NCBI RefSeq assembly: GCF_000711215.1
Contig: NZ_JOMF01000005.1
Location: forward strand, 248,001 to 312,000
Reading direction: 5' to 3'
DNA: 64,000 nucleotides
Source: Methanomicrobium mobile BP
GTDB taxonomy: Archaea > Halobacteriota > Methanomicrobia > Methanomicrobiales > Methanomicrobiaceae
The translations under genes were made by a program, and so were the position numbers. The notes under the pieces are model-generated. The model was not told the origin of the DNA. It worked only from the letters and a program-made list of their open reading frames with translations, and made no database searches. Positions 1-64,000 of the stretch are shown in pieces; position 1 is the stretch's first letter, and every line of letters begins with the position of its first letter.

Positions 1-842
1 CGGGCGGTAAGCTCTTCATAAGTGCCGCGAATCTCGCGGAGATCGCGAAGCGGCTTAAGCGGAATCTCCGAGACCGACACCCCGCCGGCATCCACGTTTA
101 CGACCGTTATCGATTTATTATGGTCTTTTTCAGAGAACGAATACTTAAGCGGCGTTCCCGAATAACGCACGGTCTCTCTGCCTATCGTCTGCTTTCCGTG
201 GATATGCCCGAGGGCTACATAATCGAAATCGTCAAAGACGGAGGCATCCACGTTATCCAGCCCGCCGACGCTGACCTCCTCGGAATCGCACCTGACGGCG
301 CCGGTCACAAACTGGTGGGCAATGAGTATGTTCTTCGCCGATTTGTCCGATTTGTCGAGATCCATGTGGCGAACGGCAACGCGGCAGGCATCCGTGTAAT
401 CGGCAATCTCTTCGCCCTCGAAGATACCGCGAACGGTCACGGGCTTGACAAACGGCAGCATGTGGATATTCACCGTAATCCCGCCGTCCGTGAGCGTAAA
501 GCACTTCGCCGCCCCGTCATAGACCGGCGATAGATGGATGCCGGTCGAATCCACAAGCTTGCCGTGATTTGAGAACCGAATCGCCGAATCGTGGTTGCCG
601 CTGATGGCAAAAACGGGCACCTTCATCGCGGCAAGGCTTATCAGAAAGTCATCCCAAAGCCTCATAGCCTCCTCCGAGGGTATGGATTTGTCGTAGACAT
701 CCCCGGCAATCAGAACGCCGTTCGGTTTTTCCTCATCGATAATTCCGAGGATCTCTCTCAGAATAAACTCCTGATCCTCGATCATGGAGAACTCGTTCAA
801 CTTCTTTCCGAGGTGAAGATCCGATATGTGAAACAGTTTCAT
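1..842 (-). CDS. DNA double-strand break repair nuclease SbcD/Mre11 (3' end cut off by window)
   Basis: Reading the minus strand from the ATG at 842 gives a protein starting MKLFHISDLHLGKK, the first metallophosphoesterase motif (D-x-H) of Mre11/SbcD. Further family motifs follow: GDVYD, the SGNHDS block, and GHIH near residue 210. The frame stays open to the window edge (about 280 residues), so the C-terminal part is missing. Mre11/SbcD is the Mn-dependent nuclease that acts with a Rad50/SbcC ATPase at DNA ends; the partner should lie beyond coordinate 1 but is not visible. Whether it is an SbcD or an archaeal Mre11 cannot be settled from this fragment. Confidence 0.9.
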   Translation of the reverse strand, partial: MKLFHISDLHLGKKLNEFSMIEDQEFILREILGIIDEEKPNGVLIAGDVYDKSIPSEEAMRLWDDFLISLAAMKVPVFAISGNHDSAIRFSNHGKLVDSTGIHLSPVYDGAAKCFTLTDGGITVNIHMLPFVKPVTVRGIFEGEEIADYTDACRVAVRHMDLDKSDKSAKNILIAHQFVTGAVRCDSEEVSVGGLDNVDASVFDDFDYVALGHIHGKQTIGRETVRYSGTPLKYSFSEKDHNKSITVVNVDAGGVSVSEIPLKPLRDLREIRGTYEELTA

Positions 843-872
843 TTTTCCTCTAATCCATTCGCTTTTTTGGCG

Positions 873-2600
873 TCAGTAAGCCATGCTCTCTTTGCGCTTC
901 ATGAGCGTCTTTATGTCCTTCTCGACCTCAAGCCGCTTTCCCGTATAGGGATCGCAGCCGAGATAGTACATTGCCGCAGACCGCGTCATCGGCGTCGGCG
1001 TAAAAATCTGGAACTGCTTACCCGTCAGCCGATGCCGGGCAAGAAGCCTCTCGGTCTCCTTCGCCTCTTTCCTGCCCTCGCCGGGGTGACCGGCGATGAT
1101 GTAGGGAATCAGATAGATACGCTTATTCTCATCCGCTTTTGCCGCCTCGAACCTGCCTATGAACTCCTCGAAGACGGCGGACGGGGGCTTGTTCATGCAC
1201 CGCAGCACGAAATCCGAGCCGGATTCGGGGGCAATCTTCATCTGCCCCGAGATATAGCGGCTTACTATGGCGTGCAGAAACCTGTCGTCCATGATGCAGG
1301 GATCAAATCTGATGCCGGAATTAATCTGTATCCGCTTTACTCCCGCGATTTTGGACGCCCTGTCGAGAAGTTTCAGGTATTCCCCGGTGCCGGAGACAAG
1401 GTTTCTGCACCCGCGGCCGTCCTTGAGGCAGTCCATCTTCGCACAGCCGTTCGCCGTTTTGCACGAAACCCCGTACATGTTCGCCGAAGGTCCGCCGATA
1501 TCCGTAATCGTGCCGCCGAAGCCCTTCGTCGCCGCTATCTTTTCGACTTCGCGAAGGACGGATTCGCGGCTTCGCGAGACCACCCGCTTTCCCTGATGCC
1601 TTGCAATCGCACAGAATGAGCAGTCCCCGAGGCAGCCGCGGTGCGACGTGACCGATGTCTTAATCATCTCGAATGCGGGCACGTTCCTGAACGACGGATG
1701 AATACGCCGTTCGAAGTCCATGTCGTATATTTCGTCCAGCTGCGTCTGAGTAATCAGCATCCGCGGATACTGCACGATATAGCGTGTGTCCTGCTTCTGA
1801 AGGACAATTTTGCGGTCGTCGTTCTCCTCAAAGAGCACCTGTGCCTTCGCAAACGCTCTTTTATCCGAGGATACCTCCCCGAATGACGGAAGGAGGACGG
1901 CGGCGTTAGGATCGTTGCCGTCCGCGTCATCGCCGGCGGCGCCGGATAACAGCTCCCCGATATCCGCCTCTTTTCTAAGAACGACCGTATTTTCGATGCG
2001 CATATCCTCCGGCGCAATCCCCTTCTCGAGAGCCTCAACGACCTTGAGGAGCGGATACTCCCCCATGCCGTAGATGAGGATCTGCGCCTTGGAATCGACA
2101 AGGACACTCTTTCTGACCTTATCCGACCAGTAATCGTAGTGTGCAATCCGGCGCAGGGATGCCTCGATGCCGCCGATGACTATCGGTTTGTCCTTGCAGA
2201 CCGCTTTTATCTGACTGCAATAGACGCTTACGCACCTGTCGGGTCGGATTCGGTATTTTTTCTCGCCGATACTCGAGAAGAACGGGTTTTTGTCCTCGCA
2301 GAACAGGTCTTCCTTACGGGGAATCTTCGTTGCCGTGTAGTTCAGGACCATGGAGTCCATCTGACCGCCGGAGACCGCAAACGCTATCCTCGGGACGCCG
2401 AGTTTCAAAAAACTCTCGGGCTCCTTCCATCTCGGCTGCGAAAGTATACCAACCCGATATCCGTGTTTCTCCAGAAACCTTCCGAGTATTGCCATTGCAA
2501 AAGAGGGATGATCCACGTAGGCGTCCGGCGTTACGATTACGACATCACACTCGTCCCACCCGCGTTTTTTCATCTCGGCAATACTCGTCGGAAGAAACAT
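873..2600 (-). CDS. YgiQ-family radical SAM protein (UPF0313)
   Basis: The 575-residue product has the CLGDCSFC motif near residues 320-330, the radical-SAM CxxxCxxC signature, with the conserved surroundings of the YgiQ/UPF0313 family (N-terminal MFLPTSIAEMKKRGWDECD, GGIEASLRR, IAPESGSD). The cobalamin-binding-like N-terminal part and long C-terminal tail are at normal family length. The reaction of YgiQ proteins is not established. The gene lies 30 nt downstream of and codirectional with no obvious partner apart from sbcD/mre11, so cotranscription with it is possible. A TATA-poor AT-rich gap separates it from the divergently read npdG. Confidence 0.9.
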   Translation of the reverse strand: MFLPTSIAEMKKRGWDECDVVIVTPDAYVDHPSFAMAILGRFLEKHGYRVGILSQPRWKEPESFLKLGVPRIAFAVSGGQMDSMVLNYTATKIPRKEDLFCEDKNPFFSSIGEKKYRIRPDRCVSVYCSQIKAVCKDKPIVIGGIEASLRRIAHYDYWSDKVRKSVLVDSKAQILIYGMGEYPLLKVVEALEKGIAPEDMRIENTVVLRKEADIGELLSGAAGDDADGNDPNAAVLLPSFGEVSSDKRAFAKAQVLFEENDDRKIVLQKQDTRYIVQYPRMLITQTQLDEIYDMDFERRIHPSFRNVPAFEMIKTSVTSHRGCLGDCSFCAIARHQGKRVVSRSRESVLREVEKIAATKGFGGTITDIGGPSANMYGVSCKTANGCAKMDCLKDGRGCRNLVSGTGEYLKLLDRASKIAGVKRIQINSGIRFDPCIMDDRFLHAIVSRYISGQMKIAPESGSDFVLRCMNKPPSAVFEEFIGRFEAAKADENKRIYLIPYIIAGHPGEGRKEAKETERLLARHRLTGKQFQIFTPTPMTRSAAMYYLGCDPYTGKRLEVEKDIKTLMKRKESMAY

Positions 2601-2710
2601 ATCTTTCTCTTAGAAGTCTTTGTTCTTGTTGAATTTATTAACTTGGTAGGGCTGCATGACGACCCGGGACAACTCAGTCATCCGCCGTATGGGAAGATCA
2701 TTTCCACAAT

Positions 2711-2758
2711 CTTTATTTAAGCTAATACAGAATGTAATTAGCATTAACAGAGTGTTAA
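2711..2758 (+). promoter_or_regulatory. npdG promoter with two inverted repeats
   Basis: A TATA-like TTTATTTAAG lies at about 2711-2720. Just downstream is GCTAAT...ATTAGC (6-bp arms, about 2721-2742), and directly before the ATG is TTAACA-GAG-TGTTAA (2744-2758, perfect arms). If the TATA box is used, transcription would start within the first inverted repeat, so both are candidate operators. No binding protein is known for them. Confidence 0.4.
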
Positions 2759-2759
2759 C

Positions 2760-3419
2760 ATGAAAATCGGAATCATTGGCGGAACCGGAGATATCGGTCA
2801 GGGACTTGCCCTCCGTATCTCGGACAAACATGAGATAATACTCGGCTCACGCGACCCGGCAAAGGCGGTCGAAGCTGCCGAGAGCATAATCGCGACCCTT
2901 AAGAAACGCGGCACCGTAAGCTCCTGCCGCGGCACATCAAACGAAGAAGCCTGTAAAGCGGCGGATTTAATCATCATCTCGCTCCCCTTCCAGCACGTAG
3001 CCTCGACCCTTGCCGGAATCGACCCGAAGTATATCGCCGGCAAAATAGTCATATCGCCGGTAAACCCGATGATCAGAAAGGACGGATTCTTCTACAACAA
3101 CCCGCCCGAAGAAGGCAGCGCCGCACTTGCGATAAAGAAGATGCTCCCCGAATCCGCAAAACTCGTCACGGCATTCAACAATATCGCCGCCCGCAAATGG
3201 ACCATCCTCGACGAAGTCCTCGACTACACCGTCGCCGTCTGCGGCGATGACCCCGAAGCAAAGAAGACGGTCATCAAGCTCGTCCGCGAAACCTCGCAGC
3301 TCTACGGACTGGACGCCGGACCCCTCGCCGTCTCGGGAATCGTCGAGAGCATAACGCCGCTTGCGATAAACATCGCCCAGATAAACGGTCTCAAAGACCT
3401 CGGCGTCTACATCAAATAA
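2760..3419 (+). CDS. npdG: F420H2:NADP oxidoreductase NpdG
   Basis: The product (219 aa) begins MKIGIIGGTGDIGQGLA, the dinucleotide-binding loop of F420-dependent NADP reductases, followed by the NADP-phosphate-binding GSRDPAKA segment and the F420-pocket region rich in NNI and PVNP. The enzyme exchanges hydride between reduced coenzyme F420 and NADP in the cytoplasm, supplying NADPH for biosynthesis in methanogens. Length matches the family (about 210-225 aa). The ATG follows a palindrome directly, without a clear Shine-Dalgarno sequence. It sits in front of gdhA, whose product often uses NADPH, a suggestive but unproven link. Confidence 0.92.
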   Translation: MKIGIIGGTGDIGQGLALRISDKHEIILGSRDPAKAVEAAESIIATLKKRGTVSSCRGTSNEEACKAADLIIISLPFQHVASTLAGIDPKYIAGKIVISPVNPMIRKDGFFYNNPPEEGSAALAIKKMLPESAKLVTAFNNIAARKWTILDEVLDYTVAVCGDDPEAKKTVIKLVRETSQLYGLDAGPLAVSGIVESITPLAINIAQINGLKDLGVYIK

Positions 3420-3696
3420 TTTTTGACACCTCCCGCACTGCGGGTCGTTGCGTCATAAAAAAACCTCATTCTATCTTTTTTTTCGCATTATCCCTTCGGA
3501 AATCCTTGCGCGTTATGCGGCGCCGGTGATGGAAGGACATTGCCATCGTATTTATAATTATGTTAAAATAGTTTTCAGTCTCCCCGCATTTTCGCCGGAT
3601 TCGAAAAATCACGCGATCCTGCCGGCATCGAAAACACGATGACGCGGAGATGCAGCCGCGGTCATTCGGCTTGTCAGAAAGATAATTCCTATAACA

Positions 3697-3704
3697 TTTA
3701 TATA
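3697..3704 (+). promoter_or_regulatory. TATA box of gdhA
   Basis: TTTATATA in an A-rich context predicts transcription starting near 3725-3730, leaving a leader of about 60 nt. An AGGATG Shine-Dalgarno-like site lies about 7 nt before the gdhA ATG. The strong box and the clean codon use of the gene suggest high expression. Confidence 0.6.
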
Positions 3705-3785
3705 CAAGAAAGTAAAACATTGATTGTCAGATATCACTCGGCAGGTAAAGAAAAACCGCGGTCTTATATGACAGGATGTTAATAA

Positions 3786-5036
3786 ATGGCAAAAGTAAAC
3801 CCATTCGAGATGGCGCAGCAGCAGTTACTGGACTGTGCAAAGATCCTCAAACTCGATCAGAGCGTAGTCAACGTACTCATGCAGCCGCAGAGACAGATTC
3901 AGGTTTCAATCCCCGTAAAGATGGACGACGGAACAACAAAAGTCTTCCAGGGCTTCCGTGTACAGTACAACAATGCACTCGGACCTTACAAAGGCGGTAT
4001 CCGCTTCCACCCCGAAGAGACAATTGATACCGTTCGTGCACTTTCGGCATGGATGACATGGAAATGTTCTGTTCTCGGACTTCCTCTCGGAGGCGGAAAA
4101 GGCGGAGTCATCTGTAATCCTAAAGAAATGTCTGAGGGCGAACTTGAACGCTTAAGCCGCGGATACATCAGAGCACTCTGGAAGAATATCGGACCCGACA
4201 CCGATGTCCCTGCACCGGATGTATACACAAACGGTCAGATCATGGCATGGATGATGGACGAATACTCAACCATCCAGGGCAAGAACCAGTTCGGACTTCT
4301 GACAGGAAAGCCGCTCGTAGTCGGCGGTTCACTCGGACGCAACGACTCGACGGCAAGAGGCGGAATGTTCACACTCCGTGAAGCCGCAAAAGAGCTCAAA
4401 CTCAACCTTAAGGGCGCTAAATTCGCAATCCTCGGATTCGGAAACGCCGGAACATACGCCGCAACGCTTGCGGAAGAAATGTTCGGCGGCAAAGTCGTAG
4501 CCGTAACCGACTCGAAAGGCGGTATCTACGATGAGAAAGGTCTCGACATCAAGAAGGTCTCCGAGCACAAAGCAAAGACCAAGTCCGTTGTCGGATACAA
4601 CAAATTAAAGAAGCTCACAAACGAAGAAGTCCTTGCACTTCCTGTCGATGTAATTGTCGCAGCGGCACCCGATGAGGGAGCAATCAACGAGAAGGTTGCA
4701 AAGACAATCAAAGCAAAGGTAATCTGTGAACTTGCAAACGGACCGACCACACCCGAAGGAGATAAAGTCCTCTACAAGAACGGCGTACACGTAATCCCCG
4801 ACTTCCTCTGTAATGCCGGCGGAGTTACCGTCTCATACTACGAGATGGTTCAGAACATGTACATGCACTACTGGACAATCGACGAAGTCTACAAGAAACT
4901 CGACGAAGCCATGACAAAATCATACCATGCAGTCTATGACGCATCCAAAGAATACAAGATCAACATGCGTCAGGCGGCATACGTAGTTGCTGTCAAGCGT
5001 GTCGTCGAAGCAATGAAGGTTCGCGGCTGGGTATAA
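3786..5036 (+). CDS. gdhA: Glutamate dehydrogenase
   Basis: This 416-residue protein has the Glu/Leu/Phe/Val dehydrogenase hallmarks: the catalytic-lysine segment LPLGGGKGGV near residues 98-107, the upstream substrate-binding GPYKGGIRFHP, and the Rossmann GFGNAGTYAA loop near residue 217. It interconverts 2-oxoglutarate plus ammonia and glutamate with NAD(P)H; cofactor preference cannot be read with certainty. The hexameric class I length of about 415-420 aa fits. It is monocistronic: a T-run terminator follows and the next gene is on the other strand. Confidence 0.95.
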   Translation: MAKVNPFEMAQQQLLDCAKILKLDQSVVNVLMQPQRQIQVSIPVKMDDGTTKVFQGFRVQYNNALGPYKGGIRFHPEETIDTVRALSAWMTWKCSVLGLPLGGGKGGVICNPKEMSEGELERLSRGYIRALWKNIGPDTDVPAPDVYTNGQIMAWMMDEYSTIQGKNQFGLLTGKPLVVGGSLGRNDSTARGGMFTLREAAKELKLNLKGAKFAILGFGNAGTYAATLAEEMFGGKVVAVTDSKGGIYDEKGLDIKKVSEHKAKTKSVVGYNKLKKLTNEEVLALPVDVIVAAAPDEGAINEKVAKTIKAKVICELANGPTTPEGDKVLYKNGVHVIPDFLCNAGGVTVSYYEMVQNMYMHYWTIDEVYKKLDEAMTKSYHAVYDASKEYKINMRQAAYVVAVKRVVEAMKVRGWV

Positions 5037-5057
5037 TCATCCCCAAATCATCCCCCA

Positions 5058-5076
5058 TTTTTTAATACTTTTTTTA
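5058..5076 (+). terminator. Oligo-T terminator after gdhA
   Basis: Two T-runs, of six and seven T, lie about 20-40 nt after the gdhA stop codon. Archaeal RNA polymerase terminates intrinsically at such U-rich stretches. Confidence 0.55.
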
Positions 5077-5296
5077 GACAGATTTGTTTTTCGGCACCGT
5101 TTTCTTCTTGAGTCAGTTCTTTTGTCCCTTATTCTGCCTTTTTCGTGTATACTTCGGCTCCGGTCTGCCAAAGCTCTGCGTCTGATTGCGGCAGACTGCC
5201 CTGTAAAAAATCAATCACGGGAAAACCGCGGTGAACCTGAATAATCTGAAAACAAAAAAATGAAAAAAGTATTTTCTCTGAGTATTGAGAGCCCGC

Positions 5297-6196
5297 TTAT
5301 TCCTTTTCGAGATTCTTAATCTCGAGAATAACGTTCTCCATGACCGCATCGACACTCTTCCATGTCGCCGAGCTCTGATCGGAAGCATCGCGGCGTGTGA
5401 TGAACGGCTTACCCTCGTCACCCGCGATTCTCATGCCCGGGTCAAGGGGAATTGCGCCGAGGAAGGGAACTCCGAGATCCTCTGCGGCTTTCTTTCCGCC
5501 GCCGACACCGAAGACATCCAGAACCTCGCCGCAGTGCGGGCAGACATATCCGCTCATATTCTCTATGATACCGAGAACGGGTATCTCGAGTTTCTCGATG
5601 AACTTAACCGACTTTGCGGAATCGAGGATTGCAACCTCCTGCGGTGTCGTCACGATGACGGCGCCGGCGATATGCGGTGCAAGCTGTGCAACCGAGAGTG
5701 CCTCGTCGCCGGTTCCGGGCGGCAGGTCAACCACGAGGTAATCGAGCTCTCCCCAGTTGACATCCTCGAGGAACTGCTTGATTGCCGTATTCTTCATCGA
5801 ACCTCTCCAGATAATCGGGCTTGTCTTATCCGGGAGCAGGAAAGCCATGGAGACAACGCCGAGATTGCCCATGACCATAACGGGATCAATCTTCTTGCCG
5901 TCCATGGACGTAAGTTTCTCGTCCTCGATACCCAGCATCTTGGGAATATTCGGACCGTGAATATCCATATCGGCGATACCCGTGGCATAGCCGCGGTTGG
6001 CAAGCGCCATCGCAAGGTTTGTCGAAACCGTGCTCTTTCCCACGCCGCCTTTGCCGCTTAACACAAGTATTACATGCTTGACATTCATCTCAACTTTCGG
6101 CGGAAGACCTGACTTCTTCGGATCATTGCACCCTGCTGCCGATGCACACCCGCTGCAGTTTCCGTTACATCCCTGACTCGTTTTCTCGTCACTCAT
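5297..6196 (-). CDS. Mrp/Nbp35-type Fe-S cluster carrier ATPase
   Basis: This P-loop ATPase has the deviant Walker A GKGGVGKS, the Mrp switch DLPPGTGD, and the C-terminal CPHC motif that bridges an Fe-S cluster between two subunits. The N-terminus carries a second cysteine group (CNGNCSGC plus another Cys), as in Nbp35-like proteins. It is expected to assemble and deliver [4Fe-4S] clusters to cytosolic apoproteins. The ATG at 6196 is preferred over an upstream in-frame start at 6244 because GGAG lies at Shine-Dalgarno distance and the product then starts MSDEKTSQGCNG. The gene stands alone. Confidence 0.9.
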   Translation of the reverse strand: MSDEKTSQGCNGNCSGCASAAGCNDPKKSGLPPKVEMNVKHVILVLSGKGGVGKSTVSTNLAMALANRGYATGIADMDIHGPNIPKMLGIEDEKLTSMDGKKIDPVMVMGNLGVVSMAFLLPDKTSPIIWRGSMKNTAIKQFLEDVNWGELDYLVVDLPPGTGDEALSVAQLAPHIAGAVIVTTPQEVAILDSAKSVKFIEKLEIPVLGIIENMSGYVCPHCGEVLDVFGVGGGKKAAEDLGVPFLGAIPLDPGMRIAGDEGKPFITRRDASDQSSATWKSVDAVMENVILEIKNLEKE

Positions 6197-6369
6197 ATGA
6201 AATCTCCGTATGATACGAATAATTCCGGCGGCATTCCCCTTCAAACGTCGGTTTTTCAGAGAACGCAGGCATCCGGAAATATCGTATGCCAGTATAGATT
6301 TGTGTGTAAATATTCTGAATCGTGAACGATAAATGTATCAATTTTAATCGGGAAGAGTTAAAGAAGAGT

Positions 6370-6760
6370 TGCCCTTTGTGGGGGCTGTTCCTTTGCGGTT
6401 ATGGAGTGTTTGTTACCGTTAAAAGTTGTTTTGGGGTTGTATGGTTGTGGTGTGGTGTTGTGTGGTTAGTGGTTTGGTGACCGGTGTGGTTTGATTACCG
6501 GTGCGGTTATTCTGTGGTTTTTTGTGGTGAACGGTTAGTTTGTGTTTGTAAGGGGGGTGGGGGGGTTTGTGTGTGGTTTTCGCATTGTTTTGAGGTATTA
6601 ATGCATGTTTTGTGGTTCTTTGTGGTTGAGTGGTTTGTGGTTGGGGGTTTGTGGTTTGTGGGGGTTTTGGGGTATTTGGGTTTGTGTGGTGTATGAGGTT
6701 GGGGGTTTTACGATGTATATCGCGGGGTTGGTGAAACGGGTATTTTGAGGATTTTTTCCT
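6370..6760. other. T/G-skewed noncoding tract
   Basis: For about 390 bp the plus strand is nearly free of A and C and consists of runs such as GGTTGTGG, GTGTGG and TTTGTGGTT. The translated frames are low-complexity V/W/F/C/G and no gene is credible. It fills the gap between the Mrp ATPase gene and the regulator operon. A similar but weaker tract occurs at 28.7-29.0 kb. Confidence 0.6.
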
Positions 6761-6917
6761 GTGGAGTGTTTGTATGGTGGATGTTTTTCGTCTGTTACCG
6801 TTTTCGGATGTATGGATGAGTTTGTTTTGTGAAGGGTTTTATTCTGTGAATGTGTTTACCTTTGAGATTTGTCGTAATTTTGGAGGTTTGCTTCAGATGG
6901 CGTGCATCTTTCCTGCT

Positions 6918-7268
6918 TTAATGAAATGCGGGTTTCTTTCTGCTTCCCAAATGTGTCCGTCGTTCGTTTTTATTGACACATTTGCAGATCTCGCAGATTG
7001 TGAAGCTGTCTTCGCCGTTTATGAGACCGTCGGCCCATATATCTATGATGCCGTCCATCTCCTGCCCTTTGAAGTATTCTCCCAAACCGCGTTTTTTACT
7101 CAAATATTGGGACACCGCAGCCCTTGACATGCCGAGAAACTTGGCAGCCCGGGCCTGGGGGATTCCTTTTACCGTAACGAGCCTGTATACGAGTTCGGCC
7201 CGCACCTGCGGCAGATAAAGCCGCGCAATTTCATCGCAGATTGTAATGTTGCATATGAACTGACTCAT
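6918..7268 (-). CDS. Predicted HTH transcriptional regulator (COG2522-like)
   Basis: The 116-residue protein has a helix-turn-helix near residues 35-60 (IPQARAAKFLGMSRAAVSQY) followed by two cysteines with spacing CEICKC and a basic tail. This resembles the small archaeal regulators of COG2522. Its ATG overlaps the stop of the upstream MarR-like gene by 4 nt (ATGA), so the two are translationally coupled and probably work on the same targets. The CEICKC pair could bind a metal or Fe-S cluster, which is inference. Ligand and targets are unknown. Confidence 0.75.
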   Translation of the reverse strand: MSQFICNITICDEIARLYLPQVRAELVYRLVTVKGIPQARAAKFLGMSRAAVSQYLSKKRGLGEYFKGQEMDGIIDIWADGLINGEDSFTICEICKCVNKNERRTHLGSRKKPAFH

Positions 7269-7534
7269 GTGGAAGCCATCTCTGCATGAGTCTCGGATTC
7301 GGGTTGAATCTTCTTCATGTAGAGTACCTGTCTGGCATCCCGGAAGTTGAACTTCTCAATCACGAGTCCATTCTCTTTCAGGCGCTTGAGTGCATACCTG
7401 ACTGTTCTGGGGGCTATACTTACCTGCTCCGTCATGTCCTTGAAGGTCTTCGGGGAGCCGTCTTCCAATACGGATAATACTGCAATCGCCGATGGCGGCA
7501 GTGTGTGTTTGTTAACGCTGTGAACTATTGTCAT
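7265..7534 (-). CDS. MarR/ArsR-like winged-helix regulator
   Basis: The product of 89 aa (MTIVHSVNKHTLPPSAIAV...) has a compact winged helix: the KTFKDMTEQ and APRTVRYALKRLKENGL segments are the recognition region and the RDARQVLY part the wing. I start it at 7534 rather than the in-frame ATG at 7588 because a TATA-like TTTATATC at 7558-7565 lies 27 nt upstream, giving a leaderless mRNA, and because a perfect palindrome would otherwise overlap the start codon. It is the first gene of an operon with the HTH gene at 6918-7268. Targets are unknown; autoregulation through the palindrome is likely. Confidence 0.75.
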   Translation of the reverse strand: MTIVHSVNKHTLPPSAIAVLSVLEDGSPKTFKDMTEQVSIAPRTVRYALKRLKENGLVIEKFNFRDARQVLYMKKIQPESETHAEMAST

Positions 7535-7557
7535 GATAGATACTGGATCTTGGTATG

Positions 7558-7593
7558 ATATAAAGGTTTTGAATTCGTTCGTATGCATACGAA
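7558..7593 (-). promoter_or_regulatory. Promoter and palindromic operator of the regulator operon
   Basis: A TATA-like box (7558-7565, read on the minus strand) has a perfect 16-bp palindrome TTCGTATGCATACGAA (7578-7593) just upstream, over the position expected for the BRE/TFB contact. Placement fits autoregulation by one of the two downstream HTH proteins. Confidence 0.5.
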
Positions 7594-8102
7594 TGTTAGT
7601 TTCCTTATGGACTAAAAAAGGAAAAAATATTCGGAAACAAAACTTTGTAAAAATGTATTTTTTGGAAAAAATCAGTGGTCTTTTGCAAAATATCGAAAAA
7701 TATTTTCACTATGAACGGGATTTATTTCTTAAAAGGAGTAATTTTTGCGGTTTTTTGATTGACGTTTTTTCTTGCAACCCGATCAAAAAATAATTTTATG
7801 CGCGCGTAATTATTTTATTATTAATATGCATTCAAAAATGATAAATTTAATTTCGGAATAAATTTCGGTTTAAAGGAAAATTTGTTAGTTATTGATCTAA
7901 CGTATTGTCCGACAAAAAATAAAATCAAAAAAATATATTTCAAAAATGACATTTTTTCAGGATCATATCCCCGAACGCGCCGCACATGGGGTCGGGGGTG
8001 CCGCATCTTGATGGGGACGTGCCGCACCCCTGCCGCACCCGATCTGCCGTGCGGCAGTCATGTGTCAGCCGGCAGTTCGACGGGTCACTCAGTTAAGGTC
8101 AC
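7594..8102. other. Intergenic region, AT-rich then GC-rich
   Basis: About 350 bp of A/T-rich sequence without a credible ORF is followed, from about 7970, by a GC-rich stretch with several GCCGCAC words and a tandem copy of TCACTCAGTT (about 8085 and 8100) that runs into the stop of the M20 peptidase gene. No RNA gene was recognised. Confidence 0.4.
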
Positions 8103-9308
8103 TCAGTTGCAGTGCCCGAGAACGCCGGTGTAGACATCAACGGCCTTCTTGAGATTATCGACCGAGACCTTCTCGTTGACGGCATGAAGGGTATTCAGCT
8201 CACCCGGACCGTACTCGATGGCATTGAAACCCGCGGCACGAAGGTGTCTGGCATCGCTAGCCGCCCACTGAATAATCGGGAAAGATTCTTTCCTGTATAC
8301 CCTCTCAATCTCGCCGCAGACGGCGCCGACGATCTTCGAATCGCTGCTCGTGAGATTCGGCTTGCACACATCTTTAATATTGATGATGTCGTCGGGGTTC
8401 TCCGCACGCAGCCTCGCAATCAGCTCATCGGTATCGCAGCCGATGGGTATCCTCATCTCCCACGTGAGAGAACAGCGCTGTGCCACGATATTTACGCCTT
8501 CGCCGCCGCTGATAATCCCCGGGTTGAACGTGATATGCTTGAGGATCTCTTCGGCGGAATCGACGTTGAGAAGCTCGCGGAAGATCTCGGAAGACCTCTT
8601 ATATATTGTCTCGGTCTCGGGATCGGTCGAGAACTCGATAGCGTGAAGTTCCTTAAGCCTTGAGAGAAACTCCCCCGCTTTCATGACGGCACTCGTTCCC
8701 GCACAGGGATACAGCGACCCGTGACCCGGGTTGCCGATAAACTCCACGTTCGCACGGATAAGACCCTTCTGACCGATTGTGGGGTTGAGCGTCGGCGTCG
8801 GCTCGGCGATAAGGCAGTCGCAGGGCTTGATCAGTTTCCCGGCAAGAATCTTTCTTGACCCCAGATGCCCGCCGCCTTCCTCGTCGCAGACAAAACAGAG
8901 ATTGCACGGACTTTCGATATCGGATGCAGGATTGCCGGCGCCGTTACCGATTTTACCGCCTTTGCCGTCGATATAATCCGCGACTGCGCATAATGCCGCC
9001 GCACAGCCGCCCTTCATGTCCGTGGAACCGCGGCCGTGAACAAAACCGTCCGCAATCTCCCCCGAGAAAGGCGGTCTTTCCCACTCGTTATCCATGGCGG
9101 GAACGACATCTACATGACCCATGAAAAGAAGGGGGCGGTCATATTGAGTATAGAGATTGCAGTGCCCGTTCCCCTCGTCGTCGATATTGTATCTGATACC
9201 CAGAGACGACAGAATATCGGCAATATACTCTATGACATCCCTTGTGTCCCCCGGCGGATTTTCGCTCCTTATCCGGACGAGTTCGGAGCATACTTTGGCG
9301 GCATCCAT
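8103..9308 (-). CDS. M20-family metallopeptidase (ArgE/DapE-like deacylase)
   Basis: The 401-aa product shows the M20 di-zinc signature: GHVDVVPA (metal His and Asp near residue 65), GRGSTDMKGG with the bridging Asp, and CDEEGGG with catalytic/general-base Glu. A dimerisation insert follows, then the C-terminal metal His. Family members hydrolyse N-acyl amino acids (acetylornithine, succinyl-diaminopimelate) or dipeptides. With dapA and dapB only 6-7 kb away, a diaminopimelate role is possible, but the substrate cannot be read from sequence. The residues around 115-135 (GGKIGNGAGNPASD) look like an insertion. Confidence 0.85.
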   Translation of the reverse strand: MDAAKVCSELVRIRSENPPGDTRDVIEYIADILSSLGIRYNIDDEGNGHCNLYTQYDRPLLFMGHVDVVPAMDNEWERPPFSGEIADGFVHGRGSTDMKGGCAAALCAVADYIDGKGGKIGNGAGNPASDIESPCNLCFVCDEEGGGHLGSRKILAGKLIKPCDCLIAEPTPTLNPTIGQKGLIRANVEFIGNPGHGSLYPCAGTSAVMKAGEFLSRLKELHAIEFSTDPETETIYKRSSEIFRELLNVDSAEEILKHITFNPGIISGGEGVNIVAQRCSLTWEMRIPIGCDTDELIARLRAENPDDIINIKDVCKPNLTSSDSKIVGAVCGEIERVYRKESFPIIQWAASDARHLRAAGFNAIEYGPGELNTLHAVNEKVSVDNLKKAVDVYTGVLGHCN

Positions 9309-9317
9309 ATCTCTTAA

Positions 9318-9827
9318 TTAGTGCTTGTTTGTGATAAATTCATTGAACAGTTTACCCAGCGACGCCTCCTTATAGAGACTTCTGACAAACTTCAGTTCGA
9401 AGAACTCGTCAATCCATTTCGAGAAGGACTGAACCGGTGTCGGCTGATTGTCATCGGGGTCGATAACGATTCTGAAACTGCGGTACGATGCCGGCTTCCT
9501 GGTGTCGTAGATGACCCTCCAGAGTTCGGGGAGCGAGTCGAACTTCTCTCTGTGCTCCTCCTTGAGCCAGTTGATGAACGCCGGAAACTGCGCACGGTCG
9601 CCTTTCTCTTCCTCGTCGATACGCCATCTGAGATACTCGCTGTTCATCTTGTTCCTGATATTGTGGTAGTTGAAAGCCAGAATACAGATTGAAAAGTCGA
9701 TATGCGCAAGCGTATCCATAAAATAGAAGTACAATACGGGGTCAAAATCGCCGACCGATTCCAATACTAAGGACTTTGAATAGAGTTTATCCAAAACCGC
9801 ATGATATTCGTTCTTCTCCAAAAGCAT
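9318..9827 (-). CDS. Conserved-looking hypothetical protein, acidic and aromatic-rich
   Basis: I do not recognise this 169-residue protein. It is charged, with many aromatic residues (YFYFMDTL, FINWLKEEH, WIDEFFELKF), no signal peptide, no membrane span and no metal motif, and is predicted largely helical. Codon use looks like its neighbours. It ends 9 nt before the M20 peptidase gene on the same strand, so both are probably cotranscribed with it first. Confidence 0.65.
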   Translation of the reverse strand: MLLEKNEYHAVLDKLYSKSLVLESVGDFDPVLYFYFMDTLAHIDFSICILAFNYHNIRNKMNSEYLRWRIDEEEKGDRAQFPAFINWLKEEHREKFDSLPELWRVIYDTRKPASYRSFRIVIDPDDNQPTPVQSFSKWIDEFFELKFVRSLYKEASLGKLFNEFITNKH

Positions 9828-9906
9828 ATTTCTTCAGTTAACTTTGGAGCGTAAACCAAAAAAACATATGTAAACTGATTTGAGGGCTGTTTCCTGTGAA
9901 AAAAAG

Positions 9907-10785
9907 TCATCTGAAGAACGGCACTCTTCTCGAGACGGCAAGTCTGAAGAGTTCCTCGAGTTCTTCGCCGCGTTTGCCGACGACGTTGATGTGGTTGTCG
10001 TGGCGCAGAAGACAGGGCTTCAACTGACCGTCGGATGTGACGCGAAGACGGTTGCAGAAAGCGCAGAACTCGTTATTGTGCATGGGTCTTACGAATTCCA
10101 CCTCGGCACCGTCGATACAGTACTTCTTGCGGTGATGCATCCTTCGGGTGATAATAGTCTTCGAGCGCGCTTTAAGGCTCTCTTCGAGTGTCAGGGCATC
10201 GCGGTCTTCAGCCGACTTCGAAAGGTCCATATGCTCTATGAACTGGATGATGACATCCCTGTTCTCGGCGCCGAATCTGATAAAGTCCTCGACCTCGTCC
10301 TCGTTTATGCCCTTCAGGATGACGACGTTGAGTTTTACCGGAGTAAGCCCCGTCTCGACTGCCGTGCTTATCCCCTCAAGAACCTGCGGGAGAAGGTCTT
10401 TGCCGCTGATATTCTTGTAGACATCGCGTTTCAGGCTGTCGATACTGATATTCACACGCGAGAGCCCAGCATCTTTCAGGTCCTTTGCAATCGGCGCCAG
10501 CAGAGTGCCGTTTGTCGTCATGGAAATCTCCATGGACTTTGGAGCCGCCGCTATGATATCGGTAATGTCGCTTCTCAGGGTCGGCTCGCCGCCGGTCAGC
10601 TTTATGCTGTTCATGTTGAACTTGGCGGCAGTCTGCATAATCGCCGCAATATCTTCAAGCTGCATCTCGGCACGCGGCTTTACCTCGCCTTCGCGGTGGC
10701 AGTATGTGCACTTTAAGTTGCACCGCGGCGTAAGGCTGATCCTGAGATTGGTGACCGGTCTTCCGAAACTGTCTGTAAGATACAT
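9907..10785 (-). CDS. moaA: GTP 3',8-cyclase MoaA
   Basis: MoaA starts molybdopterin (here also tungstopterin) synthesis by converting GTP to cyclic 3',8-dihydro-GTP. The 292-residue protein has both cluster motifs: radical-SAM CNLKCTYC near residues 23-30 and the C-terminal CAFCNRLRVTSDG...C near residues 243-260 that binds GTP at the second [4Fe-4S] cluster. KLTGGEPTLR is the SAM-binding GGEP. It is slightly short at the C-terminus, which ends RRVPFFR, but complete by motif. The companion moaB lies at 46.7 kb. Confidence 0.93.
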   Translation of the reverse strand: MYLTDSFGRPVTNLRISLTPRCNLKCTYCHREGEVKPRAEMQLEDIAAIMQTAAKFNMNSIKLTGGEPTLRSDITDIIAAAPKSMEISMTTNGTLLAPIAKDLKDAGLSRVNISIDSLKRDVYKNISGKDLLPQVLEGISTAVETGLTPVKLNVVILKGINEDEVEDFIRFGAENRDVIIQFIEHMDLSKSAEDRDALTLEESLKARSKTIITRRMHHRKKYCIDGAEVEFVRPMHNNEFCAFCNRLRVTSDGQLKPCLLRHDNHINVVGKRGEELEELFRLAVSRRVPFFR

Positions 10786-11089
10786 TTTTGCGGCTTTGCT
10801 CCTGATTCCCCTGTGCAGATTAAATATGAGTTTTTATGATGAATGCGAATCGCATTGCCGTGTTAATCACTTATCATGCAATCACATTGTTATGCAGATA
10901 CTATTGTAGTTACTTTACTTATAAGAAGTATCTTTTTATTTACTGTTCTTTTATCTGCATTATTAACTCTCGGTTAACTATCTTAATTTATCTTCTTTAA
11001 TTCTTATTCTTTGTTTATTCGCATTATCTGTATGTTCTGTCTGTCTATCCGATTCGTTATTCTCATTATCAGTCAATTCTCATATCCGT
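10786..11089. other. AT-rich intergenic region
   Basis: About 300 bp of A/T-rich sequence with short pyrimidine-rich repeats (TTATTC, TTATCT). It must contain the moaA promoter at its left end and the rlmE 3' end at its right. I see no gene or structured RNA in it. Confidence 0.4.
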
Positions 11090-11761
11090 TTATTCTTCTT
11101 CCTCGTCGAAGAACTCGGGATCGTAGGGAATCTCGACTTTCGGCTCTCTCTCGTAGTTGTGGGTGGAGAAACTGTCCGCAAAGCCCTTGAAGTTCTTCGC
11201 TATTATATAGGTCTCCGTGCTTCCGCGCCTTGTCGCCTTTGTCCTGTAGACTTTTACGGCATAGAAATTCCTGCGTGCTTCGTCCAGAAGCTCCTTGAAC
11301 ATCTCGCCCTGGAAAGACTTCACGACAAAGTTGCCGCCGGGCTTTAAGATAAGGCATGCAAAGCGCAGTGCCTGCTCGGAAAGCGAGATGGCTCTTGCCT
11401 GATCGTATGACTTCTGACCCGAGAGCTTCGGCGAGGCATCGCAGACCACGATATTGACGACATCGACATGCGAGAGGATCTCCGCCTGAACCTTCTCGGT
11501 CGTAAAATCGCCGCGTATCGTGATGACGTTTTCAAGCGGCGCTATCTGATTGAGGTCTACGGCGATAACCTGCCCGTCCGTCATGTCGCGCAGAACCTGC
11601 GACCAGCTCCCCGGAGCCGCACCCAGATCGACTACGTTGTCGTCGCTCCTTATTATCTCGAATCTGTTCTGGATATCCAGTATTTTGTAAGCCGCACGTG
11701 AACGGTAGCCCTCACGCTTTGATTTTCTGTAGAAGCGGTCCGCTCCCCATTGTGATCCCAT
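11090..11761 (-). CDS. rlmE: RlmE/FtsJ-family rRNA 2'-O-methyltransferase
   Basis: The product starts MGSQWGADRFYRKSKREGYR and continues with SRAAYKL-like residues, the FtsJ signature for RNA entry and the first catalytic lysine. The SAM-binding loop DLGAAPGSWSQ and the DASPKLSG and GGNFVVKSF motifs complete the K-D-K-E set. It methylates a uridine ribose in the large-subunit rRNA A-loop in bacteria; the archaeal target is inferred. ATG at 11761 is chosen because AGGTG lies about 5 nt upstream; an in-frame GTG three codons earlier falls inside that site. The C-terminal tail is very acidic (FFDEEEE). Confidence 0.9.
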   Translation of the reverse strand: MGSQWGADRFYRKSKREGYRSRAAYKILDIQNRFEIIRSDDNVVDLGAAPGSWSQVLRDMTDGQVIAVDLNQIAPLENVITIRGDFTTEKVQAEILSHVDVVNIVVCDASPKLSGQKSYDQARAISLSEQALRFACLILKPGGNFVVKSFQGEMFKELLDEARRNFYAVKVYRTKATRRGSTETYIIAKNFKGFADSFSTHNYEREPKVEIPYDPEFFDEEEE

Positions 11762-12157
11762 TGCCGACACCTGTATTTCGATTATTCGTCATAAAACCGA
11801 CCGAAACCGGCGGAATTGTAAAACAATGATTCGGCAGAGATATCCCCGATACCGCCGGTCGGCAGTAAAACTGTATCATAAATTGACTTTTCGAATAGAT
11901 AATGATCTGTATTATTGATTTGTATTATATTTCATCGGCAGCGGTTCGGCGACATGAAACGAACTTATAAAGTAAATCATTTATACAAACATAGTAAAAT
12001 AAACCTATAATATAGATCAAAAAGCCGATACATAACAGCGTCAGCATACGGCAGTCGGTCCGCAGTCCGTAAGTCTGCGGTGCGGATCTGCCGGTCTGCG
12101 GGAAACATCCGTTTCTCTGTGCATCGATGCGGCGTATCGGAAATTGAGGGGTAAATA
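11762..12157. promoter_or_regulatory. Divergent intergenic region with pcn promoter
   Basis: This 396-bp gap separates divergent rlmE and pcn. Several TATA-like stretches occur (ACTTATAAAG at about 11963, CATTTATAC at about 11980, CTATAATATAG at about 12007). The last is the best pcn candidate and would leave a leader of over 100 nt, ending with GAGGGGT before the ATG. A cluster of CGGTCTGCGG/CGGTCCGCAG words lies at about 12055-12100. Confidence 0.4.
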
Positions 12158-12901
12158 ATGCTAAAAGCAGCAATTGACACGGAAGTTTTTAAGGAAGCAG
12201 TAGAAGTAGTTGCGGCAATTGTAAGCGAATGCCGCTTAAATATCAGTGCAAACGGACTGGCGGTCCGTGCCGTCGACACGGCAAACGTCGCCATGATCTC
12301 GCTCGAACTCGGCGCACCGGCATTCAACACCTTTGCCGCAGGAGACAGCCAGATTGGTCTTGACATCAGCAAACTGAAGAACATTGTCGCCTCTATAAAC
12401 AAAGCCGACGTCCTCACGCTCGATCTGCCCGACGGCGCCTATAAGATGGAACTCGCATACGGCGGATTCAAGTACTCAATCTCACTTCTGGATGTAAACA
12501 CGGTAAGAAAAGACCCCAACCTCCCGTCAATACAGCTCCCGGGAAAAGTCGTCATCGCCGGCGCCGAGCTCAACAACGCCATCAAGGCGGCATCGCTTGT
12601 CTCGGATAAGATTGCATTCGGCATCAATCCCGACAACGAGACCTTCTACATGGAGGCGGACGGCGACACCGACCACATCAATCTCGAGATCAAGGCAGCC
12701 GACCTCAAGACCTTTATTCCGGCGGAAGCGCGTTCGCTCTTCTCGCTTGACTACTTAAAGGACATGGGACGTGTAATGAGCAAAGCGGAAGAAGTCGAGA
12801 TATTCCTCGGAAAAGACCACCCCGTGAAGTTTGTATTCACGATTGCCGGCGGCGAAGGCAAAGTAGAGTATCTTCTTGCACCGCGCATCGAATCTGACTG
12901 A
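12158..12901 (+). CDS. pcn: DNA polymerase sliding clamp PCNA
   Basis: PCNA forms the homotrimeric ring that tethers polymerases, ligase and FEN1 to DNA. The 247-aa product opens MLKAAIDTEVFKEAVEVV, has the LDISKLKNI DNA-facing helix region, an interdomain connector with PNLPSIQLPGK, and the conserved C-terminal YLLAPRIESD. Length matches archaeal PCNA (245-250 aa). It is directly upstream of priL with a 35-nt gap, a sensible replication operon. Confidence 0.96.
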   Translation: MLKAAIDTEVFKEAVEVVAAIVSECRLNISANGLAVRAVDTANVAMISLELGAPAFNTFAAGDSQIGLDISKLKNIVASINKADVLTLDLPDGAYKMELAYGGFKYSISLLDVNTVRKDPNLPSIQLPGKVVIAGAELNNAIKAASLVSDKIAFGINPDNETFYMEADGDTDHINLEIKAADLKTFIPAEARSLFSLDYLKDMGRVMSKAEEVEIFLGKDHPVKFVFTIAGGEGKVEYLLAPRIESD

Positions 12902-12936
12902 ACGGTCACATTCTCTTTATTTCCTTAAAAACAAAG

Positions 12937-14127
12937 ATGCCGATAGAATTTGACAAGAAAGAACTTGTAAAATATCCTTTTTTAAAAGAAGCCCACTCTC
13001 TTGTAAGTCAGAAGGCATATTCGCTCACGAATCTTCTGGAGCTTGAATCCGGCAAGAGGCTGGCTCAAAAAGCGCGGGACAGAATCAAAGCCGCTCTCAA
13101 CGCGGATTATGTCTTTGACAATGTCACGGGTGCATCGGGCGAAATTCCCGAACATGAGATATTGTCCTACGCCATCTCACGCATGATAGTCTCCTGCATG
13201 AACGAGCGCCCCGTCATCGACAAACTCTGCCGCTACGAATCCGAACGCGCCGCATATTTCCTTCAGCGCGAAGAACCCGAAAAGAAGGAGTATATCGCAC
13301 GCAGTCTGGGCATTAACCTGAGATCGGGTGAGATGAAGGTCAACGAATACGTGGAACTCGTAAGGGACCTTCACGACTCCAAGTGGCAGCTTGTCAACCG
13401 CGACGTAAACGCGGGCAATGTCGCCGTCAGCCGCGACGAGGCTGAAGAACTCTTAAAGGAGCGCATCCGCAGCATGCTCCACAGCCAGCTCCCGCTCCCC
13501 GTACCCGAAGAGATAAAGGAGAAGTTCAAGCCGCTCTCGGAAGAGGTATCCGCGGTCTACAAAGAGAGGGTAATGGAGCAGTTCGGCGAGGTCGACGAGG
13601 GCGCGTTTCCGCCGTGCATGAAAGCCATAATTTCGTCGGTAACGGACGGCACCAATATCCCGCATACCGCAAGGTTTTCCCTGACGGCATTCATGCATAC
13701 CATCGGCATGGACATCAGCGGCATTGTGGGCGTATTCACGCGTGCTCCGGACTTTAACGCCGACATGACGATGTATCAGGTGGATCACATCTCGGGAGGC
13801 GGGGGAACGGAATACACGCCGCCGCAGTGCGTCACCATGAAGACATACGGACTCTGCTGTCAGGACGCAATCTGTAAATCAAAGAAGATTCAGCACCCTC
13901 TGAGCTATTACAAGTATAAGAAGAAGGTCACGGGAAACACATCCGGCGCATCTTCAAAGTCGGCATCCGCGCCGTCAACCGCGGCAACGCCAGCGTCCGC
14001 GCATTCATCCCCCGCATCGCCGGCACACCCCAAGTCCGACAGAATAGGTGCGAGGATTGACGCAAAAGAGCGCGAAAGGGCGGCTAAAAATGCCGATAAT
14101 CAGATAAAATCAGATACGGGAAGATAA
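12937..14127 (+). CDS. priL: DNA primase large subunit PriL
   Basis: The product is the Fe-S regulatory subunit that acts with PriS to make primers. An N-terminal helical domain (residues 1-200) is followed by the cluster domain with FPPCMKAI, the HTARFSLTAFMHTIGMD helix, CVTMKTYGLC and HPLSYY, all at expected positions. From about residue 330 on it carries an unusual low-complexity Ser/Ala/Pro tail (SSKSASAPSTAATPASAHS) ending in a charged helix, which most PriL proteins lack. It is separated by 35 nt from pcn and is followed by a T-rich gap. Confidence 0.92.
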   Translation: MPIEFDKKELVKYPFLKEAHSLVSQKAYSLTNLLELESGKRLAQKARDRIKAALNADYVFDNVTGASGEIPEHEILSYAISRMIVSCMNERPVIDKLCRYESERAAYFLQREEPEKKEYIARSLGINLRSGEMKVNEYVELVRDLHDSKWQLVNRDVNAGNVAVSRDEAEELLKERIRSMLHSQLPLPVPEEIKEKFKPLSEEVSAVYKERVMEQFGEVDEGAFPPCMKAIISSVTDGTNIPHTARFSLTAFMHTIGMDISGIVGVFTRAPDFNADMTMYQVDHISGGGGTEYTPPQCVTMKTYGLCCQDAICKSKKIQHPLSYYKYKKKVTGNTSGASSKSASAPSTAATPASAHSSPASPAHPKSDRIGARIDAKERERAAKNADNQIKSDTGR

Positions 14128-14241
14128 AATAAAATTAAACTGTTTTTAATAGATTGAACTATTTTTATTCAAATATGGGATTGTTTTAGTTTATTTTAGT
14201 TTAATTCAGTCTATTTTCGTTAATTTTCTATATACCGCTGT

Positions 14242-14427
14242 TTACTGCTTCTTTGCCGTTTCCTTACTGATATAGTATCCGCCGCAGGACATAAGGACAA
14301 TGAAGAGGACTATCGACGAAAGCGTTGCATATGCCGGCGGCATAAGAGCCGGAAGCACCAATAAAGCAATAATGAAGATTATTATGCTGCTGACCGCCGT
14401 TGAGCAGTCAAGTAATACAGGATTCAT
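14242..14427 (-). CDS. Small two-span membrane protein
   Basis: The 61-residue product has two hydrophobic segments (about residues 12-30 and 36-52) and a short basic end, a topology of a hairpin in the membrane. A TATA-like AAGATATAG on the minus strand about 28 nt before the ATG suggests a leaderless transcript. I do not recognise the family. The gene sits in the gap between priL and the ThiN-like gene and is read against both. Confidence 0.55.
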   Translation of the reverse strand: MNPVLLDCSTAVSSIIIFIIALLVLPALMPPAYATLSSIVLFIVLMSCGGYYISKETAKKQ

Positions 14428-14496
14428 GCAATCTTTTTTTGCTGTAATAGGCTATATCTTTATCTTATTACTGCCGCATCAAAAGCGGATGCGGAC

Positions 14497-15195
14497 ATGG
14501 TTAAGATCACGGGTAAAGATCATATGAACTCCGAAGAACGCGAAGAAATAACGGACGAACTGCTGAAAGCCGCCGGAAAACTCGCCGGCAGGGTTGCCGA
14601 CGGAACTGTGCGCAGGGAACTCATACCCGATGCGGGGATATGCCTCATCCATGCCGCGGAACATGCGCGTAGCCTTGCGGATATCGCCGCAGTCTCCGTG
14701 ATGCCGGATGGCAAAATGTCCGCGGGCGGTGCATCGTGGGATGTATCCGCCGATATATCCGCGGAGATCTCCCCGGATTTGCTGTTTGGTGCCGCAGGCG
14801 TCGGCAATCCCGACAGATCGGTAACGCTCACGGCAATGAGATTCGACCCCGATATCCGTTCAGCCGCGATAATCCGGTATTCAAAGCCGATTGTCGATAA
14901 AGCCCGCGAAATGCTCTTTGAAGTAAGGGAGGCGGTCCGCGGAAATGCGGGCGGAACGGGTCCCTTGATGGATTGGAAAACGGCGTTCTGCTGCAAAAAA
15001 GACGACGTCCCCGACATAATCTTCGTCGCAGACCCCACTGCCGACAAAGAACGCGCGGAAAAACGCGCGGAAAATGTCAATACGGATAAAACAGGCGCGG
15101 ATTGTGCGCCGACGTTAATCCTTCTGGGCATGGACCCGTCAGCGCTTGTTAACAATATTCTTATGCTCGGCGAGCGCATAAATAATAGAAACTAA
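14497..15195 (+). CDS. Stand-alone ThiN-like thiamine-phosphate synthase family protein
   Basis: The C-terminal part carries the ThiN pattern: AMRFDPDIRSAAIIRYSKPI, then a tryptophan-containing DWKTAF, then VPDIIFV, and a final LLGMDPSALVNNILML resembling the RVLGKNPxEV motif of ThiN domains. ThiN in archaea is usually fused to ThiD or to an HTH (ThiR); here it is alone (232 aa), with an alanine-rich variable middle. The GDIGKEP-like loop that supports catalysis is replaced by a charged insert (TADKERAEKRAEN), so activity is doubtful and a thiamine-phosphate-sensing role is equally possible. A second in-frame ATG at 14524 could be the start. Confidence 0.65.
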   Translation: MVKITGKDHMNSEEREEITDELLKAAGKLAGRVADGTVRRELIPDAGICLIHAAEHARSLADIAAVSVMPDGKMSAGGASWDVSADISAEISPDLLFGAAGVGNPDRSVTLTAMRFDPDIRSAAIIRYSKPIVDKAREMLFEVREAVRGNAGGTGPLMDWKTAFCCKKDDVPDIIFVADPTADKERAEKRAENVNTDKTGADCAPTLILLGMDPSALVNNILMLGERINNRN

Positions 15196-15211
15196 GGAAA
15201 CGGTATAGAAA

Positions 15212-15403
15212 ATGGCAATAAAACCGACATACATAAAGGCAATCAGCGCCGAACTTCTCGAAAAGCACACCGACAGATTCACATCCGACTTCGACTCAAA
15301 CAAGGCAGTCGTCGACGAAGTAGCATTAATCGGATCAAAATGCGTCCGCAACCGCATTGCCGGCGCAATTACAAGAAAAGTTAATAAAAGAAAGCGCATA
15401 TAA
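15212..15403 (+). CDS. rps17e: 30S ribosomal protein S17e
   Basis: The 63-residue protein aligns by eye with archaeal S17e: [17 protein letters not shown] near the start, [12 protein letters not shown] in the middle and [16 protein letters not shown] at the end. AAGGAAACGG lies upstream of the ATG. It is 17 nt after the ThiN-like gene and 9 nt before dapA, so it is probably cotranscribed with both. Confidence 0.93.
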
Positions 15404-15411
15404 ATTTCCTT

Positions 15412-16287
15412 ATGTTTGAGGGAGTTTATCCGGCGCTAATCACGCCTTTTAAGGATAATTCGCAGAAGGATCTGGACTTGGAAGGTCTGGAATCCAATAT
15501 TGAATATCTAATATCCTGCGGAGTTCACGGTATAGTACCCTGCGGTTCTACCGGCGAATCTGCAACACTCACTTTTGAAGAGCATGAGACGGTCATAGAG
15601 AAGGCTGTCGAGGTTGCGGACGGTCGTGTACCCGTACTTGCGGGAACGGGGTCGAACAACACGGTTGAAGCGGTCAGATTTACGAAAGCCGCAAAAGATA
15701 TCGGCGCCGACGGCGTCCTTGTCCTGAGCCCTTATTACAACAAACCCAATCGCTCCGGACTTGTCAAGCATTACAATATCCTTGCGGACCTTGACATACC
15801 CGTCGTCGTCTACAACATCCCCGGAAGAACGGGGCAGAACCTTGCCGCGGACTTAATCATCGAGCTTGCACAGCACCCCAACATCGTCGCCGTAAAAGAG
15901 GCGAGCGGCAATATTGAGCAGATGTCGAGGATAATCGAAGGCACGCAGGACCTTGACTTTTCGCTGCTCTCCGGCGATGACGGTCTGACCCTTCCGATAC
16001 TTGCACTCGGAGGAAAGGGTGTAATCAGCGTAACGGCGAACATCGCTCCGAAACTTATGGTTCAGCTCTATGAACAGTTTAAAGCCGGCGACATCGAAGG
16101 CGCAAGGAAGACGCACTACAAGCTTGCTCCTCTGAGCCGTGCGCTCTTCATCGAGACCAACCCGATACCCGTAAAGACGGCATCAGGTCTCAAGGGTCAC
16201 GCGGGCGGTCCGGTAAGACTTCCGCTCGATGAGATGGCTCCGAATAATCTTAACACTCTGAAAGAGGTCTTGAAGAACTATGATTAA
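15412..16287 (+). CDS. dapA: 4-hydroxy-tetrahydrodipicolinate synthase
   Basis: DapA condenses pyruvate with aspartate semialdehyde, the first committed step to lysine. The 291-aa TIM-barrel product has GSTGESATL (pyruvate-binding), YNIPGRTG with the catalytic tyrosine, and VAVKEASGN with the Schiff-base lysine near residue 161. Its stop overlaps dapB by 8 nt. Substrate for the enzyme comes from asd, 1.1 kb downstream. Confidence 0.96.
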
Positions 16288-17047
16288 AGTAGCAATTTGC
16301 GGTGCTCTCGGAAGAATGGGCACGAAGATAGGCGGTCTTGTAAACGACTCGCCGATAATGGAACTCGTAGGCGGCATTGACATCCGCAACGGCTCGTTCT
16401 ACGGTAAGGATGTCTATGAATCGTCAAGGATTGACGAATTCATCGACGAGAAGAAGCCGGATGTTCTCATCGACTTCACGATTGCGGCAGCGGCGGTCGC
16501 CAACGTTAAAGCGGCATCCCGCCACGGTGTCGCGGTCGTTGTAGGAACGACGGGATTCACGCCCGAGCAGAGAGAAGAACTCCGTGTGGCAATCGAAGGT
16601 CACATTCCCGCCGTAATCTCAAGCAACTACAGTCTGGGAGTCAATATCTTCTTCCACCTCATTCGCGAGGCGGCAAAACAGCTCTCGGATTACGATATCG
16701 AGGTAATCGAGGCTCACCACCACTTCAAGAAGGATGCCCCCAGCGGCACGGCAAAGACAATCCTCGGCATAATCAAGGAGGAGGTCGGCGACCGCAAAGA
16801 GATGTACGGACGTGAGGGCATGGTTGGAGAGCGCGGCAACGAGATAGGCGTTCACGTAATCCGCGGCGGCGATATCGTCGGCGACCACACAGTCATGTTT
16901 GCGGGCAACGACGAGGTAATCGAGTTCACCCACCGCGCTTACGACAGACTTGTCTTCGCACACGGCGTCGTAAGAGCGGTCGGCTGGATTCCGGGCAAGA
17001 AACCCGGCATCTACTCGATGAACGACGTGCTCGGTTTCAAGGAATAA
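16280..17047 (+). CDS. dapB: 4-hydroxy-tetrahydrodipicolinate reductase
   Basis: DapB reduces the DapA product with NAD(P)H. The protein starts with the dinucleotide-binding [10 protein letters not shown] and has the catalytic [15 protein letters not shown] block near residue 145. The 255-aa length is typical. The 8-nt overlap with dapA implies translational coupling. A run of nine T follows 40 nt after the stop. Confidence 0.96.
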
Positions 17048-17083
17048 TCATCGGTTAATGATGTTTAATGATAAAATAAAACC

Positions 17084-17092
17084 TTTTTTTTA
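17084..17092 (+). terminator. Oligo-T terminator after dapB
   Basis: A run of T lies about 40 nt after the dapB stop and before a separate TATA box for the ferredoxin gene, so transcription of the dap operon probably ends here. Confidence 0.5.
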
Positions 17093-17170
17093 ATCTGATG
17101 TATTTATAATGCCCGTAATTTATAATACCCGTCAGATACACATTTTCGCCTCGCACAAATCGAAACGTAT

Positions 17171-17178
17171 TTTATAAT
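17171..17178 (+). promoter_or_regulatory. TATA box of the ferredoxin gene
   Basis: TTTATAAT lies 30 nt before the ferredoxin ATG, predicting a leader of only a few nucleotides. This gives the ferredoxin its own promoter, apart from the dap operon. Confidence 0.5.
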
Positions 17179-17204
17179 TTGTGCAGATATAACTCCGATA
17201 ATTT

Positions 17205-17378
17205 ATGGCAGCTATTGTAAATCCGGATGTGTGCACAGGATGCGAAACCTGTGTAGATACCTGTCCGTCCGAAGCAATCAAGATGGACGGCAACGTTGCG
17301 GTTGTAAACGCGGACGAATGTGTAGAATGTGAAGCTTGCGTCGACGAATGTCCGTCGGAAGCAATCCACATGGGCTAA
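17205..17378 (+). CDS. 2[4Fe-4S] ferredoxin
   Basis: This 57-residue protein starts MAAIVNPDVC and holds two full clostridial-type cluster motifs: CTGCETCVDTCPSEAI and CVECEACVDECPSEAI, each CxxCxxCxxxCP. It is acidic, with an internal duplication. Such ferredoxins carry low-potential electrons in methanogens. It lies between dapB and asd but probably has its own TATA box, so a specific tie to lysine synthesis is not supported. Confidence 0.95.
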   Translation: MAAIVNPDVCTGCETCVDTCPSEAIKMDGNVAVVNADECVECEACVDECPSEAIHMG

Positions 17379-17393
17379 AAACGGTATAATACA

Positions 17394-17400
17394 TTTATAC
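17394..17400 (+). promoter_or_regulatory. TATA box of asd
   Basis: TTTATAC lies 28-34 nt before the asd ATG, predicting a very short leader. It supports the start at 17428 over the longer in-frame extension, which would run through the ferredoxin gene. Confidence 0.45.
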
Positions 17401-17427
17401 CCCCTCAATCCGATTCTATTCTTATTT

Positions 17428-18444
17428 ATGATCAATGTAGGAGTACTTGGCGCAACCGGTGCGGTAGGTCAGCGGTTTGTGCAGCTGCTTGCCAATCACC
17501 CGTGGTTCAATCTCGAATGCGTGATGGCATCGGAACGCAGCGCAGGAAAAGAATATCGCAATGCGGTCAATTGGAGACTTGACACCCCCATGCCCGAGAA
17601 CATCGGCAGCCTTAAGGTAAAGCCCGTCGGCGTCGAAAGTTCGAAAGGTCTCGACATCGTTTTCTCGGCGCTCCCCGCCGATCTTGCAACGACGGTCGAG
17701 AGAGATATCGCAAACGCGGGCGTCTGTGTATGCAGCAATGCCTCGTCGCACAGAATGGATAAAGACGTGCCTCTCGTTATTGCCGAGGTCAACCCCGAGC
17801 ACCTCGGACTCATCGAGGTCCAGCATGATGCCGGCTGCGACGGCTGTATCGTCACAAACCCGAACTGCTCGACGATAATGCTGGTCAGCGCACTTAACGC
17901 GATAAAGCACCGTAATATCACGGATATCAAGGTCGCAACCATGCAGGCGATTTCCGGCGCCGGATTCGACGGCGTTGCGGCAATGGCAATCTATGACAAT
18001 GTCATACCCTATATCGGTTCCGAAGAGAAGAAGATGGAGACCGAAACCCTGAAGATAATGGGTAAGTTTGACGGCGCAGAGATTGTCGACGCACCCATGA
18101 AGGTCAGCGCAAGCTGCAACCGCGTCCCCGTCATCGACGGTCACACACTCGCGGTCTGGACGGATGCCAAAGGCAGCGTTGAAGAGATAATCAACGATTT
18201 CAGGAACTACAAAGTGCCGTTCGGCGGACTTCCCACCCAGCCCGAGAAATCCGTTCTCTACCTCGATCAGGAGGACAGACCACAGCCGCGTCTTGACAGA
18301 AACCGCGGCAACGGCATGACGGTCTCGGTCGGCAGAGTTCGCGAAGGCGGACGTTTCATCGCGATGGGTCACAACACGATACGCGGTGCGGCGGGCGCAT
18401 CGGTTCTCAACGCGGAACTGATTGTAAGTCGAAAACTCATTTAA
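17428..18444 (+). CDS. asd: Aspartate-semialdehyde dehydrogenase
   Basis: Asd reduces aspartyl phosphate to aspartate semialdehyde, the branch point to lysine, threonine, methionine and, in methanogens, homocysteine by direct sulfur transfer. The 338-aa product begins MINVGVLGATGAVGQRF (NADP loop) and carries the nucleophile in TNPNCST near residue 150 and the VRVGR-like SVGRVREG segment late. It belongs to the archaeal/fungal-type branch by overall layout. The start is set by the NADP loop and the TATA spacing. Confidence 0.95.
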   Translation: MINVGVLGATGAVGQRFVQLLANHPWFNLECVMASERSAGKEYRNAVNWRLDTPMPENIGSLKVKPVGVESSKGLDIVFSALPADLATTVERDIANAGVCVCSNASSHRMDKDVPLVIAEVNPEHLGLIEVQHDAGCDGCIVTNPNCSTIMLVSALNAIKHRNITDIKVATMQAISGAGFDGVAAMAIYDNVIPYIGSEEKKMETETLKIMGKFDGAEIVDAPMKVSASCNRVPVIDGHTLAVWTDAKGSVEEIINDFRNYKVPFGGLPTQPEKSVLYLDQEDRPQPRLDRNRGNGMTVSVGRVREGGRFIAMGHNTIRGAAGASVLNAELIVSRKLI

Positions 18445-18523
18445 GAGTCACAAACTCTTTTATGAGCCGATAACTCATTTATGGGTCAAAAACTCATTTA
18501 AGAGTCAAAAATACATTTAAAAA
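18432..18523 (+). repeat. Degenerate 20-bp tandem repeats at the asd 3' end
   Basis: Four to five imperfect units of about 18-22 bp built on AACTCATTT(A)AGAGTCA run from just inside the asd stop into the gap before alba. TTTAAGAGTC and TTTATGGGTC alternate. Confidence 0.55.
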
Positions 18524-18589
18524 TCTATATATCCGAAACTATCTTATTTTATCATATTACAGCATCAGATTACGGCAGGAACAGTCGAT

Positions 18590-18859
18590 ATGTCCGAGAA
18601 TGATATCTTTATCGGGAACAAACCCGTCATGAGCTATGTTTTGGCAGTGGTTACGCAGTTTAATCAGGGGGCAACCGAGGTCCGCATAAAAGCACGCGGA
18701 AAGGCAATATCGCGAGCCGTGGATACGGCAGAGATTGTCATTAACAGATTCCTTGAGGATGTCGGCAAATCCGCAATAGAGACCTCGACCGAGGTTGTCG
18801 ATACCGAGAGCGGAAAGACCAATGTCTCCGCTATCGAGATAAGGCTTGCAAAAAAATAA
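18590..18859 (+). CDS. albA: DNA/RNA-binding protein Alba
   Basis: Alba is an abundant archaeal chromatin and RNA-binding protein. The 89-aa product has the conserved [13 protein letters not shown] lysine (K11-equivalent region that contacts nucleic acid), the [13 protein letters not shown] helix and the C-terminal IEIRLAKK strand. A TATA-like CTATATATCC at about 18524-18533 precedes it. Confidence 0.94.
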
Positions 18860-18865
18860 TCCAAT

Positions 18866-19015
18866 TCTTTTAATCGTATATTTTTAATCGTATTATTTTA
18901 GTCCTTATCGTTTTAATCCCATAATTTTAACCGTTTCATTTCAGCCCCTTCATTTTAATCAGTGTCATTTCAATCCGAATCATTTTACTTCGTATCATTT
19001 TACTTTCAGTCAATT
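18866..19015. repeat. Degenerate short repeats after alba
   Basis: About nine imperfect units of 15-17 bp centred on TCATTTTAATC fill the 210-bp gap between alba and the secreted-protein gene. The units diverge at their 5' side. No coding potential. Confidence 0.5.
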
Positions 19016-19072
19016 TTTCACGGGCTGCTGACCATAAAGGATATAATAATTTCAGTATAAACATTGTTATTC

Positions 19073-19624
19073 ATGAATATACTCAAGTCCGCTGTCGTTC
19101 TTCTGATAGTCCTGTCATTCATTGTTCCTGCCGTAGCTGCGGACGGGGAGAACAGATACAGCTATATCACCATAGATTCCGTCGACCTTGAACTTACAAA
19201 GGATAAGGCAATCTTTGATGTAAATTATCATATCGACAACGGCGTTGAGTTCCTCGTCATCTTCCTGGGCAAGAACGATCTGAAGAATAAGCTTGAGAAG
19301 ATGTTCTCTCTCGGCGACGGGAACTTCGTTACGACTACGATGGAGAGCGCCCGAATAACTCTCAATAACCCCTCGGTAGACTACGGTGACGGCTCGTACT
19401 GGTTCCCGAAAAAGAGTTTTCAGGTAACGGTTCCTGTGCTTAATGTGAAGACGGCACGTACCGACCGCACATTCTACAATGTAAATGAGGTTCCCGGAAT
19501 GGGATACTTCGGTGATCCGGTTCCCGTAACTCCATCAACCGATATCAATAAACTCAGAATCGAGAGTGAGCCCGTGACTCTGGTGACGCCCGAACCTACA
19601 CCGATTGTGCATTACTTCAGATAA
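19073..19624 (+). CDS. Secreted or membrane-anchored hypothetical protein
   Basis: The product begins MNILKSAVVLLIVLSFIVPAVAADG, a Sec signal peptide with a likely cleavage after AVA. The mature part (about 160 aa) is beta-rich, ends with a proline/threonine segment (TPEPTPIVHYF) and has no second membrane span. I do not recognise the family. Start at the ATG 19073 is preferred over TTG at 19064. Confidence 0.75.
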   Translation: MNILKSAVVLLIVLSFIVPAVAADGENRYSYITIDSVDLELTKDKAIFDVNYHIDNGVEFLVIFLGKNDLKNKLEKMFSLGDGNFVTTTMESARITLNNPSVDYGDGSYWFPKKSFQVTVPVLNVKTARTDRTFYNVNEVPGMGYFGDPVPVTPSTDINKLRIESEPVTLVTPEPTPIVHYFR

Positions 19625-20014
19625 TCCGCAGAATCTGCCGATAAAAAGACGCTGACCTGACGCTTCCGGCAGATCATATTTCCTGTTTGTTTATATTTCC
19701 TGTTTTTTCAGTCTCATTTCCGGTTTAATTTCATGTTGTATTTCCTGTTTATTTTCCGTTTTTGGTTTGTCGTTTTATTTTGTCGTTTTCGTTCGCATTT
19801 ACATTATACCGCTTGCGTGCGTGTCATGCAGGGCTGTCAGCGGCAATATGGCAATACTTTTGATTCTACGGCTATCGGGATTCTTTGCGGCTTTGTCGCT
19901 AACACGACGACGCTTTGAAAAATTCGAAAAACTTACAAAGGCTGTAAATTACAATGGCTGGAAAAACGGATACGGAAAAGCGTGAAAAAAGGATATTATA
20001 AATTTGAATTATAT
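19625..20014. other. Pyrimidine-rich intergenic region
   Basis: The left half contains imperfect repeats of TTTCCTGTTT and TTTCCGTTT (about 19680-19770). Two overlapping reading frames here are short and low in complexity. No gene is supported. Confidence 0.35.
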
Positions 20015-21160
20015 TCAGTCCGCAATCTCGTTTGAATGCGTATTGTGGTTCTCGACATCGTCTTTGGGCTTAAACCATCTGAGAGCATACTTCTGAATAT
20101 ACATACCGATTATTCCGAGTATCAGAGCGCCGGTTATGGCATATATCAGTGCGCGCAGTCCGTCATAACCCACTATCGGGAACTCGAGCGGCGTGCTTAT
20201 CGAGATAATGTATACGCTTGCGCCGTATGCCAGAAGACTTACCGCTATTGCGAAGAACGGCAGCGGCAGAGATACCGCAAGAGACGGTCTGTCGTTTAAG
20301 TATGAATCCGTTATCTTTCCCAGGGAAGCTATGAGCAGCGCCGCCGCAAAGTATACTATTGCTCCGTATACGAAGGAGAAGAAGTAGAATATCAGACCCT
20401 GATCCGCGGAATACCATTCGAGCAGACTCGTAAGTCCCAGAACCACTCCGACAACGGCTATGAGGAATGCCGTGATATAGGCAATGAACGAGAACCTGCC
20501 GCCGAGGAACGACCTGTGCAGACCGACGACGGCGTAGCTGAAGTAATCGTCGATTCCGAAGCCCTTGAAGAGCAGGTATATTCCGATTACGCCGAGAACG
20601 ATTATTATCGCAATGTCCGGGCTTCCCATGAGGCATGCCGCGGCATAAAGAAGCATGGCTATGCCGACCGGCACAAGGAAGGTCCTTGCAAGCTGGGGGT
20701 CGTCCATGAACTTCTTGATGATATAGTAAGTGCTCTCGAGATTCGGCATCTGCTTGACAATGACGCGCTTGACGCTCTTTACCTTCACGGATGCCTGAAT
20801 GATGGGCATGACGAACTCGTCCTCGGCGCCGTCCGTAACGACGATACACTCGTTAATCCCGTTTTCGCGGACAATGCGCTCAAGTTCCTGGGAGATTCTC
20901 CGGTCGCCGTCTATCTCGCTCGTCTGGCTGCCGCCGATGACGGCGATGAAGACATTTTCTCCCCTTGCCGCAAGCTCGTCATAGGTTTTAATTCCCTGAA
21001 AAATTGCATTTACGTCTGAATCTTCGGGATCGGCAAGAGCCAATCTCGTCGCCGTATCAAGGCATGCCTCCCTGCCTACCGCAGGCTCAAGGACATTTGC
21101 CTTATATCCGATATCATCGTCCCTGTCGACGCATAATACCAGAGTTCGCACCTCAGACAT
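20015..21160 (-). CDS. DUF373 family membrane protein
   Basis: The N-terminal soluble part (residues 1-150) begins MSEVRTLVLCVDRDDDIGYK and contains the TATRLALADPEDSDVNAIF segment typical of DUF373. The C-terminal part has six to seven membrane segments. DUF373 proteins occur in many euryarchaea; their function is unknown. The gene is transcribed alone, convergent with the secreted-protein gene and separated from the coiled-coil gene by about 130 bp. Confidence 0.88.
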   Translation of the reverse strand: MSEVRTLVLCVDRDDDIGYKANVLEPAVGREACLDTATRLALADPEDSDVNAIFQGIKTYDELAARGENVFIAVIGGSQTSEIDGDRRISQELERIVRENGINECIVVTDGAEDEFVMPIIQASVKVKSVKRVIVKQMPNLESTYYIIKKFMDDPQLARTFLVPVGIAMLLYAAACLMGSPDIAIIIVLGVIGIYLLFKGFGIDDYFSYAVVGLHRSFLGGRFSFIAYITAFLIAVVGVVLGLTSLLEWYSADQGLIFYFFSFVYGAIVYFAAALLIASLGKITDSYLNDRPSLAVSLPLPFFAIAVSLLAYGASVYIISISTPLEFPIVGYDGLRALIYAITGALILGIIGMYIQKYALRWFKPKDDVENHNTHSNEIAD

Positions 21161-21294
21161 GATGTTATAAGTTTTTCTTTTGAATATATAATAAATTGCC
21201 TGATAATAGTGCTTAAAAGAGTTGCATAAAAAAAGTATTTGTCGTTATTCCGCCTCTGAGATTCCAGCGGAACACACTTGCTGACTTTCCGGTT

Positions 21295-22158
21295 TCAGAG
21301 AAGTTTTGCGCGCTGGAGCAGGAGAATGTCATCTGTTGTGAGTTTTTCTCCGCTTCTGAACTGCTGGAATACCTGCTCGGCTTCCTTGCGTACGGCTTTC
21401 TGCTCTTTTGTGACCTTGGTCTTCTTGGTCTTCTTGCGAAGTCCGCCGATTACCTTGTCGAAGTCGCGGATCTCTTTCTGGCAGGCAATGAACTGGTTGT
21501 GCTCGGCATCCGCGGATTCCTGAGCTTCGACAAATTTCTTGTGAGCGTCGTCCGCCGCCTCGCGGGACTTGTCCGCCTTTCTGTAGCATTCTACCATGAC
21601 GTCATGGTATTTCTGTGCGTTCTCCGCGGCTTCGGTAACCTTTGAGTGAAGTTCCGATGCCTGCTTTCTGAGTTCGCGTGCCTCCTGGAGCTTTACGCGG
21701 ATATCCTTGTTCTGCTCAAGCTCTTCTTCCTGCTTCTTCAGGTCGTTTCTGAGCTGCTTGATCTTGTCGACAAGTTCCTTCTCCTTGTCGTGGCTCATGG
21801 CTTCGGTCTGCTGCTTGTATTCCAGAGCGTCGATCTGCTTCTGAAGTTCCGCCATGCCGCGCTTGTTGCCGAGGTTGCCGTGCTCCTTCTTGAACTCGTC
21901 GATCTGCTCGAAGAGTACGTTTGCCTTGTCGTTTAAGACGTTTCTCTCTGCCTTTAAGCGCTTTACGTCATCGTTTGACTTGTCGCGAAGCTCTTTGTTC
22001 TTCTGTGCCTCGTCGACGTATTCGCGTGTCTTGGCATTAAGTTCGTTGCGCTCTCTTGCCTGCGTGCTTGCAAGTGCATTTAACTCGTTTCTTTTGTTCT
22101 TGTGCTCCTCGGAGTTCTGGAGTACAACTTTTCTTTTTTCAATTATTTCGTTCAACAT
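21295..22158 (-). CDS. Coiled-coil protein (COG1340-like)
   Basis: The 287-residue protein is almost entirely charged heptad-rich helix (for example DVKRLKAERNVLNDKANV), broken near residue 110 by HGNLGNKRGMAELQ, with a basic end (KKTKKTKVTKEQKAVRKEAEQV). It resembles the archaeal coiled-coil family COG1340, of unknown role. The ATG at 22158 is used; a GTG three codons upstream has an AAGG at closer spacing and could be the real start. It is the left neighbour of the ddmDE-like island. Confidence 0.75.
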   Translation of the reverse strand: MLNEIIEKRKVVLQNSEEHKNKRNELNALASTQARERNELNAKTREYVDEAQKNKELRDKSNDDVKRLKAERNVLNDKANVLFEQIDEFKKEHGNLGNKRGMAELQKQIDALEYKQQTEAMSHDKEKELVDKIKQLRNDLKKQEEELEQNKDIRVKLQEARELRKQASELHSKVTEAAENAQKYHDVMVECYRKADKSREAADDAHKKFVEAQESADAEHNQFIACQKEIRDFDKVIGGLRKKTKKTKVTKEQKAVRKEAEQVFQQFRSGEKLTTDDILLLQRAKLL

Positions 22159-22167
22159 GCTCAACAC

Positions 22168-22686
22168 ATACCTTAATCATGTATGGTGCGTCCGAAAACA
22201 GGTGCCCGCAAAAAAACTGCTGGTACAAAGCAATTTGTAATTTACGAAAACAATAGCGTTTTGATTTCCGGGTATTACTTTTGTAATGTCCGTATTCTTC
22301 TGGCTGTTCGTATTTTGCTATGCTCTTCATCCATCACAGGAAACCGGATTTTAACCCCGATTACCCCTGTTTAAGTTCTTTGCGCAACCTGCCGTGGTCT
22401 GCACAATGATTGCAATAAGATAGCACACTTATGTATAATAATTGTTTCGTATGGGGGATTTGATGTGCGAATGTTTGTGTGTCATATGCCGAACCCGTAT
22501 CGAATTTGTGACCGGCTTAAAGGAAAATCACGGTGCTATTTCAAAATTTATTCTTATTTACTTAATTCACAAAAATTACATAATAGGTGATATATACACT
22601 GACCGAACAATAACTACACAATCTGTGATGTCACAGCTAACGGATAAGACCGTAGGGATTTGTGTCTGATCTGGAGGAGTCTGAAT
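22168..22686. promoter_or_regulatory. Left boundary gap and promoter region of the ddmDE-like operon
   Basis: This 519-bp gap is AT-rich and free of credible genes. A TATA-like GATATATAC at about 22588-22596 would start transcription near 22616. Within the predicted leader is the imperfect palindrome CTGTGA-TG-TCACAG (22623-22636), a candidate operator, and GGAGGAG (22673-22679) seven nt before the ATG. No tRNA, integrase or clear flanking repeat was found. Confidence 0.45.
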
Positions 22687-25600
22687 ATGAAGCAGCATGT
22701 AATTGCGAGAGCGACAGAAAGATTCTGTCTTGACAAAGAGCACAAGAACGGTATTTTGATCGAGGGCTTCCCTACCGGATTGGGAAAGAGCCATGAAGCC
22801 TGCTATGCAATGCTGGATGTTATTCAGAAAGATCCCGATGTGAAATTCATTTTTATCTGTAACCAAACGAAAAATCTTCCATATGATCTTCTTTTTAAGA
22901 TTGCCAAAATAGACTTCAAAATGGGGGAGGAGAAGTTTAAGAAACTCGTCCTTCCGTTGAAATCCAACATCGATTCTTTCACCGAGAACTACAAGGATTC
23001 GATGGAGAAGAGCATCAAGACCTTGTTCGCTGAAAGCGGTATCGATGATGGAGTTCTAAGGAATGTTACCTATTACAGGAATCATTATAAAACGGTCAAA
23101 AAAAGCAACACTGATCCTTTATACATCTCACAGGTAAGGACGGAATATGAGAGTGCCGAGAGGGATTTCAGAAACGCAGTACACAAAGTCCTGAAACCAC
23201 TTCAGAAGCCGTCTGCCAGAGTCAATAAGATCAATACCGAGGACACATACAAATGGATAAGGGAACTCTACCCTGCGGTGGATTTCGATACTTACAGAAT
23301 AGTCCTAATGTCCGATGCAAAATTCCTTTACACAATTGATCCGATTGTTGCCGCACCTTTCACAATATGGTCCGAGACAGATCTGAGGAGTCAGAAGGAC
23401 AAGGGGAACGGGGACGGCGAGCCTTCGGAGCAATCCATACTACTTGATCACATAATTATCATAGATGAATTCGATGCTTTCAAGAGAGTTATCCAGGACA
23501 CTCTGATTGAGGAGCAAAAGGACGAGGTAGATGCCGTTCGTGCATTCCGTAATCTCTATCCCAGACTCCAACAATGGAGAAACCTCCCCACATTGATGAT
23601 TACAGAATCCTCTTGGTGGATATCAGTCAAGAAAATCCTGATCTCTGAGCGTTTTAGGAAACTAATCGAGAATTCCACAAAGATCCAGCAGAAATATCAC
23701 ATGGAGTACCTGTTCAAACAGTCTGCTCAGGATGATAATGGAAATCTGACTGATTCTCTCAGCACCTCATTCATGTTCAGAGATTATGAACCATACAGTG
23801 TCGGCAACGCATTCACAGTACGCACTGAGATGGAGATGAGTTATAACAGGATTCTCACAGGAAAGGGAATCAATTCCACTTCGTCCCGATTCAGTAGCCT
23901 TTTTGGGAATCTTAACGAATTGTTCATTCAGATTGCCAAACTGGTACGTGATTTGGCGTTCAACTATATGTATGCGCAGAAAGATGATTCTTCAGATTCA
24001 TCAGATATTCTTAGCGATGAACACAGATCTTTCACCAACTGCGTTGATTCAGTAATCGATGCGCTGGATATGGAGCCTGACCTTGCCCGATTTATCAAGA
24101 CGAAAGTCATCCACAACCGTCTGAAATCCGGTTCAGAGAAACGTTTGGCTCTGGATGATCCAATTTTCTTCAGCAGGGGATTCGGTTACATCAGCATGAG
24201 GGATTCGATTGACAAACAACTCCAGACCCATCTGTACTATACCGGTTACGACACCACACCGGAGACGGTACTCAGACACATGGCGGAGCGAACGAAAGTA
24301 ATTGCCATGTCTGCTACCGCAGAAGTCGAATCCCCGCTGTGTAACTTCCATCTTCAGTATCTCAGGGACGGCGGGGTGTACTTCCATGAGTTCAATGACG
24401 ATGAAAAAAAGGAGATCCATGAGCTGATTCACTCTCTGAGGGCAGGTTTCGAGGATAAAAAAAGTATACTCCACTGCGAGTGTCTGCCCCCCGTCGTCAA
24501 CTACAGCCGTGCTATCTGGGAGGATCTGTTTGATGATGAGGACGATGCCGACGACCTGTACAGGAAACTTGGATTCACCGAAGACGGTAAGACATTTGCA
24601 GAGATTAGATATGTGCGTGTTGCTCAGGCGATAGAGGCTTTCATTTCCCACGATGATATCTATTCGATGATAGGATTCTTCTCTGCTCACGTCAAGGATT
24701 CGTCCGATGGAAAATTTACTGTTAAAAAGATGAATTACGTCATCGAGAAGATTGCAAAGAAACACAAGATAGCAATCGGAGTAAAGTGGTACAGTTCTCA
24801 AGAGGAAGAGATTATTAATCCCGAGGCTGGAAATCCGTCAGCATACATCATACAGATCAACGGATCAAACTACGACGGGATGAAAGACGAGATTTTGAGC
24901 AGGCTTTCCGGCAAAGCGAAAGATTGCAACGGCATCGGTCAGAAGGTTTTCTTGATAACCGCATATCAGACGCTCGGTGCAGGGCAGAACCTTCAATATG
25001 ATGTGCCTGATAACCTTGCCAATGATATGGTGTGGATTAGGGGTGCCATGCCCGATTATGATCTGTTCAGCAAGGAAAAGGACTTCGATGCTATCTACCT
25101 TGATGACCCCACCAACATAGGACCACAGATCGAATTCGGGAAGAAGGGAACGCTGGATAATTATCTCTTTTACGCCGAATATCTGGATGCAACTAATCAT
25201 ATCACACTTAATGAGAAGCATTTGGAGATACAGAACGCATTCAGACAGTGTTACACCCCCAACATGGATCGCCAGCCTAACCACTTCAAGAAATGCTTCG
25301 CCTATATCCTCGCCAAAGCGCAGGTGGTGAATCAGGCGATAGGGCGCATGTCCCGTACAGGCTTGAAGATGCCCAACGTTTATCTGTTCCTAGACAACGA
25401 ATTGGTCAATGGAGGAACGTTCGCTTTGCCTAAGGAATACTACGGTTCCTATCTCAGTTATGAATTTGAGGCCCTTTACGATAAAGTGCACAAAAAGAAT
25501 GAAAAGGAGGACCTGGATTACGGTGAGGAGATGATCCTTGACGATTGTCTCCGTACATCACATAACTTCGTCGGATATCTGGACGATCTCCGTTTCGCAG

Positions 25601-26424
25601 TATACGGCGGCGATACAGAAGCCATTGCAAAATGGCAGGAACTTAGGGACTTTGTTCTCCACAATCCAACATGTCCGATGAGGATGGACGGACTTAGCAA
25701 GATCCAGAATACTATCCATAGGTATGGATATATCACACCTCCAAATAGGTCAGATTGCTATTGGTTCACATTGAAATTTGACTTTGACCAGAACGGAACG
25801 GATGGATTGGAGATTAGTTTTGACGGACCCCCGGCAAAGCTTGAGAAAGGGGACCTTGAGAAGAAGTGGTACTCCGCAAGTCCGGAGACAGCAAAGCTCA
25901 ATCTGATGTCGGAGATCGATTACGTTAAGAAGTACCTGGAAGAGCAGAACATTCCCTTAATATTTGAACCCAACGACAAACTGATGTCGCCTCCGCTGTT
26001 CCGCAACATCTTCATGGGGGGGCTGGGTGAGATCGTCGGTAAGAAAATGATCGAACACCTGACCGATGGAAAGGTTACGCTGAACGAGATGCCCGACAAA
26101 TACTACGAGATGTTCGATTACTCCCTTGGAAACGGGGTTTTTGTGGATTTCAAGGACTGGAACGAGAGCAACTACTATGACGAGAAAAAGACAGAGAGGA
26201 CGATCAAGTTCATATTTGAGAAACTGGAGAAATGCGAAGGTTCCAGGGTTTATGTGATAAACATAGTCACGGACGGCAGCAGAAAATACGAACCCTATCA
26301 CACGTACAAAAGATCAAACGGAAAGGAGATTGTTACAATTCCTTACATCTATATGGTAAAGAACGGAAAGGTATTACCTAACGGGGAATTCATTAAGAAA
26401 CTTATGGAGGAAAGTCATGAGTAA
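22687..26424 (+). CDS. DdmD-like helicase-nuclease
   Basis: The 1245-aa product is a superfamily 2 helicase fused to a nuclease. Visible motifs are Walker A GFPTGLGKS (27-35), DEFD Walker B (260-263), SAT (542-544), motif V AYQTLGAGQN (759-768) and QAIGRMSR motif VI (883-890). The spacing between motif I and II (about 225 residues) shows a large insert. The C-terminus has a PD-(D/E)XK layout: E1115, FDYSL with D1144, and VDFKDW with D1154 and K1156. This order, the size and the following gene match DdmD, which in Vibrio cholerae translocates on and degrades plasmid DNA once recruited by DdmE. DdmD identity is inferred from architecture; a DinG- or Cas3-like defence helicase is the alternative. 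The start is set by the GGAGGAG site, not the upstream GTG at 22660. Confidence 0.8.
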   Translation: MKQHVIARATERFCLDKEHKNGILIEGFPTGLGKSHEACYAMLDVIQKDPDVKFIFICNQTKNLPYDLLFKIAKIDFKMGEEKFKKLVLPLKSNIDSFTENYKDSMEKSIKTLFAESGIDDGVLRNVTYYRNHYKTVKKSNTDPLYISQVRTEYESAERDFRNAVHKVLKPLQKPSARVNKINTEDTYKWIRELYPAVDFDTYRIVLMSDAKFLYTIDPIVAAPFTIWSETDLRSQKDKGNGDGEPSEQSILLDHIIIIDEFDAFKRVIQDTLIEEQKDEVDAVRAFRNLYPRLQQWRNLPTLMITESSWWISVKKILISERFRKLIENSTKIQQKYHMEYLFKQSAQDDNGNLTDSLSTSFMFRDYEPYSVGNAFTVRTEMEMSYNRILTGKGINSTSSRFSSLFGNLNELFIQIAKLVRDLAFNYMYAQKDDSSDSSDILSDEHRSFTNCVDSVIDALDMEPDLARFIKTKVIHNRLKSGSEKRLALDDPIFFSRGFGYISMRDSIDKQLQTHLYYTGYDTTPETVLRHMAERTKVIAMSATAEVESPLCNFHLQYLRDGGVYFHEFNDDEKKEIHELIHSLRAGFEDKKSILHCECLPPVVNYSRAIWEDLFDDEDDADDLYRKLGFTEDGKTFAEIRYVRVAQAIEAFISHDDIYSMIGFFSAHVKDSSDGKFTVKKMNYVIEKIAKKHKIAIGVKWYSSQEEEIINPEAGNPSAYIIQINGSNYDGMKDEILSRLSGKAKDCNGIGQKVFLITAYQTLGAGQNLQYDVPDNLANDMVWIRGAMPDYDLFSKEKDFDAIYLDDPTNIGPQIEFGKKGTLDNYLFYAEYLDATNHITLNEKHLEIQNAFRQCYTPNMDRQPNHFKKCFAYILAKAQVVNQAIGRMSRTGLKMPNVYLFLDNELVNGGTFALPKEYYGSYLSYEFEALYDKVHKKNEKEDLDYGEEMILDDCLRTSHNFVGYLDDLRFAVYGGDTEAIAKWQELRDFVLHNPTCPMRMDGLSKIQNTIHRYGYITPPNRSDCYWFTLKFDFDQNGTDGLEISFDGPPAKLEKGDLEKKWYSASPETAKLNLMSEIDYVKKYLEEQNIPLIFEPNDKLMSPPLFRNIFMGGLGEIVGKKMIEHLTDGKVTLNEMPDKYYEMFDYSLGNGVFVDFKDWNESNYYDEKKTERTIKFIFEKLEKCEGSRVYVINIVTDGSRKYEPYHTYKRSNGKEIVTIPYIYMVKNGKVLPNGEFIKKLMEESHE

Positions 26425-28501
26425 GAATAAGGAACACAAGCAAACAGACGGTATACTGGTTAATCGTCTGAATTTCAAGGTCAACGAGGTGGAATTCAAC
26501 AAGAGATACACGATCCTGCATGCTGAATACGGCAAATATGAGATCCGGAAAGAAGCCGTACGTCATCTGAGTACGTTCCATACCGTCAAGGCCATACGGT
26601 ATGAGTATGGGGGAACATCGTTTTACATCCTTTTGGATGGCAATTCCGAAAAGGAAAAGATTATCCAGGATCTGAAAAAGATCGTCCTAAATAATCCTGT
26701 CAATGAGGAGAATTACAGTCAGGTAGCACCCGATATAGTCTTCGAATTGCTACTCATTGGTCTCAGTTACAACGATTCGGATAAGGAAGATGATGGGGAT
26801 AATCTGTCCTATTCCAATCTGGATGGCGGAGTGTACACGTTTGAACCCGGAGACATCTACAAGGGCGACCGTGTGGTCACGTTCAATCTAAAGGCACGCC
26901 CAGCCAAGGACTGTGTGGAGCTCTTCGGAGAGACACAGTTGATGTTCCCTGCGCAGACATTCGCTACCATAGCGAAGATGAATGAGAAAGAAGCCGATAG
27001 GAAGTACCTCAAAGATCTCCCAAGATTCCAGATGGTCGACAACACATATATGAAACTCTCCTCCAAAGGAGTGAAGTTTGGTTCCGGCGTAGAATATGTG
27101 AAGCATGGCTATCGCGGAATGAATAAGGCTAGCATCGATTTCCTCGGCATTAGCAGTGTGGATGAGTTTGATAAGAGTAAGATGGGGCGTACCCGCCTAA
27201 CCCTCAGGAAGATGCGCCGTGAGTATGCCGATATCGGGTTGGAAGTGGAATTCGTCCGCACTACTCTGTTCGATGGAAACAAATACACCAAGAAGAACCC
27301 TGGTTTTACCAAATACCTTACGGAACTGTGGAGCGACAAAAAGATTAACGTCGTCGATAAGGTCAAGAGTCCCACGTCAGAGTCAATAGTAAAAGGCGTC
27401 AGCATGGAACTCAAGGTGCTGTTCAATGTTGATACAGTTCCTTCCGAGGATGTTGTGAAGGGCGAATACAATATAGTGGTCATTTCAAAGAAAATTAGGG
27501 ATCCTAATCACAAGGCTTACGATGATGCAATGGTCCAGCATATTTCGGTGGAAAGTTTCGCCAAGAAATATCATCGCAAGGATCCTGCAAGTTTGAAGGC
27601 CCTACATGAAGAGATTCAGAGCGGAAAGATCCCTGGAAACCGCAGGAATAGTCTGGAGATGTGGCTTTCGGAGTTCATTATCAAAGGTGACATAATCAAC
27701 AACACCCAGACCTTTTTCGGATGGTACAAGGAACACCTAATGAATGTAGAGCCTGTCAGCACTTTGGACCGTACATGGAGGTTCTACGATCGTGTCAGAA
27801 TAGAGAACCCCGATCCCGAAAACAGGAAGGAAGCAAAGTACAGTGACAAGATGGGCTGTCTAGAGATGAATCCTAACGGGGATATGTCCTATAGGATCCT
27901 AGAGGAAGCCGAGGTTAAAGAGGAATTTGGACTCCAGTTAATCTGGAATCAATTCAATAGGAACCAGAGCAACATCAAAGGTGTGATGAGCGATGGCGAG
28001 AACACGTATGCATTCCTTTCTACTGATGTAAAGATGATCCCTGAGTTAGACTCTATTCGTCAGAAACTTAGGGACAACGAGAAAAACCATGCCGATGACA
28101 AATCTGTATCATTGACAGGCGGCATAAAGACGAAATCGGATTACGAGCTGTATCTGAAAGCATGCACGGATGTGCGTTACGCGTATGTGAAGAATGAATG
28201 CTATTACTTCGTTGGTGTTCGTTCGGAGGACATTAAGTTCGGATTGTATTGGTCTGCAGGTCTTCTAAAGATAAAGACGCTGGAAGGAAGGGAGAAGATT
28301 CCGGAAGTCGTATTTGATATGATGCTGGTGCCGTTCGTCAGACTCAACCGCTTCACTATCGTCCCATATCCGTTCAAGTACCTCCGCGAGTTTGAAAAAA
28401 CCAAAGGTTTGGAGAATTATATTCCCGAGGAACCGAGCGAGGAAGAGACTGGAAAAGATAGTGAGCATCAGTGGACACTTGATGAGTTCGGTTTGATATG
28501 A
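26417..28501 (+). CDS. DdmE-like putative short Argonaute-type protein
   Basis: This 694-residue product starts 8 nt inside the helicase gene, after a strong GGAGGAAAG site, so the two are translationally coupled. Length is that of DdmE (about 690 aa), a catalytically inactive DNA-guided prokaryotic Argonaute. Residues 349-380 (YNIVVISKKIRDP...VQHISVES) resemble the MID domain that holds a guide 5' end, with a candidate Gln at 374. The PIWI-like C-terminal part (about 400-694) shows no catalytic DEDX tetrad, as expected for DdmE. A short N-terminal domain and a linker precede it. No standard family is obvious by eye; the call relies on gene order, size and the MID-like stretch. Confidence 0.7.
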   Translation: MSKNKEHKQTDGILVNRLNFKVNEVEFNKRYTILHAEYGKYEIRKEAVRHLSTFHTVKAIRYEYGGTSFYILLDGNSEKEKIIQDLKKIVLNNPVNEENYSQVAPDIVFELLLIGLSYNDSDKEDDGDNLSYSNLDGGVYTFEPGDIYKGDRVVTFNLKARPAKDCVELFGETQLMFPAQTFATIAKMNEKEADRKYLKDLPRFQMVDNTYMKLSSKGVKFGSGVEYVKHGYRGMNKASIDFLGISSVDEFDKSKMGRTRLTLRKMRREYADIGLEVEFVRTTLFDGNKYTKKNPGFTKYLTELWSDKKINVVDKVKSPTSESIVKGVSMELKVLFNVDTVPSEDVVKGEYNIVVISKKIRDPNHKAYDDAMVQHISVESFAKKYHRKDPASLKALHEEIQSGKIPGNRRNSLEMWLSEFIIKGDIINNTQTFFGWYKEHLMNVEPVSTLDRTWRFYDRVRIENPDPENRKEAKYSDKMGCLEMNPNGDMSYRILEEAEVKEEFGLQLIWNQFNRNQSNIKGVMSDGENTYAFLSTDVKMIPELDSIRQKLRDNEKNHADDKSVSLTGGIKTKSDYELYLKACTDVRYAYVKNECYYFVGVRSEDIKFGLYWSAGLLKIKTLEGREKIPEVVFDMMLVPFVRLNRFTIVPYPFKYLREFEKTKGLENYIPEEPSEEETGKDSEHQWTLDEFGLI

Positions 28502-29099
28502 TGTTTAATTGCTAAATTGAAATCAATGTAAAATGTCTAAATAATCTCACAAACCATTTTTCAAAAGACTCAGTAAAAAAACTCGGTAAAAATCTCAGAA
28601 AAGTGTCGGCACGGACTGAGATTCTTAGTCCGCTGCGGTGCATGTTTTGGAATCCGAAATTCGGTGTTTAGTGTCTGAAATTCGGTTTATGAAATGTGTG
28701 TAGGTTAATCTGTGTGAATAATTGTGTTAATAGTGATTTGTGCGAATATTGGGGGTATTTTTATTGAGTTATTGGGTTATCTGTATTTCCGGTAATGCCG
28801 GTTATTCTGTTGTGTTGTGTGTCTGTTGTGCTTTTGTTTGTTGTGTTTGTTGTGTCTGTTGTGGTTTTATGTGGTTTTGCGGTATTTGTGTCTGATTGTG
28901 TTTAATTTTGGTCTGATAGTTTCTGATTGTGTCTGTTTTGATTGTGTCTGTTCTTCCGGAGCTGCGTTTTTCTCTCGCCCGGAATCGAACGGTGATTATC
29001 TCTTGTGCCTCCCAAAAAATATTTTTTAGGGGGTTGTCATGGAATGTTTCGGCAAATAATTGCTCTGTGATATTGGATAGTTCTCAGCGTGAGACGTAT
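28502..29099. other. Right boundary gap of the island, with T/G-rich tract and hairpin
   Basis: The gap after the ddmE-like gene holds an imperfect hairpin at 28613-28631 (GGACTGAG...TCTTAGTCC). From about 28690 to 28960 the plus strand becomes T/G-rich with TGTTGTG and TGTCTGTT repeats. The translated frames are low complexity. No terminator-like T-run was seen directly after the ddmE-like gene. Confidence 0.45.
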
Positions 29100-30296
29100 T
29101 CAGCGGATGAAGTCGATAAGTCCGCCGCTTGTCTGTTCGACTGCCGCTCTTCTTCCGGATGATGCCTGAGCATGACCCATTGAGCCCATTGAACGTCCCG
29201 CAGACTGTCTCTCGAACGGTCCCTGTGCGATCTCCGATCTGGACATCGTTGATGTGATTGAGTGGCTGCGTCCCATGATCTGAGCGCTCTTGACGCCGGT
29301 CATGATTGCCATTACTCTGACTTTGCCCTCAAACTCGTTGTTGATTCTTGCACCCCAGATAACATCCGCGTGCGGATCGAGTTCGTATGTGAGCGAGCTT
29401 GCGATATCCTCGGCATCGGCAAGAGTAAGGTCGCTGCCGCCGGTGATGTGAATCAGGCTGCCTGTTGCGCCGCGATAGTCGATATCGAGGAGCGGGTGGT
29501 TGAGACATTCGTGAACGACGCTCTCGGACTTGTTCTGCTGTTTGCTCTCGCCTACGAGCATGACGGCAACTCCGCCCTTGCTCATGATTGCGCGGACATC
29601 CGCATAATCGATGTTGATGAGCGAAGGCTCGGTGATTGTCTCCGAGATACCTTTTACGGTCTCTGCGATAAGCTGGTCCATTACCGAGAATGCCTGTCCG
29701 AGCGGAAGGTTCGGGACGAAGTTCATTAAGCGGTTGTTATCAAGAACGATAACCGAGTCTGCCGCATTTGAAAGTGCCTCAAGACCTTCTTCGGCACGCA
29801 TCAGGCGTGCTTTCTCGACCTGGAACGGGTAGCTTACCATTCCGACGACAATTGCGCCCTGCTCTTTTGCAATCTGAGCAACTACGGGTGCCGTACCTGT
29901 TCCGGTTCCTCCGCCCATACCTGCCGTGATGAAGACCAGGTCTGCGTCGTGAAGGAGTCCTTCAAGTGTTGTTCTTGCCATCTCGGCTGCACGCTTTCCC
30001 ACATCTGGGAAACCGCCGGCGCCGAGACCCTTTGTGAGTGACTTGCCGACAAGAACTCTCTTGTCTGCCTGAATCATCTCAAGGTGCTGCTTATCGGTGT
30101 TGACCGCGATTGTCTCCGCACCCTTTACCTTCATGTGGTAAAGTCTGTTGATTGTGTTGTTGCCGGCGCCTCCGCATCCGACAATTACAATTCTCGGCTG
30201 TCCGAGGAAATCGTCGTCTCCTCCGACTATTGCTGCCTTCTTCGATCCTAAGTCATATTCGGCGTGCTTTAACGCCTCGTTGATTATTGATTGCAT
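29100..30296 (-). CDS. ftsZ: Cell division protein FtsZ
   Basis: FtsZ polymerises with GTP into the division ring. The product has the tubulin signature [12 protein letters not shown], the N-terminal nucleotide-binding [13 protein letters not shown], and T7-loop [11 protein letters not shown]. At 398 aa with a variable, low-complexity C-terminal tail ending LIDFIR it matches archaeal FtsZ; FtsZ1 versus FtsZ2 is not assigned. AGGAGG lies 8 nt before the ATG at 30296. Its upstream neighbour on the same strand is the ribbon-helix-helix gene. Confidence 0.95.
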
Positions 30297-30368
30297 CCAA
30301 ATAACCTCCTAAACCTCTTATTTGTGATTAGTTCCCGCATTTCTCCGTCGCGATGTATAATTTACCCC

Positions 30369-30548
30369 TTACATCTCGAAGGAGATCTGTTCGCTGTCCC
30401 TAATCACTCTGTTAGCGTGTTTTCCGATGAGTTCTCTGACAGAATACCTTACTGCCTCGGAAACTGTTGGAAATTCTCCTGCCTCCACCAATTTTTCAAG
30501 CATTGCTACCTGCTGTGTCGGCAATCTGATTGTTACTCTTTCCATCAT
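30369..30548 (-). CDS. CdrS-like ribbon-helix-helix regulator
   Basis: The 59-residue product (starting MMERVTIRLPTQQVAML) is a CopG/MetJ-type ribbon-helix-helix: a strand with ERVTIRLP, then two helices (VAMLEKLVEAGEF and TVSEAVRYSVRELI). It lies 73 nt before ftsZ on the same strand. In haloarchaea CdrS, an RHH protein encoded next to ftsZ2, controls cell-division genes, and this is very likely the counterpart. The start is set at the RHH strand; an upstream ATG would cross the operator palindromes. Confidence 0.85.
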   Translation of the reverse strand: MMERVTIRLPTQQVAMLEKLVEAGEFPTVSEAVRYSVRELIGKHANRVIRDSEQISFEM

Positions 30549-30570
30549 TGAAACCACGTGTCCGACTTTA

Positions 30571-30622
30571 AGCAGACAATTGTCTGCTATTTGTCTGACA
30601 TTTGTTTGCTGTTTGTCAGACA
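30571..30622. promoter_or_regulatory. Clustered palindromic operators of the RHH-ftsZ operon
   Basis: AGCAGACAATTGTCTGCT (30571-30588) is a perfect 18-bp palindrome. A 9-bp inverted repeat TGTCTGACA / TGTCAGACA (30592-30600 and 30614-30622) follows. All share the word TGTCTG/CAGACA. They lie 20-75 nt upstream of the RHH gene start, where an RHH dimer would autoregulate. Confidence 0.65.
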
Positions 30623-30658
30623 TTTGTTTTAGGGACAATCATTACTTTTCACGCGTAA

Positions 30659-30668
30659 CTATATAAAA
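30659..30668 (+). promoter_or_regulatory. TATA box of cobD-cobY
   Basis: CTATATAAAA on the plus strand would start transcription near 30690, giving a leader of about 60 nt to the cobD ATG, with GGAG at 30736. It stands back to back with the RHH-ftsZ promoter. Confidence 0.5.
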
Positions 30669-30751
30669 ATTGTGGTTTGATTCACAGGCGGCTTTCAAAA
30701 TTGTTTTATCTCAAAAAGACAATTATTTTGAAAAAGGAGTGTGTATTTTTC

Positions 30752-31762
30752 ATGAAATCCGGCATGTTCGAGAAGGTGGAGCACGGCGGTCTGCGTCAGC
30801 TCGGTGATTCGTCGGGCTGCAAGTCCGTCCTTGACTTCAGTGCAAATCTGAATCCTTTTGTGCCGCCGATTGACTGGAAACCCGATTTTAATGCACTTTC
30901 TTCATACCCCGACGACTCCTACCGCGAGCTCAAAAGCGCGGTGGCGCGTAAGTTTCGATGCAGCGCCGATGAGGTGACCGTCGGCAACGGCTCGATAGAG
31001 GTGATTCGCACGTTTTTCAGGGCGGCGCTGAATGCGGGGGGTCACGTCCTCACCGAAAAGCACACCTTCGGCGAATACGATCTCTCGATACGGCTTGCCG
31101 GCGGAGAGGTCGTTCACGAACCTGATGCCGCAACCCGTGTCCGCGTCATATGCAATCCCAACAATCCCACGGGTGAACTTCTCTCGAAGAATGCACTTCT
31201 CGATATCGCGGCTGCCGAATCGCAGCGCGGTTCCGTGCTCTTTCTCGACGAGGCATTCAACGAACTCGCCACGGGTGCGGAATCGCTCATAGGATGCGGT
31301 CGTGAAAACGTCTTTGTCAGCCGTTCCTTTACCAAGTCCTTCGCGGTCCCGGGACTCCGAATCGGTTTCGGATTCGGCGATCCCGAACTGATTGAAAGGA
31401 TGGAGGTCATGCGTCCGCCCTGGACTCTGAATACCTTTGCCGAGAGCTTCGCCTTTGAGGCGCTGAAACATCTCGACGAACTCGGGGAGTCGCGAAGACG
31501 CATAGCGGCGGAAAGGGAATGGCTCTATCGGGAGTTTGACGCTATCGGCATTGAGTATCTGCCGTCAAGCGCGAACTTCATACTCCTCAATATCGGCAAA
31601 ATCGGAATCGATTCGGGGGAGTTTACAAAGAGGATGCTTGCCGAAGGCATCTTCATCCGCGACTGTGCCTCCTTCGGACTGCCGCGGTCCGTGAGGGTAG
31701 CGGTGAGAACCCGCGGTGAGAACGAGAGGCTTGCGGAGGCATTGAAGAAGTGCTGGCACTGA
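30752..31762 (+). CDS. cobD: L-threonine-O-3-phosphate decarboxylase CobD
   Basis: CobD makes (R)-1-amino-2-propanol O-2-phosphate for the cobalamin nucleotide loop. The 336-residue product is a HisC-like PLP aminotransferase-fold enzyme: VLDFSANLNPFVPP and SYPDDSYRELK near the start, VICNPNNPTGEL, DEAFNEL, and the PLP lysine in SRSFTKSFAVPGLR. Cobalamin rather than histidine function follows from DFSANLNP, typical of CobD/CobC, and from the adjoining cobY. An ATG at 30752 is used; a longer frame (30677) adds 25 unlikely residues before it. Confidence 0.9.
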   Translation: MKSGMFEKVEHGGLRQLGDSSGCKSVLDFSANLNPFVPPIDWKPDFNALSSYPDDSYRELKSAVARKFRCSADEVTVGNGSIEVIRTFFRAALNAGGHVLTEKHTFGEYDLSIRLAGGEVVHEPDAATRVRVICNPNNPTGELLSKNALLDIAAAESQRGSVLFLDEAFNELATGAESLIGCGRENVFVSRSFTKSFAVPGLRIGFGFGDPELIERMEVMRPPWTLNTFAESFAFEALKHLDELGESRRRIAAEREWLYREFDAIGIEYLPSSANFILLNIGKIGIDSGEFTKRMLAEGIFIRDCASFGLPRSVRVAVRTRGENERLAEALKKCWH

Positions 31763-32358
31763 TAATGGCGGGCGGGCTTGGAACCCGCATGAATCTCGGC
31801 GAGAAGCCGCTTGTCACGGTCTGCGGGCGTCCGATGATCTCATATGTTCATGAAGCCTTTGTCGACGCGGGTCTGGAGGTCCTTGCGGTCGTTACTCCCA
31901 AGGTGCCGATGACGAAGAACTGGTGCCGTGCGCACGGCATAGAGTTCTTTCAGGCGAAAGGCATAGGTTATGTCGAAGATCTCTCCGAATGTGCCCTCGA
32001 GATAGACGAAGATATGCCGATGTTCACATGCGTTGCCGACCTTCCCGGGATAACTTCGCGGATAATCGAAGATGTCCGTGAGAGATGGGCGGATTCCGGT
32101 ATGAACGCCTGCTCGGTCTGGGTGCCGAAGGCGCTTTTCATGGAAAACAGCATAAAATGTCAGTATTCCGAGTCCGTTGACGGCATTGAAGCCTGCCCCT
32201 GCGGATTGAACATCTTTGACGGCAGCAGCCCGTCGGCGCCGCAGAACGAACTGAAGATTCTTCTCAACGAACCCGCACTTACCTTTAACGTGAACACTCC
32301 CGAAGAGCTGAAGGCTACGGAAGAGTTCTTCGGAAAAAAACAGAATAATTTTAGATGA
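31750..32358 (+). CDS. cobY: GTP:adenosylcobinamide-phosphate guanylyltransferase CobY
   Basis: CobY is the archaeal, non-orthologous replacement of bacterial CobU and activates adenosylcobinamide phosphate with GTP. The 202-aa product begins LALIMAGGLGTRM (nucleotidyl-transferase loop) and continues KPLVTVCGRPM. Start is a GTG at 31750, inside the last codons of cobD, so the two are coupled. Confidence 0.9.
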   Translation: MLALIMAGGLGTRMNLGEKPLVTVCGRPMISYVHEAFVDAGLEVLAVVTPKVPMTKNWCRAHGIEFFQAKGIGYVEDLSECALEIDEDMPMFTCVADLPGITSRIIEDVRERWADSGMNACSVWVPKALFMENSIKCQYSESVDGIEACPCGLNIFDGSSPSAPQNELKILLNEPALTFNVNTPEELKATEEFFGKKQNNFR

Positions 32359-32406
32359 GATTTTCAACTGATATTTTCAGTAGGTATTTTCAGTTTATTT
32401 CAGTTT

Positions 32407-33240
32407 TTATTGCTTTTCTCTCTCGCGTCTTGTCCTGCCTGCCGAGTATATCTCAAACAGGGCAAGGCAGACTATGACGGTAGCGCCGCCGATGATGAAT
32501 CCCATGATTATATAACTCATCGAGTTATCCTTCACGGGCTCTGCCGGGTGCATTCCCGCCGCAACCGTCATCTGATATTGAGATCTCATATCCGTACTCA
32601 TGGACTGAACAATTCTCTCGGAGCCGTTGATATTCTCGTCCGCGCCCGTGGTTACGCCCGTGGTGTCGGGAGGATGCCCGACGTCGGACTGTTTGCCCGC
32701 GGCATCGTCCGCCGTATTGTTGCTCACGGGAGTTGCGGGAGCGGTCATGACGTGGTAGGGTGCATTGTCCGTGGTACAGTAGACCGTGTTCATATAGACC
32801 CCTTCGGCGTTCTCCGCCGGAGCCGCGTTTTTCATCATGGGCATTCCCGCAAAGACCGTGTTTGCCGCAACACCCATAATCAGCGCCGCAAAGAGGAAGA
32901 TTCCGAAGACCGAGGCATACTTAAGGAGAATCTGACGAATGTCCTTGACGCCCGGCGATACTATAACCACCTGACCGGAAGCGGCATAGACCTTGACCTC
33001 GCGCCCCTTCTCGCTGTATTTTATCTTTTTAACCTCGATAAGCCCCGCATCGAGCAGATTCTCGACATGATACTTCGTCGAGGTCATGGGCTGATTAAGT
33101 TTCTCGGATATCTCGGAAAGGGTCATATCCGAAGATTTGAGCATTGAAATGATGTCGTTTGCCGTCCGGTTAGCCAGAGCTTTTCCGATTTTCTGTGCCC
33201 TGTCATCGCCGGGTTCCAGTATCACAACATCTTCGTTCAT
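32407..33240 (-). CDS. Membrane-anchored ArsR-like winged-helix regulator
   Basis: Residues 1-100 form a winged helix (ANRTANDIISMLKSSDMTLSEISEK, then MTSTKYHVENLLDAGLIEV with wing EKGREVKVY). A membrane span follows near 110-130, then a roughly 110-residue Ala/Thr/Asp-rich segment with no pattern, and a second span near 245-265 with a basic end. This topology puts the DNA-binding domain in the cytoplasm and a short loop outside, as in one-component membrane regulators. Ligand unknown. It lies between cobY and alaS, on the alaS strand. Confidence 0.75.
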   Translation of the reverse strand: MNEDVVILEPGDDRAQKIGKALANRTANDIISMLKSSDMTLSEISEKLNQPMTSTKYHVENLLDAGLIEVKKIKYSEKGREVKVYAASGQVVIVSPGVKDIRQILLKYASVFGIFLFAALIMGVAANTVFAGMPMMKNAAPAENAEGVYMNTVYCTTDNAPYHVMTAPATPVSNNTADDAAGKQSDVGHPPDTTGVTTGADENINGSERIVQSMSTDMRSQYQMTVAAGMHPAEPVKDNSMSYIIMGFIIGGATVIVCLALFEIYSAGRTRREREKQ

Positions 33241-33318
33241 TTCGGTTAAAAAATGGATTGGATTCTATAAGAATGTATATGATTGTATGATATGGGATTG
33301 TATGATTATGAATCGGGA

Positions 33319-36069
33319 TTAGAGGAATTTGGAGATCAATTCCTTTCCCGCATTGAGTGCATTGGATATCTGAGTCCTGTCGGATCCCACACCCTGTGCA
33401 AGTCCCGGTTTTCCGCCGCCTTTGCCGCCGAGGATGTTGCAGACCGTCTTTACGATCTCGCCCGCGTTTACATCCTTGTGTCCCGATGCGCAGACAACGT
33501 GAATACTGTCGCTTCCGGCACTGCCGCCTGCGACAAGACCTATGCCGCCGTCTTTGGCAAAGCCCGTCGCAATCGCCACAAGTTCCTTCGGTGTGGCGTC
33601 AACCTCGTGAACCGCGACCGTAACGCCGTTTATCTTCTCGCCCGTAAGCGATTTCATCTTAAGGTCGACAAGCTGCGACTGGAGGTTCTCTATGCTCTTC
33701 TTCTGATCTTTCCACTCGGTGAAGAACCTGTCCACGGATGATGGAAGGTTCTCGCGCTGGACACTGAGCGTATCGGCGGACTTGTCGAGGATATCCTCGG
33801 TCTTCTGCATGTATCTTATTGCAGAGAGACCTGCGGCAAACTCGACCCTTTCGATACCGTCCTGGACGTGCTCTACGCGGATGATCTTGAGCGAACCTAT
33901 CTCGCCCGTGCTGCGGCAGTGAGTACCTGCGCATGCCTGGACATCTCCGGCAACCTTGACGATGCGGATTGACTTACCCGGCGGAACTCCGCCCTGATAG
34001 AGATCAAAGCCGTATTTCTGCTCGGCTTTCGTCCTGTCCTCCCATTCCGTGGAGACGGGGAGGTTCGAGACTATGATATTGTTTGCGCAAAGCTCGATTC
34101 TGTTGAGTTCGTCCTGCGTGATATGTCTGAAATGGCGCAGGTCGATACGTGACGAATCGTAGCCCTTCTGAGCGCCTGCCTGATGAATGTGAGCACCGAG
34201 AACCTCTTTTGCCGCATGCAGAAGCACGTGGGTTGCGGTGTGGTGTCTCATCATGGTCTTGCGGTAATCTTCGTCGAGGATACCCTTGACATGAGTTCCG
34301 CGCTTTATTGTCGCGGCTCCGTCCTTGATTTTGTGAAGGATGACGTCGCCGAGTTTCATGGTGTCGACGATCTTGACCATGGAATCCGGCGATATCAGCT
34401 GACCGATATCCGCAGGCTGACCGCCGCCTTCGGGATAGAAGAGGGTCTGGTCCAGGATGATATAGTTGTCAAAGGAATCGATGACCATTGCATCGAATTC
34501 CATATCCGAGGTCTGCTCGTAATACATGCGGCGTGTTGCCGGAAGCGAGTTGATTCTCTGCCTGATCTCGGCATACGGGTCGGCTTTCTCCTCGCTCTCG
34601 GACTCTGAGTGAAGGTCGGCGACGAGGGAGTAGAAATTGTCGGGCAGATCAATCTCCGTGTTCTCCTCTTTTGCAATGTCTCTGACGGTTTCCGGCGGAA
34701 TTCCGTGGGAATCGTAGAGAGTCATGAGCTCTTTGAGCGGGATTGCCGAGTTCTGCTTCTTGTATGTGCCCGCAATCTTCTGAACAATCCTTGTTCCGCG
34801 CTGCATCGTCTGATTGTATTTCTCAATCTCGTTGGATATGATCTCGCGGATGACGGAGGGCTCCTGCTCGAAGGACTCGATGCCGATTGTCTTCATCTGA
34901 GTCTCGATAAGGTCGTAGAGTTGTGAGTCCATGCCGATTTCGTTCATCATGCGCAGAGTTCTTCTGAGGACAAGACGTGCCAGATAACCTTCCTGCGCAT
35001 TCGACGGGACGATACAGTCGCCGAGCATGTAAGCCAGACATCTTGTGTGGTCCGCGATTGCGTAGACGCGCTCGACAGGCTCCATGATTGACTGAAGTTT
35101 CTCGTAGGAGACGCCGATGTTCCTGGCGACCTCCTTTCTCATCGTGATGAGGTTTGAACCCGAGATATCCATCAGACCCGCATATTTCGCGTTCATTCCG
35201 AGAATCTTCGTAAACTCCGGCTCATCGAGGAGATGCTCGATGCCTGCCGATGCCATAAGCTGATTGACCATCTCGGGGAAGACGGCGTCGTAGATTGTCG
35301 GCGAACCCTTCGATGCCCATACGAAACGCTCCAGACCGTATCCCGTATCGACAATGTTCAAATCTATCGGATAATACGGGACTCCTTCCATATCAACCGG
35401 AGGTTTGTCGTTCTTGGTTTTGCCGTATGCCATGAAGACCAGAGTTGCGACTTCGAGACCGCCTATCATGACCTCGACACTGGGACCTGCGTTTCCGCCG
35501 CCTATCCACGGGTGTTCGAGGTATGTGACGTCGTTGAGGTTGCCGCCGATGGACTCGATGAACTTATCGCAGAGCTCCACGGTTCTGTCTTTCCAGTATA
35601 TCTGCTCGTTGTCCGAGTTGAAGGCGTGGTGCGCCATCATCTCGAATGTAGTGAGATGTCTGCCCGAGCGTCCGACCGAATCCAGATCATTCAGTCTGAT
35701 GCAGGGCTGCGATATGGTGAGCGGGTTTGCCGGCGGCGGAACGGTGCCGCTTGTGACAAAGGGCTGGAAGTTTGCTATTGATGCTATTGTCAGGTAGATG
35801 TCGTCTCTCCATCTTGCCGCTACAGGGTATCTTTTGATTCGGGTATGCCCTTCTTTTTCAAAGAAGGAGAGGTATGCCTCACGCATTTCACTGAGTGAAT
35901 GAGGCTTGAATACCGGATCACCGATAAAACTGTAAGGTACGCAGGGTGCGTCGCCGCAGACCTCACGGCTCGGATCCCTTGTCCAGAATGCCGTTCCGCA
36001 TTTCTTACAGATTTTTCTTACCAGACCCTGTGATTTGAAGTAATCAAGTTGATATTCTTCTTCAAGCAT
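33319..36069 (-). CDS. alaS: Alanyl-tRNA synthetase
   Basis: AlaRS charges tRNA-Ala and edits misactivated Ser/Gly. The 916-aa protein is the archaeal type: N-terminal KICKKCGTAFWTRDP segment, class II core with RWRDDIYLTIASIANFQPFV, editing domain with HTATHVLLHAA and the second metal site CAGTHCRSTGEIG, and the C-terminal DHHA1 region ending with a GGGKPGLAQG loop. Length fits archaeal AlaRS (about 900-920). Confidence 0.96.
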   Translation of the reverse strand: MLEEEYQLDYFKSQGLVRKICKKCGTAFWTRDPSREVCGDAPCVPYSFIGDPVFKPHSLSEMREAYLSFFEKEGHTRIKRYPVAARWRDDIYLTIASIANFQPFVTSGTVPPPANPLTISQPCIRLNDLDSVGRSGRHLTTFEMMAHHAFNSDNEQIYWKDRTVELCDKFIESIGGNLNDVTYLEHPWIGGGNAGPSVEVMIGGLEVATLVFMAYGKTKNDKPPVDMEGVPYYPIDLNIVDTGYGLERFVWASKGSPTIYDAVFPEMVNQLMASAGIEHLLDEPEFTKILGMNAKYAGLMDISGSNLITMRKEVARNIGVSYEKLQSIMEPVERVYAIADHTRCLAYMLGDCIVPSNAQEGYLARLVLRRTLRMMNEIGMDSQLYDLIETQMKTIGIESFEQEPSVIREIISNEIEKYNQTMQRGTRIVQKIAGTYKKQNSAIPLKELMTLYDSHGIPPETVRDIAKEENTEIDLPDNFYSLVADLHSESESEEKADPYAEIRQRINSLPATRRMYYEQTSDMEFDAMVIDSFDNYIILDQTLFYPEGGGQPADIGQLISPDSMVKIVDTMKLGDVILHKIKDGAATIKRGTHVKGILDEDYRKTMMRHHTATHVLLHAAKEVLGAHIHQAGAQKGYDSSRIDLRHFRHITQDELNRIELCANNIIVSNLPVSTEWEDRTKAEQKYGFDLYQGGVPPGKSIRIVKVAGDVQACAGTHCRSTGEIGSLKIIRVEHVQDGIERVEFAAGLSAIRYMQKTEDILDKSADTLSVQRENLPSSVDRFFTEWKDQKKSIENLQSQLVDLKMKSLTGEKINGVTVAVHEVDATPKELVAIATGFAKDGGIGLVAGGSAGSDSIHVVCASGHKDVNAGEIVKTVCNILGGKGGGKPGLAQGVGSDRTQISNALNAGKELISKFL

Positions 36070-36186
36070 AGGAAACCACGCTGTAATCTTAGTTACGTTA
36101 GCTTTGAAATCGTATTATAGTTTGCATTAGAAAATAGGATTTTATTCAAATTTGTTTCGTTTTTGATCGTTTTGACAAACGATTGT

Positions 36187-36621
36187 TTACTGTTTGCCGC
36201 TCTCAGACTCGGGATTGTTTTTCAGCAGTCTGTCAAGGTACCATTCGTCAATGCAGGTGTAATCGCCCGAATATTTGGCTATCCTTACGGCAAGTATATG
36301 CCAGCACTCGATCTGCCGGAATGCAAAGTCCTGGCAGGTGCAGAAGTCGTCAACCACCACGTATTCGCCGGTATTCCCTTTGACGACGAAGAAATCCAGA
36401 TACTTATAGACCCTGCCTTCTTCAACGGCGGTAAGTGCGTTATCGGCTTTTTTGCCGTAGATTGAACGGATATCCTCGCATCTCTGGGCGTCGAGTTTTA
36501 TGCGGTAGGTTACTTTTCCCGTATCCTTTCCGCAATCTTTCCCGTGATCCTTTTCCGTATGCTTTACGGTATCCTTATCCGTATTCTTTCCGGTATCCGA
36601 ATCTTTACTGCCGTCGGTCAT
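36187..36621 (-). CDS. SWIM zinc-finger protein with 12-bp repeat N-terminus
   Basis: The 144-residue product has a SWIM zinc finger at residues 94-108 (C94, C96, C106, H108; FCTCQDF...ECWH), typical of small archaeal nucleic-acid-binding Zn proteins. Its N-terminus, residues 9-36, is a four-residue repeat (DTGK, NTDK, DTVK, HTEK, DHGK, DCGK, DTGK) encoded by seven 12-bp units. The repeat part would be flexible and weakly charged. The role of archaeal SWIM proteins is unknown; some sit with recombinase genes. Confidence 0.75.
   Translation of the reverse strand: MTDGSKDSDTGKNTDKDTVKHTEKDHGKDCGKDTGKVTYRIKLDAQRCEDIRSIYGKKADNALTAVEEGRVYKYLDFFVVKGNTGEYVVVDDFCTCQDFAFRQIECWHILAVRIAKYSGDYTCIDEWYLDRLLKNNPESESGKQ
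36514..36597 (-). repeat. 12-bp tandem repeats coding the SWIM protein N-terminus
   Basis: Seven imperfect units of 12 bp on the minus strand, such as GATACCGGAAAG and GATACGGGAAAA. Each encodes x-T-x-K, so unit loss or gain keeps the reading frame. Confidence 0.65.
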
Positions 36622-36688
36622 TTTTCCTGTTTTGTCGGATTATTCTGTCGGATTCTCGGGGGATTATTGTCGTGCCCCTTATTTCCCC

Positions 36689-37435
36689 TTATATGTCGTG
36701 CCTCTGCGGTCTGTCTTCTATGAATGTCCAGCCCATCTTTTCGGCAAGTTTCTTCATGCCGATTGACTCAAGGTCATAGTGCGTCGACTCCGCAAGGATA
36801 ATGTCCTGCGATATTATGGTGTCATGCTTCAGTTCCGCGGACAAAAAGACATCCGCACCCGCTTCCTTTGCCTCTTCGATAAGTTCGGCGTCAAATCCGC
36901 TTCCTCCCACGACGGCGAGTCTGAACGTTTTTCCTTCGGACTTACCGCCTTCTGACCTGCTTTTCTCAAGTCTGCCGATATCCCCGTAGACTCTCATACT
37001 GCCGCCGAGTTTCTGCGAGATCTCCTTAAGACTCATTGTGCAGTCTCCGATGACGCCGAGCGACATATATTCGATATTTTTCAGTTCCAGGAATTCTCCG
37101 AGCGCATCGTTGATTCCGCCGCGCGCGTGGTCGAAATTCGTGTGCATGGAGTAGATATTCATCTCCGATTTGAATGCCGGCAGAAAAATATCCTTTTTCA
37201 GACCCGTTATCCTGTGAACGGCATGCCATATCGGGGGATGATGGACGACCAGTATGTCGGCGCCTGACTCCGCCGCTTTCGTGACCGTATATTTTGTGGC
37301 GTCAAGTGCGCATGCGGCACGTGTAATCTCCCTTTTCCCCTCGATCACGAGCCCTATCTTGCCGTCGTCCATATCCTCGGCGATCTCCGGCGGTGCTATG
37401 TCCTCCAATCTCCTGATAAAATCCGTTAGATCCAT
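36689..37435 (-). CDS. Nif3-like dinuclear metal protein
   Basis: The 248-aa product has the Nif3/YbgI family features: VVHHPPIWH with metal His near residue 65, MHTNFDHARGGIND with the second His, the GGSGFDAELIEEAKEAGAD loop and SAELKHDT and ESTHYDLE late in the chain. Proteins of this family form hexameric rings with two metals; GTP cyclohydrolase activity has been suggested only for some, and the true role is unknown. The ATG at 37435 is preferred, 26 nt after a TATA-like TTATATTAC on the minus strand, giving a leaderless mRNA. Confidence 0.9.
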   Translation of the reverse strand: MDLTDFIRRLEDIAPPEIAEDMDDGKIGLVIEGKREITRAACALDATKYTVTKAAESGADILVVHHPPIWHAVHRITGLKKDIFLPAFKSEMNIYSMHTNFDHARGGINDALGEFLELKNIEYMSLGVIGDCTMSLKEISQKLGGSMRVYGDIGRLEKSRSEGGKSEGKTFRLAVVGGSGFDAELIEEAKEAGADVFLSAELKHDTIISQDIILAESTHYDLESIGMKKLAEKMGWTFIEDRPQRHDI

Positions 37436-37644
37436 GATTATCCATTGGTTTGACTGTAATATAATAGTCATCCAACAGTCATCCTACACCCCCTCCGGAC
37501 GTCATTCAATATTCATTCGGTATCCGTCCCGTACCCGTCGCGGGACGCGTTTTGTGCGCGTTAAACAAATAACACTGTGATTCACAGCATTACTCACAAT
37601 CATAAAAGTTAGCTATAAATATTACAATTGTTGAATTATTTTGT

Positions 37645-39153
37645 ATGACAAAAACCATCGAAGAGATTAATGAAAAAATCCTCAATGGTTCCGCAAGGGT
37701 TGTCACGGCAGAAGAAATGCCGTCAATTGTTGCCGAACTCGGTGAGGAAGGTGCGTTAAAGGAAGTAGATGTCGTTACGACAGGTACTTTCGGAGCAATG
37801 TGTTCATCGGGTGCCTTCTTTAACTTCGGGCACGCCGATCCGCCGATCCGAATGGAGAGAGCCTGGATTAACGACGTCGAAATGTATGCAGGTCTCGCAG
37901 CCGTCGATGCATACCTTGGCGCAACCCAGGAATCCGTCACGCGCGGCATCAACTACGGCGGTGCACACGTAATCGAGGATTTAATCAGCGGCAAGACCGT
38001 TGAGATCAGGGCACAGGCAAAAGGAACGGACTGTTACCCGAGAAAGTCGATTGAGAACGAGTTGCTTCTGGAGGACTTCAACCAGGCAATCATGTGCAAC
38101 CCGAGAAACTCGTATCAGAGGTATGCGGCGGCAACGAACTCGACTGACCGCACAATCCACACATACATGGGCGCACTCCTCCCCGGATGCGGCAATGTAA
38201 GTTACTCGGGTGCGGGCTGTCTCTCGCCGTTAATCAACGATCCGAAACTGAAGTGCACGGGAAGCGGTGTTCCGATATTCCTCGGCGGCGCTCAGGGTAT
38301 GATCGTCGGACCCGGTACGCAGAACTCCCCGGGAACACTGTTCGCAACCATCATGACGACAGGAAACCTGAAGGAGATGTCGACCGATTTCGTCAGAGCC
38401 GCAGCCATGACCGGATACGGTGTAACGCTCTATCTCGGTCTCGGAGTACCCATTCCGGTTACCGACATCGACGTCGTCAGAAACACTGCCGTCCGCGATG
38501 AGGATATCAAGACAAACATCGTCGATTACGGTGTCCCGAGCAGGAACAGACCGGTCCTCGCACAGGTCAGCTATGCCGACTTAAAGAGCGGCGCAGTCGA
38601 GATAAACGGCGAAGAGGTAAGGACCTCGGCACTCTCGAGTTTCAAGAAGGCAAGAGAGGTTGCAGCCGAACTCAAGTCATGGGTTGAGAGCGGAAAGCTC
38701 ACGGTCAATCTGCCGACAAGGAAATCCGACCCGACAATCGTTGTAAAACCGATGAGAGAGTCCAAGCGCCCGCCGACGATCCGCGAGATCATGACCTCCA
38801 ATGTCGTCAGCATCAACGAGACCGAGGACATAAAGAGCGCTGCCAAGAAACTCCTGAATGCGCAGACCAACCATCTGCCGGTCGTTAACGCAGCAGGCGG
38901 CGTTGTCGGTATCGTGACGACTTACGATATCTCAAAGGCGGTTGTCAAAGAGAACCAGGACGGCAAGGTCTCGGAGATCATGTCAAAGAACGTTGTAACG
39001 ACAACACCCGACGAGGTAGTCGATATCGCGGTCATGAAACTCGAGAGGAACAAGATCAGCGCACTTCCGATTGTTGACGCCAACGGACACCTTGTCGGAC
39101 TCCTGAACGCGGTTGACTTAGGAAAGCTCGTAGGTAAGAGGTGGACCAAATGA
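37645..39153 (+). CDS. L-aspartate-semialdehyde sulfurtransferase (homocysteine biosynthesis, DUF39-CBS)
   Basis: This 502-aa protein is the methanogen homocysteine biosynthesis protein: an N-terminal DUF39 domain (residues 1-370) with a conserved cysteine in YSGAGCLSPL near residue 192, then two CBS domains (about 385-500; IMTSNVVSI and IMSKNVVTT). With the downstream ferredoxin and sulfide it converts aspartate semialdehyde to homocysteine, avoiding O-acyl-homoserine. The CBS pair probably senses adenosyl ligands. The stop overlaps the next gene by 4 nt. Confidence 0.93.
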   Translation: MTKTIEEINEKILNGSARVVTAEEMPSIVAELGEEGALKEVDVVTTGTFGAMCSSGAFFNFGHADPPIRMERAWINDVEMYAGLAAVDAYLGATQESVTRGINYGGAHVIEDLISGKTVEIRAQAKGTDCYPRKSIENELLLEDFNQAIMCNPRNSYQRYAAATNSTDRTIHTYMGALLPGCGNVSYSGAGCLSPLINDPKLKCTGSGVPIFLGGAQGMIVGPGTQNSPGTLFATIMTTGNLKEMSTDFVRAAAMTGYGVTLYLGLGVPIPVTDIDVVRNTAVRDEDIKTNIVDYGVPSRNRPVLAQVSYADLKSGAVEINGEEVRTSALSSFKKAREVAAELKSWVESGKLTVNLPTRKSDPTIVVKPMRESKRPPTIREIMTSNVVSINETEDIKSAAKKLLNAQTNHLPVVNAAGGVVGIVTTYDISKAVVKENQDGKVSEIMSKNVVTTTPDEVVDIAVMKLERNKISALPIVDANGHLVGLLNAVDLGKLVGKRWTK

Positions 39154-39536
39154 AATTACAATTAACGTTTACCAAAAAACAGGGTCGCGAGCCCGTGATT
39201 GCAAAGGTCATTCTTGCAACCGGCGCTCTCATCAATGTCGAGAAAGCATATATCGAGTCATTGTGCGGAGAAGTTCTGATTGATGTTCAGGACTCCGACG
39301 CGGAGAAAGTGTGTAGCAAATTCCGCGAACTCGGTGTGGATTACAAGAAGCTTGTCGATTCGGTCATACGTGACGAGAATGAATGTGTGGAGTGCGGTGC
39401 ATGTATAAGTATATGTCCCCAGGAAGTCTTCTACTTCGATGACGACTGGAACTTACACCTTCATACCGAGAAGTGTGTGCTCTGCGGCAAGTGTACAATA
39501 TCCTGTCCGCAGAGAGCATTGAAAGTGCGTGCTTAA
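39150..39536 (+). CDS. NIL-domain ferredoxin partner of aspartate-semialdehyde sulfurtransferase
   Basis: The 128-aa product has an N-terminal NIL domain (MKLQLTFTKK...) and two [4Fe-4S] motifs, CVECGACISICPQEV and CVLCGKCTISCPQRA. It matches the ferredoxin (MA1822 type) that works with the DUF39-CBS enzyme in methanogen homocysteine synthesis. Start is the ATG in ATGA overlapping the preceding stop, not the upstream GTG at 39141. Confidence 0.93.
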   Translation: MKLQLTFTKKQGREPVIAKVILATGALINVEKAYIESLCGEVLIDVQDSDAEKVCSKFRELGVDYKKLVDSVIRDENECVECGACISICPQEVFYFDDDWNLHLHTEKCVLCGKCTISCPQRALKVRA

Positions 39537-39568
39537 GCGTGCTTCGTGCTTTGATGTGCCTGTGTTCA

Positions 39569-39619
39569 GGTGCTTAAGGCGCTTAATGTGCTTAATGTGC
39601 TTAAGGCATCTTAAGCACC
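39569..39619. other. Long inverted repeat after the ferredoxin gene
   Basis: GGTGCTTAAG (39569-39578) and CTTAAGCACC (39610-39619) are perfect complements 31 nt apart. The gap contains two copies of CTTAATGTG, so the region also looks like a GTGCTTAA tandem array. Downstream (39690-39750) is an A-rich stretch of CAAAAA units. A stem-loop terminator or RNA-stability element is possible. Confidence 0.4.
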
Positions 39620-39810
39620 AAACTTTTCCGTGAAAGTCTAACCGTCATGTTAAAACGTGCAGGTCAAAAGTGCTTATTCAGCGTATTCGATTGGTCAGAA
39701 AAAAGCCTAACAAAAATAAAAAACAAAAAAACAAAAAACAAAAAACAAAAACCCGGTGATCTGAGGAATTTATAAATCCTCAAATCTTTACTTTTATAGT
39801 GTGTTCTTAT

Positions 39811-40560
39811 ATGATTCGTGAATATTTCAAGTATAAGACGACCATTACATCCATTCTTGCCGAGGAGCAGTCCCATATCGACGCGGCAAAAGAAGCCATG
39901 GTTGCCGCAAGACAGGATGTCGAGAAGGCGATTGCCGAAGAGCCGCTGTTCGGCGCCACTCTTACCCCCATGGACGATATTCTTCTGAAGTCCGATATCT
40001 TTGAGAGTTCCGTGACGCTGAAACGTATGATTGCGGCATCCGAGCGCTCGTTTACGGGACCCATGGCCGCGGTTGCGGGAACAATCGCATGGGCGGGGGT
40101 TGAGGCAATGCGGGATGCGGGCGCAAAGTATGCGGTTATCGACAACGGCGGCGACATCGCGTATATTGCCGACCGCCCCGTAAGAATCGGGCTTTTTGCG
40201 GGCAGTTCCGAGATCAGCGGCAAATACGCATTTATTCTGCCGGCGACCGACGAGATCTACGGCGTCTGCACATCTTCGGCAACGGTAGGTCCGTCCATAT
40301 CATTCGGCGTCTTCGATTCCGTGACCGTATTCTCGCCGGATGTCTCGCTTGCGGATGCCTGGGCAACGGCGGCATGCAACGAGTTTCTGCCGGTCGCCGA
40401 TCCCGATGCCGATGAGAAGAACGCGAAACTTCTCGAGCGCTTTACCCGCGGCGGTGCCGAAGGTATCTTTGCGGTCTGCGGCGGCACGGTCATAAGATCG
40501 GGAAAGATCCCCGAGATTGTCCCCGCCGCCGTTGATGAAAAACTGATCACCTTCGCATAA
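39811..40560 (+). CDS. UPF0280 (COG2122) protein, sulfide-assimilation helper
   Basis: The 249-aa product has the COG2122/UPF0280 signature (SFTGPMAAVAGTIAWAG, VIDNGGDIAY, DSVTVFSPDVSLADAWAT), related to ApbE flavin transferases. In Methanosarcina the homolog MA1715 helps homocysteine synthesis at low sulfide. It is adjacent to the sulfurtransferase and ferredoxin here, with its own TATA-like TTTATAAAT at about 39768, so the three form a functional neighbourhood. Start at 39811; the GTG at 39799 is an alternative. Confidence 0.88.
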   Translation: MIREYFKYKTTITSILAEEQSHIDAAKEAMVAARQDVEKAIAEEPLFGATLTPMDDILLKSDIFESSVTLKRMIAASERSFTGPMAAVAGTIAWAGVEAMRDAGAKYAVIDNGGDIAYIADRPVRIGLFAGSSEISGKYAFILPATDEIYGVCTSSATVGPSISFGVFDSVTVFSPDVSLADAWATAACNEFLPVADPDADEKNAKLLERFTRGGAEGIFAVCGGTVIRSGKIPEIVPAAVDEKLITFA

Positions 40561-40703
40561 ATTTCATATTTTTGCAGTTTTTGCTCTGCGAGCCTTTTTT
40601 TGTTTTGCGATTTTGTCGGAAAGCCGTGACCTGTCCTCGCTTCGTTTTTCATCGCGGGCAATCGTTTCATTACGGGAAATTGACAAATAACATATGATAT
40701 TAT

Positions 40704-41909
40704 ATGGACGCATTGCAGAAGAGGAGACTTTACGGCGCAATCACGGGTCACGCCTTAATCGATCTTTATACTCCTATTCTGCCGATAATGCTTCCCGCGC
40801 TCATATCCTCGATGGGTCTGTCGTATTTCCTTGCGGGGCTCATCGTAACCGTATTCAATGTCGTATCCTCGGTAACGCAGCCTTTTGTAGGTCTTTACAG
40901 CGACAGACACGACTGGAGACCGAGCACGGCGCTCTGCGTTTTCATAGGCTCGGTGGGTATATGTCTGGTTGCGCTGACCGGCAATTATGCGGCGATAATC
41001 TGCCTTGTTACCGGCGCTGCCATAGGTCATGCCCTCTTCCATCCGACAGCGATGAATCATGTCTTCCGCGTCTGCCCGCCGCATAAACTCGGTCTGTATA
41101 ACTCGATTTTTACCACGAGCGGCAGTATAAGCTATGCGCTGGGCCCGCTGATTGCGGGTGCGATGATATCCTTCTGGGGTCTTCCGAGCATTATCTGGCT
41201 GGTTATCCCGGGAATTGTCGGTTCCGCATGGCTCTATCGCGGTGAAAGACTTGCAAGGACTCAAACGCCGGATACCGCCGTTAAGGAAACGCCGCGTGTG
41301 AAGCGCGTCAAAAAGACGGGCAGATACTGGTGGCTTCCCGCGGGTCTTGTCGTCACCATCTGCTCGCTTCGCGCATGGGGATATACGAGTATGGTGACAT
41401 ATCTCCCGACGCTCCTTATTCTCGGAAACGGCGGCTTTACAACCCTTGAAACCTCGGTAATAGTCACCGTCATGCTTCTCTGCGGCGTCGTCGGTCAGGT
41501 CGCGGGCGGCGTCCTCTCGGACAGATACGGTCGCAAAAAGATGCTTGTATTCGGTCTTGTCTCGGCATTGCCGTTCTTCTGCGCGATATTCCTCTTCACG
41601 GGTCCGCTCATGTATATCGGCATCTTCTCGTATGCGTTCTTTGCGTCGTTCTGCTACGTGACCTCGGTCACCATGACCCAGGAGCTTCTCCCCGGCAGTG
41701 TCAGTTTCGCATCGGGGCTTACGCTGGGATTTTCTATGGGTGTCGGCGGCATAGGCGCGGCGCTCACGGGCTATATGGCGGATTCGATGGGCTCGCTTAC
41801 GGACGCGATGTTCCTGATGATAATCCCCATCGCCGCCTGCCCGATTATTGCACTCTTTGTGAGATACCGCGAGGATGACGAAGAGGTCATGATTGATCTC
41901 AAGGTCTGA
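40704..41909 (+). CDS. MFS exporter, fosmidomycin-resistance type
   Basis: This 401-aa protein has 12 hydrophobic spans, the MFS motif in GLYSDRHDWR between spans 2 and 3 and the repeated GGVLSDRYGRKKM between 8 and 9, with many glycines. It resembles FsmR-type drug exporters. Substrate is not predictable. Confidence 0.85.
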   Translation: MDALQKRRLYGAITGHALIDLYTPILPIMLPALISSMGLSYFLAGLIVTVFNVVSSVTQPFVGLYSDRHDWRPSTALCVFIGSVGICLVALTGNYAAIICLVTGAAIGHALFHPTAMNHVFRVCPPHKLGLYNSIFTTSGSISYALGPLIAGAMISFWGLPSIIWLVIPGIVGSAWLYRGERLARTQTPDTAVKETPRVKRVKKTGRYWWLPAGLVVTICSLRAWGYTSMVTYLPTLLILGNGGFTTLETSVIVTVMLLCGVVGQVAGGVLSDRYGRKKMLVFGLVSALPFFCAIFLFTGPLMYIGIFSYAFFASFCYVTSVTMTQELLPGSVSFASGLTLGFSMGVGGIGAALTGYMADSMGSLTDAMFLMIIPIAACPIIALFVRYREDDEEVMIDLKV

Positions 41910-41972
41910 ACCGGACTGAAAAAGGGCGAAAAAGGGGACTGAAAAAGGAAACTGAAAAAGGGAACCGCGGAC

Positions 41973-42371
41973 TCACTGGAACAGGTTCTCTTTGATGAAT
42001 TTTTCCGAATCGGTATAGGCATTGACGCCCGTAAATCTCTTTATCTCGATGTCGCCGTCGGTGATTAAGATAACCGGTTCGGAGTTGACGACGCCGAAGT
42101 AGATCTCGGCAAGCTCGCAGTCGTCGATATGTATCCCGTAACGCAGCGAGGTTGCGGGCTCGAGCATGAGTATGTCCTGAATCAGTTCCGGCGGTTCGAA
42201 TCTGAAGTAATAGTAAAATACCTGATATGCATTGAGGAAATCCGAAACAAGAAGTTCGTTCAGGACGGCGCTGTCCTGAAGCGCAAGCAGTTCCGTCATG
42301 CGGGCCAAATCTTCATCGGCTTCGTCGAGGATGTCGTCGGCAATCTTTGCTAATGTCTCGTAATCTGTCAT
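41973..42371 (-). CDS. Acidic hypothetical protein
   Basis: The 132-residue protein is strongly acidic, with an N-terminal helix rich in D/E (ADDILDEADEDLARM), a middle aromatic YQVFYYYFRFEPPEL and a beta-rich end (AEIYFGVVNSEPVILITDGDIEI). No known motif. I do not recognise it. It is convergent with the MFS gene. Confidence 0.6.
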   Translation of the reverse strand: MTDYETLAKIADDILDEADEDLARMTELLALQDSAVLNELLVSDFLNAYQVFYYYFRFEPPELIQDILMLEPATSLRYGIHIDDCELAEIYFGVVNSEPVILITDGDIEIKRFTGVNAYTDSEKFIKENLFQ

Positions 42372-42396
42372 ATCCGTGGAACTCCCTCAGTTTTGC

Positions 42397-42495
42397 ATCC
42401 TGTAATTTCGTAATTTTGTATTTTTTAGTATTTTTGTATTTTTTCGTAATTTTGTATCTTCATAATCATCTAATTTTGTAATTTTACATTTTGTC
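42397..42495. repeat. Degenerate GTAATTTTGTA repeats
   Basis: Imperfect units of 11-15 bp based on GTAATTTTGTATTTTT fill the gap upstream of the wHTH gene. No coding potential. Confidence 0.4.
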
Positions 42496-42647
42496 TGACC
42501 GAATAATCATCTCTTACGCGCCGTGTCCGTCATATCCCTATGTTTTGCGGCGCACGCGCGGAATTTACCGAATCGGTCGGATTTAGTCCTATAAAATTTG
42601 CATTCATTCAATAAAATATATCCTGCATCCACCACAAATCTTTAAGA

Positions 42648-42971
42648 ATGCGGGATGAGGACTTAGACTGGAAGATATATCATATCCTTGTTGCCGGCGA
42701 GAAATACCCCGTCCGCGAGATAATCGATATCTGCGGCGTCGAAAAAGAGGATGTCCTGAAATCACTGACAAGGCTTGAAAAAAACTGCCTGATTGAGATA
42801 TATCAGGAAACTCAGGATGACGGAAGCCCTCTGGTCTGCGCGAGAGTTCTCTCTCTGCAGGAGACAATCTTTCGCAATCAGATCAGATGCGTTACAAACT
42901 CGGTTAACAGCCCCGTGATCGTCGAAAACGGCGTCATCAAAGAGAATCCGAATTATAAGAGATCTGCATGA
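42648..42971 (+). CDS. Small winged-helix protein
   Basis: The 107-aa product starts MRDEDLDWKIYHILVAGEKYPVREIIDICG, with a winged-helix fold: the EKEDVLKSLTRLEKNCLIEIY segment matches the recognition helix and the following wing. It ends with a short tail. It lies 16 nt before aTrm56 and likely shares its mRNA. Targets unknown. Confidence 0.7.
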   Translation: MRDEDLDWKIYHILVAGEKYPVREIIDICGVEKEDVLKSLTRLEKNCLIEIYQETQDDGSPLVCARVLSLQETIFRNQIRCVTNSVNSPVIVENGVIKENPNYKRSA

Positions 42972-42987
42972 ATAAGAGATGTGTATA

Positions 42988-43536
42988 ATGGAAGAGGTCT
43001 GTGTACTGCGAATAGGTCACCGCCCCGAACGCGATCAGCGTGTGACAACCCATGTCGGTCTGACGGGAAGAGCACTCGGAGCAAAAGGCATGTATCTTGC
43101 GGCGGACGATATCGGCGTAAAGAAGTCAATCGAAGATGTTGCCAAACGCTGGGGCGGCGATTTCTTTGTCGAGAACAATGTCTCGTGGAAGAAGTGCATA
43201 AATGACTGGAAGAAGAGCGGCGGCGTCGTTGTTCACCTTACGATGTACGGTCTGCGCCTGACCGATGTCGAGGACAAAATCCGAAACGAGAAGAAGATTC
43301 TGATAGTCGTCGGCGCCGAGAAGGTGCCCGGGGACATGTACGGGCTTGCGGACTACAATGTATCGGTTACCACGCAGCCGCATTCGGAGATATCCAGTCT
43401 GGCTCTCTGTCTGGATCATCTCTTCCAGGGAAAGACGATGAATCTGGACTTCCCAAACTCCGAGATAAAGATCCTGCCGACCGAGCACGGCAAGAGGTTC
43501 GAGACGGCGAAGCAGGACGGCGACGGTGCGGACTGA
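42988..43536 (+). CDS. tRNA 2'-O-methyltransferase aTrm56
   Basis: aTrm56 methylates C56 ribose in archaeal tRNA. The 182-aa SPOUT enzyme has the family start [20 protein letters not shown], the knot-forming [23 protein letters not shown] region, and a late [13 protein letters not shown]. Start at ATG 42988; an in-frame ATG at 42979 would add three residues. Confidence 0.93.
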
Positions 43537-43581
43537 ATCGGCAATGCCGAGGGCATCGGAGTGAGCATTACGGAAGAGAGT

Positions 43582-44691
43582 ATGGCGGGAAACGGCAGAG
43601 GAAAGGTTCTTGTCGCAGGTTTTGCGACAAGGCATGTCGCGACCTCGGCACACAATGCGGGGTATGAGGTTCATTGCGTGGACAGTTTCTGCGATCTCGA
43701 CCTTGCAGCGGTAACCGCGTCCCGCACGCGATTCTCGGAGCTTTCCGAGTTGCAGGGCACGGTGGAGGATGTCTGCCGCAGGATGCATTTCGATATTGTC
43801 GCGGCTACATCCTGCGCGGAGAGCCTTGATTTATCTTCGGTAGGTCAGAAGATCTGCGGAAGCGATCCCAAGGTTGCGGCATACTTCCTCGATAAGAAAA
43901 ATATACAGGAATTTTTTGAGAAGAACGGCATTCCGTGCCCGAAGATCCTGCCCGAAGGCGTCTATCCCGCGATGATTAAACCATGCAACGGTGCCGGCGG
44001 GTGGAGAAACACGAAGGCGGAGACCGCCGAAGACGAGGCGCGGTGGTGCGCGATGTGGGAGAACGAGCCGTATATCCGTCAGGAGATTGTAGGCGGCATC
44101 CCCTGCAGCGTTTCCTGCATCTCCGACGGCAAAAAAGCCGTTGCCGTCTCTTTTAACGAGCAGATCCTCCGCGGCGGCAGCGACGAGAGAGCCTACGGAT
44201 TTTCGGGAGCAATCACACCGATGAAACACCCTCTGGAATCCGAGATTGTGAAATGCGCCGAGAGAGCGGTCTCTTTGAGCGGCTGCGTCGGATCGGTCGG
44301 TGTGGATTTCATGGCGGCGGATGACAGGTTTTGGGCAATCGAGATAAATCCGCGTTTTCAGGCGACAATGGATGTTGTCGAGAGATCGCGGGGCATAAAC
44401 CTCTTTCAGGCGCATGTGGACGCATCCCGCGGCATACTGCCGCACGCATACACGGGAGAATACCTGCAGTATGCGGCGCGTAAGGTTATCTTTGCACCCC
44501 GCGATATGACCGTGAAGGACGATCTCTCGAAATGCGGCGCGGATATCGCGGATATTCCCGCTTTGGGCACAAAAATCGAGGAAGGCGGCGCCGTTATGAG
44601 TGTATACGGTTGCGGTGCGTCAAGGGCCGATGCCCTGGAATCACTGGATAAAACTATAAGAAAAGTTGACAGATATATATGCAGATGGTAG
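43582..44691 (+). CDS. ATP-grasp carboligase-like protein (COG2232)
   Basis: The 369-aa product has an ATP-grasp domain: KPCNGAGGWR (lysine and glycine-rich loop), RQEIVGGIPCSVSCI and EINPRFQATMDV (Mg-binding Glu/Asn). The N-terminal RKVLVAGFATRHVA segment is a Rossmann-like preATP domain. It belongs to COG2232-type ligases of unknown substrate. Start ATG 43582 has GGAAGAG 3-9 nt before it; a GTG at 43561 is possible. Confidence 0.8.
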   Translation: MAGNGRGKVLVAGFATRHVATSAHNAGYEVHCVDSFCDLDLAAVTASRTRFSELSELQGTVEDVCRRMHFDIVAATSCAESLDLSSVGQKICGSDPKVAAYFLDKKNIQEFFEKNGIPCPKILPEGVYPAMIKPCNGAGGWRNTKAETAEDEARWCAMWENEPYIRQEIVGGIPCSVSCISDGKKAVAVSFNEQILRGGSDERAYGFSGAITPMKHPLESEIVKCAERAVSLSGCVGSVGVDFMAADDRFWAIEINPRFQATMDVVERSRGINLFQAHVDASRGILPHAYTGEYLQYAARKVIFAPRDMTVKDDLSKCGADIADIPALGTKIEEGGAVMSVYGCGASRADALESLDKTIRKVDRYICRW

Positions 44692-45209
44692 CGCCCGAAG
44701 AAGTACTTAAAAATGAGGCTGTGCGTGCATACCTTTTCCGCATGATAGGCGAAGAGGGCATGTCACTTCTTGAGAAATTCCCTCCCGAAGGAGAGTTCAG
44801 CGACGAGGATCTCGCAGAATCAACGTCCATCAACCTCAACGCGGTAAGACATACGCTTTATACCCTGTACGGCAAGCGTCTTGCGGAATACCGCAGAATA
44901 AAGAATTCGGAGACCGGATGGCTTACATATCTCTGGGTTTTGCGGCTGGACAACATCGACAACTGTCTTACTGAGGATACCGAAGCGGTTCTTGAGATTC
45001 TTCAGGCACGTGAAGAATACGAATCGATGAACGATTTCTATATCTGCCCGCAGTGCGGTCTCAGATACACGTTCGACGAGGCATTGAACCGCGATTTCAT
45101 CTGTCAGAACTGCGATCAGAAGATGGATCACTTCGACAACGATCTTCTCTCCGAGGCCTTAAGGCGCCGCGTTGACAGGATTAAAGAGAATCTGGGCAAG
45201 TTTGACTGA
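44679..45209 (+). CDS. tfe: Transcription factor E (TFE)
   Basis: TFE helps RNA polymerase open promoters. The 176-aa product has an N-terminal winged helix (LAESTSINLNAVRHTLYTLYGKRL) and a C-terminal zinc ribbon with CPQCGLRY and CQNCDQKM. It overlaps the 3' end of the ATP-grasp gene by 13 nt, so the genes are coupled. Confidence 0.93.
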   Translation: MQMVAPEEVLKNEAVRAYLFRMIGEEGMSLLEKFPPEGEFSDEDLAESTSINLNAVRHTLYTLYGKRLAEYRRIKNSETGWLTYLWVLRLDNIDNCLTEDTEAVLEILQAREEYESMNDFYICPQCGLRYTFDEALNRDFICQNCDQKMDHFDNDLLSEALRRRVDRIKENLGKFD

Positions 45210-45782
45210 TTGCCGGCAGATCTTAAAATACATTTTTGGGGTTTTATCCTGATATCCAAAAAATATTCTTTGGATGAGCTTACGGGTTTTTTGAAGGACG
45301 CCGGTTGCAGCGAGAGAGTTATCGAGCACTGTCTTGCCGTGCGCAATCTTTCGGTCAGGTATGCCTGTGAGATACCCGATGCCGATCCGAATCTTGTCGA
45401 GGCGGGCGCGGTTCTTCACGATATCGGGCGCTCGGTGACGCACGATATCTCGCATGCCCAGGTCGGCGCGGATATCTGCCGCAAACTCGGTTTTTCCGAG
45501 GATATATGCCTGATTGTCGAGCGGCATATCGGCGCGGGGCTTCCCGCCGCAGAGTGCGCGGAATACGGTCTGGATGCGCATGACTGTATTCCCCTGACGC
45601 TTGAGGAGAAGATTGTAGCTCACTGCGATAATCTCGTGAAGGGCGCGGATGTAATCACAATCGGCGAGAGGATGAGTCTTGCCCTGAAATCGGGTCTGAG
45701 AACCGAGGCACGTGAGCGGATTGCAAGACTTTCGGATGAAATTGAAGGTCTGAGAACACTCCGTTCCGAAAAAAAGCAATAA
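45210..45782 (+). CDS. HDIG-type HD domain hydrolase
   Basis: The product has HD-superfamily metal residues: CLAVRNLS with H at HCLAV, AVLHDIGR, and HISHAQVGAD and RHIGAG, matching small archaeal HDIG proteins (TIGR00295 type). They are predicted phosphohydrolases of unknown substrate. The start is uncertain: the frame opens with TTG at 45210 right after the TFE stop, and no ATG or good Shine-Dalgarno lies before the first HD residue. Confidence 0.85.
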   Translation: MPADLKIHFWGFILISKKYSLDELTGFLKDAGCSERVIEHCLAVRNLSVRYACEIPDADPNLVEAGAVLHDIGRSVTHDISHAQVGADICRKLGFSEDICLIVERHIGAGLPAAECAEYGLDAHDCIPLTLEEKIVAHCDNLVKGADVITIGERMSLALKSGLRTEARERIARLSDEIEGLRTLRSEKKQ

Positions 45783-45832
45783 ATTTAAATTTCCTGTTGA
45801 AAAATCCGATAATTTGTTGAAAAATTCAAAAA

Positions 45833-46333
45833 TTACAGGACTATTTTTCTTACCTGCGGCAGCGCTCTGAGTTCTTCGTATACCGCGGCGGGCATGGACT
45901 TTTCCACGATTATTACGAGTCTCGGGTCTTCGGAGAGCTGCGGGTCGGTCACGAAGATCTGGCGTATCGAGAGGTTGTGGCGCGTAAGAACTTCTATGGC
46001 GGCGCCGACGATTCCTTTTTCCCCAGCATCCTTCGGGTAGATTGTGATGACCGCAAAATTGAGTTTGTCGGCGATTTCGGTGATATCCGGCGTTGCACGC
46101 ATGTTTAAGAAGATCTCGCGCACGAGCGGGGTTTCGAGTATGCGTTTTGCGGTTGCGTCAACGACGCGCCTGTCGGTGCCGGTCGCTTTCCCCAGATGTG
46201 TCGCGGGAATTTCTATGCCGTTACAGATTATCTTGCCGTTTTCGTTGATTCCGAATCCGTTCTCAAGAAGGAATTTGACTACTTTTGTCTGCGACGGAGA
46301 ATCCGAGAATATTTTCAGTATTGATGCCCACAT
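45833..46333 (-). CDS. ACT-domain regulator (COG2150-like)
   Basis: The 166-residue protein has an N-terminal HTH-like part (SPSQTKVVKFLLENGF, then KATGTDRRVVDATAKRI) and a C-terminal ACT domain (FAVITIYPKDAGEKGIVGAA). Proteins of this type are predicted regulators of amino acid metabolism in archaea. Ligand unknown. Confidence 0.8.
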   Translation of the reverse strand: MWASILKIFSDSPSQTKVVKFLLENGFGINENGKIICNGIEIPATHLGKATGTDRRVVDATAKRILETPLVREIFLNMRATPDITEIADKLNFAVITIYPKDAGEKGIVGAAIEVLTRHNLSIRQIFVTDPQLSEDPRLVIIVEKSMPAAVYEELRALPQVRKIVL

Positions 46334-46450
46334 ATGAATAGTATTTCATCTGTGAACATATATGTTCTTTCACGCCGTTATGCGGCGTCATGTGATATTC
46401 GGATCGTAATCTATTTTAATTAATAGATCATTCTTATTAGAGTCAAACGG

Positions 46451-46535
46451 GCGAGGGTTGCCGAGCCAGGTCAAAGGCGCAAGGTTGAGGGCCTTGTTAC
46501 GTAGGTATTCGAGGGTTCGAATCCCTTCCCTCGCA
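46451..46535 (+). tRNA. tRNA-Leu (GAG)
   Basis: The 85-nt sequence folds as a tRNA with a long variable arm: GCGAGGG and CCCTCGC acceptor, D arm, anticodon stem CAAGG/CCTTG around loop TTGAGGG (anticodon GAG, reads CUC), variable stem, and GTTCGAAT T-loop. The discriminator is A. Confidence 0.93.
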
Positions 46536-46739
46536 TTGCATCGTTTTTTCGAGTTTTTCCGATTGTTAACTGTCACTTTTACGATTATATACGGGCATTT
46601 CAACATATATGGGTATTTTGAGTGTTTTTCAGTTAAAAGCGGCATATTGTATGCCCGCAAAAAAGTATGATGTTTTGAGATAATCGCGCGTCCGGCGCGT
46701 TTATGATTTATTTTATTTCTTTTATTTCATTTATTTCTT

Positions 46740-47228
46740 CTATTTACTTGCGTGCGTGATGATGTGGCGCAGCTCTTTGATGATTATCTCGTTCATTGCG
46801 AGTTTTACCGCGCCGGTCGATCCCGGGATACAGAAGACTGCTTTTTTGTCGATAATTCCCGCGACCGCTCTCGAGAGCAGCGCGGCGGTTCCTATGTCAT
46901 CAAGGCTCTTAAGCCTGAAGATCTCGCCGAAGCCGTCCATCTTCTTCTGTAAGAGCGGCGTTATTGCCTCTATCGTGCAGTCGTCGTGCGTAATGCCCGT
47001 GCCGCCGTTTATCACAACGCAGTTGGCTTTTTCGAGTGCTTCGAGGCAGGCAGCCCGAATCCTGCTTTCATTGTCGGGAACGATTGCGTAATAGTCGACG
47101 GGTATTCCCGCGGCTTTGAAGATCGCTTTTATCTCGTCGCCGCTCTTGTCCTCTTTCTCGGTTCTCGTAGTCGAAACCGTGATGACGGCGGCATTTATCG
47201 GTATCTCCTGAATATGACTCTTGTCCAT
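46740..47228 (-). CDS. moaB: Molybdenum cofactor biosynthesis protein MoaB
   Basis: MoaB adenylates molybdopterin. The 162-aa product has VITVSTTRTEKEDKSGD near the start, NGGTGITHDDCT with the catalytic region and SRAVAGIIDKKAVFCIPGS. The start is ATG 47228; a longer frame adds seven residues. It complements moaA at 9.9 kb. Confidence 0.92.
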   Translation of the reverse strand: MDKSHIQEIPINAAVITVSTTRTEKEDKSGDEIKAIFKAAGIPVDYYAIVPDNESRIRAACLEALEKANCVVINGGTGITHDDCTIEAITPLLQKKMDGFGEIFRLKSLDDIGTAALLSRAVAGIIDKKAVFCIPGSTGAVKLAMNEIIIKELRHIITHASK

Positions 47229-47366
47229 GCTAATGTATTGTCGGCGCAATCAAAAATTATTTTTGATAAGTTAACCCGCTTTCCTTCCCGCGTTTTTCTG
47301 TCCCCAGACTCTGCGGATCATGGGAAAATCTTAATTCATAAATATAAACACGTCGTATTTTTCATA

Positions 47367-48062
47367 ATGCGGGTAAAAATTCTGCTCATTTTCATGGCAA
47401 TAATCCTTATAACCGCGGCGCTGTCTTCGGGATGCACGGGGGTGCAGCTGCCGGGTCAGAGTTCGAATACAGGTAATTCCGTAACGCCGGATAACTCACA
47501 GACCCCTACCGTATCGCCTGTCGATCCGACCGAAGCAATACCCGATGAGGACGTCAACGCAGAGCCGACCGAAACACCTCTGCCTCAGAGCTATGTGACT
47601 CCGGCAACGCCGATTCCCACGGAGAATGAAAATACACTGAGATACCACATTCCGCCTCCGGAAAATGACGATGACGGATATGTGACGATATTTACCGAGA
47701 GCAAGCAGTTATCCGGCGTTACCGCTTTCGATTATTTCCTGAAGACGCCGCCGATGGTCTTCTACTATGACGCGACCGTGCCGCTCGTGAACCGCACCAA
47801 GACAGGTACGAGCGAGTTCGGCGAGAAGGAAGAGTTTACCGTGGAAGTCTCGTATCCGAGCCCTCTCTCATACTACAAGATTGTTGTCTACGACAAGGAT
47901 ACAAGCAAGGTTCTTGCCGAATATGTCATAGATCCGTTCACCAAGGAGAAAGACCGTGGCAGTTTCAAGTATCTTTCGCCCGGCAATCTGCATGTCGAGA
48001 TCATGGGGGCAATCGCGAATGTTACCACCGAAATCGAGGTTCCCAAGAGCAATCTCGGCTGA
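47367..48062 (+). CDS. Secreted lipoprotein, hypothetical
   Basis: The 231-aa product begins MRVKILLIFMAIILITAALSS and then GC, a Sec signal ending in a lipobox-like cysteine (ALSSGC). A Pro/Thr-rich linker (residues 30-75) is followed by a beta-rich domain. The linker resembles surface-exposed archaeal proteins. The start at 47367 is preferred over a longer frame from 46986 that antisense-overlaps moaB. Confidence 0.75.
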   Translation: MRVKILLIFMAIILITAALSSGCTGVQLPGQSSNTGNSVTPDNSQTPTVSPVDPTEAIPDEDVNAEPTETPLPQSYVTPATPIPTENENTLRYHIPPPENDDDGYVTIFTESKQLSGVTAFDYFLKTPPMVFYYDATVPLVNRTKTGTSEFGEKEEFTVEVSYPSPLSYYKIVVYDKDTSKVLAEYVIDPFTKEKDRGSFKYLSPGNLHVEIMGAIANVTTEIEVPKSNLG

Positions 48063-48104
48063 TCTCCATTTTTTCAATACTTTTTGAATATCTTCGGCAT
48101 ATCG

Positions 48105-48164
48105 TTTTTGTTTCAATTGATTACATTTTGTTTCAATTGATTACTTTTTGTTTCAATTGATTAC
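48105..48164. repeat. Three exact-period 20-bp tandem repeats
   Basis: Three units of TTTTTGTTTCAATTGATTAC (the middle one begins with A) follow with a period of exactly 20 bp. Each holds the palindrome TCAATTGA. They lie directly upstream of a TTATATATG TATA-like box at about 48165 and of tRNA-Arg. Confidence 0.7.
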
Positions 48165-48237
48165 TTATATATGTTAGAAACTCTAATTTATTTAGGCACA
48201 GGTTTTAGAACGGTTTCGGTAATCTGATGTATTATAT

Positions 48238-48309
48238 GTCCCGATAGGGTAGTGGATATCCTGAAAGCCTGCGGAGCTTTCGACCCGGGTTCAAGTCCCG
48301 GTCGGGGCG
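48238..48309 (+). tRNA. tRNA-Arg (GCG)
   Basis: The 72-nt sequence has GTCCCGA/TCGGGGC acceptor, a D arm, an anticodon stem AAAGC/GCTTT around loop CTGCGGA (anticodon GCG, reads CGC) and a GTTCAAG T-loop closed by CCGGG/CCCGG. Discriminator G. Confidence 0.9.
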
Positions 48310-48348
48310 CTTTTTGTTGTTATTTTACGATTTTAGCGAGAATTTAGC

Positions 48349-48609
48349 ATGTTTTGCGATGCCGATGCGAGATCGAAACTGCTGTCGGATATTGACAGAC
48401 TGCATACAACCGAACTCGGTGCGCTTCGAATCAGAAGAAATCTGGGGCTGAACGACGAAACCGACGCGGTTGTTTGGTGCAGAAAGAAGATACTCGACGA
48501 AAACTCCTCTGTCGAAAGAAAGGGAAAGAACTACTATGTCGGTTTCCCCGGCGGCATCATCACGGTCAACGCCGGCAGCATGACAATAATCACGGCAAAA
48601 AAGATTTGA
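48349..48609 (+). CDS. DUF3781-like small protein
   Basis: The 86-aa product (LHTTELGALRIRRNLG, RKKILDENSSVERKGKNYYV, then an ITVNAGSMTIITAKK end) matches the DUF3781 pattern. Function unknown. It follows tRNA-Arg. Confidence 0.75.
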   Translation: MFCDADARSKLLSDIDRLHTTELGALRIRRNLGLNDETDAVVWCRKKILDENSSVERKGKNYYVGFPGGIITVNAGSMTIITAKKI

Positions 48610-48716
48610 ATTAGGGGATTATTTGGCGAATATTCGGGAAATATTCGGGTATTCTCAGCCTATTTTCAGCTTATTATCAGCCTATTTTCAGCCGATTCAT
48701 TTATTGCCCGTTTCAC

Positions 48717-50066
48717 TTATTGCTTATTTGACTTTTTAATGCCGTCAACGAACTTCACTGCAAATTCGGGTCCGAAGTAGAGATGTGTGTATCCCGCAAG
48801 CACACTGCCGCAGACCAGACCGTCCATGCCGCCGTCTATCCCTTTTCCTCTGGAGAGTATATAATCGAAGCGGGCGTCGGCGTCGGCAACCGTCCTTGAG
48901 TAATGGAATTCATGTCCCCTGAATCCGAGACCCTTCCCGAGGAACGAGTTGCCGCAGGTGGTGCCGATTGAGTAGTCAAGCGCCTGAAACCTCGTATGCA
49001 TTACCGATTCCGAATCCAGAAGACCCGCGGTTTTGCATGTCTTTCCGTCCGCGGTCGTGATACTTCTTCCGAGCCACATCAGACCGCCGCATTCACCGAA
49101 GACAGGGATGCCCGCGTCCGCCGCTTTCTTCAGGTCATTCCTGCACGGAGAATCCTGAAGCTTTGCAAGGTGAAGCTCGGGATAGCCGCCGCCGAAGTAA
49201 TAGGCATCGGCTTTCGGAAGTCTGTCGGTCAGCGGCGAGAAGAAGAGTATCTCCGCACCCGCGGCTTTTAGGTAATCGAAATTGTCGCGGTAATAGAAGC
49301 AGAAAGCGTCATCCATTGCAATCGCAACCTTTACTGATTCCGAACCGGTTTTCGCGCCGGCATCGGCTCCCGTCGGGGTCTTCGGAACATCGCCGGCGCC
49401 GTTTGCCGCCGCTATCACGGCATCGAGGTTGCAGTGCTCTTCGATGAAGGATGCCGTATCCTTCAGTTTCGAATCTTCGCCCGCCATGAAGAGCCCGAGA
49501 TGCCTGCTCTCCACCGACATCAGATCGCTCTTGGGGATCCAGCCTAGGATCGGGATATCTATCGCACCGCAGGCGCCGGCACGGTGCTTCTCGCTTCCGC
49601 CTTTCGTGAGGATAACGCCGGCAAACTTCACATCGCGGTCAAACTCCGTATAGCCCTTGACGAGCGCCGCCGCACTCCGCGACATGCCTTTGACGTCGAC
49701 CACGAGGACGACGGGTGCATCAAGGATCTTTGCCACATGAGCCGTGCTTGACACCTCGCTTGCGTCAATGCCGTCGAAGAGTCCCATGACCCCCTCGATT
49801 ACCGCGATATCCGCACCCTCCGATGCCGATTCAAAGGTGCGGATGAGGTTATCCTCGCCCATCATGAACGGATCGAGATTTCTCGACTGCCGTTTGCATA
49901 CCGCGGTATGATGACTCGGGTCTATAAAATCGGGTCCCACCTTGAAGGGCTGAACCTTAAGACCGCGGGCTTTCAGAGCCGCCATTATTCCTGAAGCCGT
50001 AGTTGTTTTGCCGCATCCGCTGTGAGTGCCGGCAATTATGATTCTGGGTATCCTTGTCATGGGCAT
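48717..50066 (-). CDS. cbiA: Cobyrinate a,c-diamide synthase CbiA (or CfbB)
   Basis: The 449-residue protein has the P-loop GTHSGCGKTT, a DVKGMSRSAAALVKG segment and a C-terminal class I glutamine amidotransferase-like part with ECGGLMWLG (nucleophile Cys). It amidates cobyrinate a,c; its homolog CfbB amidates Ni-sirohydrochlorin in F430 synthesis. The cobalamin cluster next door favours CbiA, but it is read away from that cluster, so CfbB is not excluded. Confidence 0.85.
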   Translation of the reverse strand: MPMTRIPRIIIAGTHSGCGKTTTASGIMAALKARGLKVQPFKVGPDFIDPSHHTAVCKRQSRNLDPFMMGEDNLIRTFESASEGADIAVIEGVMGLFDGIDASEVSSTAHVAKILDAPVVLVVDVKGMSRSAAALVKGYTEFDRDVKFAGVILTKGGSEKHRAGACGAIDIPILGWIPKSDLMSVESRHLGLFMAGEDSKLKDTASFIEEHCNLDAVIAAANGAGDVPKTPTGADAGAKTGSESVKVAIAMDDAFCFYYRDNFDYLKAAGAEILFFSPLTDRLPKADAYYFGGGYPELHLAKLQDSPCRNDLKKAADAGIPVFGECGGLMWLGRSITTADGKTCKTAGLLDSESVMHTRFQALDYSIGTTCGNSFLGKGLGFRGHEFHYSRTVADADARFDYILSRGKGIDGGMDGLVCGSVLAGYTHLYFGPEFAVKFVDGIKKSNKQ

Positions 50067-50209
50067 CCGGGTCCTGTTACTGTATCGGTATTGTTTATCT
50101 GATCATTGTTCTCCGAGTCTTTAATTCATTTGTGTCAGGGCACGTCTCATCGCAGTAAGCGCTTTTTTCTTTATCATTTTAATTTGTATTATATAACTGA
50201 AGATTGTAT

Positions 50210-50221
50210 AGATATATATCT
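50210..50221 (+). promoter_or_regulatory. Palindromic TATA box of cbiQ-cbiO
   Basis: AGATATATATCT is a perfect 12-bp palindrome centred 24 nt before the cbiQ ATG, so the mRNA would be leaderless or nearly so. Confidence 0.5.
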
Positions 50222-50238
50222 GTATGAGTGTGTAGCGT

Positions 50239-51075
50239 ATGGGCGGCGGTTTTCATTTACATCTGCATAAGAAAAAATCAGAGAAGCAATCGATATTTTC
50301 CGAGGATGTCCTCGATGATCTTGCCATTTCAAGTCCGCTGCGTAAAGTGCCTGCGGCACAAAAACTGGTGCTGTGCATCGCGGCGACTGTAATTGCGGTA
50401 TTGTCCCCAGTAATCTATCTCCCGTTATTTGTACTTATATCAATGATATTTGCAAGCCTCGTTCTTGCAAAAGTCCCGGTCAGGATTTACCTCTCTCTGC
50501 TTACTATACCGCTTGCTTTCGGACTTACCGGAGCCGTCGTTCTGCTCTTTGTGACAGGAGGCGGTGAGACGATATATGACTTCTTTACATTTGCCGGTTT
50601 TCACATTCAGATAACGGATAAGTCACTGAATCTTGCAATGCTGGTCCTTGCGAGGACATTTGCGGGCATGTGCTCGCTGTATTTCCTCACGGTAACAACC
50701 CCCGTGACCTCTCTCTTCAAGGTCTTAAGGGATGTTCATCTGCCGCAGGAGTTCATAGACCTTACAATGCTTATCTACCGCTATATCTTCGTCTTCATCG
50801 GCGAAGCGATAGATATCCACAATGCACAGGTAATGCGGGGGGGATATTCGACATTTAAGGACTGGATCTCGGCATTCTCAATGCTGACCTCGATGCTTTT
50901 CATACGCACGTGGGAGAAAGGCGAAGACATCTTCCTCTCGATGAATTCGCGCTGCTATGACGGAGTAATGCTGCTTCCCGAGGAGGATACGCAGACTTCC
51001 GTTAAATATGCGGTGATAATCTTTGCATATCTGAGTTTACTTGTTGTTATTCTTGCTTTGGAGATGATTTTATGA
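50239..51075 (+). CDS. cbiQ: Cobalt ECF transporter T component CbiQ
   Basis: CbiQ is the membrane scaffold of the cobalt ECF importer. The 278-aa protein has several spans with an RTFAGMCSLYFL helix and the AQVMRGGYSTFKD coupling region late, typical of EcfT. The N-terminus is His-rich (GGGFHLHLHKKK), possibly metal-binding. Overlaps cbiO by 4 nt. Confidence 0.9.
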   Translation: MGGGFHLHLHKKKSEKQSIFSEDVLDDLAISSPLRKVPAAQKLVLCIAATVIAVLSPVIYLPLFVLISMIFASLVLAKVPVRIYLSLLTIPLAFGLTGAVVLLFVTGGGETIYDFFTFAGFHIQITDKSLNLAMLVLARTFAGMCSLYFLTVTTPVTSLFKVLRDVHLPQEFIDLTMLIYRYIFVFIGEAIDIHNAQVMRGGYSTFKDWISAFSMLTSMLFIRTWEKGEDIFLSMNSRCYDGVMLLPEEDTQTSVKYAVIIFAYLSLLVVILALEMIL

Positions 51076-52208
51076 GCGATATACTTGAGTTTGATAATGT
51101 AACATATGCGTATGCCGGAAGACCGCCGTCACTGAACGGGGTCTCTTTTAAGATAGAACGCGGGAAAAAACTGGCAATTGTAGGTCCCAACGGTGCCGGA
51201 AAGACGACACTTCTCTTGATGTGCAACGGCACCCTTCAACCCGATTCGGGTACGGTTCGCGTCAACGGCGAACATATACACTATGACAAGGCGGGTCTGA
51301 GAGAGATCAGGTCAAAGGTAGGGCTTGTCTTCCAGAACTCCGACTCGCAGATATTTGCGCCCAGCGTCTATACCGATGTCGCCTTCGGTCCGGCAAATCT
51401 CCATCTCGATCCCGCCGAGATTGAGAGCCGCGTTCATGACGCCATCTTTGCCGTGGGTCTTTCGGGCTACGAGAAACGCCCGCCCCACCACCTCTCCGGC
51501 GGCGAGAAGAAGAGGGTTGCGATTGCGGGCATTCTCGCCATGAAACCCGATATTCTTGTGGCTGACGAGCCGACAGCCTCGCTTGATCCCGCGACCGCCG
51601 CCGAGATCATGGATCTGCTCGATGAGCTTCAGGAAGACGGAACGACAATCATTCTCTCGACGCACGATGTCGAACTTGCTTATTCGTGGGCGGATGAAGT
51701 CCTTTTAATTGCGGGAGGCAGAATTCTCCATCACGGCACTCCCGAGGAGGTCTTTACCGACGATTCACTGATGCTGAAAGCCAGACTTACCCCGCCGGCA
51801 CTGCTTAATCTGTATACCGAGTTTGTCAAACGCGGAAAACTCGCGGATGCCAAACCTCCCAAGGGCGTGCCCGAGATGATGCATCTCATCGAAGGTTCGT
51901 ATGAAGGAGTTACCGGCACAATTTATACGGTTGATACCGACAGTATCGATGAAGATGCCGTAAAAGCGATTATCGCCGAGAAGAACTGCAAGGTCGGTGC
52001 AATGGGAACACGTCCCAAGAAGAAGTGTTTCAATGCCGGAGTCAGTCTCGACTACACCTACGGTATTATCGATAAGGCGATGCTTGCCGCTCTCATAGGC
52101 GAGGATACCCTTATATTTACGTGCGGAGGCATGCTGGATCGGGTAAAGCTGAGAGTAAAGATGTTTGAAGATGCGGGAGGAGCGGCAATAAAAGTAGTCA
52201 GATTATGA
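51072..52208 (+). CDS. cbiO: Cobalt ECF transporter ATPase CbiO with extra C-terminal domain
   Basis: The first 265 residues form an ECF ATPase: Walker A GPNGAGKTT, Q-loop FQNSDSQ, LSGG signature and ADEPTASLDP. About 110 further residues (GSYEGVTGTIYTVD...GDTLIFTCGGM) extend beyond the usual 270-aa CbiO; they look like a small alpha/beta sensory domain. The 4-nt overlap with cbiQ is tight coupling. Confidence 0.9.
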   Translation: MSDILEFDNVTYAYAGRPPSLNGVSFKIERGKKLAIVGPNGAGKTTLLLMCNGTLQPDSGTVRVNGEHIHYDKAGLREIRSKVGLVFQNSDSQIFAPSVYTDVAFGPANLHLDPAEIESRVHDAIFAVGLSGYEKRPPHHLSGGEKKRVAIAGILAMKPDILVADEPTASLDPATAAEIMDLLDELQEDGTTIILSTHDVELAYSWADEVLLIAGGRILHHGTPEEVFTDDSLMLKARLTPPALLNLYTEFVKRGKLADAKPPKGVPEMMHLIEGSYEGVTGTIYTVDTDSIDEDAVKAIIAEKNCKVGAMGTRPKKKCFNAGVSLDYTYGIIDKAMLAALIGEDTLIFTCGGMLDRVKLRVKMFEDAGGAAIKVVRL

Positions 52209-52218
52209 TTCGGGTTTG

Positions 52219-52314
52219 CGGAATCGCAAACGGAATGACAAACTGAATGACAAACAGAATGACAAACGGAATCACAGAAGGAATCCAAGACGGAATTCCG
52301 GACGGAATGCAAAG
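52219..52314. repeat. 12-bp degenerate tandem array between cbiO and cbiT
   Basis: Eight units built on CGGAATGACAAA (CGGAATCGCAAA, CTGAATGACAAA, CAGAATGACAAA and others) run between the cbiO stop and cbiT. The last ones decay. No plus-strand coding is likely. Confidence 0.65.
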
Positions 52315-52365
52315 GACAAAGGATATTTAATTTAAATTGAGTAAAATAATATTTGTTCAGGACAG

Positions 52366-52902
52366 ATGGAAATGAATTTGCCGGGAGGACCTACCGTCGC
52401 GGAAGTCATGGCGGTATCGCTTTTCAAACTCGGTATCCGGCAGGGTGAGATCGCCGCGGATATCGGATGCGGGACGGGTACGGTAACAAAGGAGATTGCA
52501 AAGACTGCGGGTCTTGTCTATGCGGTTGATGCACGCGAAGAAGCGTGCAGAATCACGGAAGAGACCCGAAAGAACTGCGGTGCGGAAAACATCGAGATAT
52601 TCCACGGAGAAGCCCTCGATTTTCTTGCGGCGTCGCACAAGAGGATAGACTGCGCATTTCTCGGCGGAAGCCGCGACATCGAAAAAGTCCTTGAGATGCT
52701 TGTATCGCAGGGTGTCCGCAGTATCGTGGTCAATGCCGTCCTTATCGAGACTGCCGTATCCGCAATCAATAAGATGAAGGAGCTGGGTATCTTTTGCGAG
52801 GCCGTTCACCTTCAGGTCTCAAGGTCGTACGAGCTTACGGGAAGAACCATGTTTAAACCGAATAATCCCATTTACATAATTCACGGAGAGAGAAAATGCT
52901 GA
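52366..52902 (+). CDS. cbiT: Cobalt-precorrin-6B C15-methyltransferase/decarboxylase CbiT
   Basis: CbiT decarboxylates and methylates the precorrin-7-like intermediate. The 178-aa product has GGPTVAEVMAVSLFKLGI and the SAM loop ADIGCGTGTVT. AGGACAG lies before the ATG. It opens a tightly packed cluster running to 58.2 kb. Confidence 0.93.
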   Translation: MEMNLPGGPTVAEVMAVSLFKLGIRQGEIAADIGCGTGTVTKEIAKTAGLVYAVDAREEACRITEETRKNCGAENIEIFHGEALDFLAASHKRIDCAFLGGSRDIEKVLEMLVSQGVRSIVVNAVLIETAVSAINKMKELGIFCEAVHLQVSRSYELTGRTMFKPNNPIYIIHGERKC

Positions 52903-53507
52903 CAGCAATAGGCTTAGGACCCGGAGATCCGGAACTTCTGACTCTGAGAGCGGTAAGAGCTTTAAAAGAGGCGGATACGGTTTTCGTCCCCGGCGGTATC
53001 GCTTTCGAACTTGTAAAACCGTATGCAAAGAATATCGTGACACTTGATTTCCCCATGACAAGGGACGAATCTGTGATCTCGGAGTGCATGAGGCAGAATG
53101 CCGAGAAGATTCTTCCGGCGGCAAAGTCGGGCAGTGCGGTCTTCGGTCTTATCGGAGATCCCAACTTCTATTCGACTTTCTCAAGGCTTGCAAACGCGGT
53201 TCGTGAACATTATCCCGAGCTTGAGGTCGAGACAATCCCCGGAATCAGTTCGATAACGGCGTTTGCCTCGCATGCGAAGATAGCCGTAAACGGCGCCTTT
53301 ACGGTCACGGACGGTCCCGCGGATCCTTCGGTAAAGATCATGATGAAGGTCACGAAACCCAAAGTCAGGGAGGCGGAGCTTCGCAAAGAAGGGTTCAATG
53401 ACTTCGTTCTGGTCGAGAGGATGTATATGGACGGCGAGACGGTCTACAAAGGCGAGATGCCCGAGAAGACGAACTATTTCAGCATAATGGCAGCGAGGAA
53501 ACTATGA
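52896..53507 (+). CDS. cbiL: Cobalt-factor II C20-methyltransferase CbiL
   Basis: This 203-aa tetrapyrrole methylase starts LTAIGLGPGDPELLTLRAV and has GDPNFYSTFSRL and the PGISSITAFAS motifs of CbiL/CobI. It methylates C20. It overlaps cbiT by 7 nt and cbiF by 4 nt. Confidence 0.93.
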   Translation: MLTAIGLGPGDPELLTLRAVRALKEADTVFVPGGIAFELVKPYAKNIVTLDFPMTRDESVISECMRQNAEKILPAAKSGSAVFGLIGDPNFYSTFSRLANAVREHYPELEVETIPGISSITAFASHAKIAVNGAFTVTDGPADPSVKIMMKVTKPKVREAELRKEGFNDFVLVERMYMDGETVYKGEMPEKTNYFSIMAARKL

Positions 53508-54262
53508 CTGCCGTGACGGATATGACGGATATGAAGGACATGAAAGAGAAGATTTACTATATTGTCGGCGCCGGCTGCGGAGATCCCGAGTTTATCACGG
53601 TAAAGGGAGAGAAACTCCTGAAATCCGCCGAAGTTCTCATCTATGCGGGTTCGCTCGTAAATCCCGAACTCGTCAAGAAGTCGCCCGCGGAGGTCAAGCT
53701 GAACTCGTGGGGCATGAAGCTTGAAGAGATCTGCGCCGAGATTGAGAAAGGAGTTCTTGCCGGCAAAAAAGTCGTGAGGCTTCACTCGGGAGATCCGTCA
53801 ATCTACGGCTCAATCGTAGAGCAGATGGCAGTTCTCGAGGCGAAAGGTATTCATGCGCAGATTGTGCCGGGCGTCTCGTCGATGTTCGGTGCGGCGGCGG
53901 CTCTTCAGACCGAGTATACCCTCCGCGGTGTCTCGGAGTCGGTTATCGTTACGCGTTCGGCGGGTGATACCCTGGAAAAGGATGCGATTGCCGAGCTTTC
54001 GGCGCATAAGACCAGCATGGTGATCTTCCTCTCGACCTCGGAGATAGATAATGTCATGAAGAAACTTCAGCACGGCAGGGATACGCCGGTCGCCGTTATC
54101 TATCATGTCTCGTGGCCCGATCAGAAGATCATCCGCGGAACAATCGAGACCATAGCCGAGAAGGTGCATGCGGCGGGAATCGAGCGTTCGGCGCTTATCA
54201 TCGTCGGAAACGCCGTAAACGGAATAAATGCGAAATATACGAACTCACACCTTTACGGTTGA
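53504..54262 (+). CDS. cbiF: Cobalt-precorrin-4 C11-methyltransferase CbiF
   Basis: The 252-aa methylase has YIVGAGCGDPEFITVKG, VRLHSGDPSIYGSIVEQ and PGVSSMFGAAAAL, all typical of CbiF/CobM. Starts within the cbiL stop region (4-nt overlap). Confidence 0.93.
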   Translation: MTAVTDMTDMKDMKEKIYYIVGAGCGDPEFITVKGEKLLKSAEVLIYAGSLVNPELVKKSPAEVKLNSWGMKLEEICAEIEKGVLAGKKVVRLHSGDPSIYGSIVEQMAVLEAKGIHAQIVPGVSSMFGAAAALQTEYTLRGVSESVIVTRSAGDTLEKDAIAELSAHKTSMVIFLSTSEIDNVMKKLQHGRDTPVAVIYHVSWPDQKIIRGTIETIAEKVHAAGIERSALIIVGNAVNGINAKYTNSHLYG

Positions 54263-54270
54263 ACCTGCCG

Positions 54271-55140
54271 ATGAAGTGCACAGTTGTTACTCTGCCGCGG
54301 TTTGAAGAAGCGGGAAAGAAGGTCGCGGATTTTCTCGATGCCGAGCTTATGCTCTATCGTGAGAACATCTTCGGCGATATCTACGGGGATGCCGACTGTA
54401 TAGTGGCGATAATGTCCGCGGGTATTGCCGTAAGAGGCTGTGCGCCTTATCTTACGGATAAATGGCACGATGCGGCGGTTGTCGTGGTCACCCCCGACCT
54501 CTCGTATGCAATCCCCGTTATCGGCGGTCACCACGGCGCAAACGACTGCGCAAAGCGGCTTGCGGGTCTTGGGATAACGCCGGTTATCTCGACGGCAACC
54601 GAGGTCATGGGCAGGAAGTCGGTTGAGGAGATTGCCAAATCGGAGAACCTTACCGTCGTCAACAGGTCCTCGACAAGGAAGGTCAACGGCGCCATTCTCG
54701 ATTCCGATGTCCCGATTCTCAGAGTAAATCCGCCGAAGGTAATCGTGGCAAATCCCGGGGTCTCCGTCCTCGTAAACGATTCAAAGTATGTCATAGGAAT
54801 AGGATGCAGACTGGGGACGACCGAGGATGAGGTAATTTCGGCAGTCCGTGAAGGCTGTAAGAAGGCGGGAATTTCCGTGGACGATGCGAAGATATTTGCA
54901 ACGACGATAAAGAAATTCCACGAGGAGGGTCTGAAGACTGCCGCCGAAAAACTCAATGCCAATCTGATATTCCTCGATGACGAGACGATAAATTCGCAGA
55001 TGCCTCCCTCGAAGTCGTGTGCCGAGAGGCTGGGGCTCTGCGGTGTCTCCGAGCCGTGCGCCATGTCGGTATCGCATGAGGGCGTATTGATCCTTGAGAA
55101 GACCGTCTACGGACGGGTAACGATTGCAATCGCAAAATAA
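54271..55140 (+). CDS. cbiG: Cobalt-precorrin-5A hydrolase CbiG
   Basis: CbiG opens the ring lactone and releases acetaldehyde. The 289-aa product has VAIMSAGIAVRGCAPYLTDK, IPVIGGHHGAND and the C-terminal YVIGIGCRLGTTEDEV domain. The start 54271 lies 8 nt after cbiF; a longer frame from 54112 lies within cbiF in another phase. Confidence 0.92.
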   Translation: MKCTVVTLPRFEEAGKKVADFLDAELMLYRENIFGDIYGDADCIVAIMSAGIAVRGCAPYLTDKWHDAAVVVVTPDLSYAIPVIGGHHGANDCAKRLAGLGITPVISTATEVMGRKSVEEIAKSENLTVVNRSSTRKVNGAILDSDVPILRVNPPKVIVANPGVSVLVNDSKYVIGIGCRLGTTEDEVISAVREGCKKAGISVDDAKIFATTIKKFHEEGLKTAAEKLNANLIFLDDETINSQMPPSKSCAERLGLCGVSEPCAMSVSHEGVLILEKTVYGRVTIAIAK

Positions 55141-55159
55141 AAGATTAACTGGTGATATA

Positions 55160-55921
55160 ATGGGAACACTTTGGATAGTCAGTTCTGGTCCCGGATCTGC
55201 TGCACAGCTGACTCCGGCGGCAACGGAAGCGGTGAAATCCGCGGATATAATCATAGGAAACGCATTTTACCTTGAGTTGATGGGCGACATCATCGCCAGA
55301 AAGAAGGTAATCTACAGTTCCATGGGTAAAGAGGTCGACCGTGCAAAAGAGGCGGCGGAGCTTGCCGCAAACAACAACGTCGTCATGATCTCGGGCGGAG
55401 ATGCGGGCGTATACGGTATGGCAAGCATCGTACTCGAGGTCGTGGAGAGGGAGTTTCCGAAGCAGGAGGTCATTGTTCTCCCCGGAGTTACGGCGGCAAC
55501 GGCGGCGGCATCCCGCTTAGGCTCTCCGCTCTCGGGAGATTACGTTACCTTAAGTCTCTCCGACCTGCTTACTCCGTGGGAGGTTATCGAAAAGAGGCTT
55601 GATCTAGCATTCCAAATGGGAACGCCGGTTGCCCTTTACAACCCGAAAAGTAACGGAAGACCGCAAAATCTCTCAAAAGCTCTTGCAATCGCTCTTAAAC
55701 ACCGTGACGGTTCGACCCCCGTCGGCATAGTCAAAAATGTTTTTCGCGATGGCGAGACTAAATGTATAACTACACTCAAAGAACTTGCCGAGGATGACGG
55801 GTTCGTGGATATGCATTCGATCCTGATAATCGGAGGAGAGGAGACAAGAATTTGGAAGGAGAACGAAAATGTCAGAGGAATCATTACACCCAGAGGATAT
55901 CACAGAAAATATGTATACTGA
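55160..55921 (+). CDS. cbiH: Cobalt-factor III C17-methyltransferase CbiH
   Basis: The 253-aa methylase starts WIVSSGPGSAAQLTPAA and has ISGGDAGVYGMAS, PGVTAATAAASRLG and the YNPKSNGRPQ region typical of CbiH/CobJ. Start set by GGTGA four nt before the ATG. Confidence 0.92.
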   Translation: MGTLWIVSSGPGSAAQLTPAATEAVKSADIIIGNAFYLELMGDIIARKKVIYSSMGKEVDRAKEAAELAANNNVVMISGGDAGVYGMASIVLEVVEREFPKQEVIVLPGVTAATAAASRLGSPLSGDYVTLSLSDLLTPWEVIEKRLDLAFQMGTPVALYNPKSNGRPQNLSKALAIALKHRDGSTPVGIVKNVFRDGETKCITTLKELAEDDGFVDMHSILIIGGEETRIWKENENVRGIITPRGYHRKYVY

Positions 55922-56531
55922 TATCGGCGCGGATACACCCGAAGGTTTCTCCATCTCTTCAAGGAGCCGGGAACTTGCCAGAAAGATGGTTGGTAACGAG
56001 ACGCCGGAGGACAGAATTCGTCAGAGATGCTCGATTGCGGTCGGCGACTGGGCGATGGCGGATCTCATGAGGTTTCAGAACAGTCCCGTGGAGGCGGGAC
56101 TTAAAGCCCTGGAGAACGGTGCCGATATCTTTACCGATATAAGAATGGTCTCGATGGGTATCCAGAAGAGAGGTCATTCGTCAAAGGTTGAGTGCGCACT
56201 GGATTACGGAGCGGAGATCTCGAGCGCCAAGGGTATTACAAGGAGTTCCGCGGGATTTATCGCGCTTAAGGACAGGCTTGAAGGCTCGATTGTCGTAATC
56301 GGCAATGCGCCGTCGGCTCTTATCACGGTCTGCGAGTTCATAGACAAGGGCATTATTCCCGCACTTGTCATAGGAACGCCGGTCGGTTTCGTGAACGCTG
56401 CCGAATCCAAGGAGCTTTTAAGGACGAAGACGAATGTATCGGCTGTCTCCAATGAGGGCACACGCGGCGGAACTCCGGTGGCTGTCGCATCGCTCAACGA
56501 GATTATCACCATGTATGCCGAGAAGCATTGA
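55869..56531 (+). CDS. cbiC: Cobalt-precorrin-8 methylmutase CbiC
   Basis: The 220-aa product has the CbiC patterns SRELARKMVGNE, RQRCSIAVGD, IRMVSMGIQKRGH and GTPVGFVNAAESKE. It moves a methyl from C11 to C12. Its first 18 codons overlap the cbiH 3' end by 53 nt in another frame; GGAAGGAGAAC lies just before the ATG, supporting this start. Confidence 0.92.
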   Translation: MSEESLHPEDITENMYTDIGADTPEGFSISSRSRELARKMVGNETPEDRIRQRCSIAVGDWAMADLMRFQNSPVEAGLKALENGADIFTDIRMVSMGIQKRGHSSKVECALDYGAEISSAKGITRSSAGFIALKDRLEGSIVVIGNAPSALITVCEFIDKGIIPALVIGTPVGFVNAAESKELLRTKTNVSAVSNEGTRGGTPVAVASLNEIITMYAEKH

Positions 56532-56600
56532 ACGGCGTGGTTCGGCGTTGAACCGGCATTGAACCGGCGTTGAAGAGCGCCGCATTATTGAGAATTTGTT

Positions 56601-57605
56601 ATGAAAGACCCTGTGAGCGGTTTTGAGTATCCGAAAGCCTGGATTGATCTCTGCGACGCCGAGTCGCTCGAGTTAGTTCGCAGTGGTTTCGGGGTGCTGA
56701 CCGCGAGCGGCAGGGTCTTAAAAAGGGGATTTACCACGGGTTCCACGGCATCGGCGGCGGTATATGCAGCTGTTGCTTCCCTTAAGTCGCCCGTATCGGT
56801 ATCCCCCGTTCTTTTGCCCTGCGGAATCAGAGCGGATATCCCTTCTTCCGGTATAAACGGCGTCGGCGAGGCGAGAAAGTATTCGGGCGATTATCCCTCG
56901 GATATTACTTCGGGGATTCTCATACGTGCCACGGCTGAGCCTGCCGACGGGATCTCGGTCGATACAGGAGAAGGTATCGGCAGATATGAGAGGGATACGC
57001 CGCGTTACCCTAAAGGTTCCCCCGCTATCGGAAAGAGTGCCTTTGAAGAGATTTTAAGGGCGGCGGAGGATGCCTGCCGCCATGCCGGGCTTAAGGGTGC
57101 CAGAGTTATTCTGACGATTCCCGACGGCGAAAGAATAGGTAAGCTTACCCTGAATCCGAGAGTTGGGGTCATAGGCGGCATCTCGATTGTGGGAACCACG
57201 GGCTTTGTCGAGCCGTGGGACGATCATTTAAGCGAGACCATAGGCGAGAGAATAGCAAAGACGGATAAGGTTGTTGTTACCACGGGAAGAATAGGTCTGA
57301 GATATTCGCGGCTTCTCTTTCCCGATTATGAGGTCGTTCTTGCGGGTTCAAAGATAAGCGAGGCTCTCTCATCCGCGGAAAAATGTGCGGATGCGGTAAT
57401 CTGCGGTCTTCCGGGACTTATTCTGCGATTCTTTAATCCCGACGTTGCCGTCTCAAGGGGATTTAAGACCGTGGAAGAGCTGGTTGCCTCCGAAAACGGT
57501 ATTGCCGCCATGAACTTCGAGCTTGACGCGGCAAAGGCGAGATATCCGTGGCTACGGATAGTTATCATAGACAGAAGCGGCAAGGTAATAGGTGATACAA
57601 AATGA
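56601..57605 (+). CDS. cbiD: Cobalt-precorrin-5B C1-methyltransferase CbiD
   Basis: CbiD adds the C1 methyl. The 334-aa product has RGFTTGSTASAAVYAA, NPRVGVIGGISIVGTTG and a late CGLPGLILRF. Its 4-nt overlap with cbiE is tight. The 70-nt gap before it carries imperfect 11-bp CGGCGTTGAAC repeats. Confidence 0.93.
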   Translation: MKDPVSGFEYPKAWIDLCDAESLELVRSGFGVLTASGRVLKRGFTTGSTASAAVYAAVASLKSPVSVSPVLLPCGIRADIPSSGINGVGEARKYSGDYPSDITSGILIRATAEPADGISVDTGEGIGRYERDTPRYPKGSPAIGKSAFEEILRAAEDACRHAGLKGARVILTIPDGERIGKLTLNPRVGVIGGISIVGTTGFVEPWDDHLSETIGERIAKTDKVVVTTGRIGLRYSRLLFPDYEVVLAGSKISEALSSAEKCADAVICGLPGLILRFFNPDVAVSRGFKTVEELVASENGIAAMNFELDAAKARYPWLRIVIIDRSGKVIGDTK

Positions 57606-58171
57606 AGATTGTGGGTGTCGGCTGCGGAGAAAACATGCTTACGCAGGAGGCTATTGATGCGATACGCCGTGCGAAACTGATCTACGGCTCGGACCGTGCG
57701 CTTGCGCTTGCAAAGGAGTATATCGCATCGGATGCGCAGGCTCAAGAGATTACGGATTACAAGGCTCTCAGGACTCTTCCGAAGGATGCGGTCGTTCTCT
57801 CGACCGGCGATCCCATGATGGCGGGTCTGGGTTATCTTGACGGCGATATAGTCTCGGGAATCTCGTCCATGCAGTGTGCCTATGCAAGACTCCATGCCAT
57901 GTGGACGAATGCGGCGATTGTGAACGCACACGGCAAAAATCACCGCGATGCCATGGAACTTGCGGCAAGGGACATAGCGGCGGGTCATTCCGTCTTCATC
58001 ATCGCCGATCCCGAATTTTCGGTAGAGGAACTGAGTAAGTATCTTCCTAAGGAGACAAAGATTGCGGTCTGCTCCAATCTCGGATATGAGGACGAGGAGA
58101 TCTCCGAAGGTACGGCAGGTTCTCCTCCGAAAGTAAATCACAGACTGTTTTCCGTCGTCTGCGGATATTGA
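57602..58171 (+). CDS. cbiE: Cobalt-precorrin-7 C5-methyltransferase CbiE
   Basis: The 189-aa methylase starts KIVGVGCGENMLTQEAIDAI and has STGDPMMAGLG and GISSMQCAYARL as in CbiE. It is last of the cbi-T-L-F-G-H-C-D-E block. No CbiJ reductase gene was seen in the block. Confidence 0.92.
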   Translation: MKIVGVGCGENMLTQEAIDAIRRAKLIYGSDRALALAKEYIASDAQAQEITDYKALRTLPKDAVVLSTGDPMMAGLGYLDGDIVSGISSMQCAYARLHAMWTNAAIVNAHGKNHRDAMELAARDIAAGHSVFIIADPEFSVEELSKYLPKETKIAVCSNLGYEDEEISEGTAGSPPKVNHRLFSVVCGY

Positions 58172-58364
58172 CATTAACGCCGCATATTAACAATAACGCC
58201 GTTTTTTACGCCGCTTTTTTATGCTGTTTTTTATCTGCAAATTTTATGTCCGCAAAAATCTCTTTACGCAAAACCGGCGGAACCGATATGTTGTCCGTCC
58301 GTTTCAGATAAATTCCGGATATATAATTGAAAAAAAAGGTTCTAATTAGGGAGTTTGGGTAAGC

Positions 58365-58661
58365 TTATGCTTCCTTCTCGTCCTTTCTCTTTGACTGACC
58401 GAGCCAGTATCCGAAGATCAGACAGGCAACACCGGTACCGATTGCCGCCTGAAGTGCGAAGAGAAGTGACTCGACTTCACCGCTGGGAGGTGCCCATAAC
58501 GGTGATTCAAACCAAGGTTCGTAACCTGTTTCAGAGATCATGTCCTCGGCACCGCCGTCAGCGCCGCCCCATTCGGAGTCTCCTCCTGTTGCCAATGCAA
58601 AGACGACAAGACCGAGAATGATCAGAATGCCTACTATGATTTCAATTGTAGAACGCTTCAT
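58365..58661 (-). CDS. cbiN: Cobalt ECF transporter component CbiN
   Basis: The 98-residue protein has two spans, a short outside loop with [11 protein letters not shown], and ends with a KRKDEKEA tail, the CbiN layout. Its ATG overlaps cbiM by 4 nt. CbiN helps CbiM take cobalt in the ECF importer. Confidence 0.93.
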
Positions 58662-59350
58662 GCTGCCTCACCCTGAATTTTTGCGATTTCGGCATCCTCG
58701 ATAATTCCGAGACTCTTTAAGATCTCAGGCTTAACGCGGACGATGAACTTGGCTACAAGAGCACAGATAATACCTTCAATGATTGCGAGCGGAATCTGTG
58801 TGACTGCAAAGATTGTTCCGAATGCAGTGAATGCCGCAACGATGCTGCCGTCAATCGGGAATGCAAGAGCAAGCTGAAACGATGTAACTGTGTATGTCAC
58901 AAGGTTTGCTACAGCCGCGGTAACTCCTACACAGAGACCCAGACCGAGACCTGCTTTTCTGAGTGCCACGAAGACTCCCCATGCAACGAGAGGACCGAAG
59001 ATAGCCATCGAGAATGCATTTGCACCGAGTGTCGTAAGACCGCCGTGTGCGAGAAGCAGTGCCTGGAAGATCAGTACGATTGTTCCGAGAACTGCGGTAA
59101 CGAACGGTCCGAAGAACGATGCCGAAAGACCGGTACCTGTCGGATGCGAACAGCTTCCCGTTACCGAGGGTATTTTAAGTGCCGACAATACGAAGACAAA
59201 CGCTCCGCAGACTGCCATAAGAGGCAGAACCTTTTGATCTTTGTCAATTAGCTTTTTCATCTGCCAAAGACCCACGATGATAAACGGTATGGATAAGACA
59301 AACCATACGATACACCATTCCATTGGCAGATAGCCTTCCATAATGTGCAT
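58658..59350 (-). CDS. cbiM: Cobalt ECF transporter S component CbiM
   Basis: The product starts MHIMEGYLP, where the mature N-terminal His binds the metal, and continues with six spans including [20 protein letters not shown]. At 230 aa it is complete. A TATA-like TTAAATATT 23 nt upstream on the minus strand fits a leaderless start. The T and A subunits (cbiQ, cbiO) lie 8 kb away on the other strand. Confidence 0.94.
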
Positions 59351-59363
59351 AAGAAGTAATTGT

Positions 59364-59395
59364 GTTAACTAATATTTAATTTTGTTCTCGTGAAC
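59364..59395 (-). promoter_or_regulatory. cbiM-cbiN promoter and inverted repeat
   Basis: TTAAATATT (about 59369-59377) is a TATA-like box, and TGTTC-TCGT-GAACA (59382-59395) is an inverted repeat just upstream, a candidate metal-regulator site. Confidence 0.4.
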
Positions 59396-59674
59396 ACAAC
59401 TTTTCGGACAATTTTTATGAAAGATCGTGTATTTTCTTACATATCCGGATATTGTTTGAAATTGCGAATACCTATTGTAATTTTTGTATCCGGCAGTATG
59501 CAAAATTTGAAAATCGTGTTACCGTATTAAGAAAATATTTATAATATTTCATTTTATTTTCAAAAAATAAGGCTAATCATCGTTTTTCCAAAAAGGGATT
59601 GTTCATCCGAAAAATGTTTGTCCGGGGCTTTTGATCCGATGAAAATCTTCAAAAAAAAAGGTGGTGAGATTTGA
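59396..59674. other. AT-rich intergenic region between cbiM and the DMT exporter
   Basis: No credible ORF, tRNA or strong hairpin is visible. The AT content fits a promoter gap on the left and the 3' end of the DMT gene on the right. Confidence 0.35.
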
Positions 59675-60559
59675 TCATTCGTTTTCGGTCGCGAGGTAAG
59701 CGCCGATTATCATGATTATTAAGGCAGTTATGAAGACTGCCGACGGCATCTCGTGAAAGAGCATGAACGAGAAACCTACGCCGAGGAACGGCGCTATTGC
59801 GTAGAATGTGCTGGTCTTTGCGGCGCCGAGCGTTCTCTGAGCCGAGACATAATAATATATGCTCATGCCGTATGATACGAAGCCGAGCAGGAGTATCATA
59901 AGACAGAGCGAAAGTGCCGGAAGTGTCTCGCCGGCAATGTGAGCGATAACGAGTGCACCGAAGCCGGAGAAGAGTCCTTTTATGAGGACTATCTCGAGCG
60001 GGTCCTTGTCCGAGATCATTCTGGTGCAGTTATTCTCTAAGCCCCAGAATACGCAGGCGGCAAGGACGAAGACAGAGCCTAACGAGAAACTGACATTGCT
60101 GAAATCGTCGACCGTAAGCAGTATGCTTGCGATCGTCACCAGAAGGATTGCAAGCCACAGGCGCTTGGATATTATCTCTTTAAAGATTACAAGCGCTATT
60201 ACCGACGTTGCGACTATCTCGAAGTTGTTGAGGAGAGAGGCGTTTGCCGCCGTCGTCATGGTAAGTCCGAACATCAGAGATATCGGTGCGGCGATATCCA
60301 GAAGGATCATACCGATGACGTATGGTCTGTCCTTCTTCGAGAGGGATGTCTCTTTAGATTCCCGCTTCAGTGTTTTTCTGCCGCCCCAGATGAAGACCAT
60401 GCCGATGCCTGCGCCGAGGTAGAGCATACCTGCGGTCATCATCGGTGCCGCTTCCTCAAGGAACATCTTCGAGAATGGTGCACTGAGGGCGAAGAGTGCA
60501 GCAGCTAATATTGCAAAAAATATTGCCGTTGAACAATTTTTGCTGCCGACATCGGTCAT
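59675..60559 (-). CDS. EamA/DMT-family exporter
   Basis: The 294-residue protein has ten membrane spans in two internally similar halves, typical of the drug/metabolite transporter superfamily (EamA). A short basic loop between spans 2 and 3 and late KTSTFYAIAPFLGVGFSFML support this. Substrate unknown; placing next to B12 genes is not informative. Confidence 0.85.
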   Translation of the reverse strand: MTDVGSKNCSTAIFFAILAAALFALSAPFSKMFLEEAAPMMTAGMLYLGAGIGMVFIWGGRKTLKRESKETSLSKKDRPYVIGMILLDIAAPISLMFGLTMTTAANASLLNNFEIVATSVIALVIFKEIISKRLWLAILLVTIASILLTVDDFSNVSFSLGSVFVLAACVFWGLENNCTRMISDKDPLEIVLIKGLFSGFGALVIAHIAGETLPALSLCLMILLLGFVSYGMSIYYYVSAQRTLGAAKTSTFYAIAPFLGVGFSFMLFHEMPSAVFITALIIMIIGAYLATENE

Positions 60560-60838
60560 ATAATCAGATTTTCTGTCATCTGCCTTTTAAGGGTATCTCT
60601 CGTCTGAATTTCGGTTCATAACTTTTTTAAAAAGTATCACACTTATGTTGCGATTTTGTCAGATATGTCACGCAAAATAGCACATCCGTAATTATCATGT
60701 TATTTTCAAAAAAACGCGCATAATTTTGGCTTTTGTGCGGAAGTCACATGCGGCGGCGGGCAGATGGGTTACATTGATTTGGCTGATTTTCGGGGCAGGT
60801 TAATGAGAGTTAATAGGGGTGGCGGATGAGCTTTGAAA

Positions 60839-61192
60839 ATGGTTACATACAGCGGCAGGTTTTTATCGGGTCATGATGACCCCATAAATGACCCCATAAA
60901 TGAACCTATAAATGAACCTATAAATGAACCTATAAATGAGCCTATAAATGAGCCTATAAATGAGCCTATAAATGAGCCTATAAATGAACCTATAAATCCG
61001 GATGCCAGAGAAAAGGAGATCATCAATATGATACGGGAAAATTCAAATTTGACCCGAAAGGATATGGCGGAACGTATGGGATGCTCCGTTTCGACGATTA
61101 AGAGAGCATTGCAGTCAATGGTTGAAAAAGGTAAAATCAAACGTATCGGTTCAAATAAGAAGGGTGAATGGATTATATTGAAGGGAAAATGA
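60839..61192 (+). CDS. Winged-helix protein with tandem NEPI linker
   Basis: The 117-aa product has a short head, ten 4-residue repeats (two DPIN, eight EPIN) and a C-terminal winged helix (TRKDMAERMGCSVSTIKRALQSMVEKGKI). This head-linker-wHTH layout resembles the C-terminal end of AlbA_2/AAA_4-type regulators, often with similar repeats. No nuclease or AlbA_2 domain is present, so it may be a truncated gene; a TGA at 60827 closes the frame upstream. Start at ATG 60839. Confidence 0.65.
   Translation: MVTYSGRFLSGHDDPINDPINEPINEPINEPINEPINEPINEPINEPINEPINPDAREKEIINMIRENSNLTRKDMAERMGCSVSTIKRALQSMVEKGKIKRIGSNKKGEWIILKGK
60878..60997 (+). repeat. Ten 12-bp tandem repeats (GAxCCxATAAAT)
   Basis: Ten units without gaps: two GACCCCATAAAT, three GAACCTATAAAT, four GAGCCTATAAAT, one GAACCTATAAAT. 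Each unit contains a TATA-like CTATAAAT or CATAAAT and encodes (D/E)-P-I-N. Confidence 0.9.
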
Positions 61193-61250
61193 AGTGAGTC
61201 TGATCTGCTTAAATAAAGTACAAAGCAGTCTGTAAAACAGTTTTCAAAAA

Positions 61251-61269
61251 TCCGAGACAGTGTCTCGGA
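61251..61269. promoter_or_regulatory. 19-bp palindrome TCCGAGACAGTGTCTCGGA
   Basis: Perfect 9-bp arms about one centre base. It lies between the 3' ends of two convergent genes, so a shared terminator stem or a protein-binding site are both possible. Confidence 0.5.
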
Positions 61270-61408
61270 AATTCAGTGCGGAAGGTGAACCGTCATCCTT
61301 ATCCGTCATCTCCTGCCGAAAGTTAGGGGTCTGCGCCGCCAAACTCAGAAAAAAATGGGTTAAAAAGTTTTTTTAATTCAACAGTCCGTATACCGGAAGG
61401 TCCATCGG

Positions 61409-61445
61409 GTTGTATCCCCGCATCTTGGAACGGGAAAGATACAAC
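61409..61445 (-). terminator. Hairpin after the ABC substrate-binding gene
   Basis: GTTGTATC-CCCG pairs with CGGG-AAA-GATACAAC around a 10-nt loop. It begins about 35 nt after the stop of the minus-strand gene, and T-rich sequence follows on that strand from about 61370. Confidence 0.4.
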
Positions 61446-61478
61446 TCCTTCGGCACTCCGTATCGGGCAGTTTCGGGA

Positions 61479-62684
61479 TTAAATCTTCAGCTGAGTGTAT
61501 GAAAGATTTTCCATATTTTCTTTCAGTGTCTTGAAGACCGGCGCTCCGTCGACGAAGGTGTATATTTCATCGGCTTTGGCTTCGGGGTCAATGTCAGCGA
61601 AGAGATCGGGGTAGAGGACCTTTCCGACATAGTATGCGTTGGCCATACTGGTCTCATGGTTCGTACCCATCGATGTATGCGGGTTGAGTGCATAGATCTT
61701 GCCGGTCTTTACCGCGGTTAATTCCCTGTATGACGGATCGGTCTGGAGTTCGTAGATACCTCCGCCGCCCGCGGCTTCCATTGTGTTGAGGTCAACGAAG
61801 ATAATCTCGGGATCCCATCCGATGATCTGTTCCTTGGATACGGCAGCATATCCTGTGCTTGCCGTTGATCCGAGTCCTGCCGCAACGTTATTTGCGGAGA
61901 GAACCGTGAACGGATAGTATGTCGGGTCGCTTCCGTCGAATCCGTGTGCACCGTTATAGGAGACTCCGCCTATGTATACCGTGGGCTTAACGGTTCCGTC
62001 GGCTTTTGCGGCTCTTGATTCAAGATCGGCTCTTGTGTCGGCGAAGTATTTGATTACATCCTCGGCACGCTGTTCTTTGTGGAGAACTTTTGCGATTGTC
62101 CTGAGCGATTCCTCGACTTTAGCCGTGCTCGTGACATAGTCGCCGGAGTAGAAGAGAACTACGGGTATTCCGGTCTTTTCGGTGAGTTCGTTGGCGTTCT
62201 GAATGATTGTATCGGAGACACCCGACATGAAGACGACTTCGGGGTTTGCTTTCATGAGAAGTTCGGGATCAACGACTCCTTTTGATGCTCCCAAAACCTG
62301 TAATTCTTTAATCTGCGGATTTGCCAGCATATACGGTCTGGTTTCGGCTTTGCGCTTTAAGAGACTGCTGTCCTGGAAGTCAACCGCGACCATCTTGTCG
62401 GTTGCTCCGAGCCATGCGAAGTATCGCGATGAACCCGAGCCCGATACCGCTATCTTTGACGGATTGTCGGGAACAACAACACTGCGCCCGGCGACGTCGG
62501 TTATCGTGATTGTTGCGCTGTCTGTCTGTGTTTCCGTACCCGTTGCGACAGGGGCAGCCGTTGCCGTTTGGGTAGCTGCCGCCGTTGCGGATCCTCCTGC
62601 GCTGCCGGAGCCGGATGTGCAGCCTGCAAAGGCAATCGCCGCAAGCATGGCAATCATGATCAAAATTGTTAATGCTTTTTTCAT
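61479..62684 (-). CDS. ABC importer substrate-binding lipoprotein (metal-chelate/B12 type)
   Basis: The 401-aa product starts with a signal ending in a lipobox-like AAIAFAGC and a Ser/Ala/Thr linker, then a FecB/BtuF-type fold: ITITDVAGRSVVVPDNPSK, PEVVFMSGV, NVAAGLG and HTSMGTNHE. It probably binds iron siderophores, heme or cobamides. The ATG at 62684 is preferred over 62711. The transport genes stand upstream on the same strand. Confidence 0.88.
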   Translation of the reverse strand: MKKALTILIMIAMLAAIAFAGCTSGSGSAGGSATAAATQTATAAPVATGTETQTDSATITITDVAGRSVVVPDNPSKIAVSGSGSSRYFAWLGATDKMVAVDFQDSSLLKRKAETRPYMLANPQIKELQVLGASKGVVDPELLMKANPEVVFMSGVSDTIIQNANELTEKTGIPVVLFYSGDYVTSTAKVEESLRTIAKVLHKEQRAEDVIKYFADTRADLESRAAKADGTVKPTVYIGGVSYNGAHGFDGSDPTYYPFTVLSANNVAAGLGSTASTGYAAVSKEQIIGWDPEIIFVDLNTMEAAGGGGIYELQTDPSYRELTAVKTGKIYALNPHTSMGTNHETSMANAYYVGKVLYPDLFADIDPEAKADEIYTFVDGAPVFKTLKENMENLSYTQLKI

Positions 62685-62906
62685 AGTGTGACCATTTTTA
62701 ATTTTTGTCATACTTATTGTTATAGATATTGATTTTGTATGTGATTAATAGTTATTTTTGAAATTCGGTATGATTAGTTTATGGGTGTTGCAAAGAAAAG
62801 TGACTTCCGCGGTTTGCCGCGGTTATCCCCGGTTATCCGCGGACCGAAAAAAGAAGAATAAATCCGGGGCAGTATCCCGGAAATTCATGAAATCCGATAT
62901 CAGATC

Positions 62907-63803
62907 TCAGAATTTCGGCACAACGATAGGCATATTGTTATGCGAAATGACATCGACGGCAATACCGTATACTTCTTCGATAAGTTCGGGAGTAACGCCC
63001 GACTTGTCGCAGATCTTATGGATCTTGCCGCCTTTCATGAAGACAAACTTATCCGCAAACCTCAGAGCCAGATTCAGGTCATGCATGGTCATAATCGTGG
63101 CACAGTTATGGCAGTCCACGACATGTCGGATAAGCTTTAAGATCTCCATCTGACGCGACATATCCAGAGCGCTCGTAGGTTCGTCGAGAAGAAGGACGGA
63201 CGGTTCCTGAACAATGGCACGGCAGACGCAGACTCTCTGAAGTTCTCCCCCCGAGATCTCGTCGATATACCTCAGCTGCATATTCGAAAGTCCGAACTTT
63301 TCAAGAGCGTCATAGACAAGATCATAATCGTGTTCCGTGATCTTCCAGCCGAGATGCGGCTTTCTGCCGAGAAGAACGGTATCAAAGACCGTCATTCTTG
63401 CCGACTCGTTTCTCTGCGCCACGTAGCCGACGTTCCTGGCTATGTCCCTGCCCGACATCTTCGAGAGATCCATATCGCCTATAAGAATTGTTCCCGCCTT
63501 CGGTTTGAGAATCATATTCATGCATTTGAGAAGCGTGGATTTTCCTACGCCGTTGGGTCCGAGGATTGCCAGAATCTCACCGCGTGAGACTTCTACCGTG
63601 ATGTCTTTAAGGATCTTTGTCGTGCCGTATTCGAATTCAACGGCATCGGCTCTCAGAAGAGCGAGGCAGTCGTCATCATCCCTGTGATGTTCGCAGCATC
63701 CTCCGCATCCTCCTCCGTGCGAGTGAGGATGAGTATGCACGACGTCGCGGTGTGAATGAGGGTGTTCGTGCATGACGCCGTCGTGAGTATGATCTCCTGT
63801 CAT
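62907..63803 (-). CDS. ABC importer ATPase with His/Cys-rich N-terminus
   Basis: The 298-aa product has Walker [10 protein letters not shown], signature ISGGELQ, and DEPTSALDM, placing it with FecE/BtuD ATPases. The first 45 residues are unusual: eleven histidines with four cysteines ([21 protein letters not shown]), a likely metal-binding head. It overlaps the permease gene by 4 nt. Confidence 0.9.
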
Positions 63804-64000
63804 ATTCTCCTCCCTTTAATTATAATGTAGATGAATATGGGCGCTCCGAGGAATGCGGTCAGAACCGCGACCGGCAGAATATGCGGTGCGATAATCGTCC
63901 TTGCCACGGTATCGGCGACCAGAAGCAGGAGCGATCCGCAGACCAGACTTGCCGGAATCAGGAACCTGTGGTCGTCCCCCACGATTCTTCGCATCATATG
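63800..64000 (-). CDS. FecCD-family permease (5' part beyond window)
   Basis: The C-terminal 66 residues of a FecCD/BtuC-type permease are visible: [22 protein letters not shown] followed by [20 protein letters not shown] and a basic end. The family end motif (VGxPxFxYLL-like) is present. The gene continues past coordinate 64000; it would be first in the operon with the ATPase and substrate-binding genes. Confidence 0.88.

What the first reader, a model, noticed from the sequence alone, without database searches (positions are those of the whole stretch)
22687..28501. Candidate DdmD-DdmE plasmid-elimination system in a methanogenic archaeon
A two-gene operon encodes an SF2 helicase with a C-terminal PD-(D/E)XK nuclease (1245 aa) and, in an 8-nt overlap after a strong Shine-Dalgarno site, a 694-residue protein. 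DdmD is a helicase-nuclease of about 1190 aa and DdmE an inactive Argonaute of about 690 aa; both size and order match. Helicase motifs I, II, III, V and VI and the nuclease residues E1115, D1144, D1154 and K1156 are visible; a MID-like segment with Q374 lies in the second protein. DdmDE has been characterised in Vibrio cholerae as a plasmid defence. I know of no archaeal description, so this may be the undescribed system of the window. It could also be a distinct helicase-plus-Argonaute-like family.
Basis: partly seen in the sequence, partly recalled or inferred. Interest (0 to 1): 0.92.

Follow-up and report, generated by a model that had tools for sequence, protein, structure and literature searches.

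The report
Archaeal DdmDE with a clamp-binding tail
A methane-producing archaeon carries a recently acquired, very divergent copy of the bacterial plasmid-destroying system DdmDE, and its Argonaute-like half ends in a short tag that looks just like the one archaeal replication enzymes use to dock on the DNA sliding clamp.

Summary
Window 22687-26424 encodes a DdmD-type helicase-nuclease and 26417-28501 a DdmE-type inactive Argonaute. Profiles of these proteins and their relatives match solved DdmD (E 3e-159) and DdmE (E 6e-71). AlphaFold models hit DdmD and DdmE first in the PDB. Helicase residues and the nuclease residues E1115, D1144, D1154 and K1156 are invariant in 40 relatives; the MID residues Q374 and K423 are kept in 98-100% of 58.

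The pair sits alone in a ~6.1 kb insertion between the DUF7121 gene and ftsZ. A sister species has 94 bp there, and three further congeners are also empty. It is not the only archaeal case: four other methane-cycling archaea carry DdmDE pairs that form one clade beside cyanobacteria. The window pair is a separate long branch.

New here: after the conserved end of DdmE there is a 36-residue disordered acidic tail ending in QWTLDEFGLI. This matches the C-terminal PCNA-interacting (PIP) boxes of the same genome's FEN1 (QKTLDQWFG), RFC-L (QSTLFSF), RNase HII (QRTLFDY) and PolD (QLDLSSFM). None of 63 other DdmE proteins has it. I propose a DdmDE variant tethered to the archaeal clamp. Plasmid elimination and clamp binding are inferred, not shown.

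The parts
22455..28585 (.). Insertion of about 6.1 kb that holds only the ddmDE operon; sister species G087 has 94 bp here
   Evidence: blastn of window 18-34 kb against G087, G013, G025, G075. GC 44% against 49-51% in the flanks. No flanking repeats found.
22673..22679 (+). Shine-Dalgarno site GGAGGAG of ddmD
   Evidence: sequence
22687..26424 (+). ddmD: SF2 helicase with C-terminal PD-(D/E)XK nuclease, 1245 aa
   Evidence: PADLOC 5.1e-24; PDB phmmer 3.7e-30; profile 2.7e-159; AF2 pLDDT 83.5 and Foldseek 1.3e-48 to L. casei DdmD
22774..22791 (+). Walker A, TGLGKS (residues 30-35)
   Evidence: T30, G31, G33, K34 invariant in 40 sequences
23464..23475 (+). Walker B / DEFD box (residues 260-263)
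   Evidence: D260, E261, F262, D263 invariant
25333..25356 (+). Helicase motif VI QAIGRMSR (residues 883-890)
   Evidence: Q883, G886, R887, R890 invariant
26029..26154 (+). PD-(D/E)XK nuclease core E1115...D1144...D1154-x-K1156
   Evidence: all four invariant in 40 sequences
26406..26410 (+). Shine-Dalgarno site GGAGG of ddmE, inside the end of ddmD
   Evidence: sequence
26417..28501 (+). ddmE: catalytically inactive Argonaute-like protein, 694 aa, 8-nt overlap with ddmD
   Evidence: PADLOC 7.5e-5; PDB phmmer 6.5e-8; profile 6.2e-71; AF2 pLDDT 82.7 and Foldseek 2e-31 to L. casei DdmE
27536..27685 (+). MID-type guide 5'-end pocket residues Q374 ... K423
   Evidence: 98% and 100% conserved in 58 DdmE; the match to Ago MID Q/K is by recalled motif, inference
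28391..28498 (+). 36-residue C-terminal tail after the conserved KYLRE end of the DdmE core; predicted disordered
   Evidence: Other DdmE have 18 residues or fewer here, median 8, n = 63; AF2 pLDDT under 50 for residues 670-694
28469..28498 (+). PIP-box-like peptide QWTLDEFGLI at the extreme C-terminus (Q685, L688, F691)
   Evidence: Same motif and position as FEN1, RFC-L, RNase HII and PolD of the same genome; chance 0.02-0.7%
12158..12901 (+). PCNA sliding clamp of the host, the proposed partner of the DdmE tail (separate locus)
   Evidence: PF00705 7.6e-11

Best explanation
This is an intact DdmDE plasmid-elimination operon in an archaeal chromosome, acquired as a single ~6.1 kb insertion after its species split from its nearest sampled relative. 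By homology, DdmE holds a short DNA guide in its MID pocket, pairs with invading plasmid DNA without cutting it, and recruits DdmD. DdmD then loads on the displaced strand, translocates and degrades the plasmid with its nuclease. Inferred addition: the archaeal DdmE has gained a flexible acidic tail ending in a PIP box that docks it on the host PCNA clamp. This would bring guide loading or target search to DNA being replicated, where small multicopy plasmids are over-represented. Shown here: gene content, family membership, fold, conserved active sites, the insertion, the tail and its match to host PIP boxes. Inferred: guide use, plasmid degradation, PCNA binding and its purpose. The confidence given is for a working DdmDE-type system; for the tail as a true PCNA-binding element it is about 0.65.
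For: Family. Active sites. Operon conserved as D then E with small gap or overlap in most of 80 loci. Insertion. PIP tail: host FEN1 GQKTLDQWFG, RFC-L ETQSTLFSF, RNase HII LRQRTLFDY and PolD DP2 QLDLSSFM against DdmE QWTLDEFGLI. Tail absent from 63 DdmE homologues. Only one of 183 window frames of at least 100 aa ends in such a motif. C-terminal PIP boxes are typical of archaeal PCNA partners (PMC4858679). DdmDE mechanism as reviewed in PMC12409362.
Against: The window pair is very divergent: at most 27% (DdmD) and 24% (DdmE) identity to the relatives in the trees, long branches. The tail is known from one sequence only, so its conservation cannot be tested. The second aromatic of a full PIP box is replaced by G. 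No plasmid, guide or expression data exist here.
Confidence: 0.85

Rival explanations
1. It is a plain DdmDE system; the DdmE tail is a chance PIP look-alike or binds something else.
For: One sequence only; the general pattern Q..[LIM]..[FWY] occurs by chance in 0.4-0.7% of 14-mers; no other DdmE needs it.
Against: Position at the very end, disordered acidic linker, match to the host's own consensus in all four clients checked, chance about 0.02% for Q.TL..[FWY].
Confidence: 0.3
2. It is an ApsAB-like or PIWI-RE/DinG-type helicase-Argonaute pair rather than DdmDE.
For: ApsA and DdmD form one continuous helicase-nuclease family (PMC11096173); the window proteins are divergent.
Against: The partner matches DdmE by HMM, profile and fold, with no alternative family. 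DdmD is the best structural match at 1e-48 against 5e-10 for DinG.
Confidence: 0.04
3. The insert is a bacterial contaminant or an assembly chimera.
For: GC 44% against about 50%; relatives are mostly rumen and gut bacteria; the operon is absent from all congeners.
Against: Both junctions lie in one 360-kb contig whose flanks are syntenic with four congeners. No bacterial genome searched holds a close copy. The tail fits an archaeal clamp, with F at the PIP and not the bacterial clamp-motif position.
Confidence: 0.05
4. The system acts mainly on archaeal viruses or conjugative elements rather than small plasmids.
For: pAgo systems vary in targets; plasmids of this genus were not examined here.
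Against: Characterised DdmDE targets small multicopy plasmids (PMC12409362, PMC13064858); the related ApsAB gave no phage defence (PMC11096173).
Confidence: 0.15

Closest known systems
DdmDE of Lactobacillus casei (PDB 9ix4, 9iw3, 9ixm)
   Same: Gene order, domains, sizes, folds, helicase and nuclease residues; best sequence and structure match of both proteins
   Different: 15-18% identity over the fold; no 36-residue PIP-like tail; bacterial host with a beta clamp
DdmDE of Vibrio cholerae (PDB 8u3k, 9bgk, 9ezy)
   Same: Same two-protein architecture; the KELLIK and P-[FY]-PFK-[YH]-LRE motifs of DdmE are shared
   Different: More distant; genomic-island setting with a WYL regulator upstream (PMC12409362), none here
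DdmDE pairs of Methanoculleus FWC-SCC3, Methanosarcina DH2, Methanolobus bombayensis and Methanoperedens BLZ2
   Same: Archaeal hosts, same operon
   Different: One clade beside cyanobacterial DdmDE; 69% identity between the Methanosarcina and Methanoculleus DdmD against 29% for the window; a common clade with the window is rejected; no PIP tail
ApsAB of Escherichia coli ST38
   Same: Helicase-nuclease plus inactive Argonaute-like protein, antiplasmid
   Different: The ApsB partner has no sequence similarity to DdmE (PMC11096173)

Membership tests
DdmDE | DdmD: SF2 helicase fused to a C-terminal PD-(D/E)XK nuclease with intact catalytic residues | tested here: met
DdmDE | DdmE: Argonaute-like fold | tested here: met
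   Foldseek top six hits are DdmE, then Ago/PIWI; profile 6.2e-71
DdmDE | PIWI part without a catalytic tetrad | tested here: met
   No acidic column reaches 75% conservation between residues 430 and 650; the catalytic positions were not superposed
DdmDE | ddmD followed directly by ddmE in one operon | tested here: met
   8-nt overlap; same order in most relatives
DdmDE | DNA-guided, plasmid-directed; DdmD autoinhibited dimer | not testable with these tools
   needs biochemistry
DdmDE | Eliminates plasmids in vivo | not testable with these tools
   needs an experiment
ApsAB | ApsB-type partner (Y-x3-K...QG...K motif, no similarity to DdmE) | tested here: not met
   Partner matches DdmE; ApsB itself was not compared directly
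PIWI-RE / DinG systems | DinG-type helicase as best relative | tested here: not met
   DinG 5.4e-10 against DdmD 1.3e-48
PCNA-interacting proteins (PIP box) | Q-x-x-[LIM]-x-x-aromatic at an exposed terminus | tested here: met
   QWTLDEF, residues 685-691 of 694, tail predicted disordered; matches four host clients
PCNA-interacting proteins (PIP box) | Second aromatic residue (Q-x-x-h-x-x-a-a) | tested here: not met
   G692 at that place; host RFC-L and RNase HII also end without it
PCNA-interacting proteins (PIP box) | Binds PCNA | not testable with these tools
   needs a binding assay or a complex prediction

The most novel reading that the evidence does not exclude
A DdmDE system was rewired for an archaeal cell by adding a PCNA-binding tail to its Argonaute, so that the replication clamp delivers it to replicating plasmids. 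It would be the first DdmE, and as far as my literature search shows the first prokaryotic Argonaute, tied to a sliding clamp. It would make testable how DdmE finds plasmids and acquires guides.
Probability: 0.5. Interest if true: 0.78.

Novelty: new variant of a known kind. Interest (0 to 1): 0.6.

Why it matters
DdmDE is known from experiments in bacteria only, and how DdmE tells plasmid from chromosome and where it gets its guides is unsettled. A copy in a methanogen shows that the system crosses domains, at least twice by the trees. A host-specific clamp-binding tail would point directly at replication as the place where DdmE meets its target. That can be tested with one peptide and three point mutations. 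It may also matter in practice, since such systems would limit plasmid tools in methanogens.

Tried and rejected
Viral contig scans with both proteins and with the DdmD alignment found no relatives. Pfam and NCBIfam give nothing significant for either protein. I looked for terminal repeats or target duplications at the insertion edges and found none. I looked for PIP or bacterial beta-clamp motifs at the ends of the other DdmD and DdmE proteins and found none beyond the conserved core. I considered one archaeal origin for all five archaeal pairs; it is rejected by AU tests (DdmE p 0.016; DdmD p about 1e-39), with the caveat that the window rows are long branches. The primary DdmDE papers are not in the held library.

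Full report
Observation. DdmD runs from ATG 22687 (Shine-Dalgarno GGAGGAG) to 26424, 1245 aa; DdmE runs from ATG 26417 (Shine-Dalgarno GGAGG inside the end of ddmD) to 28501, 694 aa, with an 8-nt overlap.

Identity. PADLOC names them DdmD (E 5e-24) and DdmE (E 7.5e-5). Single-sequence search of PDB chains finds only DdmD (3.7e-30) and DdmE (6.5e-8). Profiles built from the window proteins and their relatives reach L. casei DdmD at 2.7e-159, V. cholerae DdmD at 4e-121, L. casei DdmE at 6e-71 and V. cholerae DdmE at 1e-42. AlphaFold models (pLDDT 82.7 for DdmE, 83.5 for DdmD residues 1-1200) hit solved DdmE first (2e-31, TM 0.64), then eukaryotic Ago and PIWI, and solved DdmD first (1.3e-48, TM about 0.7), then DinG and XPD at 5e-10 and weaker.

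Anatomy. In 40 DdmD sequences the key residues of Walker A, DEFD, SAT and motif VI and the nuclease residues E1115, D1144, D1154 and K1156 are invariant. In 58 DdmE sequences Q374 is kept in 98%, K423 and D425 in all, and the C-terminal P-F-P-F-K-Y-x-R-E motif in nearly all. Between residues 430 and 650, the PIWI part, no acidic column reaches 75%, which fits a dead Argonaute. The Q...K pair resembles the MID 5'-phosphate pocket of Argonautes; this is inference from established motifs.

Relatives. A scan of 84,980 species genomes with the DdmD alignment gave 135 relatives, the best 80 kept, mostly rumen and gut Bacillota, Bacteroidota, Treponema and Fibrobacter, plus cyanobacteria and four archaea: Methanolobus bombayensis, Methanoperedens BLZ2, Methanoculleus FWC-SCC3 and Methanosarcina DH2. 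63 loci have a ddmE-length gene directly behind ddmD. In Methanomicrobiales 2 of 232 species genomes have DdmD; in a sample of the phylum 3 of 394. The four other archaeal pairs form one clade next to cyanobacteria (DdmE support 100/100), while the window pair is a long separate branch. One archaeal clade is rejected, with a caution for long branches. So there were probably two entries into archaea. The closest rows by path are Clostridia, but no donor can be named.

Insertion. G087, a congener with about 90% DNA identity in this stretch, is colinear up to window 22454 and from 28586 on, with 94 bp in place of 6131 bp. G013, G025 and G075 are also empty. The insert holds only the operon and is AT-richer, 44% GC against 49-51%. 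Recent gain is the simplest reading; loss in four congeners is possible but less simple.

The tail. After the conserved KYLRE end, 63 other DdmE have 18 residues or fewer (median 8); the window has 36, ending ...PEEPSEEETGKDSEHQWTLDEFGLI, predicted disordered. The end matches the archaeal PIP box. In the same genome FEN1 ends GQKTLDQWFG, RFC-L ETQSTLFSF, RNase HII LRQRTLFDY and PolD DP2 QLDLSSFM. All four clients checked carry Q-x-x-L-x-x-aromatic at the extreme C-terminus, as is typical (PMC4858679). Q.TL..[FWY] occurs by chance in about 0.02% and the loose pattern in 0.4-0.7% of such stretches. Of 183 window frames of at least 100 aa, only DdmE ends so. The spacing, aromatic at the seventh place, fits PCNA rather than the bacterial clamp motif (inference). 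Host PCNA is encoded 10 kb away at 12158-12901. I found no paper that links a prokaryotic Argonaute to a clamp, within a library that lacks most subscription journals.

Mechanism. By homology DdmE uses DNA guides to find plasmid DNA and recruits DdmD, which unwinds and nicks or degrades it (reviewed in PMC12409362). My addition, with about 50% confidence, is that the PIP tail couples DdmE to the replication clamp and so to replicating plasmids. The tail could instead serve guide capture at forks or simple local concentration; these cannot be told apart here.

Verdict. Firm member of the DdmDE kind, undescribed in archaea as far as I could search, with one feature not seen in the 63 DdmE compared. 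It is a variant, not a new category.

Noticed in passing
L063, L044, L066, L060, L061, L072, L085 and L075, L077, L084: Two well-supported Bacillota clades of DdmD-like helicase-nucleases have no DdmE-length gene beside them; neighbours differ between loci. Possibly stand-alone or differently partnered DdmD relatives.
   Followed up: partly
L030:11506-16148: In Cesiribacteraceae YIM B00369 the ddmE gene is split by two genes on the other strand (252 and 517 aa, IS21-like by size and order, not tested): a ddmE broken by a mobile element.
   Followed up: no
L012:1260-18860: The Methanosarcina DH2 DdmDE lies among other defence genes: an AbiL pair and a GajB/UvrD-like helicase with an extra C-terminal part directly upstream.
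   Followed up: partly
L005, L006, L007: DdmDE-like pairs are themselves carried on plasmids of Nostoc, Persicobacter and Cetobacterium, so an antiplasmid system travels on plasmids.
   Followed up: no
L031, L032, L059; L046 and L054: Treponema bryantii NK4A124 has three divergent DdmDE loci, and one Paludibacteraceae contig has two.
   Followed up: no
window 12158-14127: PCNA gene followed by the large subunit of archaeal primase.
   Followed up: no
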